Positions 1-64,000 of a stretch of DNA of 64,000 bases are shown here, piece after piece. Source of the stretch: Victivallales bacterium (GTDB lineage Bacteria > Verrucomicrobiota > Lentisphaeria > Victivallales > UBA1829); assembly GCA_016285345.1 (NCBI GenBank), contig JAEEQN010000007.1, positions 1 through 64,000 on the forward strand, written 5' to 3'. Position numbers and translations under genes: made by a program. Position 1 is the first letter of the stretch. Each line of letters opens with the position of its first letter. The notes under the pieces were generated by a model. It did no database searches. It was given only the letters and a program-made list of their open reading frames with translations, and had not been told where the DNA came from.

Positions 1-1257
1 GTCCTGTTCGTTCCGTTTACGGAGGGCCTCCTCGTAGGTGGGTTTCTTGTCGGGATTCAGGTAGTCCTCGACCGTGGAGTCGATGAAGATATCGGCGTTT
101 TTCACGCGTTCCTCATGCTGTTTCTTGAGGATGGCGAGGCGTTCCTGCGCGGATGCGATGACCTCTTCGGTCTCCGCGATTTGGCGTTCCGCGGACCTGT
201 TGTAGGTCTGGAACCGGACGCCGATGAGTTCATGAAGTTCTTTTCTGATCTTGTCTTTTTCGGCGCTGCCGGTCGCATTGAAATACTTTTCGCGAAGCTC
301 GATGGCGGCCTTGTATTCGTTTTCCTGTTTGCCGGAGACGAGCTCGCGAAGCTCCTTGCGGAACGCATCGTAATCGGTCCGCATAAGATTCAGAAGGCGT
401 TCGCGGTCTTCCGGCGGGATCGTGTCGATCATGGACATGCTGCGACGGGAATCGCCGCCCATGCCGGGGCCGCCGCCGAAACCGGGGTTGCCGAAACCGG
501 GGGTGCCGAAACCCGGGCCGCCGCCGAAGCCGCCGCCGAAGCCGCCGCCCATGCCGGGACCGCCGCCGAAGCCGCCGAAACGCTGTTCCCACGGATTGCC
601 GGAGCCGGGACCACCGCCGAAGCCGCCGCCCATGCCGGGGTTGCCGAACCCGAATGTCCACGGGGAAACCGGAATATCGATCCATGGGTTGCCGGAACCG
701 AACAAGCCGCCTCCGAAACCACCGAAGCCACCGAACGGAGACGGATCGTCTTTTTTCTCTTTGTCTTCTTTGTTATCGTCGCCGCGGTTTTCCCACGGTC
801 TGTCCATGCCGAAGAAGCTGCCGGATCCGCCGAAGAACATCGGGCCATCGTCCCATGGGTTGAACCCCGGACCGCCGCCGAAACCGCCGAAGCCGCCGCC
901 GAAGCCCTGTTCCCAAGGATTGCCGGAACCGGGACCGCCGCCAAAACCGCCGAAGCCGCCGCCGGGCTGTCCCCACGGCGAATTCTGCCACGGATTGTCG
1001 TTCTTCTTTTCGTCTTTCCCGTCGTCTTTTTTCTCATCATTGCCGCCGGGCGCACCGCCGAACATCCACGGATTCTGCCCCCACTGTTGACCTGGGAAAG
1101 AGATCATCGGGATCTGCCCGAACTGCACGGGATTTCGCTGTTCCGTCTTCGGTTTTTCCTCGGATTTGGACGTGTCATCCTTCGCCTCCTGCGCGGCGAG
1201 CGCGACGGAGGCGGTGGTGCAGAACAGAAGAAGCAGGATTTTCCGGGTAGCGGTCAT
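1..1257 (-). CDS. Gly-rich secreted protein, 3' end outside window
   Basis: The frame is open from an ATG at 1257 to base 1, giving 419 residues without a stop. Residues 1-22 form a signal peptide (MTATRK, then LLLLF, ending VALAAQ), so the product should be periplasmic or surface-exposed. Residues about 60-270 are a low-complexity stretch of GFGGG/GGPG units broken by repeated NPW or GNPWEQ motifs. From about 275 the protein becomes highly charged and helical, beginning DTIPPEDRERLLNLMRTDYD, which resembles the helical hairpins of Spy/CpxP/ZraP-like periplasmic proteins. It lies 37 bp behind the anti-sigma gene and is probably the last known member of a trxA-tilS-sigma-anti-sigma operon. A role in envelope sensing is inferred from that context; no family is firmly recognised. 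Confidence 0.75.
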   Translation of the reverse strand, partial: MTATRKILLLLFCTTASVALAAQEAKDDTSKSEEKPKTEQRNPVQFGQIPMISFPGQQWGQNPWMFGGAPGGNDEKKDDGKDEKKNDNPWQNSPWGQPGGGFGGFGGGPGSGNPWEQGFGGGFGGFGGGPGFNPWDDGPMFFGGSGSFFGMDRPWENRGDDNKEDKEKKDDPSPFGGFGGFGGGLFGSGNPWIDIPVSPWTFGFGNPGMGGGFGGGPGSGNPWEQRFGGFGGGPGMGGGFGGGFGGGPGFGTPGFGNPGFGGGPGMGGDSRRSMSMIDTIPPEDRERLLNLMRTDYDAFRKELRELVSGKQENEYKAAIELREKYFNATGSAEKDKIRKELHELIGVRFQTYNRSAERQIAETEEVIASAQERLAILKKQHEERVKNADIFIDSTVEDYLNPDKKPTYEEALRKRNEQD

Positions 1258-1294
1258 GGCTGTATCTCCGGGGCTTGAGATGAAACAGACGAAC

Positions 1295-1966
1295 TCAGTT
1301 TTCCGCGTAAGCCGCGAAGTCGGCTTCGAGCTGGGCAATCAGGAGGTCGGTATCGGAGAGCGAGAGATCGGACATCGAGCTTGTCAGCTCCATGGAGACC
1401 TTCGTCAGTTCGCCGTCCATGACGGCGCCGGTCCAGTCGGCAGCCGCGGTCGCCTGCGTCGGGACCGCCAGCGGCTGGGGTTTTGCCACAGGTTCGAAGT
1501 AGAAGAGGAAGCAGACCGCGAGGGCAGCCGCGACCGGGATCAAAACGCGGAACGCCTTCTTCACGCGGTTCTTGCGGGCGTATGCGGAAGCCGTGAAGGC
1601 GCCGGCGGCGCGGACGGCGTCGTCGACATGCTTCGGAGGCTCGAGATCGGGGAGAACACGGTGGAGACGGTTCGCGGCCGCGACATCCTGCGCGATGGCG
1701 CGGATTGCATCGTCGACGTGCTTCGGGGGCTCCATATCCGGCAGGACGCTGAAGAAACGGTTCACATCCGCGGCCTCGGCAGCGGCGGCGCGGATTGCGT
1801 CGTCGACATGCTTCGGGGGTTCGACCTCCGGCAGTTCGCAGGAGAGGAAACGTTCGAGATCGTCGGCAAATGCTTTGCACTCGTGACAGATGCGAAGATG
1901 TGCCAAGACGTCGTCATTGATCTCGCCGACCGCGACCTTCTCTTGAATAAATTCACAAATGTTCAT
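1295..1966 (-). CDS. Zinc-binding anti-sigma factor with triple repeat
   Basis: A 223-residue membrane-anchored anti-sigma factor, predicted to hold the adjacent ECF sigma factor inactive at the inner membrane. The N-terminus has the H-x3-C-x2-C zinc motif of the zf-HC2/ZAS family (H23, C27, C30). Residues about 45-135 contain three tandem copies of a 30-residue unit with core EPPKHVDDAIRA, an unusual feature between the ZAS domain and the membrane. One transmembrane helix follows (about 150-168, LIPVAAALAVCFLFYF), then a Gln/Ala-rich periplasmic tail. It starts 9 bp after the sigma stop, the usual arrangement for a cognate pair. The periplasmic tail probably senses the signal, perhaps through the secreted Gly-rich protein encoded next. 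Confidence 0.85.
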   Translation of the reverse strand: MNICEFIQEKVAVGEINDDVLAHLRICHECKAFADDLERFLSCELPEVEPPKHVDDAIRAAAAEAADVNRFFSVLPDMEPPKHVDDAIRAIAQDVAAANRLHRVLPDLEPPKHVDDAVRAAGAFTASAYARKNRVKKAFRVLIPVAAALAVCFLFYFEPVAKPQPLAVPTQATAAADWTGAVMDGELTKVSMELTSSMSDLSLSDTDLLIAQLEADFAAYAEN

Positions 1967-1975
1967 GGTCTCACC

Positions 1976-2560
1976 TCAGGAATTGTCAGATTCCCAGTCT
2001 TTCAGTTTGTCCGTAAGTTGTTTAATTGCATATCTCATACGAGCGAGACTCGTATTCACGGAGCAGTTCTGGATCTTCGCGATCTGCTGGAACGGGATGT
2101 TCTCCCGGCGCAGCAGGAAGACCTCGCGGAGTTCGGGCGTCAGCGAGTTCAGCGCCGCCGTGAGCCGCCTGGCGCGTTCGCGTTCGTCCATCTCTCTGCC
2201 CGGCGTCTCGTCGGAGGTATCCGCCGTCGTGTCTCCGTAAGTATCGTCCAGTTCGTCCTCGGCTCTCCGTTTCAGGGAGCGGTAATAATCGATAATGAGG
2301 TTGTGGGCGATCCTCATGAGCCATGCGGAGAATTTCTCCTGATCGCGGTAGGTCGACAGATTGTCGATCGCGCGCATCCATGTCTGCTGGAATACGTCGT
2401 CCGCCTGGCTGGTGTGCCCCTGCATCTGCCGGTTCACATACCCGTAAAGCGGACGCCTGTACCGTTCGTAAAGAGCATCAAAAGCGGGACTTGATCCACT
2501 CTGGAATTCCTGGATAAGCTCCAGATCTGTTTTATCTGTTTCCATGTCTCGAAATTCCAT
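1976..2560 (-). CDS. ECF RNA polymerase sigma factor
   Basis: A 194-residue sigma-70 factor of the ECF group. Region 2 is clear (FDALYERYRRPLYGYV, then FSAWLMRIAHNLIIDYYR, the core-binding and -10 recognition helices). Region 4 (LTPELREVFLLRRENIPFQQ, then a helix-turn-helix) contacts the -35. I chose the ATG at 2560 because its first base is the last base of the upstream tilS stop (TAATG), which implies translational coupling; a TTG at 2581 would extend it by seven residues, and an ATG at 2545 is a further option. Its activity is presumably controlled by the anti-sigma encoded 9 bp downstream. The regulon cannot be read from this window. Confidence 0.92.
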   Translation of the reverse strand: MEFRDMETDKTDLELIQEFQSGSSPAFDALYERYRRPLYGYVNRQMQGHTSQADDVFQQTWMRAIDNLSTYRDQEKFSAWLMRIAHNLIIDYYRSLKRRAEDELDDTYGDTTADTSDETPGREMDERERARRLTAALNSLTPELREVFLLRRENIPFQQIAKIQNCSVNTSLARMRYAIKQLTDKLKDWESDNS

Positions 2561-4374
2561 TATGGTTGCTTCGATACCCAAATAACGCTTTTTTGGCGCA
2601 TCTTATTGTATATACCGGAAATATTTTCCGATTTTTTTTTGATTTCAGCGGACACCGGACGGTCGGCGTCCAGAAAATCCACCGAATCAATCTCTTCCGG
2701 CGTGACCCACCGGAACCCCTGACGGTCCTTTGCCGACGGCGTGTCGTCCGAGACAGCGAGAAAAAAAGTAACACGGACATATTTGACACCGTAGTCGTGT
2801 TCCATGACCGTAAAGACCGGACCGACCGCAATCTCCATGCCGAGTTCCTCGCGTATCTCGCGTCGGATGCACGCCTCCGCCGTCTCGCCGGGTTCGATCT
2901 TGCCGCCGGGAAATTCCCATTTTCCCGCCATGTGCTTGCCAGCCGGACGCGAACACACCAGGATTCGTCCGTCCGGGCCGCCGATCACCGCTGCCGTCAC
3001 ATCCACAAGGGGTTCCGAAGAAAACAGCAATCCCTTGAACGGTTTGGACGGATCGACCGGATACGATGCGGACCGCCGGACGCCGGGAATCCACAGGATT
3101 TTCGCCGATTCTTCGGCATCCCGTACCACAGGACGCAGGGGCTGTTCCGAAGCGGGGACATGGGCATCGGTAAAGAGCTTTTTGAGCGAAACGGAATACG
3201 CCGCGCCAAAGGGAATCATGGTATCGCCGGAGCGCCGCGCCACAATCTCAAGTTTGTTTGGAAATGTCTCCGCATCAAAGAGTACCGAATCCGTTCCGGA
3301 CGGCATTTCTTCAACGCCGGAGACATCTCCGCGAAATCGCAGGACGGCCTTGCCGAAACGGACCACCGGGACGACCCGGTAGTCCCAAACGACCGAATCT
3401 GCCTTTTCGATTTCGACGGAACCATCTTTTTGCAACAATCCGTTGTTCCACAAAAAGATAACACCGTCTTCCGCAGGGATTTGTCCCGATGCGGCGTGAT
3501 CCGGGGCATCCAGCAAACCGCGGAGACGTTCGATGAAATGCCGGTCGGGAATATCGTCGAGCCACAGCCGCAGGACGCGCGGCAGAAGCGCGGGCGGGAT
3601 TCTTTTCAATTCATTCAAATCCAAACCGCCGGGACGGACCGCCTGCCGGAATGCCTCGTCCGCGGCATCGTCGAGCGCCGCGGCATCATCCGCGATGGCA
3701 TGCAGCGCGGTCAGGATTCCGGCGCGGGCGCGCGGAAACTCGCGGTACAGCGTCGGCAGGACCACGTTGCGCAACTTGTTGCGGTCGTATTCGTTTTGCA
3801 GATTGGTGGAATCTGTGCGGAACGTTTTGAAGCCGCGTTCGGCGAGATACGCTTCGATCGCGTCACGGGAATAATCCAGCAGAGGACGAAGCCAGAGAAC
3901 GTCTTCGAATCTGCGGACGGGGTGGAGCGCATGAAGACCGGAGAGATTCGAGCCGCGCATCAGGCGCAGGAACAGCGATTCGATCCGGTCGTCGGCGTTG
4001 TGTCCCAGCGCGACCGCCGCGGGCTGTTTTTCCGTTTCACGGACGATCTTCCGCCATGCCTCCTGACGCAGACGCCGCGCGGCGGCCTCCGTGCCCTCAC
4101 CAGACTGAACATGATCCGGGACATTCAATGAAATAATCTGAATCGGGACATCAAGTTTTTCACAGATTTCCCGGCAGAATTCCGCATCGTCCAGGCTCTC
4201 CGCTCCCCGGATGCCATGTTCGAAATGCACCGCGCGGAGTTCCCAAGGCGCGTTCTTCCTGAGCTCGGAAAGGCACACGAGCAGTGCCAAGCTGTCCGCG
4301 CCGCCGCTGAAGGAAGCGTAGACGGTGCGGATGCCGGACGGAATGCTGAAACCGGGGAAGAGGGAGCCGGGCAT
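2560..4374 (-). CDS. tilS: TilS tRNA(Ile)-lysidine synthase fused to Nudix hydrolase
   Basis: One uninterrupted 604-residue frame encodes two enzymes. Residues 1 to about 440 are TilS, which ligates lysine to C34 of the tRNA-Ile CAU anticodon in an ATP-dependent reaction; the PP-loop SGGADS lies at 23-28, followed by the ALGHNADDRIESLFLR motif and the C-terminal TilS domains. Residues 457-604 are a MutT-like Nudix domain with a full Nudix box around 490-512 (GGKIEPGETAEACIRREIRE, then ELGM) of the type that sanitises 8-oxo-dGTP and related nucleotides. The ATG at 4374 has no strong Shine-Dalgarno, suggesting coupling to the thioredoxin gene 40 bp upstream. The fusion is unusual; no stop or shifted frame separates the domains. 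Confidence 0.93.
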   Translation of the reverse strand: MPGSLFPGFSIPSGIRTVYASFSGGADSLALLVCLSELRKNAPWELRAVHFEHGIRGAESLDDAEFCREICEKLDVPIQIISLNVPDHVQSGEGTEAAARRLRQEAWRKIVRETEKQPAAVALGHNADDRIESLFLRLMRGSNLSGLHALHPVRRFEDVLWLRPLLDYSRDAIEAYLAERGFKTFRTDSTNLQNEYDRNKLRNVVLPTLYREFPRARAGILTALHAIADDAAALDDAADEAFRQAVRPGGLDLNELKRIPPALLPRVLRLWLDDIPDRHFIERLRGLLDAPDHAASGQIPAEDGVIFLWNNGLLQKDGSVEIEKADSVVWDYRVVPVVRFGKAVLRFRGDVSGVEEMPSGTDSVLFDAETFPNKLEIVARRSGDTMIPFGAAYSVSLKKLFTDAHVPASEQPLRPVVRDAEESAKILWIPGVRRSASYPVDPSKPFKGLLFSSEPLVDVTAAVIGGPDGRILVCSRPAGKHMAGKWEFPGGKIEPGETAEACIRREIREELGMEIAVGPVFTVMEHDYGVKYVRVTFFLAVSDDTPSAKDRQGFRWVTPEEIDSVDFLDADRPVSAEIKKKSENISGIYNKMRQKSVIWVSKQP

Positions 4375-4414
4375 GGTAAAAAGGGAGAAATACTGGACGG
4401 GAACAGCTAAAAGG

Positions 4415-4723
4415 TCAGAGTTCGTTGATAGCGTTCAGATATGTCTCTTTCGACTGCGCGCCGAGGAACTGTTTCACGACCTGGCCGTCCTTCAGGAGCA
4501 GCACGGTCGGCAGGCTGTGGACGCGGAATCTCGCGGCGAGCATGGGCTGAAGGTCGACGTCGACGTAGCCGAACACCAGGTCCGTTTTTTCGGCGGCGAT
4601 CTCCTCGATGATCGGGGCGATCTTCTTGCAGTAGACGCACCACTCCGCGCCGAAATCGATCAGGGCGGGTTTCGTGCCGACGATGCTGTCGAAATTGCTC
4701 TCGGAAAGGATATTGATGCTCAT
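4415..4723 (-). CDS. Thioredoxin-like protein
   Basis: A 102-residue single-domain thioredoxin. The redox centre is W28-C-V-Y-C32, not the usual WCGPC, and the cis-proline loop is present (VHSLPT). The Asp-rich strand DVDLQP and the C-terminal helix complete the fold. The start at 4723 is preceded by GGGAGA seven bases upstream; in-frame codons further upstream lack such a site. The role is a cytosolic disulfide reductase, though the VY pair should shift its redox potential relative to classical thioredoxin. It leads the operon with tilS, the ECF sigma and the anti-sigma, under a clear promoter at 4811-4839. Confidence 0.88.
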   Translation of the reverse strand: MSINILSESNFDSIVGTKPALIDFGAEWCVYCKKIAPIIEEIAAEKTDLVFGYVDVDLQPMLAARFRVHSLPTVLLLKDGQVVKQFLGAQSKETYLNAINEL

Positions 4724-4810
4724 AATCTGGTCTCCCGTGTTGTGTGGTTGCATATCGTGATTCACGATGCCGCTGCTGGGTGTCGCGGTACCTGAAAGTT
4801 ACCTGAACAT

Positions 4811-4839
4811 ACTCTACTCCGGTTTGCCTCGTTTTTCAA
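4811..4839 (-). promoter_or_regulatory. Promoter of the thioredoxin-tilS-sigma operon
   Basis: On the minus strand TTGAAA (4834-4839), 17-base spacer, TAGAGT (4811-4816). It lies about 90 bp upstream of the thioredoxin start. Confidence 0.6.
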
Positions 4840-4862
4840 GCCGTTTTGACATCTTTTTCCGG

Positions 4863-4895
4863 AAAACGCGCGTTTTTTTAGATAGAAATGCGCGC
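4863..4895 (-). terminator. Possible terminator after pdxB
   Basis: A GC-rich inverted repeat (GCGCGC with CGCGCG) is followed on the minus strand by TTTT, nine bases past the pdxB stop. The stem is short and the loop is long, so this is tentative. Confidence 0.35.
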
Positions 4896-4903
4896 CCGTG
4901 GGC

Positions 4904-6031
4904 TCAGGCAAGCCGAAAACCGAGCTTCAGGAGCGTGTCGCGGAGCTCGGACGGCAGGGGCTTGTCCGAACGCACGGTAAAAGCCGGGAACTCACGGCGG
5001 ACGCGGTAGGAGCCGCGCAGTGCTTCGAAATTCTCCGGCGCGGCACGGAGCGCGGCATCGTCATCCGCGATATCATAGGACGCGAACACGGCATCCGCGA
5101 GCGGATGCTGCGAGGCGGGATCGAGCGTGATGACCGGATTGGCGGGCGCGGGAATCTCTGCCGGAAAGAAGTTCAGAAGAGATTCGATTCCGAAATGCTT
5201 CGCGACGGCGCGCACCGCCATGGATGTGCCGTTCGCCTTCCCGTCCGTGGAATACCCGGCGATGTGAGGCGTGGCGAAATCGACGAGCGACAGGAGCTCG
5301 CGGTCGATCTCCGGCTCGTTGTGCCACACGTCCAGCACGGCGCCAGAAATGAGCCCTTCGGTGATCGCCGTTTTCAACGCGGGTTCGTCCACCACGTCCC
5401 CGCGCGAGGCGTTAAAGAAAAACGGCTTCCGTTTCAGTCCGCGGAAGAATGCCTCGTCCGCCATGTGCTCCGTCCGGTCCGGCCCGTACTCGGCGCCCCG
5501 CAGCGGCACGTGGAGCGTGATGAAGTCGGCGTCCTGCTGGATGCGTTCGAGCGGGACGAATCCGGTGTTTCCCTCGCGTTCGGCGCGAGGCGGGTCGTTC
5601 AGGAGCACGTTCATGCCGAGCGCGGCGGCCGCGACGGCGACCTTCGTGCCGACGTTTCCGACGCCGACGATCCCGAGCGTCTTCCCCCTCAAATCTACGC
5701 CGTGCCGGAGCGAGACGCGGAGCAGCGCGGAGGTCATGTATTGCGCCACGGACGCGGCGTTGCATCCGGCGGCGTTCTCCCACATGACCCCGTGCGTGCC
5801 GCACCAGTCGGTGTCGATGTGGTCGGTGCCGATGGTGGCAGTGGCGACGATCCCGACGCGGGAATGTTCGAGAAGCGCTGCATTGCATTTCGTACGCGTG
5901 CGAATGATGAGGGCGTCGGCATCGCGCACGGTCTCCGGCGTGATTTCGCCGGGATCGAGGTAGCGCATGTCGGCGTACGGCTCGAAGACGCCGTTCAGGA
6001 ACGGGATTTTGGAGTCGGCGACGATGAGCAC
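4904..6031 (-). CDS. pdxB: 4-phosphoerythronate dehydrogenase
   Basis: A 375-residue D-2-hydroxyacid dehydrogenase of the PdxB type, which oxidises 4-phospho-D-erythronate in the DXP-independent start of pyridoxal-5'-phosphate synthesis. The NAD-binding Rossmann motif is GIVGVGNVG (about residues 119-127). Catalytic Arg (NASRGDVVD), Glu (WHNEPEID) and His (TPHIAGYSTDGK) are all present. The N-terminal stretch MLIVADSKIPFLNGVF and the extra C-terminal dimerisation domain of about 90 residues distinguish PdxB from SerA-type relatives. It lies 13 bp behind a small membrane-protein gene and is probably cotranscribed with guaB. Confidence 0.93.
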   Translation of the reverse strand: MLIVADSKIPFLNGVFEPYADMRYLDPGEITPETVRDADALIIRTRTKCNAALLEHSRVGIVATATIGTDHIDTDWCGTHGVMWENAAGCNAASVAQYMTSALLRVSLRHGVDLRGKTLGIVGVGNVGTKVAVAAAALGMNVLLNDPPRAEREGNTGFVPLERIQQDADFITLHVPLRGAEYGPDRTEHMADEAFFRGLKRKPFFFNASRGDVVDEPALKTAITEGLISGAVLDVWHNEPEIDRELLSLVDFATPHIAGYSTDGKANGTSMAVRAVAKHFGIESLLNFFPAEIPAPANPVITLDPASQHPLADAVFASYDIADDDAALRAAPENFEALRGSYRVRREFPAFTVRSDKPLPSELRDTLLKLGFRLA

Positions 6032-6044
6032 GATTCAATCCTCC

Positions 6045-6368
6045 TCAGAGGAAATACGGCAGGAGCATGAAATACCGCCAGAGCGCGGCGGCTCCGACCG
6101 TGATGCCGATGCACAGAAGCGCGCGCCGCCAGCTCTTGAAAATGAACGACAGGACCGTCAGCGGGATGCCCGCGGCGACGCAGATCACGCTCAGCGTGAG
6201 CCCGCCCGCGATCAGGAAATAGGCGGTCGCCTTCGCCGAGTGCATGGCGGACTCCACGCCGGAGAACCCGCGGGAGACCAGCCAATAGCAGATGCCGGCG
6301 GCGATGCCGTCCAGTGCGAGCAGAAAAAGCACGGGAGAGATCAACAGAGAGATCAGAAATTTGAACAT
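6045..6368 (-). CDS. Small membrane protein, three to four TM helices
   Basis: A 107-residue hydrophobic protein with helices at about 4-30, 45-75 and 82-104 and a short positively charged loop (FKSWRRA). I recognise no family. It lies between guaB (45 bp upstream) and pdxB (13 bp downstream) on the same strand and is presumably cotranscribed, but nothing in the sequence links it functionally to either enzyme. It ends in an aromatic stretch, FMLLPYFL. Confidence 0.65.
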   Translation of the reverse strand: MFKFLISLLISPVLFLLALDGIAAGICYWLVSRGFSGVESAMHSAKATAYFLIAGGLTLSVICVAAGIPLTVLSFIFKSWRRALLCIGITVGAAALWRYFMLLPYFL

Positions 6369-6413
6369 GGTCCGCGATCTTTCCCGTGGTTAAAAGCCGG
6401 AAGAAGATCCGGC

Positions 6414-7913
6414 TCAGTTTTCCTGCATGTAGTTCGGCGCGTCGCGCGTCATGATGATGTCGTGCGGATGCGCCTCCTTCAGGGCGGAGGGGCTGACGCG
6501 CGTGACTTTCGCGCGGGCGCGGAGCTCGGGGATGGTCTTGGTGCCGCAGTAGCCGAGGGAGTAGCGGAGGCCGCCGATGAACTGGCAGAGGACCTCGCTG
6601 AGGGAGCCGCGGTAGGGGACCATGCCTTCGACGCCCTGCGGGACGATCTGTTTCACGTCGTCGGTGTCCTTCTGGCCGTAGCGTTCGCGGCTGCCCTTGG
6701 ATTTCTGCATCGCCACGAGGCTGCCCATGCCGCGGTAGAGCACGTAGCGACGGCCGTTGCGGAACGTCTTTTCGCCGGGGCCTTCGAGCGTGCCCGCGAG
6801 CACGGAGCCCATCATGACGCAGGACGCGCCGACCGCGATGGCCTTCGGCACGTCGCCGGACTGCTTGATGCCGCCGTCCGCGATGATCGGGACTTCCTCG
6901 CCGATCGCCTTGTACGCCTCGTAGATGGCGGAGACCTGCGGCGTGCCGACGCCCGCCACGACGCGCGTGGTGCAGATGGAACCTGGTCCGATGCCGACCT
7001 TCACCGCGTCGACGCCCGCGTCGAGCAGAGCCTTCGCGGCTTCGTACGTGGCGATGTTGCCCGCGACGACATCGATGCCGGTATATTTGTCCTTGATGTA
7101 CTTCACCGTGTCGATCACGCCCTTGCTGTGGCCGTGCGCGGTGTCGATCACGAACGCGTCGACGCCGGCCTGCGCCAGCGCCTCGATACGGTCCTCGTTG
7201 TACGGGCCGACGGCGGCCGCCACGCGCAGACGGTGCTCGGCGTCACGGTTGTACGCCGGTTCCATGTTCTCGATGAGCGTGCGGACGTCGGTGAAACTGA
7301 AGAGGCCGGTGAGCTTGCCGTCCTTGTCGATGGTCGGGAGCTTGCCGACTTTGTTCTTCATCATGAGCTGGAACGCGTCTTCGAGCGAGGGCGCGCCGTT
7401 GGCGTAGACGACCGGTTTGGTCATGACGTCGCGGATCGGGATGTCGAAGCTGGAGAGGAACTTGATGTCGCGGGCGGTGATGATACCGACGAGCTTGCCG
7501 CTGCCGTCCACAATGGGGAATCCGGAGAACGAGAAGTTGTGCGCTTCCTTGTAGTTCAGCATCTCCTGCACGGTCTGGTCTTCGCGGAACGTGATCGGGG
7601 TCTTGATGAAGCCGTTGAGGTAGAATTTGACCTTGCGGACCTCCTCGGCCTGCGTCTGCACGTCGAGGTTCTTGTGGATCACGCCGATGCCGCCCTGCTT
7701 GGCCATGGCAATCGCCATTTCCGCCTCGGTCACGGTGTCCATGGCGGCGCTGACGAACGGGATGTTCAGCTTGATGTTGCGCGAAAACTTCGTGGAGATG
7801 TCGGTATCCGAGGGCAGGAAATCGGCATACTGGGTCAGGAGGGAGATGTCGTCGAAAGTGAGGCTTTCGAACTTGAAGTTCGCCATGAAGGCGTCGATGT
7901 TTTGATTGCTCAT
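6414..7913 (-). CDS. guaB: Inosine-5'-monophosphate dehydrogenase
   Basis: A 499-residue IMP dehydrogenase, which converts IMP to XMP with NAD+ in the committed step of GMP synthesis. The TIM-barrel starts with LTFDDISLL. Two CBS domains are inserted at about residues 95-205 (the [13 protein letters not shown] and [10 protein letters not shown] segments). The catalytic loop [15 protein letters not shown] carries the active-site cysteine, and the flap follows with RYG (GSRERYGQK). The ATG at 7913 is preceded by GGAG seven bases upstream; a longer 524-residue reading from 7988 has no such site and overlaps the promoter. Full family length. Confidence 0.95.
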
Positions 7914-7991
7914 AAGCTGCTCCGATCGTTTGCGCCGGGCCGCGTCAGCACTTGGCAACGGCTTTGTTTTCTCAATACCATTTGCCATAAT

Positions 7992-8019
7992 AATATACAG
8001 CGTTTTTTTTTCTTTTCAA
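7992..8019 (-). promoter_or_regulatory. guaB promoter
   Basis: Minus-strand TTGAAA (8014-8019), 16 bases, TATATT (7992-7997), with about 80 bp of leader before the guaB ATG. Confidence 0.65.
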
Positions 8020-8050
8020 CTTTAAAGCATTCTTTCCGTCTGTTTTTTTT

Positions 8051-8084
8051 ATAAAAAACATCCGCCCCCGGACGGAGACGGATG
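8051..8084 (-). terminator. Rho-independent terminator after mutarotase-like gene
   Basis: Stem CATCCG / CGGATG (8079-8084 with 8059-8064) is followed on the minus strand by TTTTTT, 25 bases beyond the stop at 8109. It separates this operon from the guaB promoter. Confidence 0.75.
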
Positions 8085-8108
8085 CTGAAAAAAAGAGAGG
8101 AACGATGC

Positions 8109-9020
8109 TCAGAGGCCGAAAGGCTTGAGCTGTTCGGCGAGGGTGTCGTCGTCCTTGGACGCCTCGACCTGTTCGATCTGCCAGGTCTCGATGTGTTCGG
8201 AAAAGTCACCGGGTTCGACCGGAGCCTCGGGGCCGATGGACTCGACCTCAAGCATGCCGGGCTCGGTGTAGAATTCGGCGTTGCAGCCGTAATCGGTGTA
8301 CGGCGCGCCGTCGATGAACGGGAAGTGCTTGATGAAGAGTTCGGAGCCGAACGCGTAGGCCGCCCAGCCGGGTTTGACGAGGGCGCCGAATTTCTGCTTG
8401 GTCGGGTACGCGTCGTCCTGGCTCATGCGGATGAAGCGCTTACCCCAGACGAACCGCGGATCGGCCATGTTCGTGAACTGCCACAGCACGATCGGACGGC
8501 CCGCGGCGAACGACTGGCCCGCGCCCGGTCCGTGCGGCACGAAGGGTTCCTGCGGGACGATGACCGTGCCGCCGGGAGCCATGACGGAAAGCGCCCACGT
8601 GGCGAATTTGGCCGCCCAGGGGCCGCGGTTCCAGATACGGTGCGTGACTTTGACGAGGCTGCCGGAAGCCGGGAAGTTGATCACGATCTCCTTCTGGAGG
8701 CGGGAGACAGTTTCGGTTTCGCAGGTCAGCGTGAGGCGGGCGCCGTCCCACTCGTATTTGACCGGCTGGACGTCCGGGTAATAGGTACGCGTCCAGACTT
8801 CCGGTGCGTGCCACAGGCGGTGTCCGCCGTAACTCTGCCAGGTGTCCTGCGAGATGTTCGCCATCTGGTCGTCGAAGTTCTTGAAGAAGTTCGCGCCGCC
8901 CTTGCGCTTGAAGGACAGGACGCGCGGGCCGAGGCCGACGGAAACGACAAGTTCGATTTCGCCGTTGTCGAGGAGAAGGCAGTCTTTCCAGCCTTTGTAT
9001 TCGATGGTTTGGAGACTCAT
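8109..9020 (-). CDS. Galactose-mutarotase-like protein (DUF4380-type)
   Basis: A 303-residue soluble protein with the look of the galactose mutarotase/aldose-epimerase beta-sandwich superfamily. It opens with an N-terminal strand LLDNGEIELVVSVGLGPRVL, carries GGHRLWHAPE (about 66-75) where such folds keep a catalytic or substrate-binding His, and has many aromatic turns typical of sugar binding. No signal peptide is present. It resembles proteins annotated as DUF4380; the substrate is unknown. It follows purD by 45 bp and ends in a strong terminator, so the two are probably cotranscribed, although no purine role is evident. Confidence 0.7.
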   Translation of the reverse strand: MSLQTIEYKGWKDCLLLDNGEIELVVSVGLGPRVLSFKRKGGANFFKNFDDQMANISQDTWQSYGGHRLWHAPEVWTRTYYPDVQPVKYEWDGARLTLTCETETVSRLQKEIVINFPASGSLVKVTHRIWNRGPWAAKFATWALSVMAPGGTVIVPQEPFVPHGPGAGQSFAAGRPIVLWQFTNMADPRFVWGKRFIRMSQDDAYPTKQKFGALVKPGWAAYAFGSELFIKHFPFIDGAPYTDYGCNAEFYTEPGMLEVESIGPEAPVEPGDFSEHIETWQIEQVEASKDDDTLAEQLKPFGL

Positions 9021-9065
9021 GGTCGGAGGTTCCTTTCGGGGATATGTGTAAATGTTGATTCGAGT

Positions 9066-10355
9066 TCAGGATTGGAGATGCTTCAGGGCTTTTTTCGCGA
9101 TGTCGCGGCGGTACCGCATGTTCTCCCAGGAGATCGGGGCGAGCGCCTCGTAAACGGCGTCGATCGCCGCCTGGATGGTCGGCGCGCTCTTCGACACGAC
9201 CAGCACGCGGCCGCCCTTGTTCACGAACTTGCCGTCCTGCATGGCGGTCCCGGCATGGAACACGACCGCGCCCTTCGCCTCGGCTTCCCCGATGCCGCTG
9301 ATGATGTGACCCTTCACGATGGGACCGGCGGGGTATTCGCCGGAAGCCAGCACCACGCAGACGCACGGATCGGGATTCCAGTCGAGCTTGACCTCGGCGA
9401 GACGTCCGGTCGCGGTCTTGTAGAGGGCGTCGGCGAGGCTGGAACGCAGGCGCGGGAGCACGGCCTCGGTCTCGGGGTCGCCGAATCGCACGTTGAACTC
9501 AAGCACCTTCGGACCGTCCTTCGTGACCATGATCCCGGCGTAGATGAGGCCGCGGTAGTCGAGGCCTTCCGCCTGGATCCCGGCGAGGAAGGGATCGAGC
9601 ACTTTCTTCTGCACCTCGGCCATCAGGGCGTCGGTCACGACCGGGGCAGGCGAATACGCGCCCATGCCGCCGGTGTTCGGCCCCTTGTCGCCGTCGAGCT
9701 GGCGCTTGTGGTCCTGCGAGCTGGCGAGCGCGGTGATCGTCTTGCCGTCGACGAGCGCGAAAATGGACGCCTCCTCGCCGACAAGGAGTTCCTCCAGCAC
9801 GACGCGGGCGCCTGCCGCGCCGAACGCTCCGCTGAAACACGCGTCCACGGCGGCGAGCGCGTCGGCGCGGTCTTTCGAGACGATCACGCCCTTGCCCGCG
9901 GCGAGTCCGTCCGCCTTCACGACGAGTTCGCGCCCGGCGTCGTACTGCGCGTTCACGTATGCACGGGCGTCCGCGGCGTTGTCGAACGTGGCGAACGCGG
10001 CGGTCGGGATGCCGTATTTGTCCATGAACTTCTTGGAGAAATCTTTGCTGCCTTCGAGCTGCGCGGCTGCTTTCGAGGGACCGAAGACCGGGATGCCTTT
10101 CGCACGAATGAGGTCGGCCGCACCGTCGCACAGGGGCGCTTCCGGCCCGACGACCACGAAGTCGATGCCGTTCGACGCGGCCCAGTCGGCGATGACGGAC
10201 CAGTCGGAGCCGGGGACGTCCGCCGGGCATTCGGCGATCTGCGCGATGCCGGGGCTGCCGGGAATGCACGCCAGGCGTTCCGTTTCCGGGCTGAGCTTCA
10301 AACTGCGGCAGATCGCGTGTTCGCGGCCGCCGCTTCCGAGCACGAGGATATTCAT
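9066..10355 (-). CDS. purD: Phosphoribosylamine-glycine ligase
   Basis: A 429-residue GAR synthetase, an ATP-grasp enzyme that joins 5-phosphoribosylamine and glycine in de novo purine synthesis. The N-terminal motif NILVLGSGGREHAI is characteristic, followed by VVVGPEAPL, the ATP-grasp core (VVKADGLAAGKGVIV), the substrate loop LDGDKGPNTGGMGAYSPAP and the metal-binding FNVRFGDPETE. Length is typical. The start at 10355 has AAGGAG eight to nine bases upstream. A clear promoter lies about 70 bp upstream. Confidence 0.96.
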   Translation of the reverse strand: MNILVLGSGGREHAICRSLKLSPETERLACIPGSPGIAQIAECPADVPGSDWSVIADWAASNGIDFVVVGPEAPLCDGAADLIRAKGIPVFGPSKAAAQLEGSKDFSKKFMDKYGIPTAAFATFDNAADARAYVNAQYDAGRELVVKADGLAAGKGVIVSKDRADALAAVDACFSGAFGAAGARVVLEELLVGEEASIFALVDGKTITALASSQDHKRQLDGDKGPNTGGMGAYSPAPVVTDALMAEVQKKVLDPFLAGIQAEGLDYRGLIYAGIMVTKDGPKVLEFNVRFGDPETEAVLPRLRSSLADALYKTATGRLAEVKLDWNPDPCVCVVLASGEYPAGPIVKGHIISGIGEAEAKGAVVFHAGTAMQDGKFVNKGGRVLVVSKSAPTIQAAIDAVYEALAPISWENMRYRRDIAKKALKHLQS

Positions 10356-10426
10356 AATCGGGGAGTCTCCTTAAATCGTTTCGACGGCAGATGCCGCCGT
10401 CATGTTTTTATAAAAAGAAACACGAT

Positions 10427-10455
10427 AATCTACACGCGGAAACGGAAAAAGTCAA
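10427..10455 (-). promoter_or_regulatory. purD promoter
   Basis: Minus-strand TTGACT (10450-10455), 17 bases, TAGATT (10427-10432). Confidence 0.6.
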
Positions 10456-10507
10456 GACCGCACGCATGGGAAACACCCGAAATGAGGAAAACTGACAACC
10501 GGGGAAT

Positions 10508-12445
10508 CTACACTTTTGTTGACTGTTCCTGAAGAGGGAGGAAGAGCGAGAAGGCCGCGCCGCTTGATTCAGGATCGGCGGGGTCGAGCTGGAGCCAGCC
10601 TTTGTGCGAGATGAGGATACCGTACGCCATGGAGAGCCCCATGCCGGTGCCCTGCCCGACCGGCTTCGTGGTAAAGAACGGCTCGAAAATGCGCGCGCGG
10701 AGGTCGTCCGGCACGCCGGGGCCGGAATCCTTGATGCGGATCACGCAGTAACGGGCGTCCGGGGAGACGTCGGCGTCCGGCGGGGGGAGCGGGTCGACGC
10801 CGAGCGCGGCGGGCGTGCCGAGGGAAATGGTGATGCGGCGGTCGTGTTCCGGTATCTTCCGCACGGCGTCGCGCGCGTTCATGAGCAGATTCAGGATGAC
10901 CTGCTGGAGCTGGACGGAGTCGCCGCGGACGATCAGCGGCGCATTATCCGCGTGTTTGTTCGGAAGGTCGAGCTTGAAGTCGATGCCCGCGGCGGACGGC
11001 AGGAACATGGCGGCCGAGGTGTTCAGGAAGGCGGCAAGGTCGATCTCCGAGGCGGTGAAGTTGCCGCGCCGGGCAAATCCGAGCAGGTCGCGCGTGAGCG
11101 TGGCGGCGCGCTCGGTGATGGTGTCGATGACCTCGATGTGACGGCGGGCATTCTCCTCGCGGACGGGGTACATGTACTTGATGAGATCGAGGTGCCCCTG
11201 GATCGCCTGAAGGAAGTTGTTGAAGTCGTGCGCGATGCCGCCCGCCAGCTCGCCGATGGATGCGAGACGCTGCCGATGGAACGTCTGCTCGCGCCACACT
11301 TCGCGTTCGCGTTCGAGCCGCGTCCGTTCGGTCACGTCGCGCCCGTGGACCAGCACCATCGGCGTCTCGTCGATCACGACGCGGTTGATGGCGAGTTCCA
11401 GGATGCGGTCCGTGCCGGGCGGCGTGGCGGTGTAGCGCGCCTCGGGTTCCGCGAGAAGCGCATCCCACTTCTCCCGTTCGATCCCGGCAAGCTCGGGAAA
11501 CGATTTATCCTTGAGCTCGTCGGCGGTGGTGCGGAACATCGTCGCGGCTGAATCGTTGACCTCGGAAATGATGCCGTTCTGGTCGGTCAGGAAGATGCAT
11601 GCGACGGCGTTGCGGAACAACACACGGTAGCGTTCCTCCGTGTCGCGCAGCGTCTTTTCCAGCTCGACGCGCTTGCCGTAGTTGCCGAAGAACGCGATCA
11701 CGATGTCGAGCGCGCCGCGTCCCTCGCCGGGCAGTTCGTAGCGGATGCGCGAGATGTAGAACGTGATGATGACGCTGAGCCACAGTACCATGAGCGTCTT
11801 GAAGAGATAGGACGCCTCCAGGTCGAGCCACCAGTCCGGGCGGCCCCAGCGGTACACGGCGGAAAACACCATGGCGTCGCTCAGCTGGACGGCAATGAGC
11901 GAGGCGGCCACGCAGAGGAAGAGGTTGATGCGGCGGTTGCGGAGCCCCTGATAGAAGATCGGGATCAGGAAGATGTCGACCGTGAAGGACAGCACATTCG
12001 CGGCCATCACGCGCAGGCTGCTTCGCATCATTGAGGCGAATGTCACGGGGAGCTGGTCGGACGCGGTGTCCTGCGGCGGGATCATCTCGGCCTGCGTCAC
12101 GGTAAGGTGCGCCAGGTAGAGATACAGCGCCAGCGAGATCATGAGCCCGATGATCACGCGCTGGGCCGAAAGCGTGCCGTCGGCGATGTAGATGACCGCG
12201 AGGATCCCAAGAAACGGCAACATGAGCACGCCGGACGAGAGCGGAATGTCGAACCCGGAATACCCTGTGACGATCGTGATGCCGCCCGCGCCCGCGAACT
12301 GCGTGAATCCGAAGAGCAGCCCCATCGCGACGTAGGAAGCCGGCGCGCCGAGCTGTTTTTTCAGCCCGTGAAGCAGCAGGAGCGTCACGAAAAGAAAGGT
12401 CATTTCGAGAACGGCCAGTGCGATGCTGAAAAACGTGGTGTCCAT
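10508..12445 (-). CDS. Membrane PAS sensor histidine kinase
   Basis: A 645-residue hybrid of a multi-spanning membrane sensor and a cytoplasmic kinase. Residues 1 to about 240 hold six to seven hydrophobic helices; the arrangement and motifs such as TVDIFLIPIFYQGLRNRR faintly recall the VUT/YhhQ vitamin-uptake fold, a weak resemblance. A PAS domain follows (about 265-385), then HisKA with the phosphoacceptor H406 in GGIAHDFNN, and the HATPase_c boxes N (NARDA), G1 (DSGPGVP), F (FFTTKP) and G2 (GTGMGLS). It is related to NtrB-like kinases. No response regulator is encoded nearby. It lies 55 bp behind mcsB and may share its transcript. Confidence 0.88.
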   Translation of the reverse strand: MDTTFFSIALAVLEMTFLFVTLLLLHGLKKQLGAPASYVAMGLLFGFTQFAGAGGITIVTGYSGFDIPLSSGVLMLPFLGILAVIYIADGTLSAQRVIIGLMISLALYLYLAHLTVTQAEMIPPQDTASDQLPVTFASMMRSSLRVMAANVLSFTVDIFLIPIFYQGLRNRRINLFLCVAASLIAVQLSDAMVFSAVYRWGRPDWWLDLEASYLFKTLMVLWLSVIITFYISRIRYELPGEGRGALDIVIAFFGNYGKRVELEKTLRDTEERYRVLFRNAVACIFLTDQNGIISEVNDSAATMFRTTADELKDKSFPELAGIEREKWDALLAEPEARYTATPPGTDRILELAINRVVIDETPMVLVHGRDVTERTRLEREREVWREQTFHRQRLASIGELAGGIAHDFNNFLQAIQGHLDLIKYMYPVREENARRHIEVIDTITERAATLTRDLLGFARRGNFTASEIDLAAFLNTSAAMFLPSAAGIDFKLDLPNKHADNAPLIVRGDSVQLQQVILNLLMNARDAVRKIPEHDRRITISLGTPAALGVDPLPPPDADVSPDARYCVIRIKDSGPGVPDDLRARIFEPFFTTKPVGQGTGMGLSMAYGILISHKGWLQLDPADPESSGAAFSLFLPLQEQSTKV

Positions 12446-12500
12446 GTCTGCTCGTCCGAGGCGGGGTTATGCGGTGCGGCGTCCGGTTCGTCTTATGTTC

Positions 12501-13589
12501 TCAGCTCTCCGGTCCGGTCTCTTCGGCGGCCTCCGGTCCATGGAGGCGTTCGCGGAAACGTTCGGCCCGGTACTTGCCGCGTTCCATGGGCGACAGCGCC
12601 ATGTTCATGCGGCAGCAGAGGTGCGCGGGCTGGCATTCGAGGAGGAGTTCCGCCCAGTCCTGCCGCGTGAAATCCCGGAAGACGCCGGAATCCGCGCCGA
12701 GCTTCATGATGGAGAGTGCGTCGAGCGCTTCCGAGGTCGGGATGAGGTAGTTGTTGCGGAGCAACCCGTAGGCGCGGCCGCAGGCGTTCAGGAACAGCAG
12801 TTTCTGACGGCTGATGAGCTCAGCGCGGGTGCGTTCTTCCTCGCGTGAGATGGCCGTGACGACCTCCGTCATGCGGAGTCCCAAGTCCTCCTCGCGTTCG
12901 CCGAGCGTGGTCCGGTTGGAGATGAGGAAGAGGTTTCCGGCGGGCTTCCCGTCGACCGGGAAATACGGCGCGGCGGTAAGTCCGGCGTCCTCCAGACGTT
13001 CGAGGATGCGTTTGCGTCGGCCGGAGAGCCCGAGCGCAGGCAAGTGGATCAGGAACGTGATCCTGAGGCCGGTCCCGACCAGCGCGGGCGCGCCGGTCAG
13101 GTAGCCGTAACGCGGATGGAACGCGAACCGGAGGTGGCGCGCGAGCGCGGATTCCAGCTCGGACATGCGGTCCCAGGTCTCGCGGAACGCCGAACCCGGC
13201 GCGGTCATGTGAAGCCAGATGTGGTCGTCGCCGTTCAGGAGGACCGAGGTGGACCCGTCCTCGGCGCAGACAAAGACGCGGCAGGCGGCGATGTCCGTAT
13301 GCGAACGGTCCATCAGCTCGCGTTCCACGAGCAGGTCGCGGTCGGATGTGGTCAGGAGTTCGTGCTTGATCTGGAACATGCTCGGGAGCAGGCTGTGGAC
13401 GTCCTCGTGGTGCATGGCGGCAAGCGTGAGCTCGGCGACCGATTCCAGGATGTTCGCGGAGGCCGTCGCGGGGAACTGGAATCCCTCGATGTTGCGCGAG
13501 AGGGAAAGGAATGTGGAAAGGATGGGCCCCTGCCCGATGAAGACAGGTCCTTTGCTTGCGAGATGGCGGATGCGCGGATGGAAGATCAT
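12501..13589 (-). CDS. mcsB: McsB-like protein, probably a catalytically dead arginine kinase
   Basis: A 362-residue member of the phosphagen-kinase family aligned with McsB over its whole length; conserved stretches include GYLTGAPALVGTGLR (162-176), LPALGL and GNLFLISNRTTLG. Canonical McsB phosphorylates arginines to mark proteins for ClpCP. Here key residues differ from the Bacillus McsB I recall: the nucleotide-binding SSRIRLARN motif reads STFLSLSRN (25-33), NEEDHIR reads NGDDHIW (119-125), the reactive cysteine of TSCPTNVGTG is A167, and the R-G-x-Y-G-E segment is A-A-P-Y-F-P (206-211). Only R176 is plainly kept. It overlaps mcsA by ATGA, so the pair remains coupled. A structural adaptor role is more likely than kinase activity. 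Confidence 0.85.
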   Translation of the reverse strand: MIFHPRIRHLASKGPVFIGQGPILSTFLSLSRNIEGFQFPATASANILESVAELTLAAMHHEDVHSLLPSMFQIKHELLTTSDRDLLVERELMDRSHTDIAACRVFVCAEDGSTSVLLNGDDHIWLHMTAPGSAFRETWDRMSELESALARHLRFAFHPRYGYLTGAPALVGTGLRITFLIHLPALGLSGRRKRILERLEDAGLTAAPYFPVDGKPAGNLFLISNRTTLGEREEDLGLRMTEVVTAISREEERTRAELISRQKLLFLNACGRAYGLLRNNYLIPTSEALDALSIMKLGADSGVFRDFTRQDWAELLLECQPAHLCCRMNMALSPMERGKYRAERFRERLHGPEAAEETGPES

Positions 13590-14239
13590 GAGCTCTTCCT
13601 CCTTCCGCGGGCACGCGTTTTTTTCGGGGGCGTTTCAGGCGCGGATTCGTCCGGGATAAGCTCGGCGGACTTAAGTTCGGTCTCGATCCCGGCGATCTTG
13701 TCGCGGATCTCGGCGGCCAGCTCGAATTCCTCGCGCCGGACGGATTCGTCGAGGCTCTTGCGGAGGCGTTCGAGCTCGCGCCGAAGGCCGATGCGTTCGG
13801 AAACAGCCGGATCGTGCCACTGTTCGACCGTTTCCGGCGGCGTCTTGCCGCAATGCACGCTGCCGTGCTGGTTCAGCTCGATGTCCTCCAGAAGGACCTG
13901 GCTGAACTGCTCGTAGCAGGCGGCGCACCCGACTTTGCCGTTTTTCTTGTATGCGTGCCAGCTCGCGCCGCAGACATCGCACTGGAGATCCTGCGCTTCC
14001 TCTTCCTGCGGCTTCTTCTGGTCGAACAGCTCGGCAAGTTTCAGGTCGGCGCTGTTCGCGATCGCCTGCGTAAGACGTTCGAGCATCTCGTGAAAATGCG
14101 AATTGACGGCGTTTCCCTCGGCCAGGTTGCGCTTCTTCGCGCATTCGGCGCAGATGTGTAGGGTATTGGTCTCGCCGTTGACGATTTCCTGTATGTGAAT
14201 GGTAGCCGGATTGGCCTTGCAGATCTGACATAACATCAT
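13586..14239 (-). CDS. mcsA: McsA, zinc-finger activator of McsB
   Basis: A 217-residue McsA/YacH-type protein. Four C-x2-C pairs form two zinc sites: CQIC and CAEC near the N-terminus, CDVC and CAAC around 95-125. The central segment SVHCGKTPP is typical, and a C-terminal UVR-like motif (REEFELAAEIRDKI, about 170-190) is followed by a basic tail. In Firmicutes McsA activates McsB and partners the ClpC protease. The ATG at 14239 is chosen because GGAG lies six bases upstream. The stop overlaps the mcsB start by four bases. Zinc ligands look intact, unlike the partner kinase. Confidence 0.92.
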   Translation of the reverse strand: MMLCQICKANPATIHIQEIVNGETNTLHICAECAKKRNLAEGNAVNSHFHEMLERLTQAIANSADLKLAELFDQKKPQEEEAQDLQCDVCGASWHAYKKNGKVGCAACYEQFSQVLLEDIELNQHGSVHCGKTPPETVEQWHDPAVSERIGLRRELERLRKSLDESVRREEFELAAEIRDKIAGIETELKSAELIPDESAPETPPKKTRARGRRKSS

Positions 14240-14287
14240 AGTTTGCTCCGTGTTCTTTCCGTTCAATTACTCATGGAGTCGGAAAAC

Positions 14288-14316
14288 AATGTATCACGCG
14301 GGAAGCCGGATTGCAA
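14288..14316 (-). promoter_or_regulatory. mcsA promoter
   Basis: Minus-strand TTGCAA (14311-14316), 17 bases, TACATT (14288-14293), about 50 bp before the mcsA start. It is divergent from the rnpB promoter. Confidence 0.55.
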
Positions 14317-14449
14317 ACCGCGGAACAAAAAAAGTCCGAAAAAGCCTCTGTCTTTCCCTCTGCGTCATGTCCTCGGCGCACTTCACGATACCGGTTTCTT
14401 CCGTTGTCCGGTAACGGCGTGAATCCGCACCGAAAAACACGAAAATGAT

Positions 14450-14478
14450 TTGCATTTTGCGCGGGCGCGTGATATAGT
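14450..14478 (+). promoter_or_regulatory. rnpB promoter
   Basis: TTGCAT (14450-14455), 17 bases, TATAGT (14473-14478). The predicted start is a few bases downstream, where the RNase P RNA 5' strand begins. Confidence 0.75.
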
Positions 14479-14482
14479 AGAT

Positions 14483-14842
14483 GCGTGAACTGCAACGGCG
14501 GCCGCTTTGCTTTGCAAAGAGGAAAGTCCGGACTCCACAGGGCAGGAAGTCCTTCTTCAAGAAGGATGTCGCGGGGGCAACCCCGCGGGAAGGAAAGCGC
14601 AACAGAGAACAGACCGCCGGACGTTTTCGGACGTCCGGCAAGGGTGAAACGGCGGTGCAAGAGACCACCGGGCTCCGGAGCGATCCGGGCCGCATGGCAA
14701 GCCCCTTCCGGAGCAAGGCCAAATAGGGGACGATGCCGCTGCCCGCGGCGTTATCAGTTCCGGGTTCTGGCCGCTTAGACAGATGGCCGCCCCCGCGGAA
14801 ACGCGGAGACAGAATCCGGCTTATGTTGCAGTTCGCTTTTTT
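14483..14842 (+). ncRNA. rnpB: RNase P RNA
   Basis: The catalytic RNA that removes tRNA 5' leaders. The conserved P4 5' block GAGGAAAGTCCGGACTCC lies at 14519-14536, and the matching distal block ACAGAATCCGGCTTA at about 14809-14823. The two ends pair as helix P1: GCGTGAACTGCAAC (14483-14496) with GTTGCAGTTCGC (14825-14836). A run of T at 14837-14842 follows directly and serves as a terminator. Length of about 354 nt and the helices between fit a type A RNA. The glycosyltransferase starts only 15 bp after the T-run. Confidence 0.96.
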
Positions 14843-14856
14843 GGATCAACAACGCT

Positions 14857-15966
14857 ATGAAAATCGTATCGCTCATAACAGATCTGGATCCGGCCGGGGC
14901 GGAACGCGTCCTGACCGATCTCGTGTGCAGCCTGATCGCCCGGGGACACACGTGCGACGTGCTGTCGCTGATGGCGCCGCCGCAGGACGACTGTCTGGTG
15001 GACGCGCTTCAGACAGCCGGCGCACGCGTGGCGTTCCTGAACGCGACCAAGCTCGATTTCTTTGTGCTGCCGTTCCTGGTGCGGTACGCTCTCCAGCGGC
15101 TCGAACCGGAAATCGTGCACTCGCACATGATGCACGCCAACCTGCTGGCGCGTTTCGCGCTTGCCGGGAGCGGGATCCCGCTCGTAAACACGATCCATAT
15201 CGCAGACCGCCGCCGCACGCAGGGGTTCTACTTCATGCTCGACCGCATGTCGGTCCGGCACGCGACCGCGCTGACCGCGGTGTCCAAGGCCGCTTTACGG
15301 TTTCACTCCGCCGTCTGCCGCATCCCGAGGAAGAAATTCCGCGTGGTATACAACGGCTGCGACGCCGTGGAGCCCGCCACGCCGGAGGAATGCCGCGAGT
15401 TCCGCAAGTGGTGCATGATGGAGGACTGCACGAAAGTGATCGGATCCGTGGGCAGGCTCGACAAACAGAAGGGCTACGACCTGCTGTTCGACCGCATGAA
15501 GGCGCTGTCCGACCGCGTGCCGGAGGGGGAGCGCTGGGGCGTCGTCATCATCGGCGACGGCCCGGAACGCGACGACCTGGAGCGCCGCGTGCGCGCCATG
15601 AACTTCCCGAACCTCGCATTCGCGCTGCCGGGCTACCGTTCGGACGCGCGCAGCCTGATGGCCGCGTTCGACGTCATGGTGGTGCCTTCCCGCTACGAAG
15701 GCTACGGGCTCACGCTCACCGAGGCCATGACGCTCGGGCTCCCCGTGGTCACCTCCACCGCCGACTCCCTCCCCGAACTTTGCGAACAGTACAAGGACGG
15801 GTTCGCGCAATGCATCGATTTCAGCAAAGACCCGGACGGGATCCGGCTTGCGAAGGCGCTGTCCGAAGCGGCCGGCGCGGGCCGCTCCAAGCCTTTCGTG
15901 CTGTGTTCCGTCGCGCACATGGTCGATGAATACGAACAAATCTACAACGAACTGACAGGCAATTAA
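14857..15966 (+). CDS. Glycosyltransferase family 4
   Basis: A 369-residue GT-B retaining glycosyltransferase. The N-terminal Rossmann half has the glycine-rich start DLDPAGAERVL and HSHMMHANL. The C-terminal nucleotide-sugar half has SVGRLDKQKGYD, IIGDGPERDDLE and the E-x7-E signature in PSRYEGYGLTLTEAMTLG. No signal peptide is present, so it is cytosolic or peripheral to the inner membrane. Donor and acceptor cannot be read. It follows rnpB directly and precedes rdgB by 18 bp; transcription probably reads through or starts within the rnpB tail. Confidence 0.88.
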   Translation: MKIVSLITDLDPAGAERVLTDLVCSLIARGHTCDVLSLMAPPQDDCLVDALQTAGARVAFLNATKLDFFVLPFLVRYALQRLEPEIVHSHMMHANLLARFALAGSGIPLVNTIHIADRRRTQGFYFMLDRMSVRHATALTAVSKAALRFHSAVCRIPRKKFRVVYNGCDAVEPATPEECREFRKWCMMEDCTKVIGSVGRLDKQKGYDLLFDRMKALSDRVPEGERWGVVIIGDGPERDDLERRVRAMNFPNLAFALPGYRSDARSLMAAFDVMVVPSRYEGYGLTLTEAMTLGLPVVTSTADSLPELCEQYKDGFAQCIDFSKDPDGIRLAKALSEAAGAGRSKPFVLCSVAHMVDEYEQIYNELTGN

Positions 15967-15984
15967 GACAGGAGACACGCTCCC

Positions 15985-16611
15985 ATGCTTCAGATCCTCG
16001 CCGCCACCACGAACAAACACAAGATCCGGGAATTCCAGGCCATGCTCAACACTTCGGCCGATTCCGGACGCGTCTGCATCATCTCCCCCGACACGATCAA
16101 GGGGTTCCCCGAGATCGTCGAAAACGGCAAGTCCTTCGAGGAGAACGCCCGCATCAAGGCGGGCGCGGCGGCGCGCTATGCCGATATGGCCGCGTTCGCC
16201 GACGATTCCGGGCTGGAAGTGATGGCGCTCGGCGGCGCGCCGGGCATCTACTCCGCGCGCTACGCCGGGGAAAACACCTCGTACCCCGAAAAGATGGCGA
16301 AACTCCTCGCCGAGCTGAAGAACTTCGACGACCGCCGCGCACGCTTCGTCTGCGTCATCGCGCTCGCCTACCGCGGCGACATCGTGGAGACGTTCCGCGG
16401 CGAAGTGACGGGCACGATCGCGCCTGAACCGCGCGGCACGGAGGGATTCGGCTACGACCCGATCTTCATCCCGGACGGCTACGACAGGACGTTCGGCGAG
16501 CTCGGCGAAGAGGTCAAGAGCAAGCTCAGCCATCGCGCCCGCGCGTTCGCGTTGGCCGCCGATTTCGTACACCGCGAACTTCAGACCATGGACGATTTCG
16601 AATTCGTATGA
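15985..16611 (+). CDS. rdgB: XTP/dITP pyrophosphatase (RdgB/HAM1)
   Basis: A 208-residue house-cleaning NTPase that hydrolyses dITP, ITP and XTP to monophosphates, preventing deaminated purine incorporation. Family motifs are complete: TTNKHKIREF at the N-terminus, SFEENARIKA, the metal-binding FADDSGLEV, PGIYSARYAG, and EGFGYDPIFIPDG near the C-terminus, followed by KSKLSHRARA. Length is standard. An AGGAG lies about ten bases upstream of the ATG. Its stop overlaps the next start (ATGA), so the following secreted protein is coupled. Confidence 0.95.
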   Translation: MLQILAATTNKHKIREFQAMLNTSADSGRVCIISPDTIKGFPEIVENGKSFEENARIKAGAAARYADMAAFADDSGLEVMALGGAPGIYSARYAGENTSYPEKMAKLLAELKNFDDRRARFVCVIALAYRGDIVETFRGEVTGTIAPEPRGTEGFGYDPIFIPDGYDRTFGELGEEVKSKLSHRARAFALAADFVHRELQTMDDFEFV

Positions 16612-17621
16612 TGAGACTCCGCACCACAATCGCGTTCTGCTGCGCCGCGCTCCTGACGGCGGGGCTCTTCCTGCTCCCCGCGCTCCTCAATGCGAAGGAC
16701 GCCAAGGAGGTCGAATTGAGGTTCGACGGACGCCCGAAGGTCGGCGAGCCGTACGTGATCTCCGTGAACACGCGGCAGGTGCGGACCTACCGGATGAAGC
16801 TGGTCGGGATCGACAATCCGCCGCGCCGCCGCGAGACGCACGAAATCCACGCTGTCGGCGAGCTCGTCTACCAGTCGCTCGATCCGCTCGTGATCCAGTT
16901 CAAGGTCGAGGCGCTGAACCAGACCGTCGACGGCGTGAAGACCGACTACGCTCCGCTCGCGGGCATGACCGCCATCGTACGTTCGTCCGGCGTGAACCTG
17001 CGGGACATCCCCGTCGGCACGGAGGAGGACGCGGCGGAATCCGTGCTGGGCGGCGGTTCCGCTTCGGGTGCTTCCGACACGAAGAAAAAGACCACGAAGG
17101 AGATTCGCGAGATGCTCCCCGGCGCGCGCCGTCTGATCGCGTCCATGTTCTCCGCCCCGCTGGACCACCCGGAGGAATACCTCGGCAAGTCGCGCAAGGT
17201 CAAGCCGGGCGAGAAGTGGACGGCTTCCGCCAAGCCGATGCTGGAGGCGATCAAGGCGAACGGGCTTGAACTCGCCGAGGACAAGGTCACGGCAACCGCA
17301 ACATACAACAACCCCTCGAAATTCTACGAAGGAAATATCCTCGCCCAGAACGTCTTTTTCCTCGCCGAATCCGCCAACATCCCCGGCTATGATTTCAAGC
17401 TCGAAGTCCATTTCCAGTTCCCCGACGACGGCGACGATCCGCCGTTCCGCGTCGAGCGCTCCGCCACGGAAGTCGTGAACCGCGCGATCCCCGAAGGCGT
17501 GCCCGGTTTTTCCGGGTCCGTGATGGACTGCGTGACGACCGTCCAGAGCGACGTCGCCATGATCCGGAAATCCAAGATGAAGACGAAGAAAAAGAACTGG
17601 TTCCTCGACCTGTTCGACTGA
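16608..17621 (+). CDS. Exported hypothetical protein
   Basis: A 337-residue protein with an N-terminal signal peptide (MRLRTT, then AALLTAGLFLLPALLNA), so probably periplasmic. The body is beta-rich with alternating strands such as GEPYVISVNTRQVRTYRMKL, a Gly/Ser linker near 145-160 (GGGSASGAS) and a basic C-terminus (KMKTKKKNWF). I recognise no domain. It overlaps rdgB by four bases. The next gene is convergent; the 75 bp between the two stops carries nothing I can identify. Confidence 0.7.
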   Translation: MMRLRTTIAFCCAALLTAGLFLLPALLNAKDAKEVELRFDGRPKVGEPYVISVNTRQVRTYRMKLVGIDNPPRRRETHEIHAVGELVYQSLDPLVIQFKVEALNQTVDGVKTDYAPLAGMTAIVRSSGVNLRDIPVGTEEDAAESVLGGGSASGASDTKKKTTKEIREMLPGARRLIASMFSAPLDHPEEYLGKSRKVKPGEKWTASAKPMLEAIKANGLELAEDKVTATATYNNPSKFYEGNILAQNVFFLAESANIPGYDFKLEVHFQFPDDGDDPPFRVERSATEVVNRAIPEGVPGFSGSVMDCVTTVQSDVAMIRKSKMKTKKKNWFLDLFD

Positions 17622-17696
17622 GGGCAGAGCCGCCCGCGTCAAAAACGGTGCGATCTGAGGAAGAAACGAGGCGAGGGATAAGACCGGAACCGGCGC

Positions 17697-18350
17697 TCAG
17701 TCGTCCTGGCCGGTCTCCGCGCCGTGGCTGCGTCGCTTCATGGAAAGCAGGGCGAATCCGCCCGCGATGACCTCTCTCTGCACGATCACGTCGTGCGGGA
17801 GCTGCAGGCACACGTTCGCGAAATTCCAGATCGCCTTCACGCCACACTGCACGAGCTCGTCGGCGACCATCTGGGCGGTGGACGACGGCACGCAGATGAT
17901 CCCGATGTCCGGCGGCGCGGGCGTCAGATATTCGCGCATCTTCCGCACGTCCAGCACCTCGTGCGCGTGGATCAGCATCCCGTGCTTGCGGGAGTCCGCG
18001 TCGAACACATACGTGAACCGCAGGCCGTATTCCGCGAATTCCTCGTAACCGAGCAGGGCGCTGCCGAGCGAGCCCGCGCCGACCAGGCACGCCGTAGTGC
18101 GTTCGTCCCAGCCGACGAACCGGCGCAGCGAGGCGATCAGCTCCACCGTCTTGAACCCGACGCCGGGCGTCCCCTGGATGCCGGTCAGCTCAAAGTCCTT
18201 CCGCACGATGATCGGGTCAAGCCCCATATAGTCCGCCAGCTTGGACGTCGACACGAACCGCTCACCGGCCGCCTGCATGAGCATGAGCTTGTGCAGATAG
18301 GTCGGCATGCGCCGGATGGCGGGCGTGTTCAGGACTTTGTGTTTTCCCAT
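17697..18350 (-). CDS. rex: Redox-sensing transcriptional repressor Rex
   Basis: A 217-residue Rex-family repressor that senses the NADH/NAD+ ratio. The winged-helix domain is at 1-85 (typical IRRMPTYL, VSTSKLADYMG and VRKDFE motifs), followed by the Rossmann domain (ACLVGAGSLGSALLGY) and a C-terminal swap helix. The GAGSLG differs slightly from the common GxGNLG. The ATG at 18350 has CGGAG upstream and gives family length; a longer reading to 18395 adds 15 residues over the promoter. Rex usually represses fermentation and anaerobic respiration genes; no clear Rex palindrome was seen in its own promoter. Confidence 0.9.
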   Translation of the reverse strand: MGKHKVLNTPAIRRMPTYLHKLMLMQAAGERFVSTSKLADYMGLDPIIVRKDFELTGIQGTPGVGFKTVELIASLRRFVGWDERTTACLVGAGSLGSALLGYEEFAEYGLRFTYVFDADSRKHGMLIHAHEVLDVRKMREYLTPAPPDIGIICVPSSTAQMVADELVQCGVKAIWNFANVCLQLPHDVIVQREVIAGGFALLSMKRRSHGAETGQDD

Positions 18351-18383
18351 GACTGGCTCCGTTCGGGGGTGAATAATTCTCTT

Positions 18384-18411
18384 ACTATACTCCACTTTCG
18401 CCCGAAATCAA
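18384..18411 (-). promoter_or_regulatory. rex promoter
   Basis: Minus-strand TTGATT (18406-18411), 16 bases, TATAGT (18384-18389). Confidence 0.6.
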
Positions 18412-18497
18412 GTTTTTCCGCCGTTTTTCCGCGAAAACGCCCTCATATACCCCGTCTTTAACACTTGTTTTACGGGAGGCAGCCTGCCGTCTGGGCA

Positions 18498-18535
18498 TAA
18501 AAAAAACCGTCCGGGCCGGGAGGGCTCGAACGGTT
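18498..18535 (-). terminator. rpsD terminator
   Basis: Stem AACCGT / ACGGTT (18530-18535 with 18505-18510) with a GC-rich inner helix, followed on the minus strand by a run of seven T. It lies about 45 bp after the rpsD stop. Confidence 0.8.
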
Positions 18536-18579
18536 GAGAAAACAGAAGAATCTGTTGCGGAACAGATAAACTGTCAGAC

Positions 18580-19191
18580 TTAGCGGGCGTAGTATTCGAC
18601 CACGCGCATGGATTCGACGGAGAAGGGGATCGCGTCGATGGTGGGAAGGCTGACGAGCTTGATCTTGAGCTGTTCCTTGTCGACCTCGAAATAGGCCGGA
18701 GCTTCGGCTGTGACGGCCTTGGCGATCTCGGCGATCTTCGGGGATTTTTCGGCGTTGATGGAGATGACCTGGCCGGGCTTCACGATGTAGGATGCGCGGT
18801 CGACGATCTTGCCGTCAACGAGGATGTGGCGGTGGCTGACGAACTGCTTGGCCGCGAAGATGGTGGGCGCGAAACCGGCATGGTAGACGATGCTGTCGAG
18901 GCGGGTTTCGATGCGCTGCATCATGATTTCGTTGGTCTTGCCTTCAATGCGCTTGGCGTAGAGGTACGCGGCGCGAAGCTGGCTTTCGGTGAGCGCGTAG
19001 TGGGCTCTGAGTTTCTGCTTTTCGAGCATCATTTCGCCGTAGGCCGTGAGTTTTTTGCGGTGCGCGTTCTTGCCTTGGAGACCGGCGGCGTAAGTACGGG
19101 CGCGGCCCTTGACGGTGGGGCAGTTCGGCATGTTCCAGATGCAGTAGCCGATGCGGCGGCAGATTTTGTGTTTCGCTTGACCTTGTTTCAT
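18580..19191 (-). CDS. rpsD: 30S ribosomal protein S4
   Basis: A 203-residue S4, the 16S rRNA 5'-domain assembly protein. The central region matches the family (RKKLTAYGEMMLEKQKLR, ETRLDSIVYHAGFAPT), followed by the S4 RNA-binding motif (KQFVSHRHILVDGKIVDRAS). The N-terminus is divergent (KICRRIGYCIWNMPNCP), with three cysteines but not the classical zinc pattern. AAAGGA lies eight bases upstream of the ATG. It stands alone, with its own promoter and terminator, not beside rpsM/rpsK/rpoA as in many bacteria. Confidence 0.95.
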   Translation of the reverse strand: MKQGQAKHKICRRIGYCIWNMPNCPTVKGRARTYAAGLQGKNAHRKKLTAYGEMMLEKQKLRAHYALTESQLRAAYLYAKRIEGKTNEIMMQRIETRLDSIVYHAGFAPTIFAAKQFVSHRHILVDGKIVDRASYIVKPGQVISINAEKSPKIAEIAKAVTAEAPAYFEVDKEQLKIKLVSLPTIDAIPFSVESMRVVEYYAR

Positions 19192-19287
19192 CCCATGTAT
19201 CCTTTCTCATAAGAAGGGTTAATTATACTGCACGGCAGGCGTCAAGCTCCAGTAAACCGGGGGCCGGCCGCACAAAACGAGTTATAT

Positions 19288-19315
19288 AATATACTGCATC
19301 GTCAGGAAAAATCAA
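19288..19315 (-). promoter_or_regulatory. rpsD promoter
   Basis: Minus-strand TTGATT (19310-19315), 16 bases, TATATT (19288-19293), leaving a leader of about 90 nt in which S4 autoregulation could occur. The 332 bp between rpsD and the next gene otherwise holds only the divergent promoter at 19433. Confidence 0.6.
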
Positions 19316-19432
19316 ACCGGAATCAAAAAAAACCGGAGCCGAAGCATGGTTTGAGGATATAATTGCGGCACGGATAAACGGAAACAACAGCTCCCGCCTT
19401 TCCAAAAACGGCCGGACAGATGCAAAAGAATC

Positions 19433-19461
19433 TTGAAAACGCGCAACCGGAATGGTATATT
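19433..19461 (+). promoter_or_regulatory. Promoter of mechanosensitive channel gene
   Basis: TTGAAA (19433-19438), 17 bases, TATATT (19456-19461). Confidence 0.65.
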
Positions 19462-19523
19462 AGAGCACGCCTTCATTCACCGGTTTCGACGGTCCAACCG
19501 CCCATTCATAAGGAATTGAACCC

Positions 19524-20858
19524 ATGTTTCCCGAGCTGACCGCATTCATCAAAGACTCGATGTCGATCCATCCCATTCTGGTCAATCTGTGCATCCTCGC
19601 CGTGGCGATCCTGGGCGGACTGCTGGTGAACCTGATCACGCGTCATATCGTGCTGTACGGGATGAAGGTGATATTCCAGAAACTCCCGATCGACATTCCC
19701 GAAGGGAAAACCCTGCTGGTCCAGATCGCGACGCGTCTGGCGTACATCGCACCGATCGTGGTGGTGTATATCCTGCTTGTCATCATGGACATCGAGCACG
19801 ACTACCTGCTGCGGATGCGGAAGATCTGCATGGCGCTCACGATCGTCTGCATCGTGGGGGCTCTGCTGAGTTTTCTGAACCTGCTGGCGCTGTGGTACCG
19901 GAAACAGCCGGATTCGCAGAACCGTTCGATCAAGGGCCTGGTCCAGCTGATTCAGATTTTCATCGTGCTCGGCGCGTTCATCATGGTGGCGTCCATGCTG
20001 GTGAACAAAAGCCCGGTGATGCTGCTCTCCGGCCTCGGCGCGGTGGCGGCGGTGCTGATCCTGATCTTCCAGGACACGATCCTGGCGCTGGTCTCCGGGA
20101 TTCAGCTGAGCACAAACCACATGATCCAGATCGGCGACTGGATTGTGCTGCCGTCGGAGAACGTGGACGGCGTGATCGTGGACATCGCCCTGCACATGGT
20201 AAAGGTGCAGAACTGGGACATGACCATCGTGACCGTGCCGACGCGGAAATTGACCGTGGAGACGTTCATCAACTGGCGCGGCGTCTACGAGGCCGGCGGC
20301 CGCCGCATCAAGCGCGCGTTGAACATCGACATGCGGAGTGTGCGCTTCCTCGACGACGACGAGATCGCGCGGCTGGACGAATTCGTGCTGCTGGACGACT
20401 ATCTGAACGAAAAACAGCAGGAGATCGAGGCGTGGAACCATGCTCTGGCGGAAAAAGGCGCGAAACCGATCAACGGACGCCGCATCACCAACATCGGGAC
20501 GTTCCGCATCTACGTCGACAAATACCTGCGCTCTCTGAAGACGGTCAACCAAAACATGACTGTGCTCGTGCGCCAGCTCCCGCCGGACTCCACAGGACTA
20601 CCGATCGAGGTCTACTGCTTCACGAACACGACCGACTGGCTCGAATACGAACGGATTCAGTCGGACATCTTCGACCACCTGCTCGCGATCCTGCCGGTGT
20701 TCGGATTGAGAGTGTTCCAGGAATGCAGCGACATCTACCAGGAGGCGGGCGGCCAACGCAGGAAGATCGGCGGCGTGTTCCCGCAGGACATCTACACCTC
20801 GCCGGATTATCCCGGTCTGCGCAGACTGCGCGACGGCGCGAACGGCGAAAAAAGCTGA
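19524..20858 (+). CDS. MscS-family mechanosensitive channel (YbdG-like)
   Basis: A 444-residue inner-membrane channel of the small-conductance MscS family, opened by membrane tension during osmotic downshock. Five hydrophobic helices occupy about 15-185; the pore-lining TM3 region has the alternating small residues of the family (SGLGAVAAVLILIFQDTILA). The MscS beta domain follows (QIGDWIVLP, then TVPTRKL). The extended C-terminal half and overall length fit the YbdG/MscM group better than the 286-residue MscS. It is monocistronic with its own promoter; the next promoter starts nine bases after the stop. Confidence 0.88.
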   Translation: MFPELTAFIKDSMSIHPILVNLCILAVAILGGLLVNLITRHIVLYGMKVIFQKLPIDIPEGKTLLVQIATRLAYIAPIVVVYILLVIMDIEHDYLLRMRKICMALTIVCIVGALLSFLNLLALWYRKQPDSQNRSIKGLVQLIQIFIVLGAFIMVASMLVNKSPVMLLSGLGAVAAVLILIFQDTILALVSGIQLSTNHMIQIGDWIVLPSENVDGVIVDIALHMVKVQNWDMTIVTVPTRKLTVETFINWRGVYEAGGRRIKRALNIDMRSVRFLDDDEIARLDEFVLLDDYLNEKQQEIEAWNHALAEKGAKPINGRRITNIGTFRIYVDKYLRSLKTVNQNMTVLVRQLPPDSTGLPIEVYCFTNTTDWLEYERIQSDIFDHLLAILPVFGLRVFQECSDIYQEAGGQRRKIGGVFPQDIYTSPDYPGLRRLRDGANGEKS

Positions 20859-20866
20859 ACTTCATC

Positions 20867-20895
20867 TTGAAAATAACCGGAACGCATGGTAGATT
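20867..20895 (+). promoter_or_regulatory. Promoter of polysaccharide export operon
   Basis: TTGAAA (20867-20872), 17 bases, TAGATT (20890-20895), with about 75 nt of leader before the permease gene. Confidence 0.6.
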
Positions 20896-20971
20896 ATTAG
20901 ACGCATTTCTCTTATTCTTTTGAAGATGCGCCCGTTCCCCCTGCCCCACATAAAAGCATGATGGAGAAACA

Positions 20972-21802
20972 ATGCTGAACACCTTGCGCCATGTCCTGGA
21001 TTTCCGGCGGCTGCCGATGATCGCGGTCGCCAACCGGTCCCTGCTGTGGCAGTTCGTGAAGCGCAACGTGTCGGCGCGGTACAAAGGATCGGTGCTGGGA
21101 CTGTTCTGGAGCTTCGTCCATCCGATGATGATGCTCTGCGTCTACACGTTCGTTTTCAGTGTGGTGTTCAAGTCGCGCTGGGGCATCGACACGGGCGGCG
21201 GGCGCGGCGCGTTCGCGATCATCATGTTCTGCGGACTCGCCCTGTTCAACATCTTCTCCGAGGCGGTAAACTTGAACTGCGGGGTCGTAGTTGGAAACAC
21301 CAATCTGGTAAAAAAGGTTATTTTCCCGCTGGAGATCCTGCCGCTGTCGCAGACGATCGCCTCGTTCGCCGTGGGCATGGTCTGGTTTTTCCTGCTGTTC
21401 CTCGGCACGGTGTTCGTCTTCGGCAAGATCAGCTTCACGATGCTGCTTCTTCCCTTGATCCTGCTCCCGCTGTTTCTGTTTGCGCTGGGCGTTTCCTTTT
21501 TTGTGTCCTCGTTCAGTGTGTATGTCCGCGATACGCCGTATCTGGTCGGGGTGCTGATTCAGATCCTGTTTTTCATGACGCCGATCTTCTATCCGATCGC
21601 GGCGATCCCGGAACGTTTCCGCTGGCCCCTCCGGCTGAACCCTTTGGCACTCCTGATTGAGGAGGCACGGAAGGTGTTCCTGTACGGCGAACTGCCGGAC
21701 TGGCGGTTCCTCGGCGCGGCGTTCCTGATCTCGCTGCTGGTGCTTCACCTGGGATTTCTGTGGTTCCACAAGACGAAGAAAGGATTTGCCGATGTCCTCT
21801 GA
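20972..21802 (+). CDS. wzm: ABC-2 polysaccharide export permease (Wzm/KpsM-like)
   Basis: A 276-residue inner-membrane permease of the ABC-2 type with six hydrophobic helices. Family motifs are the amphipathic N-terminal segment LLWQFVKRNVSARYKGSVLG and the C-terminal FYPIAAIPERFRWPLRLNPL. Such permeases export lipid-linked O-antigen, teichoic-acid or capsule chains. TGGAG lies just upstream of the ATG. The gene overlaps its ATPase partner by 11 bases, and sugar-nucleotide and glycosyltransferase genes follow, which supports surface-glycan export. Confidence 0.9.
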   Translation: MLNTLRHVLDFRRLPMIAVANRSLLWQFVKRNVSARYKGSVLGLFWSFVHPMMMLCVYTFVFSVVFKSRWGIDTGGGRGAFAIIMFCGLALFNIFSEAVNLNCGVVVGNTNLVKKVIFPLEILPLSQTIASFAVGMVWFFLLFLGTVFVFGKISFTMLLLPLILLPLFLFALGVSFFVSSFSVYVRDTPYLVGVLIQILFFMTPIFYPIAAIPERFRWPLRLNPLALLIEEARKVFLYGELPDWRFLGAAFLISLLVLHLGFLWFHKTKKGFADVL

Positions 21803-23033
21803 AGACGTGGTCCTGCGTATCCGGCACATCTCGAAACGGTTCGAGATCTACGACAAGCCCCGCCACCGCCTGCAGCAAATGCTGTTCGGGCGGTGGAAGA
21901 CGTACTACCGCGAATTCTGGGCTCTGCGCGACATTGACTTCGAGGTAAAGAAAGGCGAATGCGTCGGCATCATCGGGCGGAACGGCGCCGGGAAGTCGAC
22001 CCTGCTTCAGATCGTGACTGGCACGCTCCAGCCGACGGAGGGGACAGTGGAGCGGCACGGACGGATTGCGGCCCTGCTCGAGCTCGGGAGCGGATTCAAT
22101 CCCGAGTTCACAGGACGGGAGAACGTGTACATGAACGCGGCAATCCTCGGGCTCACGAAGGCCGAGACCGATGCGAAGTACGATGACATCGTCGCGTTCG
22201 CGGACATCGGCGACTTCATCGACCGGCCGGTGAAGACGTATTCCTCCGGCATGATGGTGCGCCTGGCATTCGCCGTGAACGCGTTCGTCGACCCGGATAT
22301 CCTGATCGTGGACGAGGCGCTTGCGGTCGGCGACATCGGGTTCCAGATGAAATGCTTTCAGAAACTTCACGAGGTCATTGCCAAAGGCACAACGCTGCTG
22401 CTGGTCACGCATGACCTGGTCTCCGTTTCCACGTTCTGCAAGAAAGTAATCTTCATGAACAACGGCAGACTGATCCGGTTCTCTTCGAACGTGCTGGAAA
22501 CGGTCAACGCATTCAAGGAAAGCATGCGCATCGTCAAAAACGTTCATGGAAGCACCCCCGCGAACAGCAGCGGTTCCGAATACCGCTTCGGTTCGTTCGA
22601 TGCGACCGTGGAATCCTGCCGCATCTTCGACGCCAACGAGACCGGTACGGACCGCCAGGCGGTCAGCCCGGACATGGACGTGGTGATGGAGATCGTGATC
22701 CGCGCGAAACGCGATTTCGAGCACGTGGTAATGGGAATCGGACTCAAGACCCGGGACGGTCTTGAGATATGGGGCGACAACACGATGACCGAGTTCCCGG
22801 TCGGATTCCGCCTGAAAACAGGCGACAACGTGTTTTTGTTCAAGACAAGGTTTTACCTCAATTCCGGGACGTACGGAGTCACCGTCGGAATCGCCGACAT
22901 CTCGACCATGCCGCGCGTCGAACTGGACCAGCGCTGGCCAATCCGGGCCATTGAGGTCTCATCCGCCAGAGAACAGCCCGGTTTTATCGCCTCGCCGATG
23001 ACATTGATAACAGACGGGAAGGAGTCATCATGA
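21792..23033 (+). CDS. wzt: ABC export ATPase with C-terminal substrate domain (Wzt-like)
   Basis: A 413-residue ATPase. The nucleotide-binding domain has Walker A GRNGAGKST, the Q-loop region LLELGSGFNPEFTG, signature YSSGMMVRL and Walker B ILIVDEALAVGD. Residues about 255-413 are an immunoglobulin-like C-terminal domain (WGDNTMTEFPVGF, FYLNSGTYGVTVGIAD) of the Wzt_C type, which in known systems recognises the finished glycan end before export. I chose the ATG at 21792 with AAAGGA seven bases upstream over a TTG two codons earlier. Its stop overlaps the next start (ATGA). Confidence 0.92.
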   Translation: MSSEDVVLRIRHISKRFEIYDKPRHRLQQMLFGRWKTYYREFWALRDIDFEVKKGECVGIIGRNGAGKSTLLQIVTGTLQPTEGTVERHGRIAALLELGSGFNPEFTGRENVYMNAAILGLTKAETDAKYDDIVAFADIGDFIDRPVKTYSSGMMVRLAFAVNAFVDPDILIVDEALAVGDIGFQMKCFQKLHEVIAKGTTLLLVTHDLVSVSTFCKKVIFMNNGRLIRFSSNVLETVNAFKESMRIVKNVHGSTPANSSGSEYRFGSFDATVESCRIFDANETGTDRQAVSPDMDVVMEIVIRAKRDFEHVVMGIGLKTRDGLEIWGDNTMTEFPVGFRLKTGDNVFLFKTRFYLNSGTYGVTVGIADISTMPRVELDQRWPIRAIEVSSAREQPGFIASPMTLITDGKESS

Positions 23034-23707
23034 TAAAAGCACTCGTCGCGGTCCGTTCGGGGTCCGTCCGTGTTCAGAACAAAAATATCCGTCCCTTCGC
23101 CGGAAAGACTTTGCTGGAATACAAAATCGAACAGCTGAAACACGTGAAGGGACTGGACGGCGTCATCGTCAACTCGAATTCCGCCGAGATGCTCGACATC
23201 GCGGCGTCGCTCGGGGCGGAAACCGTTCTTCGCGATCCATACTACGCTTCGAACAGCGTTTCCATGAGTGATGTGTACCGCAACATGGCGGAGAACTGCC
23301 AATGCGACTACATCTTGTACGCGAACGTGACAAATCCGCTCACCCGGACCATCAGCTACGAAAACGCGATCAGACGTTTCTTCGACGGTATAGGCCCGGA
23401 CTCTCTTGATTCGCTGAATTCCGGCACTCTGGTCCATGAGTTCCTTTTCCGCGACAACCGTCCGATCAATTACGATCTGCAGCACCAGCCCAGAAGTCAG
23501 GAACTGCCCGAGATCTACGCGCTCAATTTCGCCATCAGCATCCTGAAACGCGAGACCATGATCGAATGCAAAAACGTCGTTGGCAGGAAACCGGAGATAT
23601 TCGCACTGCCCGAAATTGAGGCGATTGACATTGACACCGAGCTTGATTTTTTCGTTGCCGAACAGCTTTTCCGCAAGATTGTGCTCAACCATGAAACCAT
23701 CCTGTAG
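23030..23707 (+). CDS. CMP-sugar synthetase (NeuA/KdsB-like)
   Basis: A 225-residue cytidylyltransferase that activates an acidic sugar as its CMP derivative. The N-terminal nucleotide-binding motif VRSGSVRVQNKNIRPFAGKT matches the R-x-GS-x-R-x3-KN signature, followed by the helix LLEYKIEQL. Further conserved points are ANVTNPLTR and the C-terminal EIEAIDIDTELDF, which carries the metal-binding Asp. The shape is closer to acylneuraminate/legionaminate synthetases than to KdsB, but the sugar cannot be assigned. GGAAGGAG precedes the ATG, and the start overlaps the wzt stop. The sugar is probably transferred by the next gene. Confidence 0.85.
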   Translation: MIKALVAVRSGSVRVQNKNIRPFAGKTLLEYKIEQLKHVKGLDGVIVNSNSAEMLDIAASLGAETVLRDPYYASNSVSMSDVYRNMAENCQCDYILYANVTNPLTRTISYENAIRRFFDGIGPDSLDSLNSGTLVHEFLFRDNRPINYDLQHQPRSQELPEIYALNFAISILKRETMIECKNVVGRKPEIFALPEIEAIDIDTELDFFVAEQLFRKIVLNHETIL

Positions 23708-23713
23708 GCGCAG

Positions 23714-26700
23714 ATGAACATCCTGTTTTACGTCAATCCGCTGACCGAGATTCAGAGGCCGAGCCAGAAAACCGTGTGGGTCACGGACTGGATTCCGCGC
23801 ATTGCGAATGCATTCCGCAGGGGGGGAGAACAATGCCGCATCTCCGCGGTCGTGAGCGCGGACGTACATGCGTTTTTGGACGGCATCAATACCGCCGCGG
23901 ACGATTTCTGCGTTTTGTCACAGCGCGACATGCTCGACGGTTACCGGTTCGACGGGAATCGGGAAATACGGAACTGGCAGGAAGGAAACGAAGACTCCGC
24001 GTATTCGCAGTATCTGGCGGATCTCCTCAAAAAACGCCTCCCCGCGGACTACCGGCCCGATCTTGTCTTCTCATTCAGTCCGGCGCCTTTCTTCGAACAG
24101 CTTTTCCGCGGAGTCCCGGTCCTGTATTACGAATACGGATGTTTTTCCAGGGCGCCCTATCCTGAAACGTTCTACCTGGATCCGTGGGGCAAAGGACTTC
24201 GCGCGTTCAACTCGCGCTATGCCGATCAGATCAACAGCGTCGCGGCCCGACAGGAGGACGTTGAAAAACTCAACGAATACCGTACACGTATCCTCAACTG
24301 TCTGTCATCGGTTCCGGAAGCGGCGGCATTCTTCGGCGAGTTGCGTCAGCAATACCGAACCATCTTCCTAGTCCCGCTCGGATACAGCAATTTCTATGAG
24401 ACCGACGCCTTTTCCAAATATGCCACGCAGTTTGAGTTCGTGGAGCACATCATGGATTCTGTCGGCGACGACGTCGGCGTACTCGTCACACAGCACCCCG
24501 TATGCAAGTCGATCAACGACAATTCCCTTGATGAACTGAAACGACTTCATCCGAATTTGATTTCCGATATAATTTCGTCGCGGGTCGAGGGGTTCTCCCA
24601 AATCGCGCTGGCGTACGTGGACGGTGCAATCACACAAAGCTCCACGGTAGGACTTCAGGCCGCGTTTCTGAACAGATATTTCGTTTCCGTCGGCTCGTAT
24701 TTCTCCGGGCTGGCGGATTGCTGTTCCCTGAGCGGCATTTCCGACATGCTCAAAAATGAAGTCAGAAACAAGGACAACTTTTTCGTCTGGAATCTGACGC
24801 ATTACTCAATCCCGGCGCAACTGTTTTCCCGGCTGGCGCCGGAGCATATCCGGATGGTCGCGGAACTCCGGGATCTTCCGGTTCAGGAAGCATTGCGGAA
24901 ATGGAGGCGCTTCCCCGGCAACGTCTTCGATGAAGTGTATCTGCCGCATGTCAAGGAAATGGCCGGGAAATACCATCCCGCCGTCAACATGCCGACATCG
25001 GAAACGGAACGCCAGATTACAGAACTGAGGGAAAAGCTGCAGAATACGCAAAGCCAGCTTGAAGATATGAGCATCAGGTGCGAACAACTGCGGCAGAGCC
25101 ATGACGAGTTTCAGGCAATGAAGCAGTCCGTTTCGTTCTTTATCGGCCGCGCGGTCACGTGGCCTCTACGCACAGTCTGTGACGGTTTGCGCTGCTGGCG
25201 CAGAAACGGCCTCGTCTACACCTGCGGCCGGATTCCTGTAAAAACCCGCATTGCATTTCAGCGGCTGAACGACTTTCTGTTGTCGAGAAGAATCCTGAAA
25301 ACTCTCTTCTTTCCCATGCTGTTCATGGGGAAATTGTTCATAATGATCCTGAAAACGATCCGGAGCATCCGGGAAAACGGACTGAGGTTTACGCTGAAGA
25401 AGATCGCATCTTTTTTCCGGAAGGAACGGGGACCGGGCTGGATATTTGACACGGACAAATACAATCAGGTCAGCATACCGGAACCGATACGTTCCGAAGT
25501 TGTTTCTTCCGGCAAGACCACGGTCATCGTCCCAGTTTACAACGGCCTGAACCACTTGAAACGCCTGATGCCGTCGCTTCTGGCCAATACCCCGGCGGGC
25601 GTTTCCATCCTGCTGATCGACGATTGCAGTCCCGACGAAGAGATTGCTCCGTTCCTTCATGCTCAGGCGGAGCCGGATTCGAGGGTCACACTGCTGAAGA
25701 ATCCGGAGAACCGCGGATTTGTGAAAACCGTGAACCATGCATTTGAACTCTGCAAAGATCAGGATTATATAATCCTGCTGAACACCGACACCGAGGTGCC
25801 GCCGCAGTGGGTGGAACGGCTTCTGGCTCCGTTTGAACAGAACGACGTCGCGTCCGTCACGCCGTTCTCCAACGGCGCGACCATCTTCAGCCTTCCCCTC
25901 ACGGACGACCGGAACAACCGGGATTTCATCCGGGTATTCCCGCTGGAGGAGATCGACCGGGAAATCAGGAAATGTTCGCTCCCGCCGGATGCGCGGACCG
26001 CTCCGTGCGGCGTCGGGTTCTGCATGGCCATGAAGAACGAGCTGATCCGGAAATTCGGCGGGTTCGACGAGAAAAGTTTCGGCAGGGGGTTCGGCGAAGA
26101 AGTGGACTGGTGCCGCCGCGCAGCCGAACACGGGTTCAGAAACGTCATCGCCCCGAATCTTTTCGTCTCCCATTATCACGGAGGAAGCTTCGACTCCGCC
26201 GAACGACAAGCGCTGCTTGAGGAACATGAAAAACTGCAATTGAAGAAACACCCGGATTATCATGCCGTACTCGCTCAACACGATCTAGAGACCGCTCCGG
26301 TGTGGGACATCATCCGCTGCGCCGCGACGTTGGGCCTGATCCTGAAGCCGGAACACGAACCCGTGCTGATTCTGGACCACGACTGGGGCGGCGGGGCGAA
26401 TTCGTACCGGGAAAAAATGATCCGTGAACTTCTTTCGGAGGGAAAGGCGGTATTGCTGGCACAGCCAGAGGTCGGATTCATCAGAATCACCGCGTACTAC
26501 CGCGATCTTCGTTATTCCTATCCTGTACGCGACTTCGCCGCACTGCATCTACCGTGTTTCTCCGGCATCAGACGGATCGTCATCAACGAACTGATCTCGT
26601 GGGCGTACATTTACGGGAAACGGGCTTTCTCCGTCGATCTGTACCGCAAAATCGCCGAAGAGATACTGGTCCTCAAAGAAAAGAACGCCGCAACCCTCGA

Positions 26701-27472
26701 GTATATGGTCCACGACTACTTCCTGATCTGTCCGCACCTGAATCTGGTCGGGATAAACAGGACGTACTGCAATCCCGGACGATCCGCGGCGGCCTGCGCC
26801 GGATGCATCACGGTCCGGCGGCACTACGAAAAAATGGAGCGGTACACCGGAACGATCACCGGCGAACAGTGGCGCGACGCCATGCGTCCGCTGCTCAAAT
26901 CCTTGGACGAAATACGCTTCTTCTCGCAGAATTCCATCGACATATTCCGTCAGGTGTACGACTTGGAGGAACGCCAGATCAGGCTGATCCCGCACAACCC
27001 GATCATCCCGTTCAAGCCGATGCGGTTCAGCCGCGGGCCGGTCAGGATCGGATGTGTGGGTGCCATCGGCGAGGTGAAGGGAGCCGATTTCATCGTCAAG
27101 CTGGCAAACCACCTGAAAGCGCATGCTCCTGACGCAAAGATCGTCGTCATCGGGATCATCGACGCGAAAAGTCTGCCGGACAATGTCATCGTCCATGGGA
27201 AATATGAACTGCCCGATCTTCCCGCCCTGCTCGACCGATACAGAGTCAACATCGGTTTCATCTCCTCCATCTGGCCTGAGACGTTCAGCTATGTCTCGCA
27301 AGAACTCATGATGCTGAATCTGCCGCTGGTGTGTTTCGATATCGGCGCGCCCCGCGACCGGATCGGACAGTGGAGAAGAGGCCGGATCATTCCTGAAATG
27401 ACCCCGGAATCCGCCTGGACAACCATCTCGCAACTGTACCGGGCATGCTATCAGGACAAACATCATGCCTGA
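23714..27472 (+). CDS. Very large three-module glycosyltransferase
   Basis: A 1252-residue protein that appears to combine three transferases. Residues 1 to about 430 resemble capsule-synthesis (KpsC/KpsS-type) domains, with VTQHPVCKSI and the TQSSTVGLQAAF motif. A coiled coil follows (about 435-475, ITELREKLQNTQSQLEDM). Residues about 603-860 are a GT2 domain (TTVIVPVYNG, LLNTDTEVP, then GFGEEVDWCRRAAEHGF). The C-terminal 380 residues start LILDHDWGGGANSY and end with a GT4-like half (IGCVGAIGEVKGAD, ETFSYVSQELMMLNLP). No signal peptide or clear TM helix. It probably polymerises the glycan exported by Wzm/Wzt, possibly using the CMP-sugar made by its neighbour. Confidence 0.8.
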   Translation: MNILFYVNPLTEIQRPSQKTVWVTDWIPRIANAFRRGGEQCRISAVVSADVHAFLDGINTAADDFCVLSQRDMLDGYRFDGNREIRNWQEGNEDSAYSQYLADLLKKRLPADYRPDLVFSFSPAPFFEQLFRGVPVLYYEYGCFSRAPYPETFYLDPWGKGLRAFNSRYADQINSVAARQEDVEKLNEYRTRILNCLSSVPEAAAFFGELRQQYRTIFLVPLGYSNFYETDAFSKYATQFEFVEHIMDSVGDDVGVLVTQHPVCKSINDNSLDELKRLHPNLISDIISSRVEGFSQIALAYVDGAITQSSTVGLQAAFLNRYFVSVGSYFSGLADCCSLSGISDMLKNEVRNKDNFFVWNLTHYSIPAQLFSRLAPEHIRMVAELRDLPVQEALRKWRRFPGNVFDEVYLPHVKEMAGKYHPAVNMPTSETERQITELREKLQNTQSQLEDMSIRCEQLRQSHDEFQAMKQSVSFFIGRAVTWPLRTVCDGLRCWRRNGLVYTCGRIPVKTRIAFQRLNDFLLSRRILKTLFFPMLFMGKLFIMILKTIRSIRENGLRFTLKKIASFFRKERGPGWIFDTDKYNQVSIPEPIRSEVVSSGKTTVIVPVYNGLNHLKRLMPSLLANTPAGVSILLIDDCSPDEEIAPFLHAQAEPDSRVTLLKNPENRGFVKTVNHAFELCKDQDYIILLNTDTEVPPQWVERLLAPFEQNDVASVTPFSNGATIFSLPLTDDRNNRDFIRVFPLEEIDREIRKCSLPPDARTAPCGVGFCMAMKNELIRKFGGFDEKSFGRGFGEEVDWCRRAAEHGFRNVIAPNLFVSHYHGGSFDSAERQALLEEHEKLQLKKHPDYHAVLAQHDLETAPVWDIIRCAATLGLILKPEHEPVLILDHDWGGGANSYREKMIRELLSEGKAVLLAQPEVGFIRITAYYRDLRYSYPVRDFAALHLPCFSGIRRIVINELISWAYIYGKRAFSVDLYRKIAEEILVLKEKNAATLEYMVHDYFLICPHLNLVGINRTYCNPGRSAAACAGCITVRRHYEKMERYTGTITGEQWRDAMRPLLKSLDEIRFFSQNSIDIFRQVYDLEERQIRLIPHNPIIPFKPMRFSRGPVRIGCVGAIGEVKGADFIVKLANHLKAHAPDAKIVVIGIIDAKSLPDNVIVHGKYELPDLPALLDRYRVNIGFISSIWPETFSYVSQELMMLNLPLVCFDIGAPRDRIGQWRRGRIIPEMTPESAWTTISQLYRACYQDKHHA

Positions 27473-28421
27473 CATACGAACAACCGAAAGCGGCGCGGCA
27501 CAGATTCAAATCCTGTTGGCCACGTACAATTCCTCGCGGTTTCTGCGTGAACAGCTGGATTCCATTCTGGCGCAGGACTGCCGCGGTTTCGAGCTTCTGG
27601 TCCGGGACGGCGGCTCCACCGACGACACGCTCGAAATCATTGACGAATACCAAAGGAAATATCCCGAAACGATCCGGTTCCTGGAACAGAAACCCGCCTC
27701 GGCTCTGGAGAATTTCTCTGCCTTGCTGACGGCTTCCACTGCCCCGCTGATCATGTTCAGCGACCACGACGACGTATGGAAACAGGATAAAGTCCGGCTC
27801 TCCCTGGGAAAGTATCGCGAAATGGAAGCAAAGTACGGGAGCCGCATGCCGATTCTGGTCTTTACCGATTCCGAGGTAGTCGACGATAATCAGTTCCCGA
27901 TCTCCCGCTCCATGTTCCGATACCAGAATATCAACACACATGAACTGACCTTGAACCGGCTGATCGTCCAGAATGTTCCATCCGGCAACACCATGCTCGT
28001 GAACCGGGCGCTCGTCGAACTCGCCCTGCCGGTCCCGTCCGCCGCTGTCATGCACGACCATTGGCTGACCCTCGTCGCTGCGACAACGGGAAAGTTCGGA
28101 TTCCTGGATATTCCGACCGTTTCCTACCGCCAGCATTCGGACAACGTCTACGGCGCATTCCGTTATACCCTGCCGGCCTTCTTGCGGAAACTGAAGCTGG
28201 GACGGGAAAAGATCCGGACGCGGTTCCAGCAGAACATCGACCAGGCGGTCGAGTTCGGCATCCGCTACGCGGAATTGCTGGACAAAAGGGATTCGGAGAT
28301 GCTTGAGGCTCTGAAAACGTTTCAGTCGCGCGGTTTCTGGGGCCGCAGGAGAATCCTGTGGAAATACGGCATCAGGAAATCGGGCATCTGGCGCAACATC
28401 GGGATGTATCTGTTCCAATAA
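27465..28421 (+). CDS. Glycosyltransferase family 2 (rhamnosyltransferase-like)
   Basis: A 318-residue GT-A enzyme. The N-terminal fold is ILLATYNSSRFLREQLDSI, followed by LLVRDGGSTDDT (first Asp cluster) and MFSDHDDVWKQDK, the D-x-D-type metal site, with H-D-H-W around residue 198. It resembles alpha-rhamnosyl- or galactosyltransferases of O-antigen clusters. It overlaps the preceding gene by eight bases and is the last gene of the export operon; a likely terminator lies at 28501-28540. Donor sugar not assignable. Confidence 0.87.
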   Translation: MPDIRTTESGAAQIQILLATYNSSRFLREQLDSILAQDCRGFELLVRDGGSTDDTLEIIDEYQRKYPETIRFLEQKPASALENFSALLTASTAPLIMFSDHDDVWKQDKVRLSLGKYREMEAKYGSRMPILVFTDSEVVDDNQFPISRSMFRYQNINTHELTLNRLIVQNVPSGNTMLVNRALVELALPVPSAAVMHDHWLTLVAATTGKFGFLDIPTVSYRQHSDNVYGAFRYTLPAFLRKLKLGREKIRTRFQQNIDQAVEFGIRYAELLDKRDSEMLEALKTFQSRGFWGRRRILWKYGIRKSGIWRNIGMYLFQ

Positions 28422-28500
28422 CGGTTCAAACGTTGGAAAAGGCCGGAACGCAGGAAGACTCCGCATCGGCGACACACAGCGCATTTTTCTGACAGGGTTT

Positions 28501-28540
28501 ACCTTTTTTTGTCGGCATTTTCCGTAGAAAAGGTTTTTTT
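28501..28540 (+). terminator. Likely terminator of polysaccharide operon
   Basis: Stem ACCTTTT (28501-28507) / AAAAGGT (28528-28534) with an inner CGG/CCG, followed by six T. The outer stem is AT-rich, so strength is uncertain. Confidence 0.5.
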
Positions 28541-28545
28541 ACGGC

Positions 28546-28573
28546 TTGAAATCCGGCAAAGCAGTGCTATTGT
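28546..28573 (+). promoter_or_regulatory. Promoter of AIDA/FG-GAP protein gene
   Basis: TTGAAA (28546-28551), 16 bases, TATTGT (28568-28573), followed by a leader of about 100 nt with a small AT-rich hairpin (28577-28598). Confidence 0.5.
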
Positions 28574-28680
28574 ATTGAAGAAATATAAACTTTTCTTCAA
28601 ATTCGGACAATGCGCGGACGGATTTCAGCCCGGAATATTGATCCGCCTGTCATCACAACTCAGCATAAGGAGTCTTTATC

Positions 28681-30780
28681 ATGCCGGTTATTGTCACGAA
28701 CGATATCGTTTACGTCAACGACGGAGAAACCGCCTCCGAGCTCATCGCCGACGCATACGGCGAAATTGATGTTCTGTCCGGGGGAACGCTTACCGACTCC
28801 CTCGCTACAAACGAGGGCATGATCTTCGTCGATCCCGGCGCAACCGTCCTGAGGACATCCGCAAGCGAAATGGGCTACATCTGCGTCGACGGAGACGCCA
28901 CGGACCTCACGGCGGAAACAGCGGGAGCATTTGACATCGGCATGGGCGGCACGCTGGATACCGGCCTGGTCAAAAGCGACGGAATGGGCACCGTCTACCC
29001 CGGAGGGACCGCGGGAAGTGTCACGATCCTGAAAGACGGATATTTCCTGAATTCCGGAGGAACCGTTCAGGACACAAACGTTATGAGCGACGGATTGTTC
29101 CTTGTCCAGGGCGCGACCGCGATCACATCCATTACAACTGTCCTCGACGGCGGCGTCATGCGCATCACCGAGGAGGGCAATGCGACCGACACAACGTTAA
29201 ACGGCGGTTCCCTTAATGTCGTGTCCGGCTCTGCCGCCAAAACGGTCGTCACCGGCGGCATCATGTATGTGTATACGGGCAATACGGTCACGGAAACGAC
29301 TCTCAACGACGGCGAACTGACCGTGGACGAAGCTTCGGCGGACACGACTGTCCAGAACGGCGGCGTCATGGAGGTCTTTTACGGCACGCTTTCCGGCACG
29401 ACGGTCAATGACGGCCAGTTCACCATGGAAGGCGGCACGTTGACCGACACGGCGATTCTCGGCGGGTCCGCGAATCTCACGGGAACGGCCATCACCAACA
29501 TCGAAATCGGAAACGGCGCAACAGTCACGATAGACAGCGGTTCCACGCTCGGCGGTTTCGCGGATTTCGTTTCCGGCGCAAGCATCTCAATCGACGGCAC
29601 GATCGCCTTCGACACCGCGTTTTCGACCGCGGAAAAAGCCCAGATCAGCGGATTCTCCGTCGCCACGATCGGCGAGAACGCATGCTATACGCTGACCGAT
29701 GAGGCCGGTGTCAAGGGCAAATACAAGCTCGCCTCCGATGCGGCCGGGTTCAACGGCGAAATCATTTTTTCGGACCTGACGCTGACCGTCGGCGGCGCAC
29801 CCATCATAGCCGGAGACCTCGCCTACTCGGTCGCCATCGTCGGCACCGACCTCGTTCTCAGGATCGGCGACATACCGAATGCAAAGTGCGACATCGACAA
29901 CAACTGCATCTCCGAGGTAATGTTCCAGCACACCGCCGGCAGCGAGGGCCAGATCGGCTTCTGGATGAACGGCACAAATGAATGGAGGAGTACCGATACG
30001 CCCCACCTGGATAACTCATGGAAGATCCTCGGCGCCTACGACATGTCCGGCGACGATTGCGCGGATACCATCATGATCAGCAGTGTATCCTCCGGAAGCG
30101 GCAAGGACGTTTCCATCGGTTACTACCTTGACTCCGTCGACACCGACGCCAACTGGCGGAACATCGGTTGTGCAAGCAGTCCGGAAGACATCGCCTGGCA
30201 GAACGGGGTCGGCAACCTGACCGGCAATAAAAACACGAACTCCATCGTCTGGTACGCGCCGGAACGGTACATTCTCGGTTTCTGGGAAGACGGAACCGAT
30301 GCCTGGGTTGGCCTCAGCCTGGACTTCGGCGGAAGCGAGTGGACTCTGGCCGGCTGCGGCGACTTCGACGGCGACGGCAAGGATTCCGTGCTGATGAACT
30401 ACAACAACGGCCAGAGCTTCTACACGGCCGATATTGACGGGGTGCAGTCGCTCGGCAGTGCCATCTGGAACGGCTGGGAAGTCCGCGCCATCGGCGATTT
30501 TTCCGACGACGGCAAGGACGACATCATCCTCTACTACAAAAATACCGGATCCATTGTCATGTGCGCCGACGGCGACATCGACAGCTATGTGAACGTTGGC
30601 CAGATTGATGCGTCAGACTGGTTCGTGGCCGGCGCCGGCGACTACAACGGCGATGGAATGGACGATTTGCTTGTCCGCCAGTATTCGACCGGTACGCTCG
30701 GCTACTACAGCTCGGCTGACCAGAGCCAGTGGGTCAAACTCGGCGACGGCGTTGACATGAACTGGACCGTCATCGCATAA
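28681..30780 (+). CDS. AIDA-repeat / FG-GAP surface-type protein
   Basis: A 699-residue acidic repeat protein. Residues about 25-340 are imperfect 18-20-residue units rich in Gly, Thr and Asp (for example GGIMYVYTGNTVTETTLNDG), like the passenger repeats of AIDA-type autotransporters. Residues about 385-699 hold four or more FG-GAP/VCBS-like units, each with a W, a G-D and an acidic Ca2+-loop (GDFDGDGKDS, GDFSDDGKDD, GDYNGDGMDD). There is no Sec signal and no beta-barrel at the C-terminus, so classical type V secretion is unlikely; type I export is one possibility. It has its own promoter and a strong terminator. Function is probably adhesion or glycan contact, an inference. Confidence 0.8.
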   Translation: MPVIVTNDIVYVNDGETASELIADAYGEIDVLSGGTLTDSLATNEGMIFVDPGATVLRTSASEMGYICVDGDATDLTAETAGAFDIGMGGTLDTGLVKSDGMGTVYPGGTAGSVTILKDGYFLNSGGTVQDTNVMSDGLFLVQGATAITSITTVLDGGVMRITEEGNATDTTLNGGSLNVVSGSAAKTVVTGGIMYVYTGNTVTETTLNDGELTVDEASADTTVQNGGVMEVFYGTLSGTTVNDGQFTMEGGTLTDTAILGGSANLTGTAITNIEIGNGATVTIDSGSTLGGFADFVSGASISIDGTIAFDTAFSTAEKAQISGFSVATIGENACYTLTDEAGVKGKYKLASDAAGFNGEIIFSDLTLTVGGAPIIAGDLAYSVAIVGTDLVLRIGDIPNAKCDIDNNCISEVMFQHTAGSEGQIGFWMNGTNEWRSTDTPHLDNSWKILGAYDMSGDDCADTIMISSVSSGSGKDVSIGYYLDSVDTDANWRNIGCASSPEDIAWQNGVGNLTGNKNTNSIVWYAPERYILGFWEDGTDAWVGLSLDFGGSEWTLAGCGDFDGDGKDSVLMNYNNGQSFYTADIDGVQSLGSAIWNGWEVRAIGDFSDDGKDDIILYYKNTGSIVMCADGDIDSYVNVGQIDASDWFVAGAGDYNGDGMDDLLVRQYSTGTLGYYSSADQSQWVKLGDGVDMNWTVIA

Positions 30781-30871
30781 AGTGTGCCGGGAATGCGCGG
30801 CTTACGCTCGCGCACACGGCAAGCCGTGCTGATACTGCGCCAGGCTCCGACTGGACACAAAGAACAGCGTT

Positions 30872-30906
30872 CCCCTGCTCTCCGATACCGGGTGCAGGGG
30901 CTTTTT
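30872..30906 (+). terminator. Rho-independent terminator
   Basis: Stem CCCCTGC (30872-30878) / GCAGGGG (30894-30900) followed by CTTTTT, about 90 bp after the AIDA/FG-GAP gene. Confidence 0.85.
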
Positions 30907-31007
30907 CAAAGAAAAAGACTGAAAAACCGCGATTCGCGATTGAAAAACAGGAAATCGGCGTTAAGTTATATAGAATATAAAACCTTGACCCGCCCCAGGA
31001 ACCGACC

Positions 31008-31835
31008 GTGGATTTCAATACCGACAATCTGCTTCAGAAAATCATCACTCCGCCCCTCGTGGCGGAAAATGACGCCTATTTGCTCAAGTTCGCGGAAAGC
31101 GAGGACGAGGTTTTCGCCGCGCAGAAACTCCGCTACCGGGTGTTCAACTGCGAACAGAACCGCGGGCTCGACTCCGCCAAGGACGCCGAGTTCGACCGGG
31201 ACGAGTTCGACGAGGGCGCGGCGCACCTGATCGTCTTCGACAAGGCGAACGGGATGCCGATCGGCACGTACCGCGCGATCGGTCAGCCGGGCAACGACCC
31301 GGAAAAGATGTACTCCGCCCGCGAATACGAGGTCAACGGCATTGAGCGTTATGTGCCGCGGATCATCGAAGTAGGACGTTCCTGCGTGGACAAGGATTAC
31401 CGCAACGGCGCCGTGGTGGCGTTTCTGTGGAGCGGGATGGCCGCGATCACGCTGCGCTCGGGCTGCCGTTACCTGTGCGGCTGCGTAAGTCTGGAAGACG
31501 CTCGGCCCGCGGTCGCGTGGGCCGTCTACGAATCACTGCGCGCAAAAGGGCTGTATTTCCCGGACGTCGACTTCAAGGCGCGTCCTCAGTTCAGTTTTCC
31601 CCGTCCGGATCAGGCGGAAATCGAAAGCATCCTGAACGACCGTGCGCGTCTCCGCGCCGCCATGCCGCCGCTTCTGAAGGGCTACATCACGATCGGCGCG
31701 AAACTCCTCGGCGAACCTGCGTTCGACTATGAATTCGGCTCGATCGACTTGCCCGTCATGGTCGACATGTGGCGTCTGCCGGACCGTTACCACAAGCATT
31801 TCTTCCCGAATAACGTCACATTTCCGGGAGACTGA
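31008..31835 (+). CDS. olsB: Ornithine N-acyltransferase-like GNAT protein
   Basis: A 275-residue GNAT-fold acyltransferase of the OlsB/hemolysin-like group, which N-acylates ornithine from acyl-ACP in the first step of ornithine-lipid synthesis. Diagnostic points are FAAQKLRYRVFNCE, the Asp-rich EFDRDEFDEGAAHLIVFD, the strand IIEVGRSCVDKDYRNG and LLKGYITIGAKLLGEPAFD. It starts with GTG at 31008 with AGGA seven bases upstream. Assignment is strengthened by the PlsC-type acyltransferase three bases downstream, which would add the second chain (OlsA). AT-rich sequence with TTGAAA at 30940 and TATAT at about 30966 is the likely promoter region, though the spacing is long. Confidence 0.8.
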   Translation: MDFNTDNLLQKIITPPLVAENDAYLLKFAESEDEVFAAQKLRYRVFNCEQNRGLDSAKDAEFDRDEFDEGAAHLIVFDKANGMPIGTYRAIGQPGNDPEKMYSAREYEVNGIERYVPRIIEVGRSCVDKDYRNGAVVAFLWSGMAAITLRSGCRYLCGCVSLEDARPAVAWAVYESLRAKGLYFPDVDFKARPQFSFPRPDQAEIESILNDRARLRAAMPPLLKGYITIGAKLLGEPAFDYEFGSIDLPVMVDMWRLPDRYHKHFFPNNVTFPGD

Positions 31836-31838
31836 CCG

Positions 31839-32678
31839 ATGCGGATTCTGCGCAGGATTTACCGTGTGATCGCGCTTTTCCTGTGGGGGAGCTGGCACGG
31901 CATCTACTGCCTTCCGATCCGCTATCTCTACGAGGAGGAGCACAGCATCCGCCGCATGGCGCTCCAGACGAAATACTGGGGCGGCGGCATCGTCAAAATC
32001 CTCGGCATCCGCACGACCGTCCACGGCGATCCGGAGGAATACAGAAAGACCGGCGGACTGGTCGTGGCGAACCATCAGAGTTACGTCGACATCTTCCTGC
32101 ACGCGTCCATTTTCGGACTGCGGTTCACGCCGAAAAAGGAAATCAAATCCTGGCCGGTCCTGGGCTGGTACACCGACATGATCCGCCCGATCTGGGTCGA
32201 CCGCGACTCCAAACAGAGCGCCGCGAACCTCATGGAACAGTTCCGCGACACTCTGCGGAAGAAGATCCCGCTGATCGTCTATCCCGAGGGGACCACGTCC
32301 GACGGGCAGCACGGTCTGAAGGAGTTCAAGACCACGCCGTTCGAGACCGTTTGCGGCACGGACATCCCCATTCAGCCCATGATTTCCATTTATCGCGTCG
32401 CAGAAGGCGACATGCATCCGGCCTGGTACGGCGATGCCACGTTCATGCCCCACTTGTGGGCAATCCTCGGCAACCGCCGGTCCACCGCCGACGTCTACAT
32501 CCTCCCGCTCATCTACCCGGAGGGCCGGAACCGCAAACAGCTGGCGAAAGCCGTGCGCGACGCCATGCTGAAGGCCTATTGCGAACATACCGGATGGGTG
32601 CCGCCCGATCCGCCGGAATCGCCCGCCATGCCGGAAACAAAAGCACAGGAGACCGAACGTGAACAACAGCACGCTTGA
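31839..32678 (+). CDS. olsA: Lyso-ornithine-lipid O-acyltransferase (PlsC family)
   Basis: A 279-residue membrane-associated 1-acylglycerol-phosphate-type acyltransferase. Catalytic NHQSYVD (NHx4D) and the substrate motif YPEGTTSDGQ are intact, with the block IRPIWVDRDSKQSA between. An N-terminal hydrophobic helix anchors it. Standing right behind an OlsB-like gene, it most likely acylates lyso-ornithine lipid; a general PlsC function is the alternative. GGGAG sits within the upstream gene end. Ornithine lipids are phosphate-free membrane lipids often made under phosphate limitation, but no Pho box was seen. Confidence 0.85.
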   Translation: MRILRRIYRVIALFLWGSWHGIYCLPIRYLYEEEHSIRRMALQTKYWGGGIVKILGIRTTVHGDPEEYRKTGGLVVANHQSYVDIFLHASIFGLRFTPKKEIKSWPVLGWYTDMIRPIWVDRDSKQSAANLMEQFRDTLRKKIPLIVYPEGTTSDGQHGLKEFKTTPFETVCGTDIPIQPMISIYRVAEGDMHPAWYGDATFMPHLWAILGNRRSTADVYILPLIYPEGRNRKQLAKAVRDAMLKAYCEHTGWVPPDPPESPAMPETKAQETEREQQHA

Positions 32679-33402
32679 AAAGCTCTCCGCCGTGTGGACG
32701 CTCGCGACCGGGCGTCCCCTGCCGTTCCTGCCGGAACCGAAGAGTATCCCGGAGGATTTTCCGGTCTGGTTCCCGCTGGTCGGGCTGGTCATCGGACTGG
32801 CCTGCGCCATGATCGCCTGGATTGTCGTCTGGCTCTTCGGTGATTTCGCGGGAGCGATGTTCTCCGGCATCCTGATCGCGCTTCTGCTGGAAATCCTCAC
32901 AGGATGGCGCGGATTCAACGGTTCGGCCCTCTTCGCCATGCGTTTCTTCCCGAAAGCAGCCAATTCCGCTCCAGACAGATTCACAGCCCAGCCGATGTTC
33001 TTCGGCGCGGTCTTCTTCGCCGTCCGCGCCATCATGCTCGCGGCGGCAGTGAACGCCGAAGGGACATGCTGGCTGATCGCCGTTCTGCTGTGCTCGTACT
33101 TCGCGCGCGAGGAACTCAGCGCCGCGACATCGCCGTCCGGCACGGAACTGATCCGCTCGAACGCCACGGAACGCCGGAAAGGCGCTGTGGCGGGCTGCGT
33201 CCTGATCCTGCTGTTCATCCTGGTCAGCCGCCGCATCTGGGGCGCCGCCGGGATGTTCCTGCTCACATGGCTGACCAGCTGGTATCTGATCAAACGGACC
33301 GAAAACGGCACGCTCCAGCTTGACCGCAGGGCATTCGACACGGCAGCCTATCTGATCGAGACCGCGCTGCTGATCCTCACCGTGGTCTGCGTGCACCGCT
33401 GA
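32659..33402 (+). CDS. CobS-like integral membrane protein, signature motif lost
   Basis: A 247-residue protein with about six hydrophobic helices. The opening (VWFPLVGLVIGLACAMIAWI) and closing segments (AFDTAAYLIETALLILTV) resemble cobalamin-5'-phosphate synthase CobS in spacing and pattern. The CobS catalytic block, normally like HLDGLADTADG, is replaced by ILTGWRGFNGSALFAMRFF with no acidic residues. It starts with GTG at 32659 with AGGAG upstream and overlaps olsA by 20 bases. No other cobalamin genes are present. It may be a degenerate or repurposed family member acting in lipid or glycan assembly; an unrelated membrane protein cannot be excluded. Confidence 0.5.
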   Translation: MNNSTLEKLSAVWTLATGRPLPFLPEPKSIPEDFPVWFPLVGLVIGLACAMIAWIVVWLFGDFAGAMFSGILIALLLEILTGWRGFNGSALFAMRFFPKAANSAPDRFTAQPMFFGAVFFAVRAIMLAAAVNAEGTCWLIAVLLCSYFAREELSAATSPSGTELIRSNATERRKGAVAGCVLILLFILVSRRIWGAAGMFLLTWLTSWYLIKRTENGTLQLDRRAFDTAAYLIETALLILTVVCVHR

Positions 33403-33413
33403 AAGGTTCCGGC

Positions 33414-35153
33414 ATGTCCAGCACCATTCTGAACCAGCAGCCCGGGAACCCCGCCGGAACATGCCGCACGCCGTGGCTGTTTTTCCTTGCGGCGCTTCTG
33501 CTCGCCGTGCCGCTGGCGTATTTCGCGGACATGCCGGAGCGCGACATCGCGACCCGGTATGCGCCGATGGCGGAAGCGTTCGCGGAGGGGAATTGGGCCT
33601 ATGCGTTTCATCCGCGCATCCCGATGCTGTATCCGACGCTCTGCGGCATGCTTGTATGGCTTGGCGGAATCACCGGATTCACGGCGGCAAAGTTTCTCAG
33701 CGTGACGTGTTTCGCGGCATCGGTCTTTCCATTGTTCAGCGTCATGAGACGCGTCTTCGGCGAACGAATTGCGTGTGGCGCACTTCTGGTCTACATCGTC
33801 AATCCCTTCATGCTCCGGCTCGCCGGAACCGGGCTCCGCGAAAACATGAAGTGTCTGCTGCTGGTCCTGATCGTCCACGCGATCTTCCTGATCATGGAAA
33901 ACCCGGATTCGTTCGCGCGGTATCTCTACCTGGGGCTCGCGGCGGGGACCGTCATGATCACGCGCTCGGAGATGATCCTGTTCTGCGGGGTTGTCCTGTT
34001 CGGCGTCATGCTCCGGGAAGCGCGCTGGAGTCTGAATGCGGTTCGCAACGGTTTTGAAGCTGAACATGCAAAAAAGAAGTTCATTCCGGTGCCGTACCGG
34101 AGTCTCGCGTGTACGCTGCTTGCCGCCGGACTGGTATTCCTTCCCGCCGTCGTCAATCATGCGGTATTCGGGTTGGCTACGCCGGAGGTCCGGTATCTCC
34201 AAATATTCGAAAAAGTATTCGGACGCGCACCGTCTCTGATTGATGCGGCAATGATCGCCGGGCTGACTCCGTTTGCGATGGCCGCGGCGGCGAAGATACT
34301 GGCGCGCATTTTCGCCGGAAAATCCATGAAACCAATGCTGATCGTCTGCGGCGTTTTGTTCGCCACATTCCTCGCCGTCCTGTTCATCCGACAAATGCTC
34401 CGGGCGGATTCCGAGGTCATGAAAGAGTTCTTACTCACGTTCGAACGCGCGTTCGATCCCCTGTGGACGGCGCCCGCGCTCGTCGGACTGGCGTTCCGAC
34501 TCCGCGACTGTGAGTTTTCCTCCGGCGAAAAACTTCTGCTCGCGTTCATCGCCGTTCATACGGGCGTGGTTGCCGCCCAACTCCTTTTCTACGACCGGAC
34601 GCTCACATTCTCCGTGCGCTATCTGCTTCCCGTGTCCCCGCTCGGATTCGGCTGGACGTTCTGCGGCGTCACGGTCATCGCCGGACTGTTTGCGCGATAT
34701 CTGCCGCACGTCTCCATACGAGCAGCTCTTAACGTCCTGCTTGTCGCGTATGTCCTTGGAGCGCTGTTCCACTGCCTCGGCCCGATCCTGAAGGACTATT
34801 TCGAGCCGCGCCACAAGGCCGTCCGCAACGGCACGTTTCAGCTCGAGGCGCTCTTCCGCGCCAATCCGCCCGCGCACTCACTGGCCGCCGCTCCAGGATT
34901 TGACTTGATTGAATACGAAAGCTGCACCGCGCCCGGCATCTATTTCGAAGATGACAACAAATACACCGTTTCCGCCTACCTCGCCGGAGGCCGCCGCGTC
35001 CGCGACCTGCAAAACGCCGATTTCTACGTGTCCGAAGCGAGTGCGGTTCCCGCCCCGCCGCCGGACGGCACCTGGGTCCCCGTAAGCGAACCGGTTCCGA
35101 TGGAACGAGGAACGTTCTGCACGGTATTCCGCAGGAAGGAGGCCCCGTTATGA
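33414..35153 (+). CDS. GT-C membrane glycosyltransferase (ArnT/PMT-like)
   Basis: A 579-residue polytopic protein with about eleven hydrophobic helices. The first extracytoplasmic loop carries MPERDIATRYAPMAEAF, an Asp-centred motif (E-R-D) typical of GT-C enzymes that use polyprenyl-phosphate sugars. An R-x-N pair follows (GTGLRENMK), and a soluble C-terminal domain of about 120 residues ends it. It should add a sugar to lipid A, protein or glycan in the periplasm. It lies 11 bp behind the CobS-like gene, with AAAGG upstream, and overlaps the WbaP-like gene by ATGA. Confidence 0.75.
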   Translation: MSSTILNQQPGNPAGTCRTPWLFFLAALLLAVPLAYFADMPERDIATRYAPMAEAFAEGNWAYAFHPRIPMLYPTLCGMLVWLGGITGFTAAKFLSVTCFAASVFPLFSVMRRVFGERIACGALLVYIVNPFMLRLAGTGLRENMKCLLLVLIVHAIFLIMENPDSFARYLYLGLAAGTVMITRSEMILFCGVVLFGVMLREARWSLNAVRNGFEAEHAKKKFIPVPYRSLACTLLAAGLVFLPAVVNHAVFGLATPEVRYLQIFEKVFGRAPSLIDAAMIAGLTPFAMAAAAKILARIFAGKSMKPMLIVCGVLFATFLAVLFIRQMLRADSEVMKEFLLTFERAFDPLWTAPALVGLAFRLRDCEFSSGEKLLLAFIAVHTGVVAAQLLFYDRTLTFSVRYLLPVSPLGFGWTFCGVTVIAGLFARYLPHVSIRAALNVLLVAYVLGALFHCLGPILKDYFEPRHKAVRNGTFQLEALFRANPPAHSLAAAPGFDLIEYESCTAPGIYFEDDNKYTVSAYLAGGRRVRDLQNADFYVSEASAVPAPPPDGTWVPVSEPVPMERGTFCTVFRRKEAPL

Positions 35154-36535
35154 CAGCCGGACGAATCCGCATCCTGTTCCTGATGCTCGCGGACGCCATG
35201 GCGCTGTCCTGCTGCTGGCTCGGCACGGCCGCGGTCTATCACGCCATGGGCGGAGACTACACGATGTCCACCTACACGGCCATGTGGCCGTTCCTGTTCG
35301 TCTTCATCCTGCTCGCTGCGGTCATGCGGCTCTACCACGGCAACCCGTTCTCTCCGGGCATGGCACTGGATCCCGTGGAGGAGATGCGGCGGCGCGTCTA
35401 CACGATCCTGGTCACGTATCTGCTGCTCTTCTGTTACCTCACATTCTCCCGGGAAACCGAGCATTATTCGCGCGTGGTCATTGCGGTCAGCGCATTCCTG
35501 AACCTTTTCCTTGTCGGCCTCGTCCGCAATCTGGTCCGGAGACTCCTTAAAGGACTGAATATCGGCCAGATACCCGTCCTCATCGCGGGCGCGGGAAAAT
35601 GCGGACGCAAACTTGAGGGGGAAATCCGGGACAACGCGCATTTCGGACTCCGGGTCGTCGGATTCGTCGACGACAATCCCGCCATTCAGGACCGTCTCGG
35701 TTCGCTCTCCGACGCCCCGGCTGTCGCCGCCCGTACCGGCGCGGAGTTCCTCATCTGCTGTCTCCCGCCTCAGGCGATCACGAAGTATCTGCGCGACTAC
35801 ATCAGGCGTTTCCGGCAGATTCTGCTCATGACCGACGACATCGGTATCCCCGTCGCATGGGGCACGCCGGTCTGTCTGCGCGAGCTCGCCGGACTTGAAA
35901 TCCGCAATCAGCTTCTCCGTCCGGTTCCGCGCCTTACAAAATCCATTCTTGAGTTCATTCTCGCATGCACCAGCATCGTGGTGCTGATCCCGGTATTTCT
36001 GGTCCTGGCGGTCGTCGTGAAGCTCTCCAGCAGGGGACCGGTCCTGTACCGCGCCGACCGGCTCGGCAAAAACGGACGCCCCATCCACGTCTGGAAGTTC
36101 CGCACGATGTACACCGACGCCGACGACCAGCTCGAACAACTCCTGTCCAACGATCCGAAGCTCGCCGCCGAATGGCGCGCCAACTTCAAGCTCGAACATG
36201 ATCCGCGCATCACGCCCATCGGGCGTATCCTCCGCAGGACCAGCCTCGACGAACTTCCGCAGTTCTTCAACGTCATCACGGGCGAACTTGCCATGATCGG
36301 GCCGCGCCCCATCGTGAAGGCCGAGGTCGACTATTACGGCGACAATTACGAGGTTTTCTCGCGCATCAAGCCCGGCATTACCGGTCTGTGGCAGGTGTCC
36401 GGACGCAACGACACCGGCTACGGCAAACGCATTCTGCTCGATATGTGGTACATTCGCAACTGGTCCGTCTGGCTGGACATCCACATTTTCTTTGCCACCA
36501 TCGCCGAGGTCGTCAAATGCAGAGGCGCACGATGA
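35150..36535 (+). CDS. Undecaprenyl-phosphate sugar phosphotransferase (WbaP/WcaJ-like)
   Basis: A 461-residue polyisoprenyl-phosphate hexose-1-phosphate transferase that starts lipid-linked glycan assembly. The N-terminal half has four TM helices, then a Rossmann-like segment (VLIAGAGKCGRKLEGEI). The catalytic half has VVKLSSRGPVLYRADRLGK, WKFRTMYTDAD, RRTSLDELPQFFNVI and GPRPIVKAE, which carry the conserved Asp-Glu dyad and basic residues. C-terminal GITGLWQVSGRND is diagnostic. The ATG overlaps the previous stop. The first sugar (Gal, Glc or other) is not assignable. Confidence 0.92.
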   Translation: MTAGRIRILFLMLADAMALSCCWLGTAAVYHAMGGDYTMSTYTAMWPFLFVFILLAAVMRLYHGNPFSPGMALDPVEEMRRRVYTILVTYLLLFCYLTFSRETEHYSRVVIAVSAFLNLFLVGLVRNLVRRLLKGLNIGQIPVLIAGAGKCGRKLEGEIRDNAHFGLRVVGFVDDNPAIQDRLGSLSDAPAVAARTGAEFLICCLPPQAITKYLRDYIRRFRQILLMTDDIGIPVAWGTPVCLRELAGLEIRNQLLRPVPRLTKSILEFILACTSIVVLIPVFLVLAVVVKLSSRGPVLYRADRLGKNGRPIHVWKFRTMYTDADDQLEQLLSNDPKLAAEWRANFKLEHDPRITPIGRILRRTSLDELPQFFNVITGELAMIGPRPIVKAEVDYYGDNYEVFSRIKPGITGLWQVSGRNDTGYGKRILLDMWYIRNWSVWLDIHIFFATIAEVVKCRGAR

Positions 36536-37641
36536 AAACCGCACTGATCCACTACTGGATGACCGCCATGCGTGGCGGGGAAAATGTCCTCGCAGAACTC
36601 TGCAGGCTGTACCCTGACGCAGACATCTTCACGCACGCCTGGAATCGCGACAGACTCCACGAACCGTTTTCTTCGCATAAGGTCACAGAAACCTTTATCG
36701 CGCGTCTTCCCGGCGCGCGCAACGCCTGCCAGAGGTATCTGCCGATCATGCCCGCGGCGCTCCGCCGCCTCGACTTCTCGCCATACGACCTCATCATTTC
36801 CAGCGAATCCGGCCCGGCGAAAGGCATCCGGAAGCCGTCCGGCTCGGTCCATGTCTGCTACTGCCACACGCCCATGCGCTACCTGTGGGACATGAGCGAC
36901 ATGTATTATCAGGCCGCCGGCCCCGGCGGCAAGCTAGCCATGAAGCTGTTCCTCCGCCGCTTGCGGGACTACGACCGGCGTTCCGCCGACGCCGTGGACC
37001 ATTTCATCGCGAACAGCGCGTTCGTGGCCGAGCGCATCCGCCGCATCTACGGCAGGGAATCCATCGTGATCCACCCTCCGGTCAATTCCGCATTCTTCAG
37101 CGATCCGGGACGCCCCGGCGCGAACGCCCCGACGCGCGATTATTATCTGTGCGCCGGACAAATCACGCATTACAAACGCGTCGGGATCGCTGTCCGCGCC
37201 TGCTTGAAACTCGGACGCCGTCTGATTGTTGCCGGAGACGGCCCCGAACGTGCGGAAATCATGCAGGTCGCCGCAGGCTCTCCCCTGATCACATTCGAAA
37301 ACCTCTGTTCCAACGAACGCTTCCGCGAACTCTTCACGAATGCCCGCGCCCTGATCTTCCCCGGCATCGAGGACTTCGGCATCATCCCCCTGGAGGCACA
37401 GGCCGCCGGGACTCCGGTGATCGCATTCGGGAAAGGCGGCGCGCTGGAAACCGTGTTGCCCGGCCGGACCGGCCTTTTCTTCCCCGAACAGACTCCGGAA
37501 GCGCTCGCAAACACCATCGAAGAATTCGAGGCGGCTCCGGCATGGGATCCCGCCGTCTGCACGGAACATGCTGCCATGTTCAACCCGGAACGTTTCCGCG
37601 CGGAAATCGACGCCTTCGTCCGCTCCGTGATGAAGGCTTGA
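36532..37641 (+). CDS. Glycosyltransferase family 4
   Basis: A 369-residue GT-B transferase resembling WbaZ-type mannosyltransferases. Features are MRGGENVLAEL at the N-terminus, CHTPMRYLWDMSD, IANSAFVAERIRRIYGR, then the donor half AGDGPERAEIMQ and the E-x7-E signature in GIEDFGIIPLEAQAAGTP. The ATG at 36532 overlaps the WbaP-like stop by four bases; an apparent longer frame from 36388 runs antisense-like through the upstream gene and is not used. Last gene of the ols/glycan operon. Confidence 0.9.
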   Translation: MKTALIHYWMTAMRGGENVLAELCRLYPDADIFTHAWNRDRLHEPFSSHKVTETFIARLPGARNACQRYLPIMPAALRRLDFSPYDLIISSESGPAKGIRKPSGSVHVCYCHTPMRYLWDMSDMYYQAAGPGGKLAMKLFLRRLRDYDRRSADAVDHFIANSAFVAERIRRIYGRESIVIHPPVNSAFFSDPGRPGANAPTRDYYLCAGQITHYKRVGIAVRACLKLGRRLIVAGDGPERAEIMQVAAGSPLITFENLCSNERFRELFTNARALIFPGIEDFGIIPLEAQAAGTPVIAFGKGGALETVLPGRTGLFFPEQTPEALANTIEEFEAAPAWDPAVCTEHAAMFNPERFRAEIDAFVRSVMKA

Positions 37642-37954
37642 TGTGCTCCGTCCTTTGGTCCGGATGTTCCGGGGATGCGTCTTGTTCGCCGACCGACCTT
37701 GCCCTTTTTTTGATAATCCGTCAATTGTCAGTCGTCCTCTCAATCGATTTTAGCGAAATCGGAGAATCAGTCCCCGGTTCCGAGCGCAAAAACAAAAAAG
37801 CGAGAGTTGTACATCTCTGTTTATGAGCCGTTCGCTGTGGCGTTCCACAGGCCGTCAACAAAAAATCATTCGCCTCATGCCGGATGTGATGGCCAGGATG
37901 GACTTGTTTTTAGAGAAGAATGCTGAATCTTGTGTTTGTTTTTCGGGTTTCGCC
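37642..37954. other. Intergenic spacer
   Basis: No convincing gene. Open frames here are tails of shadow frames of the upstream glycosyltransferase. The sequence becomes AT-rich toward the promoter at 37955. No clear terminator was seen for the long operon. Confidence 0.5.
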
Positions 37955-37983
37955 TTGTAATTCCACGGAAGTTCAAGTATATT
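37955..37983 (+). promoter_or_regulatory. Promoter of DUF1805 gene
   Basis: TTGTAA (37955-37960), 17 bases, TATATT (37978-37983), about 40 bp before the ATG. Confidence 0.65.
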
Positions 37984-38024
37984 TTTGGAGCATCATCACC
38001 AACATAACCGGAAAAGGAAAGGCT

Positions 38025-38309
38025 ATGGACCATAAAATCATTCTTGACGGAAACCAGTTCGACGGATACGCGATCCCGTCCGGGAATACGTTCATTCTCG
38101 TCATCAAGGGGAAGAACGGATTCCTGGGGTGCGGCTACATCTCGCTTGAGACTGCTGAAAAAGTCGGCGATGCGGTCGCCATCGTCAGCGGGGTGAAGAA
38201 TTTCGACGACATGCTGAACGCCCAGGTGAAAGGCGTTTCATCCGCCGCCGCGAAACTCGGTGTCGTTCCCGGCATGTCCGGCAGAGACGCTCTGCTGAAA
38301 ATGAAGTGA
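38025..38309 (+). CDS. DUF1805 domain protein
   Basis: A 94-residue small soluble protein. It matches the DUF1805 (YunC-like) family: FILVIKGKNGFLGCGYIS is followed by ETAEKVGDAVAIVSGVKNFD and a C-terminal VPGMSGRDALLKMK. The family function is not established, and the strand-rich core suggests a small alpha/beta fold. The ATG at 38025 follows GGAAAAGGAAAGG; a longer reading from 37920 would overrun the promoter. Convergent with the Rrf2 remnant. Confidence 0.8.
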   Translation: MDHKIILDGNQFDGYAIPSGNTFILVIKGKNGFLGCGYISLETAEKVGDAVAIVSGVKNFDDMLNAQVKGVSSAAAKLGVVPGMSGRDALLKMK

Positions 38310-38339
38310 TTCCGTACCTGGAACAGTGCGAACGACGCC

Positions 38340-38542
38340 TCAGATGCAATAATCCCAGAAGCCCTCATCCGCGCGCCGGGTGCGGCAGGAGTCCAGGATG
38401 TCTTCGAGCGTAATCTTTTTTTCCGTGACTTCCCGGATGTCGTTGTTCAGACGTTGCCAGACGTTCCGCATCGGGCACAGCGCCTGACGGTTGCATTTCT
38501 CCGGCGAAGTCGCGCAGCCCACCACGGAGATCGGGCCCTCCT
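38340..38542 (-). pseudogene. 5'-truncated Rrf2/IscR-family regulator
   Basis: The frame encodes only the C-terminal end of an Rrf2 regulator. It resumes in frame with the typical EGPISVVGC, followed by CNRQALCPMRNVWQRLNNDI and ITLEDIL; these include the three cysteines (C-x6-C-x5-C style) that ligate the Fe-S cluster in IscR-like proteins. Directly upstream of the first residue is an in-frame TAG (38543-38545 region), and no winged-helix domain is encoded beyond. About 85 N-terminal residues are therefore missing. The break coincides with the drop in GC that marks the accessory island, so the left junction probably cut this gene. Confidence 0.75.
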
Positions 38543-38713
38543 AAGAAAAGGGAGGAAGCGGACGGGTTGGGGAGCGTATTGTCCCCTTACTCCATAAGCA
38601 AAGGGGCGTTACTGATGTCCAGATTGCTCATATTGAAGCAAGGAGTTTTGGCATAGACCAGGAAAATAAAAAATGCGCGATTGAGAGGACAACCGCGCGG
38701 ATATTCAAATAGA

Positions 38714-38741
38714 TGGTCGGCGTAATGGATTCGAAACAGCG
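38714..38741 (-). repeat. Degenerate tRNA 3'-end-like sequence (possible att site)
   Basis: The 28 bases resemble the T-arm plus acceptor end, including CCA, of tRNA-Pro at 51823-51851: TGGTCGG, then TGGATTCGAA, then CAGCG are shared in the same order and orientation, with a short mismatched block between. Direct repeat orientation is what integration downstream of the tRNA would leave. Confidence 0.45.
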
Positions 38742-38873
38742 CTTCTCCGTTTGAGGGTAAAACCTTATAAAACCGTTAAATTTCTGAACTATTTTTGCGT
38801 TGCGAAACGTCGACCTCTCAAACTTTTGGAGGACGAAAGGAGAAAAAAACGTGCACTTTTGAGCATGGAAATA

Positions 38874-38907
38874 GAGAGGTCGAGGTTTTTATATGTTGAA
38901 TTGCGAG
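38874..38907 (+). repeat. 34-nt direct repeat, copy A
   Basis: Starts GAGAGGTCG and ends TTGCGAG. It matches copy B at 40306-40339 at 28 of 34 positions, and the two bracket the AAA ATPase gene and its operator. Confidence 0.6.
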
Positions 38908-38925
38908 AATTGGGTTAAATGCTCC

Positions 38926-40122
38926 TCACTGTAGCAGCCAGTCCAGCACATTAAGTTTGCGTATGCCGTTGAAGTCATCCGATGGGTCTTCGTCCAGAGT
39001 CAGCAGGAATTTCGGGTAGCTGTCCCGGATTGTATTGAACGGGGCAAGCTCACGTTCCAAAGTCTTGGTGTCACGCACGCTTGCGGCAACTTGATAGTAT
39101 TCCGTTCCATTGGAGTTCTCCACCACGAAATCGATCTCAAGTCCGCCGACTTTTCCTACATACACTTTGCTCCCGCATCTCAGCAGTTCCAGATAGACCA
39201 CGTTCTCCAGGATATGCCCCACATCCTGATACTGTCCGTCAAGAAGATGTCGGCGCAATCCGAGGTCGACAACATAGTATTTGTCCTGCGTTTTCAGGAG
39301 CTGTTTGCCTTTGATGTCGAAACGTTCTGCCTTGTAGACAACAAAGCTTTCCAGCAGGGCTGAAAGATATTTCTCAACGGTCTTGCTGTCGGTCTTCCTG
39401 CCGCCGGAGGTCAGCGTATCCGCAATTCGTTTGACGGATAATTCGCTGCCTATACTCGAAAACACGAATTTCGCCACACTGTTCAGAATCATCGGATCCT
39501 GAATTCGACGCCGGGCCATTACGTCTTTCACGAGGATCGTGTTGTAGATGCCCTCCAGATAGCTGTCCAGTTCGCGCGCTGCCCCGGAAAGCTCTATTGT
39601 GTACGGGAAAGAACTGGTCGATACGTATTCCCGGTACAGGCTTTGTCGGTTGGCGGTTTCCGTATGGGCCTGAGCGAACTCGCGGAAGGACAGCGGAAGC
39701 ATGCGGATCTCCACATATCTGCCAGAAAGCATGGTTGCCAGTTCGGAGGAGAGCAGATTTGCGTTGGACCCGGTGATATAGATGTCGGTGTTGGGCGTGA
39801 TGTATAGGCTGTCCACCACACGGGGAAACTCCTTGCAGAGCTGAACTTCGTCGATGAACACATAAGTCATTTCTTTCGAGGAAAGCCGCTTCTTGATGTA
39901 GGAATGAAGCGCCAGAGGCTGGCACAATGCCTCGTTCTCAAGTTTCTCAAGATTCACCTCGATGATGCGCTTCTTCGGGACGCCCTGTTCTCTGAGCCAT
40001 TCGGCGTACATCTCCATCAGCACGGATTTTCCGCATCGACGTACTCCCGTAATGACCTTGATGATTTGCTTTCCCCGCCAAGCTTGGAGTTCCTTCATGT
40101 ATTCTGGCCGTTCAATTCTCAT
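38926..40122 (-). CDS. AAA ATPase with DUF4143 domain
   Basis: A 398-residue AAA_14-type ATPase. Walker A is GVRRCGKSV (about 26-34), Walker B YVFIDEVQLCKEFP and sensor ITGSNANLLS. The C-terminal DUF4143 region (VKDVMARRRIQD, then VGGLEIDFVVEN) looks like a PD-(D/E)XK-type fold, with E and D in LEIDFVV. Such genes are common in mobile and accessory regions; their role is unknown, with defence, toxin or transposon-linked functions proposed. The ATG at 40122 has GGAGGT six bases upstream. A striking set of palindromes covers its promoter. Imperfect 34-nt repeats flank the gene. Confidence 0.85.
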   Translation of the reverse strand: MRIERPEYMKELQAWRGKQIIKVITGVRRCGKSVLMEMYAEWLREQGVPKKRIIEVNLEKLENEALCQPLALHSYIKKRLSSKEMTYVFIDEVQLCKEFPRVVDSLYITPNTDIYITGSNANLLSSELATMLSGRYVEIRMLPLSFREFAQAHTETANRQSLYREYVSTSSFPYTIELSGAARELDSYLEGIYNTILVKDVMARRRIQDPMILNSVAKFVFSSIGSELSVKRIADTLTSGGRKTDSKTVEKYLSALLESFVVYKAERFDIKGKQLLKTQDKYYVVDLGLRRHLLDGQYQDVGHILENVVYLELLRCGSKVYVGKVGGLEIDFVVENSNGTEYYQVAASVRDTKTLERELAPFNTIRDSYPKFLLTLDEDPSDDFNGIRKLNVLDWLLQ

Positions 40123-40153
40123 TTGCTTACCTCCGATTACGCATTGGTTTGCA

Positions 40154-40239
40154 TTTGGAATATAATCCAAAAACTTAAAAAGTCAAGCGCGTTTTTGGAA
40201 AATAATCCAAAAACTATAAAAATCGGACGAGTTTTTGGA
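40154..40239 (-). promoter_or_regulatory. Promoter with three 40-bp-phased palindromic operators
   Basis: Minus-strand TTGACT (40181-40186), 16 bases, TATATT (40159-40164). Unit 1 (40154-40171, TTTGGA-N6-TCCAAA) covers the -10. Unit 2 (40191-40214, GTTTTTGGA-N6-TCCAAAAAC, 9-bp arms) lies just upstream of the -35. A third half-site GTTTTTGGA starts at 40231. Centres are 40 bp apart, about four helical turns, as for cooperative binding of one dimeric protein. Confidence 0.75.
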
Positions 40240-40305
40240 AGAGAACTCCGAATTCCTATTTACGCTATAGCCCAATGATTTTTTACTTCGCATGGTCGGA
40301 TTTGA

Positions 40306-40339
40306 GAGAGGTCGCGAGTTGTATATATTGATTTGCGAG
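40306..40339 (+). repeat. 34-nt direct repeat, copy B
   Basis: Second copy of the repeat at 38874-38907, in the same orientation, immediately outside the ATPase operator region. Confidence 0.6.
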
Positions 40340-40356
40340 CGCGTGTCAAAAACGTT

Positions 40357-40671
40357 TCATTTCCGCCCACCGACCAATGTTTTTCCTTCCTTGTTGTAAG
40401 TCAGGTTGAAGACCATATCGGAAAACCATTTCTTGAAGTCGGCATTATCGGAATACTGCTTGTAGAGTTTGATATTGTCGGCCATGATTTTGAGCATAAC
40501 CGCGGACAAGACATGATTGCTTTCCAGACGGGCGTTTTGCCGGTCGGAATTCAGCATCGCCGCCTGGTACGTGGCATCCTGCGAAACCAGGGGATGCGGG
40601 CGATTTGCGCATGGCCCCTGTTCTGGCTGGCAGACTTTTATATTGTTATAAATTTCAGGTTGCAACAGCAA
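40357..40671 (-). pseudogene. 3' remnant resembling type I restriction HsdR or related helicase
   Basis: Of 104 codons, the last 65 or so look like the C-terminal end of a type I restriction R subunit or similar DEAD-box protein (DATYQAAMLNSDRQNAR, then NIKLYKQYSDNADFKKWFSD and MVFNLTYNKEGKTL). The first 30 codons do not fit the family and no upstream frame continues it, so at least 90 percent of the gene is gone. No M or S subunit is nearby. Family assignment is from recalled motif similarity only. Confidence 0.45.
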
Positions 40672-40825
40672 AAACAGTCTTTAGCTCCGCTACTCCCTTT
40701 CTTCTTTTACATGTTGACTCGCGACAAACGAAGGCGCAGGAGAAACTGGTTCGTTTTTAGTTCATGCCATAGGACAAATATTAGCTAAATGCGTTTTGTT
40801 TATTTAAAAAAATATCGTCCCACAC

Positions 40826-40853
40826 TTGATTTCTCCGTCATTTATGCTATCAT
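40826..40853 (+). promoter_or_regulatory. Promoter of unknown/DUF2806 pair
   Basis: TTGATT (40826-40831), 16 bases, TATCAT (40848-40853), about 75 bp before the first ATG. Confidence 0.6.
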
Positions 40854-40927
40854 ATTTGAGGGAGAAACAATCCCCCCCGGAAAAAAAGTGTTACAACACC
40901 AATTCGTGATTAAATCAAGGACATAAT

Positions 40928-41767
40928 ATGACAAAAATATCAGAACGCAATGTCTTTCCTTCTTTTTCTTCACATGAAGAATTTTTTAAGCTGAAAAATC
41001 TATTCTGTGACAAAGGAGCTTATTACACAGAAGAAGCATTCCATTACGTTCATTATAGCCTTTATGATATTCTTAGAAATTCTTTCCTCAAATGGCCTCT
41101 TAGAGGAAGCATTACTTCTTTGGAGGAAATGTTGAAATCATTTCAAATCAGGGATGAAGATTTCAACCATGACAGTTCAGAAGAAAGGTTGCTGGATTAT
41201 ATACAATTAATTTTGAATGCAATACATTTTTTTAACACAAGCAACATTTTAATCGTTTCTTATCATTGTAATCAAGGAAGAATTATTCAAAAAGCAATCG
41301 CACAGAACTGCGCCCTGATATTGGAGAAACTTAACGCTGAAGTCATAGAAACAGACTCCGAGCTCTATATAGCATATAAGGATGCCGTTGCAGCAGCCGT
41401 ATCCATCCAACAGCCGGAATTAGCCCCCTGCATCATTGAGTATCAAAAAATTAACAACAGAGACGACCTTGCCCGAAAAGGTGAAGTCCTATGCAGCTTG
41501 GCAAAGATTCTGGAACCTAACGAACAAATGCTGAACGACAACGGGTATCGGCAGTTATGCAAAGATGCGACATTCCTCTTAAACAAAACTGGGGCAAGAC
41601 ATGCCCTTGATCCAAACGATGGTATTGAAGCTCAATTCCTGGCGATGGAGGATCAAGAACGGATTAAGTGGTATGATCGAGCGTTCAAAACGGTCCTTAC
41701 CTGCATGGCCGTTTTGCCATATTTGGATTTCAGGGAAGAAATAAAAGATATTAAACGAAACGGATAA
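40928..41767 (+). CDS. Unknown accessory protein, possible HEPN-like C-terminus
   Basis: A 279-residue soluble, mostly helical protein, AT-rich in codon use. I do not recognise it firmly. The C-terminal third (ARKGEVLCSLAKILEPNEQM, then LLNKTGARHALDP) recalls the helical Abi_C/HEPN-like domains of abortive-infection proteins, where an Arg and His pair lies in a late helix; here R and H are adjacent. AAGGA precedes the ATG. The DUF2806 gene follows by 53 bp on the same strand, so they probably form one transcript beside the Gabija genes. A defence role is inferred from location. Confidence 0.6.
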   Translation: MTKISERNVFPSFSSHEEFFKLKNLFCDKGAYYTEEAFHYVHYSLYDILRNSFLKWPLRGSITSLEEMLKSFQIRDEDFNHDSSEERLLDYIQLILNAIHFFNTSNILIVSYHCNQGRIIQKAIAQNCALILEKLNAEVIETDSELYIAYKDAVAAAVSIQQPELAPCIIEYQKINNRDDLARKGEVLCSLAKILEPNEQMLNDNGYRQLCKDATFLLNKTGARHALDPNDGIEAQFLAMEDQERIKWYDRAFKTVLTCMAVLPYLDFREEIKDIKRNG

Positions 41768-41820
41768 AACAATCAACACGAAACTATACCAAACAAACTT
41801 CAAATACAGGAGAAGCAACA

Positions 41821-42795
41821 ATGAAGAATCTTATTCCCTTGAAAGCTAAGGTTGATTTGACGCCTGCGCTTAACGAGCTGGTTCATACTATACTGAGTCC
41901 TATTCAGGACGGACAAAAAGGGATGAGAAAGCTTTTTTCATTGTGTGCTGGTTCCCTCCTTGCCACATTAGAACGCAATCAAATCCTGACAGAAGCTCAA
42001 AAACAAAAAGATAAAGAAGATGTTTTGTCCGGGACAAAAGAATATCGCAACGGTCAATTAAGCAATGTAGACAGTGCTCCCGATTTTTGCAGTCAAATAA
42101 TCGACTATCATGCAGAAGAAGATGCAAGGAGGTTTCTCGCAGCATTTCTTGAAGCAGTTAAAGATATCCGCCAGCGTCCGGACGAAAGCATCTCGGACAA
42201 ATCTGTGGATCCGGACTTCTTTAATCGTTGGAGAAAAGATGTCGAAGTGATTGATGATGCCGCGATGCGGATCTTCTGGGCTAGACTTTTGGTTGAGGAG
42301 ACTTGCTGCCCGAATTCGATCAGTCCCAGAACATTAAGTGTCGCAAGGAATCTTTCAAAGGAAGAAGCAAAAACGTTTGAAAGATTATGCCCATATAGAA
42401 TTCTCGATGCACTTCCTTTAAACGATAAAAGCTATCCTCTTAATGGAACGTACAAGGATGCTCTTTTACTCCAGGAAGCGGGGTTAATCGGGCATGAGGC
42501 TAATGCCCATATTGATGTTCCTGAGAATGGAACGTTTTTCATTCCGATCATGAAGGATGGATTCATCCTTAAAGCTGATACAAGCAGGATTGGGGTTAAC
42601 GGCTATCCATTAACAGTCGCGGGACAACAGATTGCTGAGATCGTCAGTGTGACGCCTGATGTTTCTATTGCTAAAAAGATCGCCAGAGAAGTATCGGCTC
42701 AAAACCACAAATTGACTATCTATTTGATTGAAAAGCAGGACGGGGTCCCAGATGATCAGGCCCCGGTCATTTGGGATACGAATCAACCCGATTAA
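41821..42795 (+). CDS. DUF2806 domain protein
   Basis: A 324-residue soluble protein. The centre matches DUF2806: VDPDFFNRWRKDVEVIDDAA, then FWARLLVEE and SPRTLSVARNLSKEEAKTFE. The C-terminus has LTVAGQQIAEIV, like related proteins with a terminal all-helical domain. No catalytic motif is visible. DUF2806 proteins often lie in accessory and defence-rich regions; function unknown. AGGAG precedes the ATG. A long hairpin (42812-42868) follows 17 bp after the stop. Confidence 0.75.
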   Translation: MKNLIPLKAKVDLTPALNELVHTILSPIQDGQKGMRKLFSLCAGSLLATLERNQILTEAQKQKDKEDVLSGTKEYRNGQLSNVDSAPDFCSQIIDYHAEEDARRFLAAFLEAVKDIRQRPDESISDKSVDPDFFNRWRKDVEVIDDAAMRIFWARLLVEETCCPNSISPRTLSVARNLSKEEAKTFERLCPYRILDALPLNDKSYPLNGTYKDALLLQEAGLIGHEANAHIDVPENGTFFIPIMKDGFILKADTSRIGVNGYPLTVAGQQIAEIVSVTPDVSIAKKIAREVSAQNHKLTIYLIEKQDGVPDDQAPVIWDTNQPD

Positions 42796-42811
42796 TCAGA
42801 CAAACGATTAG

Positions 42812-42868
42812 GTCCGATCATTCTCCCGGTTTCAGGATGATTTTTCCTGACGGGAGAATGGTACGGAC
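42812..42868. repeat. Long nested hairpin
   Basis: Three stacked stems: GTCCG/CGGAC (42812-42816 with 42864-42868), ATTCTCCCG/CGGGAGAAT (42820-42828 with 42851-42859) and TCAGGA/TCCTGA (42832-42837 with 42845-42850), with small internal loops. No T-run follows on the plus strand. It could be a terminator without a U-tract, a processed RNA element or a palindromic mobile repeat. The rest of 42796-43018 carries no gene. Confidence 0.7.
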
Positions 42869-43018
42869 ACAGTGGCGCAGCAGGTTTTCTGTTGAATATC
42901 CAGCATGGAAAGGATGGATTCCAGTTTCCTTACGATTCGCTTCTGCTCTGCGAGTGGGGGGGAGTGGGAAGAGAAGTTGTAACAGCATTATAAAAAAAGA
43001 TTTTTGCATATTTTGTGC

Positions 43019-43047
43019 TTGATTTCGCACATGTGCGAGAGTATATT
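43019..43047 (+). promoter_or_regulatory. Gabija promoter with palindromic operator in spacer
   Basis: TTGATT (43019-43024), 17 bases, TATATT (43042-43047). The spacer contains a perfect 14-bp palindrome TCGCACATGTGCGA (43025-43038), placed where a bound dimer would block RNA polymerase. Confidence 0.75.
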
Positions 43048-43089
43048 AAACTATTCTTTAGTATAACCTTATCAAAGGAGAGAATCTAC

Positions 43090-45036
43090 ATGATTGTGTC
43101 CGAGCTGAATTTGTATAATTTCAGAAGGTTTCAAGAAAAGAATGGAAGTCCCGGCTTGTCCGTGTCTTTCCATAAGGGGCTAAATGCGCTTATTGGAGAG
43201 AATGACTCCGGCAAAACGGCTGTGATTGATGCGCTAAAGTTAGTCCTGCTTACACAGAGCAATGATTATATAAAGCCAACGGAAGAGGACTTCTATCTCG
43301 CCCCTGACGGCAAGAGCGCCGATGAGTTCAGAATCGAGTGTGTTCTCTCTGATTTTTCTCCGAATGAAGCAAAGAATTTCATTGAATATTTGGATTACAC
43401 GAAAGATGCTGATGGCTTGCATTGTTTTATGCGTCTTTATTATCGGGCTTGGAAAGAGAAGAATCGGATTTTTACGGAGCTGAAGGTGAGTGATAAGGAA
43501 GAAGGTACAGTCTTGGACAGCAGGGCAAGAGAATTGTTGAAAACGGTCTATCTCCGCCCCTTGAGAGATGCGGAACGGGAAATGCATTCGGGAAAAAATT
43601 CTAGACTTTCAAGAATTCTATTAAGCCATAAATTGTTCCAGAATCGGGAGACACATGCCCTAATTGATATTTTGAGAAAGGCGAATCAGGACATTGAGGA
43701 CTATTTTTCAGAGGAAGAGGGAAAGGATATTCTTCAGGTCATCAGGGCCAATCTGACGGAATTCCATGACAGCGCAACAAGCGGAAAGGCATCTCTGACT
43801 GCATCCGAAGTGCAATTGAAATCCATACTTGAGAGCCTTTCCTTGAATGCGGCGGAGACACATCCGGGGTTGGGAGAGCTGAATCTGGTGTTTATTGCTG
43901 CGGAGTTGCTGCTGTTGAAACAGGATGATATCGGAGGACTGAAACTTGCTTTGATTGAAGAATTGGAGGCGCATCTGCATCCGCAGGCTCAACTGAGGTT
44001 GATAAGTTATTTGCAGAAGGAATATGACAAATCGGGAGCGCAAATAATAATCTCAACACACAGCACGGTCCTGGCTTCAAAAATCAATCTGAAGAACATC
44101 GTCCTTTTGAAAGGAGGAAAAGGTTACGATCTTTCTGAAGGGAACACTGGGCTTGAAAAAGGAGATTATCTGTTCCTCCAGCGTTTCCTGGATGCTACAA
44201 AGGCAAATCTGTTTTTTGCAAAAGGTATCATCATGGTCGAGGGAGATGCCGAGAATATTCTGATTCCAGTGATAGCGGATATCATCGGTTTCCCGCTGGA
44301 AAAGCATGGGGTATCTGTCGTAAATGTCGGGAGCACGGCTTTTCTGCGTTACTCGCGGATTTTTATCAGAGGTGATCAAAAGCACACCTTGGATATCCCC
44401 GTTTCTGTGATTACTGATTGCGATGTTCAATTGGAAAAGGACGAAAACAACTGTATTTGCGAGAAAACGGAAGAATCACAAAAGGCGATAGAGGAAAAGG
44501 AAAAACGGTATTCTGTCGACTCGATTCAAGGATTTGTTTCACCACGATGGACCTTGGAATACTGTATCGCCAGGAGTTCTCTCGGGGATTTGTTTCATCG
44601 GGCGATTAATTACGGAAAGAAGATCAAGAACAGTGACAGATACACTCTCACGCATGAGAAAATCGGAGAAGCGGACATGGAAACCAAAAGACAGAATGAA
44701 CAATGGGGCGATGTTGACGCGGTTGAGCGGGCATACAACATTTTCCACTTAATGCTGGACGGCAGTGGCAAGAGTGGATTGAAGTCCATTGTTGCACAGT
44801 GTTTCGCCTCCATGCTTCGAATGGAAACAATCACGGAACAATTCGAACCGGCATATATGTTCGATTTGGAATTGTATCAACATACAGTGGACGAGATGAA
44901 ACGAACGGCGTTAAAAACAAAGATTGAAAATGACCCATATTTGAAATATCTTGTCGATGCCATAAAGCATGCAGTGGGGGTCGAACGGCAAACGTCGCGT
45001 CCGGAGGAGGGGAAAGATTCAGATGTTTCAAATTAA
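43090..45036 (+). CDS. gajA: GajA-like OLD-family ATPase/TOPRIM nuclease
   Basis: A 648-residue protein of the OLD family. N-terminal ABC-type ATPase: Walker A GENDSGKT (about 36-43), and a Walker B-like ALIEELEAHLHPQAQLRL. A TOPRIM domain follows with the catalytic Glu in IIMVEGDAENIL (about 381) and D-x-D in SVITDCD (about 440). In Gabija, GajA is a nucleotide-sensing DNA nickase that forms a complex with GajB. The ATG at 43090 has AAGGAG upstream; an earlier ATG at 43015 would run through the promoter. The stop overlaps gajB by 14 bases. Somewhat longer than the described Bacillus protein. Confidence 0.88.
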   Translation: MIVSELNLYNFRRFQEKNGSPGLSVSFHKGLNALIGENDSGKTAVIDALKLVLLTQSNDYIKPTEEDFYLAPDGKSADEFRIECVLSDFSPNEAKNFIEYLDYTKDADGLHCFMRLYYRAWKEKNRIFTELKVSDKEEGTVLDSRARELLKTVYLRPLRDAEREMHSGKNSRLSRILLSHKLFQNRETHALIDILRKANQDIEDYFSEEEGKDILQVIRANLTEFHDSATSGKASLTASEVQLKSILESLSLNAAETHPGLGELNLVFIAAELLLLKQDDIGGLKLALIEELEAHLHPQAQLRLISYLQKEYDKSGAQIIISTHSTVLASKINLKNIVLLKGGKGYDLSEGNTGLEKGDYLFLQRFLDATKANLFFAKGIIMVEGDAENILIPVIADIIGFPLEKHGVSVVNVGSTAFLRYSRIFIRGDQKHTLDIPVSVITDCDVQLEKDENNCICEKTEESQKAIEEKEKRYSVDSIQGFVSPRWTLEYCIARSSLGDLFHRAINYGKKIKNSDRYTLTHEKIGEADMETKRQNEQWGDVDAVERAYNIFHLMLDGSGKSGLKSIVAQCFASMLRMETITEQFEPAYMFDLELYQHTVDEMKRTALKTKIENDPYLKYLVDAIKHAVGVERQTSRPEEGKDSDVSN

Positions 45037-46933
45037 CGACAATGAAATTCTGAATGTTGAGGGGTTGCTTCTTCCCGAAAACTGTCACTTTCCGGAGGAT
45101 GCCAGAACAATAATACGCTGTTGGGAATCCAAGGATGTTGCGGCATGCCCGGGGAGCGGGAAGACAACCGTTCTTCTTGCGAAACTGAAGCTTCTCGCGG
45201 ATCGAATGCCCTTGGAAAACGGCGCCGGCATCTGTGTTCTTTCTCATACCAATGTCGCAGTCGATGAGATCAAGGAGAAGATGGCTGATTATGCCGGGAA
45301 ACTGCTGGGTTACCCGAACTATGTGGGAACCATCCAGTCGTTCATCGACAGATTTGTTACAATCCCATATTTGAAGAAAAAGTTTGGAAAAAAAGTTCAG
45401 CCTGTTGACAATCGCACCTATGCCGAACACCTTTATCGCATTATTTCTTCCGGTCAATATAGATCGCTTAGGAGTTTTCTTCAAATGCACTTCGAACACG
45501 GATCGGGACAGTATTCGGATATCGAGGAATATGTGGAGACACTCTTCCTTGATCAGGATGGAAATCTCAAACAGAATCAAGGTATGAGAACTATTGCACG
45601 TGCAGGCAGTATTTCCGCGGGTCAGTTCAAAAGTGCTCTTGATGACATGCTGAAAAACGAGGAACTGATCAAATATACAGATGCCTACAAGTACGCAAAA
45701 GATGCGGTAAATGATTTGACAGACGAGTATGCGGATTTGTTCAGCAAACGTTTCCGATTTGTGTTTGTTGATGAATATCAAGACTGCACAGCATCGCAGA
45801 GGGAAGCCTTGGACAGGCTTTTTGATCCGGAAAAGTGTTGCTGCTTTCATATCGGGGATTCGGATCAGGCGATTTACATGTCGTCCAACAATGCTGATGA
45901 AGATTGGATACCTCAAGGTCCGTTTCTGAGTCTTGAACGGTCGAATCGCTACGGACAGGAAATAGCTGACGTTTTGTACAAAATGAGAACGGGAAATCAG
46001 AAGATTGTGGCATCCGCAGGAGAAACGGGGTATAAGCCGACTCTTATAGTTTTTGACGACGAGACTATTTCAGAGGTCTTGCCGCAATTCATCCTTCAGC
46101 TTAATCGGTATGGTTTGACAGATCCCAATGGGATATATAAGGCGATCGGTTTTATCCGGGACGAGGAAAAGAAAGGTCTTACAATCGGAAGTTACTGGGA
46201 TGCATTTGACGGCAAAAGGACTCCCGATCGTTCTTTCCGTTTCTGGAAAACAATTGATGAAATCTGTGAGAAATGCAAAAATGGTCAGGCATATCTGGCA
46301 GAGCCCCTTGTCAGGAGAATTGTCTGTCGCATCCTTCATTACTGCGGAATCAACAATCCGAAAACGGGAAGGGATTACACTGTTTTGACATTGAAAACTA
46401 TGCTTGATGAGCAATTCTTCAAGTTATATCGAGATGCATTGATGGAAATGATTTCTCTTTCGGAATATGAACGGGAAAACGTGTACGCAATCATCAAAAA
46501 AATGGTTGCAGGTATTCTTGCCTCAAAAGGTGTTTCGTGGAATTATGCAGTCAAACTCTCTTCTTATTTTATGTCTGAAAGTCAAGACGTTCCGGCTCCG
46601 GAGAACGAGCATAATGTGTATGTCGATCCCAACTCCTGCCGGAGAATTCAGTTCGACACCGTTCATGGCGTAAAAGGCGAGACACATGACGCAACGTTGT
46701 ATCTGGAAACAGAATTACAGCGGTCTTCGGATATTGCGAGGGTGTTGACTTTGTTTGGAATCGGCATGCCGGGACCATCCCAGCTTTATGATTACAGCCG
46801 TAAAATCGTTTATGTCGGAATGAGCCGCCCGAGGAAACTGCTTTGCCTGGCGATTCAAAAGTCGACGTTCGAAAAAGGCAAAAAAGCATTCCAAGATTGG
46901 GATGTCATTGAATTGAGAACGCAAGATACTTGA
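45023..46933 (+). CDS. gajB: GajB-like UvrD/Rep helicase
   Basis: A 636-residue superfamily 1A helicase. Motif I ACPGSGKTTVLLAK (about 41), Ia SHTNVAVDEI, motif Ic GTIQSFIDRF, motif II DEYQD (about 250), III GDSDQAIY, V VHGVKGETHDA and VI YVGMSRPRK are all present. It starts inside the gajA 3' end (45023), so translation is coupled. In Gabija, GajB is the helicase/ATPase partner activated by DNA termini. It is larger than the Bacillus GajB described in the literature, with insertions between motifs III and V. Confidence 0.88.
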   Translation: MFQINDNEILNVEGLLLPENCHFPEDARTIIRCWESKDVAACPGSGKTTVLLAKLKLLADRMPLENGAGICVLSHTNVAVDEIKEKMADYAGKLLGYPNYVGTIQSFIDRFVTIPYLKKKFGKKVQPVDNRTYAEHLYRIISSGQYRSLRSFLQMHFEHGSGQYSDIEEYVETLFLDQDGNLKQNQGMRTIARAGSISAGQFKSALDDMLKNEELIKYTDAYKYAKDAVNDLTDEYADLFSKRFRFVFVDEYQDCTASQREALDRLFDPEKCCCFHIGDSDQAIYMSSNNADEDWIPQGPFLSLERSNRYGQEIADVLYKMRTGNQKIVASAGETGYKPTLIVFDDETISEVLPQFILQLNRYGLTDPNGIYKAIGFIRDEEKKGLTIGSYWDAFDGKRTPDRSFRFWKTIDEICEKCKNGQAYLAEPLVRRIVCRILHYCGINNPKTGRDYTVLTLKTMLDEQFFKLYRDALMEMISLSEYERENVYAIIKKMVAGILASKGVSWNYAVKLSSYFMSESQDVPAPENEHNVYVDPNSCRRIQFDTVHGVKGETHDATLYLETELQRSSDIARVLTLFGIGMPGPSQLYDYSRKIVYVGMSRPRKLLCLAIQKSTFEKGKKAFQDWDVIELRTQDT

Positions 46934-47073
46934 AAAAAGAGGAGCAACAAGGGTTTTCTTCTCCAATAAGGAACAATGGAACGGATCTCGCGACCGGCGT
47001 CTGCGTCGTACCCCGTTGGTTGGACAGATTTCTTGATTTGATAGGTGTAAATGTGTTGGATTGTCGGAGGGCT

Positions 47074-47139
47074 GGGGCGGAGCAAAACCCGACCGACCAT
47101 ATAGCTCCGTAGGAGCAGGTCGGGATTTTGCGGAGCCCC
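47074..47139. repeat. Compound inverted repeat next to IS3 end
   Basis: GGGGC/GCCCC (47074-47078 with 47135-47139), CCCGACC/GGTCGGG (47088-47094 with 47118-47124) and GCTCC/GGAGC (47104-47108 with 47112-47116) nest into a cruciform-like structure 140 bp after gajB. Its right arm overlaps the left end of the IS3 element. It may act as a gajAB terminator or have been the insertion target. The remaining 46934-47073 shows nothing. Confidence 0.55.
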
Positions 47140-47152
47140 CTTGACTTCATTA

Positions 47153-48091
47153 CTAGACATCCTCTATGCTGGGATTGCAAGTGTTGGGTTGAGCGTTTTG
47201 GGAATTATCTTTTGTTTTTTTACGGAGTCCTTTCTCATAGACCTCGTCCGGGGTTTGGTAGTTCAGGGCGGAATGAATCCGTTTTCCGTTGTAAAAGTTC
47301 ACATAGCTTTGGACGCCTCTGCGTAGTTGAGGCAGGGATTTGTACTCTTTGATTCTGAGGTCCACGTACTTCAGCGCCCACCAGAACCGTTCCATCCTGG
47401 CATTGTCCCGGCATCTGCCCCGGCCATCCATGCTGATTCTGATGCCATACGCCTTGAGTTCATCTGTGAACTCCTTGCTGGTAAACTGGCTGCCCTGATC
47501 CGAATTGAAGATTTCCGGGATGCCATATCGCGTCATGGCGAGCAGAAGCGTCTCCACGCAGGAATACGTGTCCATGGTGTTTACGACGTTGTAGGCCAAA
47601 GTCTTGCGGCTGTAGAGGTCTATAATGGCGATCACGAAAGCTTTGCACCCTGAGACCTTGGTGTACGTGATGTCCGTCGCCCAAACCTGGTTCGAATGGT
47701 CGATCTTCAGATCCTTCAGAAGATACGGATACACTTCATGATCCGGATGTGGTTCCGACGTGCTGAACCGAGGCCGGGGATAGACCGTCCTCAGCCCCAT
47801 TGCCTTGCGCAGACGATAAACGCGTTTGTGATTCACCTTGTAGCCCTTCTGTTGGAGCTCAGCGGTGATCCTGCGAATCCCGTAAAACGGCTTTTCCATG
47901 TAGATGTCCACGATTTCGTCCTTGACGTTTTGATCGATGCGTTGTTTCTCCGGATTGGTGTGCGGCTTGTAGTAATGGCTCGAATGCAGCACTTGGAGCA
48001 ATTGCAGCTACCTCCGGATGCTCACGGCTTTGAAACTCGGATCTATCTGGGCTTTTCGATGTTCAACCCCAACGCCAAGGACGCTCTTCGT
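47153..48091 (-). pseudogene. IS3 orfB transposase with in-frame stop
   Basis: DDE integrase of the IS3 family. Asp, Asp and Glu occur in ATDITYT, NSDQGSQFT and NARMERFWW, with HTH_21 segment KPFYGIRRITAELQQKGY. The fusion frame entered by -1 shifting reads RKAQIDPSFKAVSIRR and then TAG (48008-48010), followed by LQLLQVLHSSHYY; family members have a Gln at that place, so a single CAG-to-TAG change is the simplest cause. Only a TTG-initiated fragment of 282 residues could be made without read-through. Confidence 0.8.
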
Positions 48092-48348
48092 AAAAAATCG
48101 AGCTCCACCTGCATGCGGCCAATCTTCTGCATCAGGTCGTCCTCCGTGTACAGTTTCTTGTTCTCGGCTTTCCGTTCCGAGGCGTTCATGAAAATCTCGG
48201 TCGCGCCTTCCTGGAGACGTTTCTTCCAGCTTTGTACCTGATTGGGGTGAACCTGATACTTGCTGGCGATCTCGGCAATGGTCAGTTCCCCTCGCATTGC
48301 CTCAAGCGCCATACGGCTCTTGAACTTGCTGTCGTAGGTTTTGCGCAT
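48043..48348 (-). CDS. IS3 orfA
   Basis: A 101-residue transposase N-terminal part. The helix-turn-helix is RGELTIAEIASKYQVHPNQV, followed by a leucine-zipper segment (LMQKIGRMQVELDFLRRA) that mediates multimerisation. The frame passes through the slippery heptamer at codons 84-86. Start at 48348 with GGAG further upstream. It appears intact. Confidence 0.88.
   Translation of the reverse strand: MRKTYDSKFKSRMALEAMRGELTIAEIASKYQVHPNQVQSWKKRLQEGATEIFMNASERKAENKKLYTEDDLMQKIGRMQVELDFLRRASLALGLNIEKPR
48091..48097 (-). other. -1 frameshift slippery heptamer
   Basis: T-TTT-TTA read on the minus strand in the correct phase (Asp84-Phe85-Leu86 of orfA). Slipping back one base enters the orfB frame, the usual way IS3 elements make the OrfAB transposase. 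Confidence 0.75.
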
Positions 48349-48378
48349 AAAACGGCTGGCTCCTTTCTGGGTTGTTAT

Positions 48379-48406
48379 AATATAGCGCCGTTCTACACCT
48401 TGTCAA
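48379..48406 (-). promoter_or_regulatory. IS3 promoter
   Basis: TTGACA (48401-48406), 16 bases, TATATT (48379-48384): a near-consensus promoter just inside the right end. Confidence 0.75.
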
Positions 48407-48460
48407 GTGTCCAATTTCGCGGGGCCAGCGCACTATCCTCAAAATATAATGTAAATTATA

Positions 48461-49357
48461 TTATTCATCGTCTCTGATATTTGGAATGCCATAGGTGTCC
48501 GTTATCTTTTCATATGTTTCAACGGACAAATCAATATACTTTTCGGCTAAATTGATGTCTCTTTCCATGCATACTCGGATTTCGGAAGATGCCACAGGCC
48601 ATCTAAAACTTTTTAAGTGAGATACAACTATGCCTTTATCCATTGAATGGTTCGAATCAGAAAGACAGTCGTCAATACGTTTCAACATTAGAATGTTAGA
48701 ACGTAGCCCTTTTCCATTAAAAGCCATTTGATTGTTACTCATAGCAATTCCACAATATACAATGGCAGCACCTACAATAGCAACGCCTCCTGATTCCTGA
48801 TATTGCCTAAACCAACTTTCTGCAAATCCGTGATAGTTTTTTGCATTTTGCAAATAGAACTCCCTGTGCAGAGATTTAAACTTTTCATCATTTTGTTTTG
48901 CTTCTTCCTTCAAGACGTTGCTTAATTTCTCAATTTCCTTGAAGCTATTGTCAATTTTAATTTTTTCTGTTTTTGCAGATTGCTGTTGAATGATTGCAAA
49001 AATAATAGGTAAAAGCACTCCTGTTAAAGAGACCAACATTCCCATTGTCCACAACAAAGACACAAAACGACGATCATAAAACGACTCAATTTTGTCTATG
49101 TCAATTATAATGTTCTCATCCATTGTTGTTGCTATATCTTTTCTTTTTCTCGAATAATAGGAGTTCGGAGATTGCAAGTGAGCAAGTCTGTGCTTAACTT
49201 CAATGGATTTCCATTCCGAAATATGATTGTTAATAAAATAAACTTCAACAATTATGGCAATAATAGCTGAAATCAAAGAGGCAAAAATAACCCCCAATAT
49301 CCAGTTTATTAGAGGATGAGAAGAAATACAGTTAAATGTTTTTCCACTAGGGTTCAT
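48461..49357 (-). CDS. Two-TM coiled-coil membrane protein
   Basis: A 298-residue protein of no family I recognise. TM1 is about 17-43 (LINWILGVIFASLISAIIAI), TM2 about 100-123 (LLWTMGMLVSLTGVLLPIIF), separated by a polar loop of about 55 residues. After TM2 comes a charged coiled coil (about 125-170, KIDNSFKEIEKLSNVLKEEA) and a helical C-terminal domain (YHGFAESWFRQYQESGG to the end). The topology, short extracytoplasmic loop plus large cytosolic domain, fits a membrane effector. It starts in TAATG overlap with a 60-residue gene, third in an operon behind a GIY-YIG protein. AGGAG lies eight bases upstream. Confidence 0.72.
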   Translation of the reverse strand: MNPSGKTFNCISSHPLINWILGVIFASLISAIIAIIVEVYFINNHISEWKSIEVKHRLAHLQSPNSYYSRKRKDIATTMDENIIIDIDKIESFYDRRFVSLLWTMGMLVSLTGVLLPIIFAIIQQQSAKTEKIKIDNSFKEIEKLSNVLKEEAKQNDEKFKSLHREFYLQNAKNYHGFAESWFRQYQESGGVAIVGAAIVYCGIAMSNNQMAFNGKGLRSNILMLKRIDDCLSDSNHSMDKGIVVSHLKSFRWPVASSEIRVCMERDINLAEKYIDLSVETYEKITDTYGIPNIRDDE

Positions 49358-49539
49358 TACCTGTTCTCCTGAGCTTTAGTTGCAGGTGTTATTTCTCGAA
49401 AAAAGTGTGCGGATAAAAAACTCTTTTTTATGGCTGAAAATAAAAACAAGTGTGTCGAGGAAATCGCTGTAAAAATGCTATTCCCATTGTCTTTAAGAAC
49501 GACAAACAAATCTTTTGATAAAAGATTATTTCTATTCAT
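49357..49539 (-). CDS. 60-residue coupled small protein
   Basis: A small basic protein of 60 residues with a hydrophobic/aromatic centre (STHLFLFSAIKKSFLSAHFF) that could be amphipathic or membrane-associated. No homologue is recognised. Evidence that it is real is positional: its ATG overlaps the end of the GIY-YIG gene by eight bases and its TAA overlaps the next ATG (TAATG). It lacks its own Shine-Dalgarno, so reinitiation is the likely means of translation. Confidence 0.5.
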   Translation of the reverse strand: MNRNNLLSKDLFVVLKDNGNSIFTAISSTHLFLFSAIKKSFLSAHFFREITPATKAQENR

Positions 49540-49963
49540 GTGAAGAGACTATTATTATGGATGGAATATCGAGATGTGATATTGTTTTTATTATAACATG
49601 ATCTGCAATAGGACAATCAATTCTATCATTAAACCTCGGTGTCATTTTCCAAATGAAAGCTTTTTCGGCCAGTTCACGATTGCTATGATTTGGAATTAAT
49701 GCTGAGAAAAACATCAGTTGTTCACCGAGAAACGATGCATGCACAAAGCAACGAGGGAGCTTCTCATGCCCTTGAGTTAAACGTTCTCTCATATTGGCCG
49801 CTTCGCCAATGTAAAGCACCTCTGAAACAATCCAGTTCCCATTTTCTTTTTTACCCCGACAAATTGCATAAATCCCAGATTGATCAGGGACTTGATCTGC
49901 TTTTGTTACGAATTCGTTTCCAAAGTTTACTTCTATAATACGATTATTGCTTTCGATACTCAT
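49532..49963 (-). CDS. GIY-YIG domain protein
   Basis: A 143-residue single-domain GIY-YIG protein. SGIYAIC and VLYIGEAANMRERL supply both signature tyrosines, the glycine and the catalytic Arg; later ELAEKAFIWKMTPRFND provides the metal-binding Glu and the terminal Asn. All catalytic positions seem intact, so it should be an active nuclease. No DNA-binding domain is attached, so a partner may guide it. The ATG at 49963 is preceded by AGGAGGT; a GTG two codons upstream is less likely. First gene of a three-gene coupled operon under a strong promoter. Confidence 0.85.
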   Translation of the reverse strand: MSIESNNRIIEVNFGNEFVTKADQVPDQSGIYAICRGKKENGNWIVSEVLYIGEAANMRERLTQGHEKLPRCFVHASFLGEQLMFFSALIPNHSNRELAEKAFIWKMTPRFNDRIDCPIADHVIIKTISHLDIPSIIIVSSHE

Positions 49964-50056
49964 ATTCACCTCCTAGGTAGGATTGTTGGGATTATGTTTG
50001 GTTTATATGTTTTATAACATTTCTATGTTCAAAACTAAAATTCATTTCCGATAAAT

Positions 50057-50085
50057 ATTATACTGCATATAGTTGAAAAATACAA
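50057..50085 (-). promoter_or_regulatory. Promoter of GIY-YIG operon
   Basis: TTGTAT (50080-50085), 17 bases, TATAAT (50057-50062, perfect -10), giving a leader of about 85 nt. The rest of 49964-50441 holds no gene; the right part belongs to the second IS3 element. Confidence 0.7.
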
Positions 50086-50183
50086 GTCCCAAAGTAAAAT
50101 ATCGCAAAAAAAGGAAAAGGATGTGATCTGCCATTTGAAAAAGAAAATGCACTGGGAGGAATCAAGCAGGGGGTATTTTGCTC

Positions 50184-51795
50184 TGTCCCCTTGGGACTGG
50201 ATTGTTTTGATTGACGTGATTGGTGAAAATGTTTATGGATACTATAGCAGGTATTGACTGGATGTCAAGTCTGATTCGAAAAAACAATAAGAATCTGTCC
50301 ATAGAGCCCCTATTCATGGACCAAATGTTCCATTCTGCGAAAAAACAGAAAACATGAGAATTGTGGTTGAAAAAAAGTACGTTCTGTGCTTGATTATTCC
50401 CCTCTTCAACCCTCAACCAACCAAAGAAAGGAATTGGGAAAATGAAGAAGATATTTGATCGTGCAACAGTTGAACGTGTCCTTGCCGCTCGGCAGGAAGG
50501 CAAAACCCTGAAGGAGATTTCTTCTGAAACTGGTGTCTGCTTGACACTCGTCAAAAAGTGGCTGAAAGAGGCTGCCGCAAAAAATGACGAAGGGATCCAG
50601 ATTCGCAGGTACTACACACAGGCGGAACGGAAAAAGATTTTGGCAGAATATGCCGAGAATCATTCCCCAAAGAAGATATGTGCAAAATATCATATCGTGA
50701 AAAGTACGTTGTTCCGCTGGAAGAGGCAAAAAAAGGTAATCGCTACCAGTCAAGCCGGAGCAGTATATACCGCTGGAAAACTCCACAAAATGAAACGGGA
50801 GCTCAGTTCATTGCAAAGGACGAACGAGATTATTCGCAAATGCCGCTGTACTGCATCTGCTACCAACGAGGAAAAAGTCGAAGAAGTCAAACGACTGAAA
50901 GATCAGTTCCCTGTTCGTTCGATTTGTCGTGTTCTTAATATGTCTCATACGACGTTTTATCGCATCACATTGGAGCAAAAGAGAAAAACTCTTTATGAGA
51001 CAATTGATGACTCGTTACGAGCTGCGATAGAAACCGAGTTCTACGACAGCGGAGAACGATTTGGAGCAGCCATGATCAGAGTCAAGCTCAATGAACGTGG
51101 TTATACTGTGTCCAAGAAACATATCCAACGCCTGATGCGGGAAATGAATCTGGTGAGCAAGCAGAACAGGCCTCGCGTTTTTAACTCGACACACAGGAAA
51201 TACAAATATCGGAGGAATCGTTTGCTGCGCAAATTTACTCAGGATGCTCCGAACAAATTCTGGGTAAGCGATATCACCTATGCAAGAGTCAACGATGAGT
51301 TTTATGCCGTGTGCGTTGTGATCGATTTGTTCTCCCGCATGGTGCTTTCCTACGGGATTTCGCCTGAAATGAAAACGGATCTGGTCAGGACGACATTTCT
51401 GAAAGCTTTTGAAGCAAGGAATCGCCCCGTTGGGCTGACCTTCCATAGTGACCAGGGAAGTCAATACACTGCGTATTCGTTTCGCAAGCTGCTTCGTGAT
51501 CTCGGCGTCAGGCAATCGCTGTCAAATCCGGGAACACCTCATGACAATGCCGTGGCGGAAGCTTTTTTCAGCATTCTGAAGCGGGAGGAACTGTCGCACA
51601 AATGGTACAACTCTGCGGAGGAGTTGGATGAAACGATACGGGAGTATATTGAATTCTTCAACCTCAAACGGCCGCATCGGAAGCTGAATTTGCAAACCCC
51701 TGACAAATACGAACGGGAATACTGGGCAAAGCATCAAGACAACTGATCAACAATAACTAAAGAAAAAGACTTTTGGGGTCAGGTCTCAATGGACA
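50184..51795 (+). mobile_element. Second IS3-family insertion sequence
   Basis: Bounded tentatively by TGTCCCCTTGGGAC at 50184 and the inverted TGTCCATTGAGACC ending at 51795, an imperfect terminal repeat. It carries one intact transposase frame. Its right end lies 28 bp from the tRNA-Pro CCA end. Boundaries are uncertain. Confidence 0.55.
50442..51746 (+). CDS. IS3-family transposase, single frame
   Basis: A 434-residue transposase encoded without frameshift. Two N-terminal helix-turn-helix units (GKTLKEISSETGVCLTLVKK and SPKKICAKYHIVKSTLFRW) precede the HTH_21-like FGAAMIRVKLNERGYTVS and the DDE core: D in VSDITYARV, D in HSDQGSQYT, E in AVAEAFFSILKREEL. All three catalytic residues are intact, and the C-terminal PHRKLNLQTPDKYE is typical. 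A possible promoter TTGACG lies near 50213. It could still be active, unlike the other IS3 copy. Confidence 0.9.
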   Translation: MKKIFDRATVERVLAARQEGKTLKEISSETGVCLTLVKKWLKEAAAKNDEGIQIRRYYTQAERKKILAEYAENHSPKKICAKYHIVKSTLFRWKRQKKVIATSQAGAVYTAGKLHKMKRELSSLQRTNEIIRKCRCTASATNEEKVEEVKRLKDQFPVRSICRVLNMSHTTFYRITLEQKRKTLYETIDDSLRAAIETEFYDSGERFGAAMIRVKLNERGYTVSKKHIQRLMREMNLVSKQNRPRVFNSTHRKYKYRRNRLLRKFTQDAPNKFWVSDITYARVNDEFYAVCVVIDLFSRMVLSYGISPEMKTDLVRTTFLKAFEARNRPVGLTFHSDQGSQYTAYSFRKLLRDLGVRQSLSNPGTPHDNAVAEAFFSILKREELSHKWYNSAEELDETIREYIEFFNLKRPHRKLNLQTPDKYEREYWAKHQDN

Positions 51796-51810
51796 TGTCC
51801 CAAAAGTCTT
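51757..51810 (-). terminator. Terminator of tRNA-Pro
   Basis: Perfect 12-bp stem AAGACTTTTGGG / CCCAAAAGTCTT (51766-51777 with 51799-51810), followed on the minus strand by TTTCTTT. It lies 12 bases past the encoded CCA. Confidence 0.7.
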
Positions 51811-51822
51811 CACTACTGCAAA

Positions 51823-51900
51823 TGGTCGGGGCGACTGGATTCGAACCAGCGACCTCTAAGTCCCGAACCTAGCGCTCCAACCAGACTGAGCTACGCCCCG
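51823..51900 (-). tRNA. tRNA-Pro (anticodon CGG)
   Basis: Minus-strand cloverleaf: acceptor CGGGGCG/CGCCCCG, D-stem GCTC/GAGC, anticodon arm CTAGG-TTCGGGA-CTTAG with CGG at positions 34-36, T-arm GCTGG-TTCGAAT-CCAGT, discriminator A and encoded CCA (51823-51825). It decodes CCG. Its 3' side faces the accessory island. Confidence 0.95.
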
Positions 51901-51917
51901 AAATGTTCGATTCATAG

Positions 51918-51945
51918 AATATACCACGTTTTCCGGAAAAATCAA
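51918..51945 (-). promoter_or_regulatory. tRNA-Pro promoter
   Basis: TTGATT (51940-51945), 16 bases, TATATT (51918-51923), about 18 bases before the mature 5' end. Confidence 0.7.
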
Positions 51946-52771
51946 GCTGAAAATGGAAAAAAAACACTTTTTCCTGCGAAAACAGACTGTTTGAGGTATT
52001 GAATGACGTTTTCTTCCGATTGTTCCCGAGAACAGATGCACCCCCTGATATATGCCGAAACACCGAGTCTTTCCCCGACCCATCAGGACTGGCCCGTTTT
52101 GTTTTTGCGAGATAAATGTAAATGTTTATGGATTCTATAAGTTTTGTCAACACATGGATACTGATTTCCTCCCGAAATACAAGAATCGTTTGTTCCAATG
52201 CAACCGTGAGGAGGGCCTTTTGGATGCGGCAGAATATGTTTTTGGTTCCATATCCCCATGACAACGGTAACAGCAGATTCGATGCCGTGTACGTACCAGA
52301 CGAACTTCCTGTATCAGACCAATCGTCTTTTTTCATGCATCCCGTTCCAGGAACTCTTCCATGCTTTCCTTTGTCAGAAACCGTCGGACAACCCCATTTT
52401 TCGCGACGATATCAGGGAAAATGCTTGAAAAGCCATTGAAAGATGCTATAGTATTAAATCCTCGGACTTCCTGCGTTCAGATTCGAGATATCAAACCTCT
52501 TTTGTGTTACGCAGGCGGCATTCACATCAAGCACAACCAAACGCTGATATTATCGGACGGGAAACGATTCTTTTTCAACTTTTTTTTGAAAAACATATCC
52601 ATCTCATCAAAGCGAGTCAAAAAACGCAACATTATTGTTCTGAATGGGATATTGCCATAAAAACGCAACAGCTCGTAATGAACAGGGCCTCGGTCCGATT
52701 CCGAGCATTGTTTTTTGCTCTGATTTTGAGATAAACTGATTCGACACACCCAAACACACAAGGAGTTCACC
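51946..52771. other. Long non-coding stretch right of the island
   Basis: About 830 bp with no supported gene. A minus-strand frame of 155 codons spans 51869-52336 but runs into the tRNA and has no recognisable features. The stretch contains the promoter at 52425 and a small hairpin with T-run (CTCGG/CCGAG at 52689-52705, T at 52710-52716) within the leader of the sugar kinase gene, which may be an attenuator. Parts may be decayed coding DNA. Confidence 0.5.
52425..52452 (+). promoter_or_regulatory. Promoter upstream of PfkB kinase
   Basis: TTGAAA (52425-52430), 16 bases, TATAGT (52447-52452). If it drives the kinase, the leader is about 310 nt; a weaker promoter (TTGTTT near 52708, TAAACT) could lie closer. 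Confidence 0.55.
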
Positions 52772-53866
52772 ATGCTGAAAATCAAATCCGCCGACTCGTG
52801 CAAATACGACATTCTCTCGCTCGGAGAGATCATGCTCCGTTTCGATCCGGGGCCGGGCCGCATCCATACCGCCCGCCAGTTCAACGTGTGGGAAGGCGGC
52901 GGCGAGTATAACGTGGCGCGCGGGCTCCGCCGCTGCTTCGGCCTCCGGGCGGGCGCGATCACGGCGCTCGCGGACAATCCGGTCGGCCGCCTCGTAGAAG
53001 ATTTCATGCTGCAGGGCGGCGTGGACGTCTCCCTCATCAAGTGGGTCCCGTACGACGGCGTGGGGCGTCAGGTCCGCAACGGACTGAACTTCACGGAACG
53101 CGGCTACGGCATCCGCGGCGCGGTGGGGTGTTCCGACCGCGGCAACACGGCGGTTTCCCAGCTGAAGGCGGGCGACATCGACTTCGACATGATCTTCGGC
53201 AAGCTCGGAAGCCGCTGGTTTCACACGGGCGGCATCTTCGCCGCGCTCTCCGACACCACGCCGGGCGTCGTGATCGAGGCGCTGAAAGCCGCCAAGAAAT
53301 ACGGCACCGTGACCAGCTACGACCTCAACTACCGTCCGTCGCTGTGGAAGGCCATCGGCGGCAAGGAACGCGCCCGCGAGGTCAACCGCGAGATCGCGCA
53401 GTACGTGGACGTGATGATCGGCAACGAGGAGGACTTCACCGCCTGCCTCGGATTCGAGGTCGAGGGCCTCGATGCAAACATCAGCGCCATTGATCCGGCC
53501 AACTTCCGCAAGATGATCGAACGCGCGGTCTCCGTCTATCCGAACTTCCAGGCTGCCGCCACCACGCTCCGCACCGTCCGCACCGCCACGGTCAACGACT
53601 GGAGCGCGATCGTCTGGAGCGACGGCAAGTTCTACCAGGCCAAGCAGCGCGACGGCCTCGAGATTTTCGACCGCGTCGGCGGCGGCGACAGCTTCGCATC
53701 CGGCCTCATTTATGGCTTCATGGAAAAGAGCGATCCCGCGCTCGCGGTCGAATACGGCGCTGCCCACGGCGCGCTCGCCATGACCACTCCCGGCGACACA
53801 TCCATGGCACGTCTGGCCGAGGTCGAGAAGCTGGTCGGCGGAGGCGGCGCCCGCGTGGACCGCTGA
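52772..53866 (+). CDS. PfkB-family sugar kinase, probably 2-keto-3-deoxygluconate kinase
   Basis: A 364-residue ribokinase-fold kinase. The N-terminal substrate region has ILSLGEIMLRFDPGPGRIHT and GGGEYNVARGLRR. The phosphotransfer signature with catalytic Asp is RVGGGDSFASGLIYGF near residue 310. Its sequence pattern and length are like KdgK-type enzymes of uronate breakdown, but adenosine or ribose kinase-like activity cannot be excluded. AAGGAG lies eight bases before the ATG. It is monocistronic with a hairpin terminator behind it. Confidence 0.82.
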   Translation: MLKIKSADSCKYDILSLGEIMLRFDPGPGRIHTARQFNVWEGGGEYNVARGLRRCFGLRAGAITALADNPVGRLVEDFMLQGGVDVSLIKWVPYDGVGRQVRNGLNFTERGYGIRGAVGCSDRGNTAVSQLKAGDIDFDMIFGKLGSRWFHTGGIFAALSDTTPGVVIEALKAAKKYGTVTSYDLNYRPSLWKAIGGKERAREVNREIAQYVDVMIGNEEDFTACLGFEVEGLDANISAIDPANFRKMIERAVSVYPNFQAAATTLRTVRTATVNDWSAIVWSDGKFYQAKQRDGLEIFDRVGGGDSFASGLIYGFMEKSDPALAVEYGAAHGALAMTTPGDTSMARLAEVEKLVGGGGARVDR

Positions 53867-53889
53867 ACTCAGCCCAGAATCTGGGATCA

Positions 53890-53949
53890 GGCGGAACGGA
53901 CAAGTCGGTCAATCATCGGTTTCTGTTCTGTTCCGCCCACGCGTTTTTT
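53890..53949 (+). terminator. Probable terminator after sugar kinase
   Basis: GGCGGAAC (53890-53897) pairs with GTTCCGCC (53930-53937), followed by CACGCG and six T. The loop is long. The remainder of 53867-54244 holds only the glmM promoter. Confidence 0.5.
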
Positions 53950-54089
53950 GCCCGTCATTCCGGTAATACACCGAAATGACGGATATCATGTGACCGCATT
54001 GGACCTCTTCATTGTTGGATCAGGAACGTGAGGCACTTCATCCGGCAATCGTTTTCCGCACGTTTTTTTGAAAAAAAGCTATGGGATTA

Positions 54090-54117
54090 TTGAAAAATAA
54101 GCCGGAAAAAGTATATT
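54090..54117 (+). promoter_or_regulatory. glmM promoter
   Basis: TTGAAA (54090-54095), 16 bases, TATATT (54112-54117), leaving a leader of about 120 nt. Confidence 0.65.
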
Positions 54118-54244
54118 AACAGTATGGTTTTGTTCTCGGAAGGAAATCACGAGCGGAATCATAGCCGATTTGACAACGAAAAAGACGAAAACACATCGTC
54201 CGGATACGCCGGGATGAGGGCGTCCGGACCGGAAGGAGAAGCGT

Positions 54245-55624
54245 ATGGGGCGGTTATTCGGGACCGACGGAATTCGAGGCAAGGCAAATGAATATCCTAT
54301 CACGCCGGAGCTCGCCTTGCTGGCGGGCAAAGCCGTCGCGCGGCATTTCTGCCGGAACACGTCCCGCAACGATGCCTTCGGGCAGCGCGGCAACCCGCGC
54401 GCCATTATCGGCAAAGACACGCGCATCTCCGGCTACATGCTCGAAACCGCGCTGATCAGCGGCATGGTGAGCATGGGCATGGACGCCTACGAGATCGGCC
54501 CGATGCCGACGCCCGCAGTCGCCAGCCTCACGAAATCCATGTGCGCCGACTGCGGCGTCATGATCACAGCGTCCCACAATCCCGCCTCGGACAACGGCAT
54601 CAAGCTGTTCAATTCCGAGGGATTCAAACTCCCGGACGAGGTCGAGGACGACATCGAACGCGCAATCTTCGCGATGGTGGAGCACCCCGCCGACGGCACG
54701 CCCGACATCGGAAAGGCGTTCCGTGTGAACGACGCCCGCGGCCGCTACATCCACCAGGCGAAACGTTCCATCGGCTACACCTCGCTGAAAGGCATGAAAG
54801 TGGTGCTGGACTGCGCGAACGGCGCGTCCTATTACGTGGCGCCGATCGTGATGCGCGAGCTCGGAGCCGAGGTCATCACGGCGGGCGTAAAACCGGACGG
54901 CCTCAACATCAACGACGGCTGCGGCGCGCTTCATCCGGAGAACATGTGCCGCCTGGTGAAGGAGCACGGCGCGGATATCGGCGTGTCGTTCGACGGCGAC
55001 GCCGACCGCGTGCAGTTCTGCGACCACACCGGCGCCATCATCAACTGCGACCGCATCATCGGGCTGTGCGCGCTGGACTACAAGTCGCGCGGCCAGCTCT
55101 GCAACGACACGGTCGCGGTCACGTCCATCAGCAACCTCGGGCTGCACGACGCCATGCGCCAGGCGGGCATCAAGGTCGAGGTCACCAACGTCGGCGACCG
55201 CTACGTGATCGAGCGCATGCGCGAAAAGGGGCTGAATCTGGGCGGCGAGCAGACCGGACACCTGATCTTTCTGGAGCACTCCCCGACCGGCGACGGCCTC
55301 ATCTCCGCCCTGCACGTGATGCGCATCATGAAGGAAACGGGGAAATCCATCGCCGAGCTCGCGGCGTTCATGCAGGAGTATCCGCAGATCCAGAGCTCGC
55401 TCCGCATCGCCGAACGCGTCCCGTTCGACGACCTGCCGGAACTTTCCAAGTGCATCCGCGAGGCCAAACAGGACCTCGGGGACGCCGGACGCGTGATCGT
55501 GCGCTACTCCGGCACCGAAAACAAACTTCGTATTCTCGCCGAAGCCCGAACGGAATCCGCCGCGCGGCTCTGGCATGACAAAATAGCGGGCGTCGCGGCC
55601 CGCGAACTGGAGGTAATCCCATAA
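54245..55624 (+). CDS. glmM: Phosphoglucosamine mutase
   Basis: A 459-residue alpha-D-phosphohexomutase converting glucosamine-6-P to glucosamine-1-P for UDP-GlcNAc. It begins RLFGTDGIRGKAN, has the phosphoserine loop GVMITASHNPASDNGIK, the metal-binding FDGDADR, the sugar loop GGEQTGH and the phosphate-binding RYSGTENKLRILAE. Full family length. GAAGGAG precedes the ATG. Its stop overlaps the next start by one base (TAATG), linking it to the acetyltransferase that would act on its product. Confidence 0.96.
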   Translation: MGRLFGTDGIRGKANEYPITPELALLAGKAVARHFCRNTSRNDAFGQRGNPRAIIGKDTRISGYMLETALISGMVSMGMDAYEIGPMPTPAVASLTKSMCADCGVMITASHNPASDNGIKLFNSEGFKLPDEVEDDIERAIFAMVEHPADGTPDIGKAFRVNDARGRYIHQAKRSIGYTSLKGMKVVLDCANGASYYVAPIVMRELGAEVITAGVKPDGLNINDGCGALHPENMCRLVKEHGADIGVSFDGDADRVQFCDHTGAIINCDRIIGLCALDYKSRGQLCNDTVAVTSISNLGLHDAMRQAGIKVEVTNVGDRYVIERMREKGLNLGGEQTGHLIFLEHSPTGDGLISALHVMRIMKETGKSIAELAAFMQEYPQIQSSLRIAERVPFDDLPELSKCIREAKQDLGDAGRVIVRYSGTENKLRILAEARTESAARLWHDKIAGVAARELEVIP

Positions 55625-56523
55625 TGGCTACGTTCGCATTCGAAATCGTCGAGCACGGCAATCCCGCCCTGCTGGAACCCCTGACCTGCAAAAAGCCCGC
55701 GCTCGAGCTGGAACTCGCCGCCGGCACGCTGGAATCCACCCTGCTGGCCCGCTGGTCCGCGATCCAGAACGCCGCGCCCGGCGCGCATCTCCGCCTCGCG
55801 TCCGACTTCTGGCCGTCCAAGGCCCTGCTCGAAAAAGCGTCCGCCGCGATCGCGGACGGCAAGTCCTTCTCCGTGACCGACACCGACGGCGTGGCCGCCG
55901 AATGCACCGGCTGCGGCGCGAACACCGTCGCCATCCCCGCCGACGAGGCTTCCTTCCGCATCCGCTATCCGTGGGATCTGCTGAAGATCAACGAGGAGTA
56001 CCTCGCGGGCTATACCGAAAACGTCATCAACGGCACCGTGCGCGAACGCGTCACGCTCGACGGCGTGGTGATCCTGGGCGAAGGCTCCGTGCTGCTCCCC
56101 GGCGTCTACATCGAGGGCGTCGCCGTGATCGGCAAGAACTGCAAGATCGGCCCGAACTGCTATCTGCGCGGCTACAACTTCATCTCCGACAAATGCCATA
56201 TCGGGCAGGCCGTCGAGATCAAGAACTCCATCCTCATGACGCACGTCGCCGCCGGGCATCTCTCCTACATCGGCGACTCCATCGTCTGCCAGAACGTGAA
56301 CTTCGGCGCGGGCACCATCACCTCGAATTTCCGCCACGACGGCAAGAACCACCGTTCCATGGTCCAGGGCTGCCTCATCGACACCGGCCGCCGCAAATTC
56401 GGCTCCATCATCGGCGAGAACGTCCACACCGGCATCCACACGGCGATATACCCCGGCCGCAAGATCTGGGCCGACGTCCAGACCCGTCCCGGCGACGTGG
56501 TCCAGCTCGACCTGATGAAGTGA
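55624..56523 (+). CDS. GlmU-like left-handed beta-helix acetyltransferase
   Basis: A 299-residue protein with a GlmU-type C-terminal half. The hexapeptide beta-helix (LGEGSVLLPGVYIEGVAVIG) includes AAGHLSYIGDS, with the His matching the catalytic base of GlmU (HLTYLGD), and VNFGAGTITSNF. The link FRIRYPWDLLKINEEYL is also GlmU-like. The N-terminal 100 residues lack any pyrophosphorylase signature (no L-x2-G-x-GTRM). It should acetylate glucosamine-1-P made by GlmM, with which it is translationally coupled. The uridylyltransferase step must then be supplied elsewhere. Confidence 0.82.
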   Translation: MATFAFEIVEHGNPALLEPLTCKKPALELELAAGTLESTLLARWSAIQNAAPGAHLRLASDFWPSKALLEKASAAIADGKSFSVTDTDGVAAECTGCGANTVAIPADEASFRIRYPWDLLKINEEYLAGYTENVINGTVRERVTLDGVVILGEGSVLLPGVYIEGVAVIGKNCKIGPNCYLRGYNFISDKCHIGQAVEIKNSILMTHVAAGHLSYIGDSIVCQNVNFGAGTITSNFRHDGKNHRSMVQGCLIDTGRRKFGSIIGENVHTGIHTAIYPGRKIWADVQTRPGDVVQLDLMK

Positions 56524-56546
56524 TCTTCTCTCAAATGTAATCCCGT

Positions 56547-56590
56547 CCGCCGGGCGCAGCACCATCCACACGTCCGGCGGTACGTTTTTT
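56547..56590 (+). terminator. Possible terminator after glm pair
   Basis: CCGCCGG (56547-56553) pairs with CCGGCGG (56574-56580), followed by TACG and six T. Confidence 0.6.
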
Positions 56591-56610
56591 ACCTCAAAAA
56601 CACGATATTC

Positions 56611-57507
56611 ATGCCCCATTTCCTGCAAATCATTTTCGCGGCACTCCGCTTCGGCACGCGGTTCCGCGGTCCCGTGAAGCCCGCCGAGCCCGCGCTGTAT
56701 TCCCGCGCGCTGGCGTTCCAGCCGTTCCTCGGACTTCTGATCGGGGCGGTCGCCGCGATCCCCACGCTGTTCGTCAGCGCGAGTTTCCGCGGCCTGCAGG
56801 GATTTGTCCTGCTCGCCTCGGGCATCTACGTCTTCCTGCTGGAATGGCTCACGCGGTTCGACCATCTCCACGCGTTCGACTCCGCCTGCCGGATGCTCGC
56901 GGGCGCGGGCGTCTCCCCCGAAGAACGCCTCGGTCGCGCCGCGCAGCCCGGCTCCTCCCCGTGCACCGCCCTCCTGGTCGGCCTGAAACTGCTCGTGATG
57001 TACTTGATCTTCATGCGGACCGCGCTCTTCGGCGACAACATGATGCTCGCCCTCACGCTCGTCGCCGTTCCGTTCTTCGGACGCATCGCGATGCTGTTCG
57101 CGTATCCGTCCGGGTCCGGCAGGGAACGCCCCGAAGTCTACGACGTGATCCGCCTGGGCTGGGTCGTTGTCGCGATGCTGCTTCTGGCGTTCGCGCTCGG
57201 CATGATCCGCACCTACGGCGGCGATTTCTTCTCGTTCCGGTCGATGAAGCTCACGATGTCCGGGTTCCGCAGCCGCACCGGCGATGCCACGGGTTTCTCC
57301 CCGGTCCTCACGGTCGTCAGCCTCGGCATCCAGGACGCCGTCACGTTCCTGGCGAGCGGGTTCCTGTCCGTGCTGTACTGGAATACCGAGGCGTCGAAGA
57401 AGCTGAGAGTCAGCCCGCCGCCCGAGTTCGCCGGAACCGTCTGCGAGACCGCCGAATTCGGCGCGATGATCGTCTTCCTGATCCTCGCCGACGACGTGAT
57501 CTTCTGA
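56611..57507 (+). CDS. CobS-like membrane protein with modified motifs
   Basis: A 298-residue membrane protein with about seven hydrophobic helices. It resembles cobalamin synthase CobS: LAFQPFLGLLIGAVAAIPT near the N-terminus, FDHLHAFDSACRML where CobS has HLDGLADTADG (several acidic/His residues kept), and GFRSRTGDATGF near the C-terminus, where CobS has GGxTGDxxG. It is thus a better CobS candidate than the gene at 32659, but no cobalamin genes surround it. No clear Shine-Dalgarno. A related CDP-alcohol or isoprenoid-linked transferase is an alternative. Confidence 0.55.
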   Translation: MPHFLQIIFAALRFGTRFRGPVKPAEPALYSRALAFQPFLGLLIGAVAAIPTLFVSASFRGLQGFVLLASGIYVFLLEWLTRFDHLHAFDSACRMLAGAGVSPEERLGRAAQPGSSPCTALLVGLKLLVMYLIFMRTALFGDNMMLALTLVAVPFFGRIAMLFAYPSGSGRERPEVYDVIRLGWVVVAMLLLAFALGMIRTYGGDFFSFRSMKLTMSGFRSRTGDATGFSPVLTVVSLGIQDAVTFLASGFLSVLYWNTEASKKLRVSPPPEFAGTVCETAEFGAMIVFLILADDVIF

Positions 57508-57585
57508 ATGCATATAATCCGTTTTGCCATACAGCATTGCTATCCTCCTGCTCCTGCTTTTTTCTGAAAAAGAACAAGAAAATGC

Positions 57586-57614
57586 TTGAAAAAAGTTATC
57601 CCGGCGGATATATT
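57586..57614 (+). promoter_or_regulatory. Promoter of toxin-antitoxin operon
   Basis: TTGAAA (57586-57591), 17 bases, TATATT (57609-57614), only 30 bp before the toxin gene. Confidence 0.7.
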
Positions 57615-57643
57615 ACTTAGAGCCCGGAACAAATGAGGAAATC

Positions 57644-57991
57644 ATGCGCCGCCCGAATGAAAAGAAAAAACACTTTGAATTGCTCGACAGAGTGAAAGAC
57701 TTCCTGCGCGACCAGCCCGGCGAAGTCAAACAGGAGCTGAACGGCCTGATCTTTCAACTTGAGCGGGACGGATACTTGAACTATCCGAACGCGGAAAAGA
57801 TCGAGGGTGAAGATTTGTTTGCCCTGCGTGTAATCCAAACGGGAAATATACGTGTTTTTTATGTGTACGGTCTTTATGATGTAATCTATGGCATTCACGG
57901 CTACGTGAAGAAAACCGGACAAATACCGGAAAACGAACTGAAACAAGCACGAAAACTGCTGAGGCAGTTGATACAAGGAGGTTGCATATGA
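57644..57991 (+). CDS. HigB-like RelE-superfamily toxin
   Basis: A 115-residue toxin of the RelE/HigB (phage Gp49-like) group, probably a ribosome-dependent mRNase. Family pattern: AEKIEGEDLFALRVIQTGNI, then RVFYVYGLYDVIYGIHGYVK and KKTGQIPENELKQA. The toxin gene comes first and the HTH antitoxin second, the order typical of HigBA. It overlaps the antitoxin by ATGA, ensuring matched synthesis. Confidence 0.85.
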   Translation: MRRPNEKKKHFELLDRVKDFLRDQPGEVKQELNGLIFQLERDGYLNYPNAEKIEGEDLFALRVIQTGNIRVFYVYGLYDVIYGIHGYVKKTGQIPENELKQARKLLRQLIQGGCI

Positions 57992-58341
57992 AGAAGAAAA
58001 GACAAGAGGACTGGACGGACGAGGAAAATGCCGCAAATATCGCAGAAATACTAGAACGTGCGAAAAAAGGCATCCGAAGTCAGGAAGAGCTGGAACGTGA
58101 CGCGTATTTCAACGACCCGGCAAATGCGGAAGAGGTCAACGCCATGTTCGAACGTTTCCGCCTCAGAGAAGAGTTGTACAAAGCCCGCCGGGAAGCCAAA
58201 CTGACCCAAAAGGAACTGGCACGGCGGATGGGGACGAGCCAGACTTATATCGCCGCGGTCGAACACGGCAAAAAGAACATCACGTTTTCCACGCTCGCGC
58301 GTTATGCCCGCGCCTGCGGAAAGAAAATCGCCCTCATTTGA
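57988..58341 (+). CDS. HigA-like XRE antitoxin
   Basis: A 117-residue protein with a C-terminal Cro/C1 helix-turn-helix (LTQKELARRMGTSQTYIAAV, about 72-91). The N-terminal half is charged and helical and should wrap the toxin. AAGGAGG lies six bases before the ATG at 57988; a TTG two codons upstream is less likely. It probably represses the operon promoter at 57586. Confidence 0.87.
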   Translation: MKKKRQEDWTDEENAANIAEILERAKKGIRSQEELERDAYFNDPANAEEVNAMFERFRLREELYKARREAKLTQKELARRMGTSQTYIAAVEHGKKNITFSTLARYARACGKKIALI

Positions 58342-58390
58342 GCACGGGACTAGTTCCGGCAGCTTCCCCCGCTGGAATAAGGAGGCGGAC

Positions 58391-58699
58391 ATGTTTCACA
58401 AACTGAATCAGATCAAATCATTACCCGGCTGCAGGCTCTGGGCGAAGTTCTTGGATGGCAGGGAGGTCATCTATGATGTTTCCAGGCTGACGGAGGTCAA
58501 TTCCGTTTTCGGTGACCTTGTGCGGAATCCTGATCTCTTCGCTCAGGTCCGCATCGATCCGGGCGGATACGGAATCAGCTGGAACGACGATCTTGACCTG
58601 GAAGCGGAGGAACTTTGGAAAAACGGGGATGAGGTCAAACCACCGTTTGAGCTTGCCTCTGTTTCCGATGTTGCACAGATCCGGCGACCGACAATATAA
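58391..58699 (+). CDS. DUF2442 domain protein
   Basis: A 102-residue protein of the DUF2442 family: LWAKFLDGREVIYDVSRL, then QVRIDPGGYGISWNDDLDL and a C-terminal acidic segment EAEELW. These small proteins are often found beside toxin-antitoxin genes; function unknown. The ATG at 58391 is preceded by AAGGAGG. It follows the antitoxin by 49 bp on the same strand and probably belongs to that transcript. The promoter of the next gene overlaps its stop. Confidence 0.82.
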   Translation: MFHKLNQIKSLPGCRLWAKFLDGREVIYDVSRLTEVNSVFGDLVRNPDLFAQVRIDPGGYGISWNDDLDLEAEELWKNGDEVKPPFELASVSDVAQIRRPTI

Positions 58700-58700
58700 T
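58671..58700 (+). promoter_or_regulatory. Lipoprotein gene promoter
   Basis: TTGCAC (58671-58676), 18 bases, TATAAT (58695-58700), overlapping the DUF2442 stop. Confidence 0.55.
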
Positions 58701-58742
58701 CTTCCGAATACTGCAATTCCCACTCAACCCCGAGGTGAAACC

Positions 58743-59540
58743 ATGAAAAGGTCACTGCTCTTTGTCCTTCTGTGTCTGGTCGTGCTGCTCACGGGTTGCG
58801 GACGTGTAAAAAGAAAACTGAGCGGAAGCAGTTCGCCGAAGCCGCCGCCCATGCATCCGTTCTACACATACACGGGCTTCCGGGACTGGTACCGTCTTCC
58901 GCTGAAATATCCGTACCAGATCTCGACGATCGACCAACTGAGAGAAGGATATCTGGAAGAGCATACCGGCGGCGATATCGCGGCGGGATCGAAATCCATG
59001 CAAGGGATTGATGTCGGGGGGAGAATTACGCATCTTCATCCGCTGGAAGACTTCGCTGTTTTCCGGAAAGAGGACGGGACATTCGGCTATCTGGAATACG
59101 CGACCGGCAAAACGACCTTGCTGCCGACCGAAGCGGAATTGAAACAGGCATGTCTGCTGACGCCCGGGGAATTCAAACCGATCGAATATTACTACAACCA
59201 GTTCAGCAAGGGCAAACTTATCTATCCGCCGAACGCGTCTTCGGAAAAGATCCGCACCGATCTGATCGCGCAGTTCCACGGGATGACCGTAAAAATGCAT
59301 CCCTACGGCAAGGAGCGCGGAAACGCAAAGATCGAGGTGACATGCGGAGAAAGCGAAAAAGACATCGACGTTCAGACGGGAAAAGCCGTTTTCGTGTGGA
59401 AATGGTCATTGCCTCAGGAAAAGCAGGACACGCTCGACAAGTGGCTGTCCGCGCACAGGGCTGAACTGCTCGAGATGTGGGAGATACGGACCGTGAAGCC
59501 GCTCCCCGCGCCGGAAAAAGAGGCGAACCCGGCGAAGTAG
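58743..59540 (+). CDS. Putative lipoprotein
   Basis: A 265-residue protein with a lipoprotein signal: KRSLLFVLLCLVVLLTGCGR, where LLTGC is the lipobox and the Cys at about 19 would be lipidated. After it comes a Ser/Pro-rich linker, then a mixed alpha/beta body with no family I recognise (FRDWYRLPLKYPYQIS, then IDVQTGKAVFVWKW). The C-terminus is Pro/Ala-rich. The ATG at 58743 is preceded by GAGGTG. Convergent with the exchanger gene. Confidence 0.8.
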   Translation: MKRSLLFVLLCLVVLLTGCGRVKRKLSGSSSPKPPPMHPFYTYTGFRDWYRLPLKYPYQISTIDQLREGYLEEHTGGDIAAGSKSMQGIDVGGRITHLHPLEDFAVFRKEDGTFGYLEYATGKTTLLPTEAELKQACLLTPGEFKPIEYYYNQFSKGKLIYPPNASSEKIRTDLIAQFHGMTVKMHPYGKERGNAKIEVTCGESEKDIDVQTGKAVFVWKWSLPQEKQDTLDKWLSAHRAELLEMWEIRTVKPLPAPEKEANPAK

Positions 59541-59559
59541 TTCTTGCGTTTTTCCGGCT

Positions 59560-60564
59560 TCAGGCGTGGTGCATCACCAGGTAGACGGTGTACGCGATAT
59601 ACGCCGAAAGCAGCAGCGCGCCCTGAACGCGGTTGAGACGCTTTCCGAACATGCCGAAAAGGAACAGCGCGCCGGACGTGCCGAGCATGACCGCGAAATC
59701 CAGCATGCGGATCGACTGTCCCATGAGCGGCGAGATCACCGGCACGATGCCGAGGATGCAGAAGACGTTGAAGATGTTCGACCCCACGATATTGCCGATG
59801 GCGATGTCGTTTTCGCCCTTCAGCGCCGCCACGAACGACGTGGCGAGTTCCGGCAGGCTGGTCCCGACCGCCACGATCGTCAGCCCGGTCACGGCTTCGC
59901 TGATGCCGGCCGCGTTCGTGAACGCCACGGCGGCGATCAGGAACGATTTCGCGCCGAACACCAGCATGGCGACGCCGCCCGCGACCGCGAGCAGCGCCAG
60001 CGGCACACCGAGCGGCCGGTTCATGCTCTCCTCGACCTCGGGATCGACGCCGGAATCCGCCTCCGTTTCCGCCGCGCCCTCCGCCTTCTTCGCCTCCTGT
60101 TTCTTCGACAGGATCACGTTCAGCGTGGTGTAGGTCAGGATGCACAGGAAGAAGAACGCGCCTTCCCAGCGGTTGATGCCGTGGCTCAGAAAATAGAATC
60201 CGGTCAGCGCGAGCATGGCGAACAGCATCACGGGCAGGTCGAACCGCTTCAGATTCGCGTGGAACGGCATCGGGCGCAGGATGGCACACAATCCGAGGAT
60301 CAGCGCCACGTTGCAGATGTTCGACCCGACCACGTTGCCGAGGCTGATGTCCGCCGAACCGCGCAGCGCCGAGTCGATGCTCACGACCAGTTCCGGCGCG
60401 CTGGTGGCGAACGCCGCGAGCGTGAGGCCGATCACGAGACGGGAGATGCGCGCCTTCAGCGCCAGCGAGACGCCGCCCCTGACCAGAAACTCCGCCCCGT
60501 AGTACAGCAACGCCACCCCGAGGACGGCAAGCCCGAGATTGCGGAAGAGATCAAGCATCGGCAT
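59560..60564 (-). CDS. Na+/Ca2+ exchanger (CaCA, YrbG-like)
   Basis: A 334-residue inner-membrane cation antiporter with ten predicted helices. The two alpha-repeats are clear: TLAAFATSAPELVVSID with SLGNVVGSNICNVALI in the first half, and VAVGTSLPELATSFVA with AIGNIVGSNIFNVFCI in the second, carrying the ion-binding Glu, Ser and Asn. A cytosolic acidic loop separates the halves (SGVDPEVEES). It exports Ca2+ in exchange for Na+ or H+. The start at 60564 is chosen; an alternative ATG lies two codons inside. Confidence 0.93.
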   Translation of the reverse strand: MPMLDLFRNLGLAVLGVALLYYGAEFLVRGGVSLALKARISRLVIGLTLAAFATSAPELVVSIDSALRGSADISLGNVVGSNICNVALILGLCAILRPMPFHANLKRFDLPVMLFAMLALTGFYFLSHGINRWEGAFFFLCILTYTTLNVILSKKQEAKKAEGAAETEADSGVDPEVEESMNRPLGVPLALLAVAGGVAMLVFGAKSFLIAAVAFTNAAGISEAVTGLTIVAVGTSLPELATSFVAALKGENDIAIGNIVGSNIFNVFCILGIVPVISPLMGQSIRMLDFAVMLGTSGALFLFGMFGKRLNRVQGALLLSAYIAYTVYLVMHHA

Positions 60565-60647
60565 AATAAAAACAAACTCCCTAAAATGAAAAACAAAACA
60601 GATCCCCGCTCCGGACCTCCGGACGCCGCGGGAAACTTCGACCTCTT

Positions 60648-60675
60648 AATCTACACGTTTTTTCCCGGAATTCAA
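60648..60675 (-). promoter_or_regulatory. Exchanger gene promoter
   Basis: Minus-strand TTGAAT (60670-60675), 16 bases, TAGATT (60648-60653). Confidence 0.55.
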
Positions 60676-60694
60676 GTTTTTTCGGAAAAACGGC

Positions 60695-60722
60695 TTGCTT
60701 TTCCGCGTATGCGTGGTATTTT
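60695..60722 (+). promoter_or_regulatory. Promoter of exported protein gene
   Basis: TTGCTT (60695-60700), 16 bases, TATTTT (60717-60722), divergent from the exchanger promoter. Confidence 0.45.
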
Positions 60723-60782
60723 TATAGTTATGAACACAACCCTTTGCACGGATGGCATTTTAACCCGGAAAGGACCGGACAC

Positions 60783-61427
60783 ATGAGGATTCGCATCGCA
60801 CTAACCGCTTTCTTCTGCCTGGCGGCAGCCTGTACCCTCGTCGCCCAGTCCCGGACCGGGCTGGCGGCTCCGTCTTCTTCATCCTCCGGCAAAACGACCG
60901 CGAAACAGTCCGGCGGCAGGGGCATTTTCGATATCGCGACCTCGTCCGATGCCGGGAAGCAGGGCGGCACGGTCTCACCCGCAACAGGCAGAAGTACCAC
61001 CACGGCCTCGCCGTTCGGCACCACCTCGCCACGCACGCGTTCCTCGGCGCGCCGCTGGAAAACGAACACCAAGATCGCCGACTGCATCCGCGCGAAGGCC
61101 ATCCCGTCCAACACCAACCTCTCTTTCTCCGGCACCATCACGAATATCATCACCGACGGCCGTTACGTCATCCTCACGATGTTCGACTCCGTGGAGACGA
61201 CCGCGGAGAACGGCGCGAAGGGCGATGTCCCGGTCACGTACACCGTCGTGCTGGATGCCGAATCCGTCACGGGTAATAATTCCATCAAACTGGATGCGAA
61301 AAAGAGTTTCACCGTGGACAGCAATTACGCGTATCTCGTGTGGAACGATTCCGGCTGTTCCGTCCGCGCGGTCGACAATGCCCTGACCGAACCTGACCCG
61401 TCCCCGGCCTCAACGACGAAACGCTGA
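60783..61427 (+). CDS. Exported hypothetical protein
   Basis: A 214-residue protein with a signal peptide (RIRIALTAFFCLAAACTLVA, then QS). A Ser/Thr/Gly-rich linker (about 25-85) precedes a beta-rich domain (LSFSGTITNIITDGRYVILT, VPVTYTVVLDAESV). I recognise no family; the compact C-terminal part recalls small OB- or Ig-like folds. AAAGGA lies upstream of the ATG at 60783. A strong terminator follows. Confidence 0.7.
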   Translation: MRIRIALTAFFCLAAACTLVAQSRTGLAAPSSSSSGKTTAKQSGGRGIFDIATSSDAGKQGGTVSPATGRSTTTASPFGTTSPRTRSSARRWKTNTKIADCIRAKAIPSNTNLSFSGTITNIITDGRYVILTMFDSVETTAENGAKGDVPVTYTVVLDAESVTGNNSIKLDAKKSFTVDSNYAYLVWNDSGCSVRAVDNALTEPDPSPASTTKR

Positions 61428-61460
61428 GTTCTCCTTCACACAATCAATCATAAATAATCA

Positions 61461-61497
61461 GCCTCCGGAAACCGTTTTGGAATTCCGGAGGCTTTTT
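61461..61497 (+). terminator. Rho-independent terminator
   Basis: Perfect 10-bp stem GCCTCCGGAA (61461-61470) / TTCCGGAGGC (61483-61492) followed by TTTTT. Confidence 0.92.
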
Positions 61498-61523
61498 ATG
61501 TTCAGGACAGACTGATTTTTATC

Positions 61524-63296
61524 TCAGTCGGCCGGAGAGATGCGGTAGACGCCCGCGGCATGGCATTTGAGGGTGCGTGAGAAAGAACCCTCGAACGTGC
61601 CGAGATCCTTGCCTTCCCACAGGTCGCGGACTTTTGCCTTCTTGCCGATGCCGAGTTCGGCGAAGTCCACAGAGACTTCCGCCGTGTCCTTGACTTCCAC
61701 ATCGAACGCCTCGTCGGTCAGGACGAGGAATTCGATCGTGCCGCCCTGACGCTCCATGCCGTCGGCGAGGACGCCGCGCGCGGTGAGGGTGTCGTAGCCT
61801 TCCGGACGGTCATAGATGATGACCGAGGCGGCATGCGTGCCGATGCCGTCGATCCGGCGGCCGTCGGAGGACTGTCCGACGCGGGGATTGCCCCAGCCCG
61901 CCGAAGCGCTCTTCCAGCGGAGTTCGGTGAGCTTCTTCGTGCCGGCGGGACCGGAGAGGACGGGTTCCAGCCAGGCCGCGTGGTCGAAGTTGATGCCGTC
62001 GCCGCCGTCGGTCACGGCCAGCGCGAACGACTTCGATCCGCCGATGTCGGCCTTGATCTCCGTTTCGCGGACGCCGGAGCCGCCGACTTTGATGCTGTGG
62101 AATTTGGCCTTCTGGTAGTCGATGTTGTGCGTGCCGGGCGTGGAGGCGTTGAACAGCGCGACGTATTTGTCCTTGCTGCCGGGGACGTCCGCGGCCCACA
62201 CGAAGAGGTCGCCCTTCTGCGAGAGCTGGCGGTTGTTTTCGCTGTTCTGGTTGATCTCGATGACCTCCTTGTTCGTGAGGAGCTTCAGCGTCCAGTCGTC
62301 AAGCTTGGTCATGTCCGCGCCGAGGATGAGCGGAGACCGCGCGATGGACCAGAGCGTGAAGCAGAGGCGCTGCTCGTCCTGCGTGAAGTTGGTCTTGCGG
62401 TTGAACTGGATAATGCCGAAGGGGAGCATGTCGGCGTCCGGCCAGGAGCCTTTGATGCGGTAGGGTTCCCAGCGGTGCAGACGGCCGAACATCCCGTACA
62501 GCGGAGACCAGCGGTCCCAGAAGTCGTCGGAAACGCGCCACATATTGGCGTGCTCGTCCGCGTGCTTGCCGTTCTGGATCGGGGTGTCGCCGGGGGAGAG
62601 GCTGAGGATGATCGGGCGGCCGCATTTGTCGATGGCCTTGCGGATCGCCTCGATCTCGGCGGTAGCATACGGACGGGAGAGGTCGTCGATCTTGATGAAG
62701 TCGAGCCCCCACTCGGCGAACTGCTCGAAGAGGGAATCGTAGTACTCCTGCGCGCCGGGCTTGCTCATGTCGACGCCGTACATGTCGGAGTTCCACGGGC
62801 AGATGCTGCGCGTGTTGGCGATGTCCTGCGCGCGGTAGTTCGTGCCTTTCACTTTCGTATTCTCGCGGACGGCCTGACGCGGGATGCCGCGCATCAGGTG
62901 CACGCCGATCTTCAGGCCGCGTTCGTGCATGTAGTCGGCGAGCGGCTTGAGGCCCTTGCCGTCTTTCGAGGACGGGAATCGTTCCGGTCCGGGGATGAAG
63001 CGGCCGTATTCGTCCATGGAGAACTGGTGGCGGGCGTCGCTCTGGAATCCCTTCTGGTTGTCGTTGTACCACTGGTGGTCGATCACGAAGACGTCCCAGC
63101 CGAACGGCTTCAGCTGTTTGATCATGGCTTCGGCCTGTTCTTTCGCCTGCGCCTCGGTGAGGCTGAGGCCGAAGCAGTCGAAGCTGTTCCAGCCCATCGG
63201 CGGAGTCGGCGCCCAGTCATGGAAATCGGCCGCGGAGAGAGCCGCGCCGGCGATCATGGCGCATGCGAGCGTAAGAGTTTTGAGTGTCGCTTTCAT
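61524..63296 (-). CDS. GH27 alpha-galactosidase-like enzyme with NPCBM domain
   Basis: A 590-residue secreted glycoside hydrolase. The signal peptide is KATLKTLTLACAMIAGAALS. The GH27/GH-D TIM barrel starts PPMGWNSFDCFGLS, has the nucleophile Asp in DFIKIDD and a second acidic motif in SWPDADMLPFG. An antiparallel C-terminal beta domain and an NPCBM-type carbohydrate module follow (about 430-540, DHAAWLEPVL, then DGIGTHAASVIIYD). It should release alpha-galactose or a related alpha-sugar from glycans in the periplasm or outside. The ATG at 63296 has GGGAG upstream. Own strong promoter. Confidence 0.92.
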   Translation of the reverse strand: MKATLKTLTLACAMIAGAALSAADFHDWAPTPPMGWNSFDCFGLSLTEAQAKEQAEAMIKQLKPFGWDVFVIDHQWYNDNQKGFQSDARHQFSMDEYGRFIPGPERFPSSKDGKGLKPLADYMHERGLKIGVHLMRGIPRQAVRENTKVKGTNYRAQDIANTRSICPWNSDMYGVDMSKPGAQEYYDSLFEQFAEWGLDFIKIDDLSRPYATAEIEAIRKAIDKCGRPIILSLSPGDTPIQNGKHADEHANMWRVSDDFWDRWSPLYGMFGRLHRWEPYRIKGSWPDADMLPFGIIQFNRKTNFTQDEQRLCFTLWSIARSPLILGADMTKLDDWTLKLLTNKEVIEINQNSENNRQLSQKGDLFVWAADVPGSKDKYVALFNASTPGTHNIDYQKAKFHSIKVGGSGVRETEIKADIGGSKSFALAVTDGGDGINFDHAAWLEPVLSGPAGTKKLTELRWKSASAGWGNPRVGQSSDGRRIDGIGTHAASVIIYDRPEGYDTLTARGVLADGMERQGGTIEFLVLTDEAFDVEVKDTAEVSVDFAELGIGKKAKVRDLWEGKDLGTFEGSFSRTLKCHAAGVYRISPAD

Positions 63297-63383
63297 GGAA
63301 AACTCCCGGTTTGAGGTTGTATGAATTGGAAAGCGGGCGGTTTTTTGAGGTGGATTGAAGCCGTCCCGCCGCATTTCGCGGTT

Positions 63384-63412
63384 AATATATGCGAGGCAGG
63401 TAATAAAGTCAA
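63384..63412 (-). promoter_or_regulatory. GH27 gene promoter
   Basis: TTGACT (63407-63412), 17 bases, TATATT (63384-63389). Confidence 0.75.
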
Positions 63413-63500
63413 GTAAAAAAACGGGAAAAAACGGGCGCGGATGAACGGATATTCCGATTTGGCTTTCCGCAGGGCGTTTTTTAACGTTTCTCCAAAATGC

Positions 63501-64000
63501 TCATTTGTCCTGCATGCAGAGACGCGGCAGACCGGAAACGCGGTCGATGTGCCGTTCGACCGCGCCGCGGAACGCATCATGTCCGGCGACGATCACGGCC
63601 TTTTTCTTCGCGCGGGTCAGGCCGGTGTAGACGGATTCGCGCGTCACGATGCCATGATCCGTGCCGGACGGCGGGAGGAACAGCAGGATGTTGTCATAGT
63701 CGCTGCCCTGGGACTTGTGGATGGTGAACGCGTATGCGGGCGCGTACTGCGGCAGGGATTCCGGCGGAATCCCGCGCCATTTGAACTCGGAAGCGGGATC
63801 GGGGAAGAAGACGAGAAGGCGGTTCGCGCGGCTGCCGGCTTCCGACCGTCCGAGCGGACGGCCGTCGTCTCCGGCAAACCACAGGATCCCGGTGTCGCCG
63901 TTGAACACGTTTGTGCCGTAGTCGTTCCGGAGAACCAGGAACGTTTCGCCCGGAACGGGGCCGCCCGTGTCCGGGAATCCGAGAATGGAGCGGGCGAGCC
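63501..64000 (-). CDS. recD: RecD-type exonuclease V helicase, C-terminal part
   Basis: The frame is open from the window edge to a stop at 63501, about 165 residues. They match the C-terminal SF1B helicase part of RecD: LVLRNDYGTNVFNGDTGILW, the motif V segment AFTIHKSQGSDYDNILLFLP and motif VI ESVYTGLTRAKKKAVIVAG, ending DRVSGLPRL as in RecBCD RecD rather than the Deinococcus-type RecD2. In RecBCD it is the fast 5'-3' helicase subunit. N-terminal domains lie beyond the window. Confidence 0.85.
   Translation of the reverse strand, partial: LARSILGFPDTGGPVPGETFLVLRNDYGTNVFNGDTGILWFAGDDGRPLGRSEAGSRANRLLVFFPDPASEFKWRGIPPESLPQYAPAYAFTIHKSQGSDYDNILLFLPPSGTDHGIVTRESVYTGLTRAKKKAVIVAGHDAFRGAVERHIDRVSGLPRLCMQDK

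Follow-up and report, generated by a model that had tools for sequence, protein, structure and literature searches.

Does the McsB encoded at this locus, which appears to lack the active site of a protein arginine kinase, persist as a pseudokinase together with its partner McsA, and if so, what might such a protein do? The locus lies in a rumen Lentisphaeria bacterium, within a 64,000-nucleotide stretch of DNA that was analysed as a whole (hereafter, the window), and consists of adjoining mcsA and mcsB genes, both on the minus strand and overlapping by 4 nt. The first gene of the pair, mcsA (13586..14239, minus strand, 217 aa), was recognised by its UVR motif, the McsA equivalog profile and a match to PDB entry 8wtb_B. 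The second, mcsB (12501..13589, minus strand, 362 aa), encodes a degenerate arginine kinase, or pseudokinase, with the loss of activity inferred from sequence. McsB residues 22–350 align to the Geobacillus/Bacillus McsB structures (6fh1, E 2e-44; 8wtb, 6e-40; 6tv6, 6e-40), PF00217 (the phosphagen-kinase domain) matches at 122.5 bits against a cut-off of 22.4, and both this domain and the McsB C-terminal domain are present by homology. The curated McsB equivalog cut-offs were all missed by a wide margin (215 bits versus 385 for the best model, and 188 bits versus 500 for the Bacillus model). Structure prediction of the window McsB, with ten relatives, was poor (mean pLDDT of 51.5) and adds little; McsB ranked top in Foldseek with a TM of only about 0.25, and this result is therefore not counted as evidence of fold. 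Below, g1 denotes the genus of the window, g2–g10 the other genera of its family, f a family and G a genome; all genomes compared are assemblies, many of them MAGs.

In alignments with the solved McsBs and with 58 Lentisphaeria and other relatives, the catalytic columns of the window McsB are substituted without any shift. The initial annotation had claimed that the SRIR, NEEDHIR, cysteine and RGxYGE elements were all replaced, and this claim held. SSRIRLAR has become STFLSLSR, INEEDHIRIQ has become LNGDDHIWLH, TSCPTN has become TGAPAL and RGTYGE has become APYFPV. In the alignment, the former SRIR nucleotide-binding motif is now TFLS (McsB residues 26–29; 13503..13514), the former NEEDHIR motif is NGDDHIW (residues 119–125; 13215..13235), the position of the reactive Cys167 is occupied by Ala (13089..13091), the former RGxYGE lid is APYFPV (residues 207–212; 12954..12971) and the pArg-receptor pair R337/D338, a site named in PMC8370763, is R/G (12576..12581), all on the minus strand. 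The D-H of NEEDH and the last R of SRIRLAR are retained, as are the GTGLR loop and the GYLT core of the McsA-contact loop region, FHPRYGYLT (residues 157–165; 13095..13121, minus strand), the position of which was inferred from the S. aureus complex (PMC12467219). Loss of arginine-kinase catalysis by the window McsB is thus well supported by its sequence and by comparison; it is inferred, without biochemistry. It is very unlikely that the protein still works as an arginine kinase through an atypical active site. In favour of this possibility, Asp121 could partly stand in for Glu, and Arg176 and Asp122-His123 remain. Against it, the reactive Cys and the lid are lost, both NEEDH glutamates are changed and, of the five arginines that bind phosphate in arginine kinases (positions assigned from knowledge of the family), four are gone.

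The initial annotation had also described the zinc ligands of McsA as intact, and this held as well: all eight zinc cysteines are present in four CxxC pairs (C4/C7, C30/C33, C87/C90 and C105/C108). As read from the translation and the CxxC count, Cys4, Cys7, Cys30 and Cys33 make up an intact N-terminal zinc finger (14141..14230, minus strand), and Cys87, Cys90, Cys105 and Cys108 an intact second finger (13916..13981, minus strand); the finger of S. aureus McsA that touches McsB has cysteines with the identical numbers 87, 90, 105 and 108 (PMC12467219). The UVR motif (13679..13780, minus strand) matches PF02151 with 30.9 bits versus a cut-off of 21.5, and the protein aligns to B. subtilis McsA (8wtb_B, E 6e-25), while scoring 123.9 bits on the McsA equivalog profile, under its cut-off of 210. 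The association of the two proteins extends well beyond the window. McsA-like sequence was found at 127 of 129 mcsB loci, and most of those with a degenerate McsB have all four CxxC pairs; in family f14, McsA was not found in the fetched mcsB flank. Within the McsA-contact loop of degenerate McsBs, G162 is kept in 99% and L164 in 92%. Further, in four f10 genomes (G404, G323, G401 and G409) the McsA and McsB matches share one open frame of 566–589 aa (L223, L227, L234 and L242, respectively), apparently a gene fusion of McsA with a degenerate McsB; three f11 frames match both proteins more weakly, and fusion is possible there too.

A scan of the family gave a single PF00217 match in each of 33 of the 36 genomes, and the scores are bimodal: 118–124 bits in g1, 120 in G008 (g6) and 88 in G001 (g2), versus 171–235 in the rest. 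The catalytic motifs are absent from G008, G001 and all 11 g1 copies found (one each in 11 of 13 g1 genomes), including that of G020, whose identity with the window protein is only 41%. Three g7 genomes represent an intermediate state, with Cys167, the lid Glu and the arginine of GTGLR all gone, the McsBs of G037 and G058 are partly changed at the active site, and G095, from another family, has lost most catalytic sites on its own. Most of the family and the order retain an intact McsB active site, and the losses are thus not common to all Lentisphaerota. No genome searched has more than one PF00217 match; in the assembly of the window (83% complete), no second PF00217 protein was found. When the catalytic columns are left out of the tree, g1 forms one clade (support 98) that is joined to g6 and g2 (91), the latter two being long branches of unsure placement.

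The g1 copies are under purifying selection. Among ten close g1 members, dN/dS of mcsB ranges from 0.034 to 0.167 (45 pairs, median 0.107), the value for mcsA being higher (0.143), and because pairwise dN/dS is about 0.1, the degenerate mcsB is not decaying in g1. Moreover, the 12 catalytic columns are retained in g1 at only 6%, versus 71% for 49 other columns matched for conservation among intact McsBs (permutation p 1e-4). A pseudogene en route to loss is contradicted for g1 by dN/dS, and this explanation is very unlikely. The long branches of the g2 and g6 copies, the short g2 open frame and a stop in 1 of 60 copies across the phylum speak for it; the g1 dN/dS, the absence of stops and a linkage that is intact across species speak against it. 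The criterion for a pseudokinase, namely catalytic residues gone in all orthologues of the clade and a protein held by selection, is met, the inactivity itself being inferred. Overall, the earlier proposal of a pseudokinase that keeps the fold and its coupling to McsA is supported by the alignment, conservation in g1, purifying selection and single copy number.

Two other open frames of the window may be recorded here. A histidine kinase gene (10508-12445, minus strand), with VUPS sensor, PAS, HisKA and HATPase domains, follows 55 bases after mcsB, and a 303-aa open frame (8109-9020, minus strand) has no Pfam match at E 0.001. The idea that the histidine kinase partners only the inactive McsB was rejected because genera with an intact McsB also have a homologue close to mcsB; such a homologue is found near mcsB in most members of the order that were checked, whether their McsB is intact or degenerate.

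On a phylum-wide scale, McsB was detected in 365 of 388 genomes scanned (that of the window included), one in each, many of them low-scoring. Reading a further 60 low-scoring McsBs revealed a degenerate active site; degeneration is total in the majority and partial in others, such as G204, G310 and G269. In 59 of the 60 there is no stop inside the match, and the open frames span about 300–670 aa; the sole broken-looking copy, L237 (G195), carries an in-frame TAG. With lineages weighted equally, the 12 catalytic columns are kept at 18%, versus 53% for equally conserved phosphotransferase columns and 55% for whole-protein comparison columns (permutation p 1.5e-4 and 5e-5, respectively). This contrast is partly biased because the low-scoring set was selected by score over the same domain; the g1 contrast is independent of that selection. 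Several families contain both intact and degenerate members, and therefore several independent losses are likely.

At lid column 208, most copies in 5 of the 15 degenerate lineages have Pro in place of Gly208, frequently with aromatic residues next to it downstream, and convergence is a possible reading. The same observation bears on an alternative in which McsB has become a new enzyme or a sensor of small molecules, its old active site having been reshaped for binding or catalysis of a new kind. In support of this alternative, besides the recurrent Pro, close g1 members show almost no variation in the lid PYFPVDGK and the former NEEDH segment, with low dN/dS. However, the new sequence is missing from G020 (a deep g1 member) and from g2 and g6. 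The lid alignment is also uncertain, and correction for about 30 columns leaves only a weak Gly208 signal (p about 0.02). We consider remodelling unlikely.

The distribution of the phosphoarginine eraser was compared with that of the degenerate kinase. In low-molecular-weight (LMW) phosphatases, Thr at the fifth position of the P-loop steers the enzyme towards phosphoarginine and Ile towards phosphotyrosine (PMC8001253). The LMW phosphatase loci of g1, g6 and g7 have CHGNICRS only, whereas the Thr form is present in g3, g5, g8, g9 and g10 and, by DNA pattern, in G004 (g4), the other g4 loci having Ile; G001 (g2) yielded no LMW phosphatase. The failure to find a Thr-type phosphatase in the g1 genomes is a further point against an atypical kinase. 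Across the phylum, a YwlE-type Thr P-loop was found in 3 of 70 genomes with a degenerate McsB versus 155 of the 295 remaining genomes with McsB (p 1.5e-15). The search used a DNA pattern for C[T/S]GNTCR, which misses variants, and the counts were tallied by hand. The 3 of 70 leaves out three g1 matches (G027, G030 and G028), with which the count becomes 6 of 70 (p 1.3e-12). As phosphatases, the g1 pattern matches were rejected: those in G023, G027 and G030 lie in unrelated short frames and not in LMW phosphatases, and the fourth, in G028, was set aside unread, its 20-base string being identical to that of G027. Within genus g78, the Thr-type pattern occurs in 0 of 11 degenerate versus 11 of 12 intact members (p 1e-5). 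In f25 genomes, McsB is intact and the pattern almost always absent; these may possibly have another eraser, or none. Because intact lineages can also lack the pattern, we state the association one way only, from a degenerate McsB to the absence of a Thr-type eraser. The test ignores shared ancestry and is uncorrected for phylogeny.

What, then, might a McsA–McsB pair without catalysis act on? In Firmicutes, McsA/McsB binds the ClpC N-terminal domain, and the pArg pockets of this domain also stabilise the ClpC resting state (PMC12583610). A ClpC N-terminal domain was matched in nearly all genomes with a degenerate McsB (strongly diverged in f29), and clpC lies just downstream of the degenerate mcsB in several other lineages; in the assembly of the window it is present on a different contig from mcsAB. 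Loss of the pArg pocket along with the kinase was ruled out: most degenerate genomes still have E32 and E106, the exceptions being g6, with E32R, and two f39 genomes. Because the pockets also hold the ClpC resting state, their retention does not require phosphoarginine, and this role could possibly explain why E32 and E106 remain. In G020 (L049; g1, 94% complete), mcsAB is kept and ClpC was not found, even with a same-genus query, only ClpB being detected; ClpC was likewise not found in G031, which has only ClpB and where an assembly gap is possible.

These observations frame the chief rival, which is possible: that the dead McsB has McsA as its only partner, holding or stabilising it as a zinc or redox sensor, or acts on a transcription factor, in either case without ClpC. 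This rival is favoured by G020, which keeps mcsAB without a detectable clpC, by an McsA linkage that is more constant than the clpC linkage, and by B. subtilis McsB, which acts on DNA-bound CtsR independently of its kinase activity (PMC5506225). Against it, clpC is directly downstream of the degenerate mcsB in other lineages, and CtsR was detected in only 1 of 36 family genomes, and weakly. On the same grounds, CtsR was ruled out as a general remaining client.

With moderate confidence, we favour a McsB that is a pseudokinase held in the McsA complex and is probably a phosphorylation-free adaptor or regulator of ClpC, the ClpC role and the binding being inferred. In this reading, McsB has lost its active site yet retains the overall architecture of McsBs and remains tied to McsA; the McsA–McsB complex would act on the ClpC N-terminal domain as a scaffold or adaptor that needs no phosphorylation, and the zinc fingers of McsA may provide a redox switch. 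It rests on the motif losses, conservation in g1, purifying selection, single copy number, recurrence, absence of the Thr-type eraser and McsA linkage or fusion. The suggestion in the initial annotation that the protein is kept as an adaptor or regulator is thus plausible but not shown. The main objection is that in B. subtilis McsB reportedly cannot act as an adaptor without its kinase activity (PMC5506225), which makes a simple carry-over of the Bacillus role doubtful. Further points against this reading are G020, without a detected ClpC, the separation of clpC from mcsAB in the assembly of the window, and the one-way, phylogenetically uncorrected nature of the eraser association. A bolder reading, which we can neither prefer nor dismiss, is that in many separate lineages of the phylum a phosphoarginine tag system has been converted to a phosphorylation-free one, the catalysis of the writer and the Thr-type eraser having gone and McsA–McsB staying as a direct ClpC adaptor or regulator.

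Compared with known McsBs (PDB 6FH1, 6TV6, 8WTB and 8GQD), the window protein is alike in full-length homology, its mcsA neighbour, the core of the McsA-contact loop and one copy per genome, but differs in lacking SRIR, NEEDH, Cys167, RGxYGE and Asp338, with no Thr-type phosphatase found. Similarly, its McsA resembles the known activator in having two zinc fingers, eight cysteines and a UVR motif, although that activator is known for positioning the cysteine of McsB (PMC12467219), a task left without a target in this pair. Bacterial Ser/Thr pseudokinases (PMC12599244; Pkn5 in PMC5177608) are likewise kinase homologues without catalytic residues, but the window McsB is a guanidino (phosphagen) kinase of a different fold. 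We found no report of a McsB pseudokinase in the open-access literature searched, which does not exclude that one exists.

McsB marks proteins for degradation, and a phosphorylation-independent role is hard to separate in Bacillus; lineages that keep McsA–McsB without catalysis are natural separation-of-function mutants. Because genus g78 contains both intact and degenerate versions, a comparison of close relatives is feasible. The annotation "protein arginine kinase" will often be wrong in these bacteria, in which phosphoarginine signalling has likely been lost repeatedly. The results suggest, by inference, that an enzyme for degradation tagging may have been turned repeatedly into a non-enzymatic partner protein.
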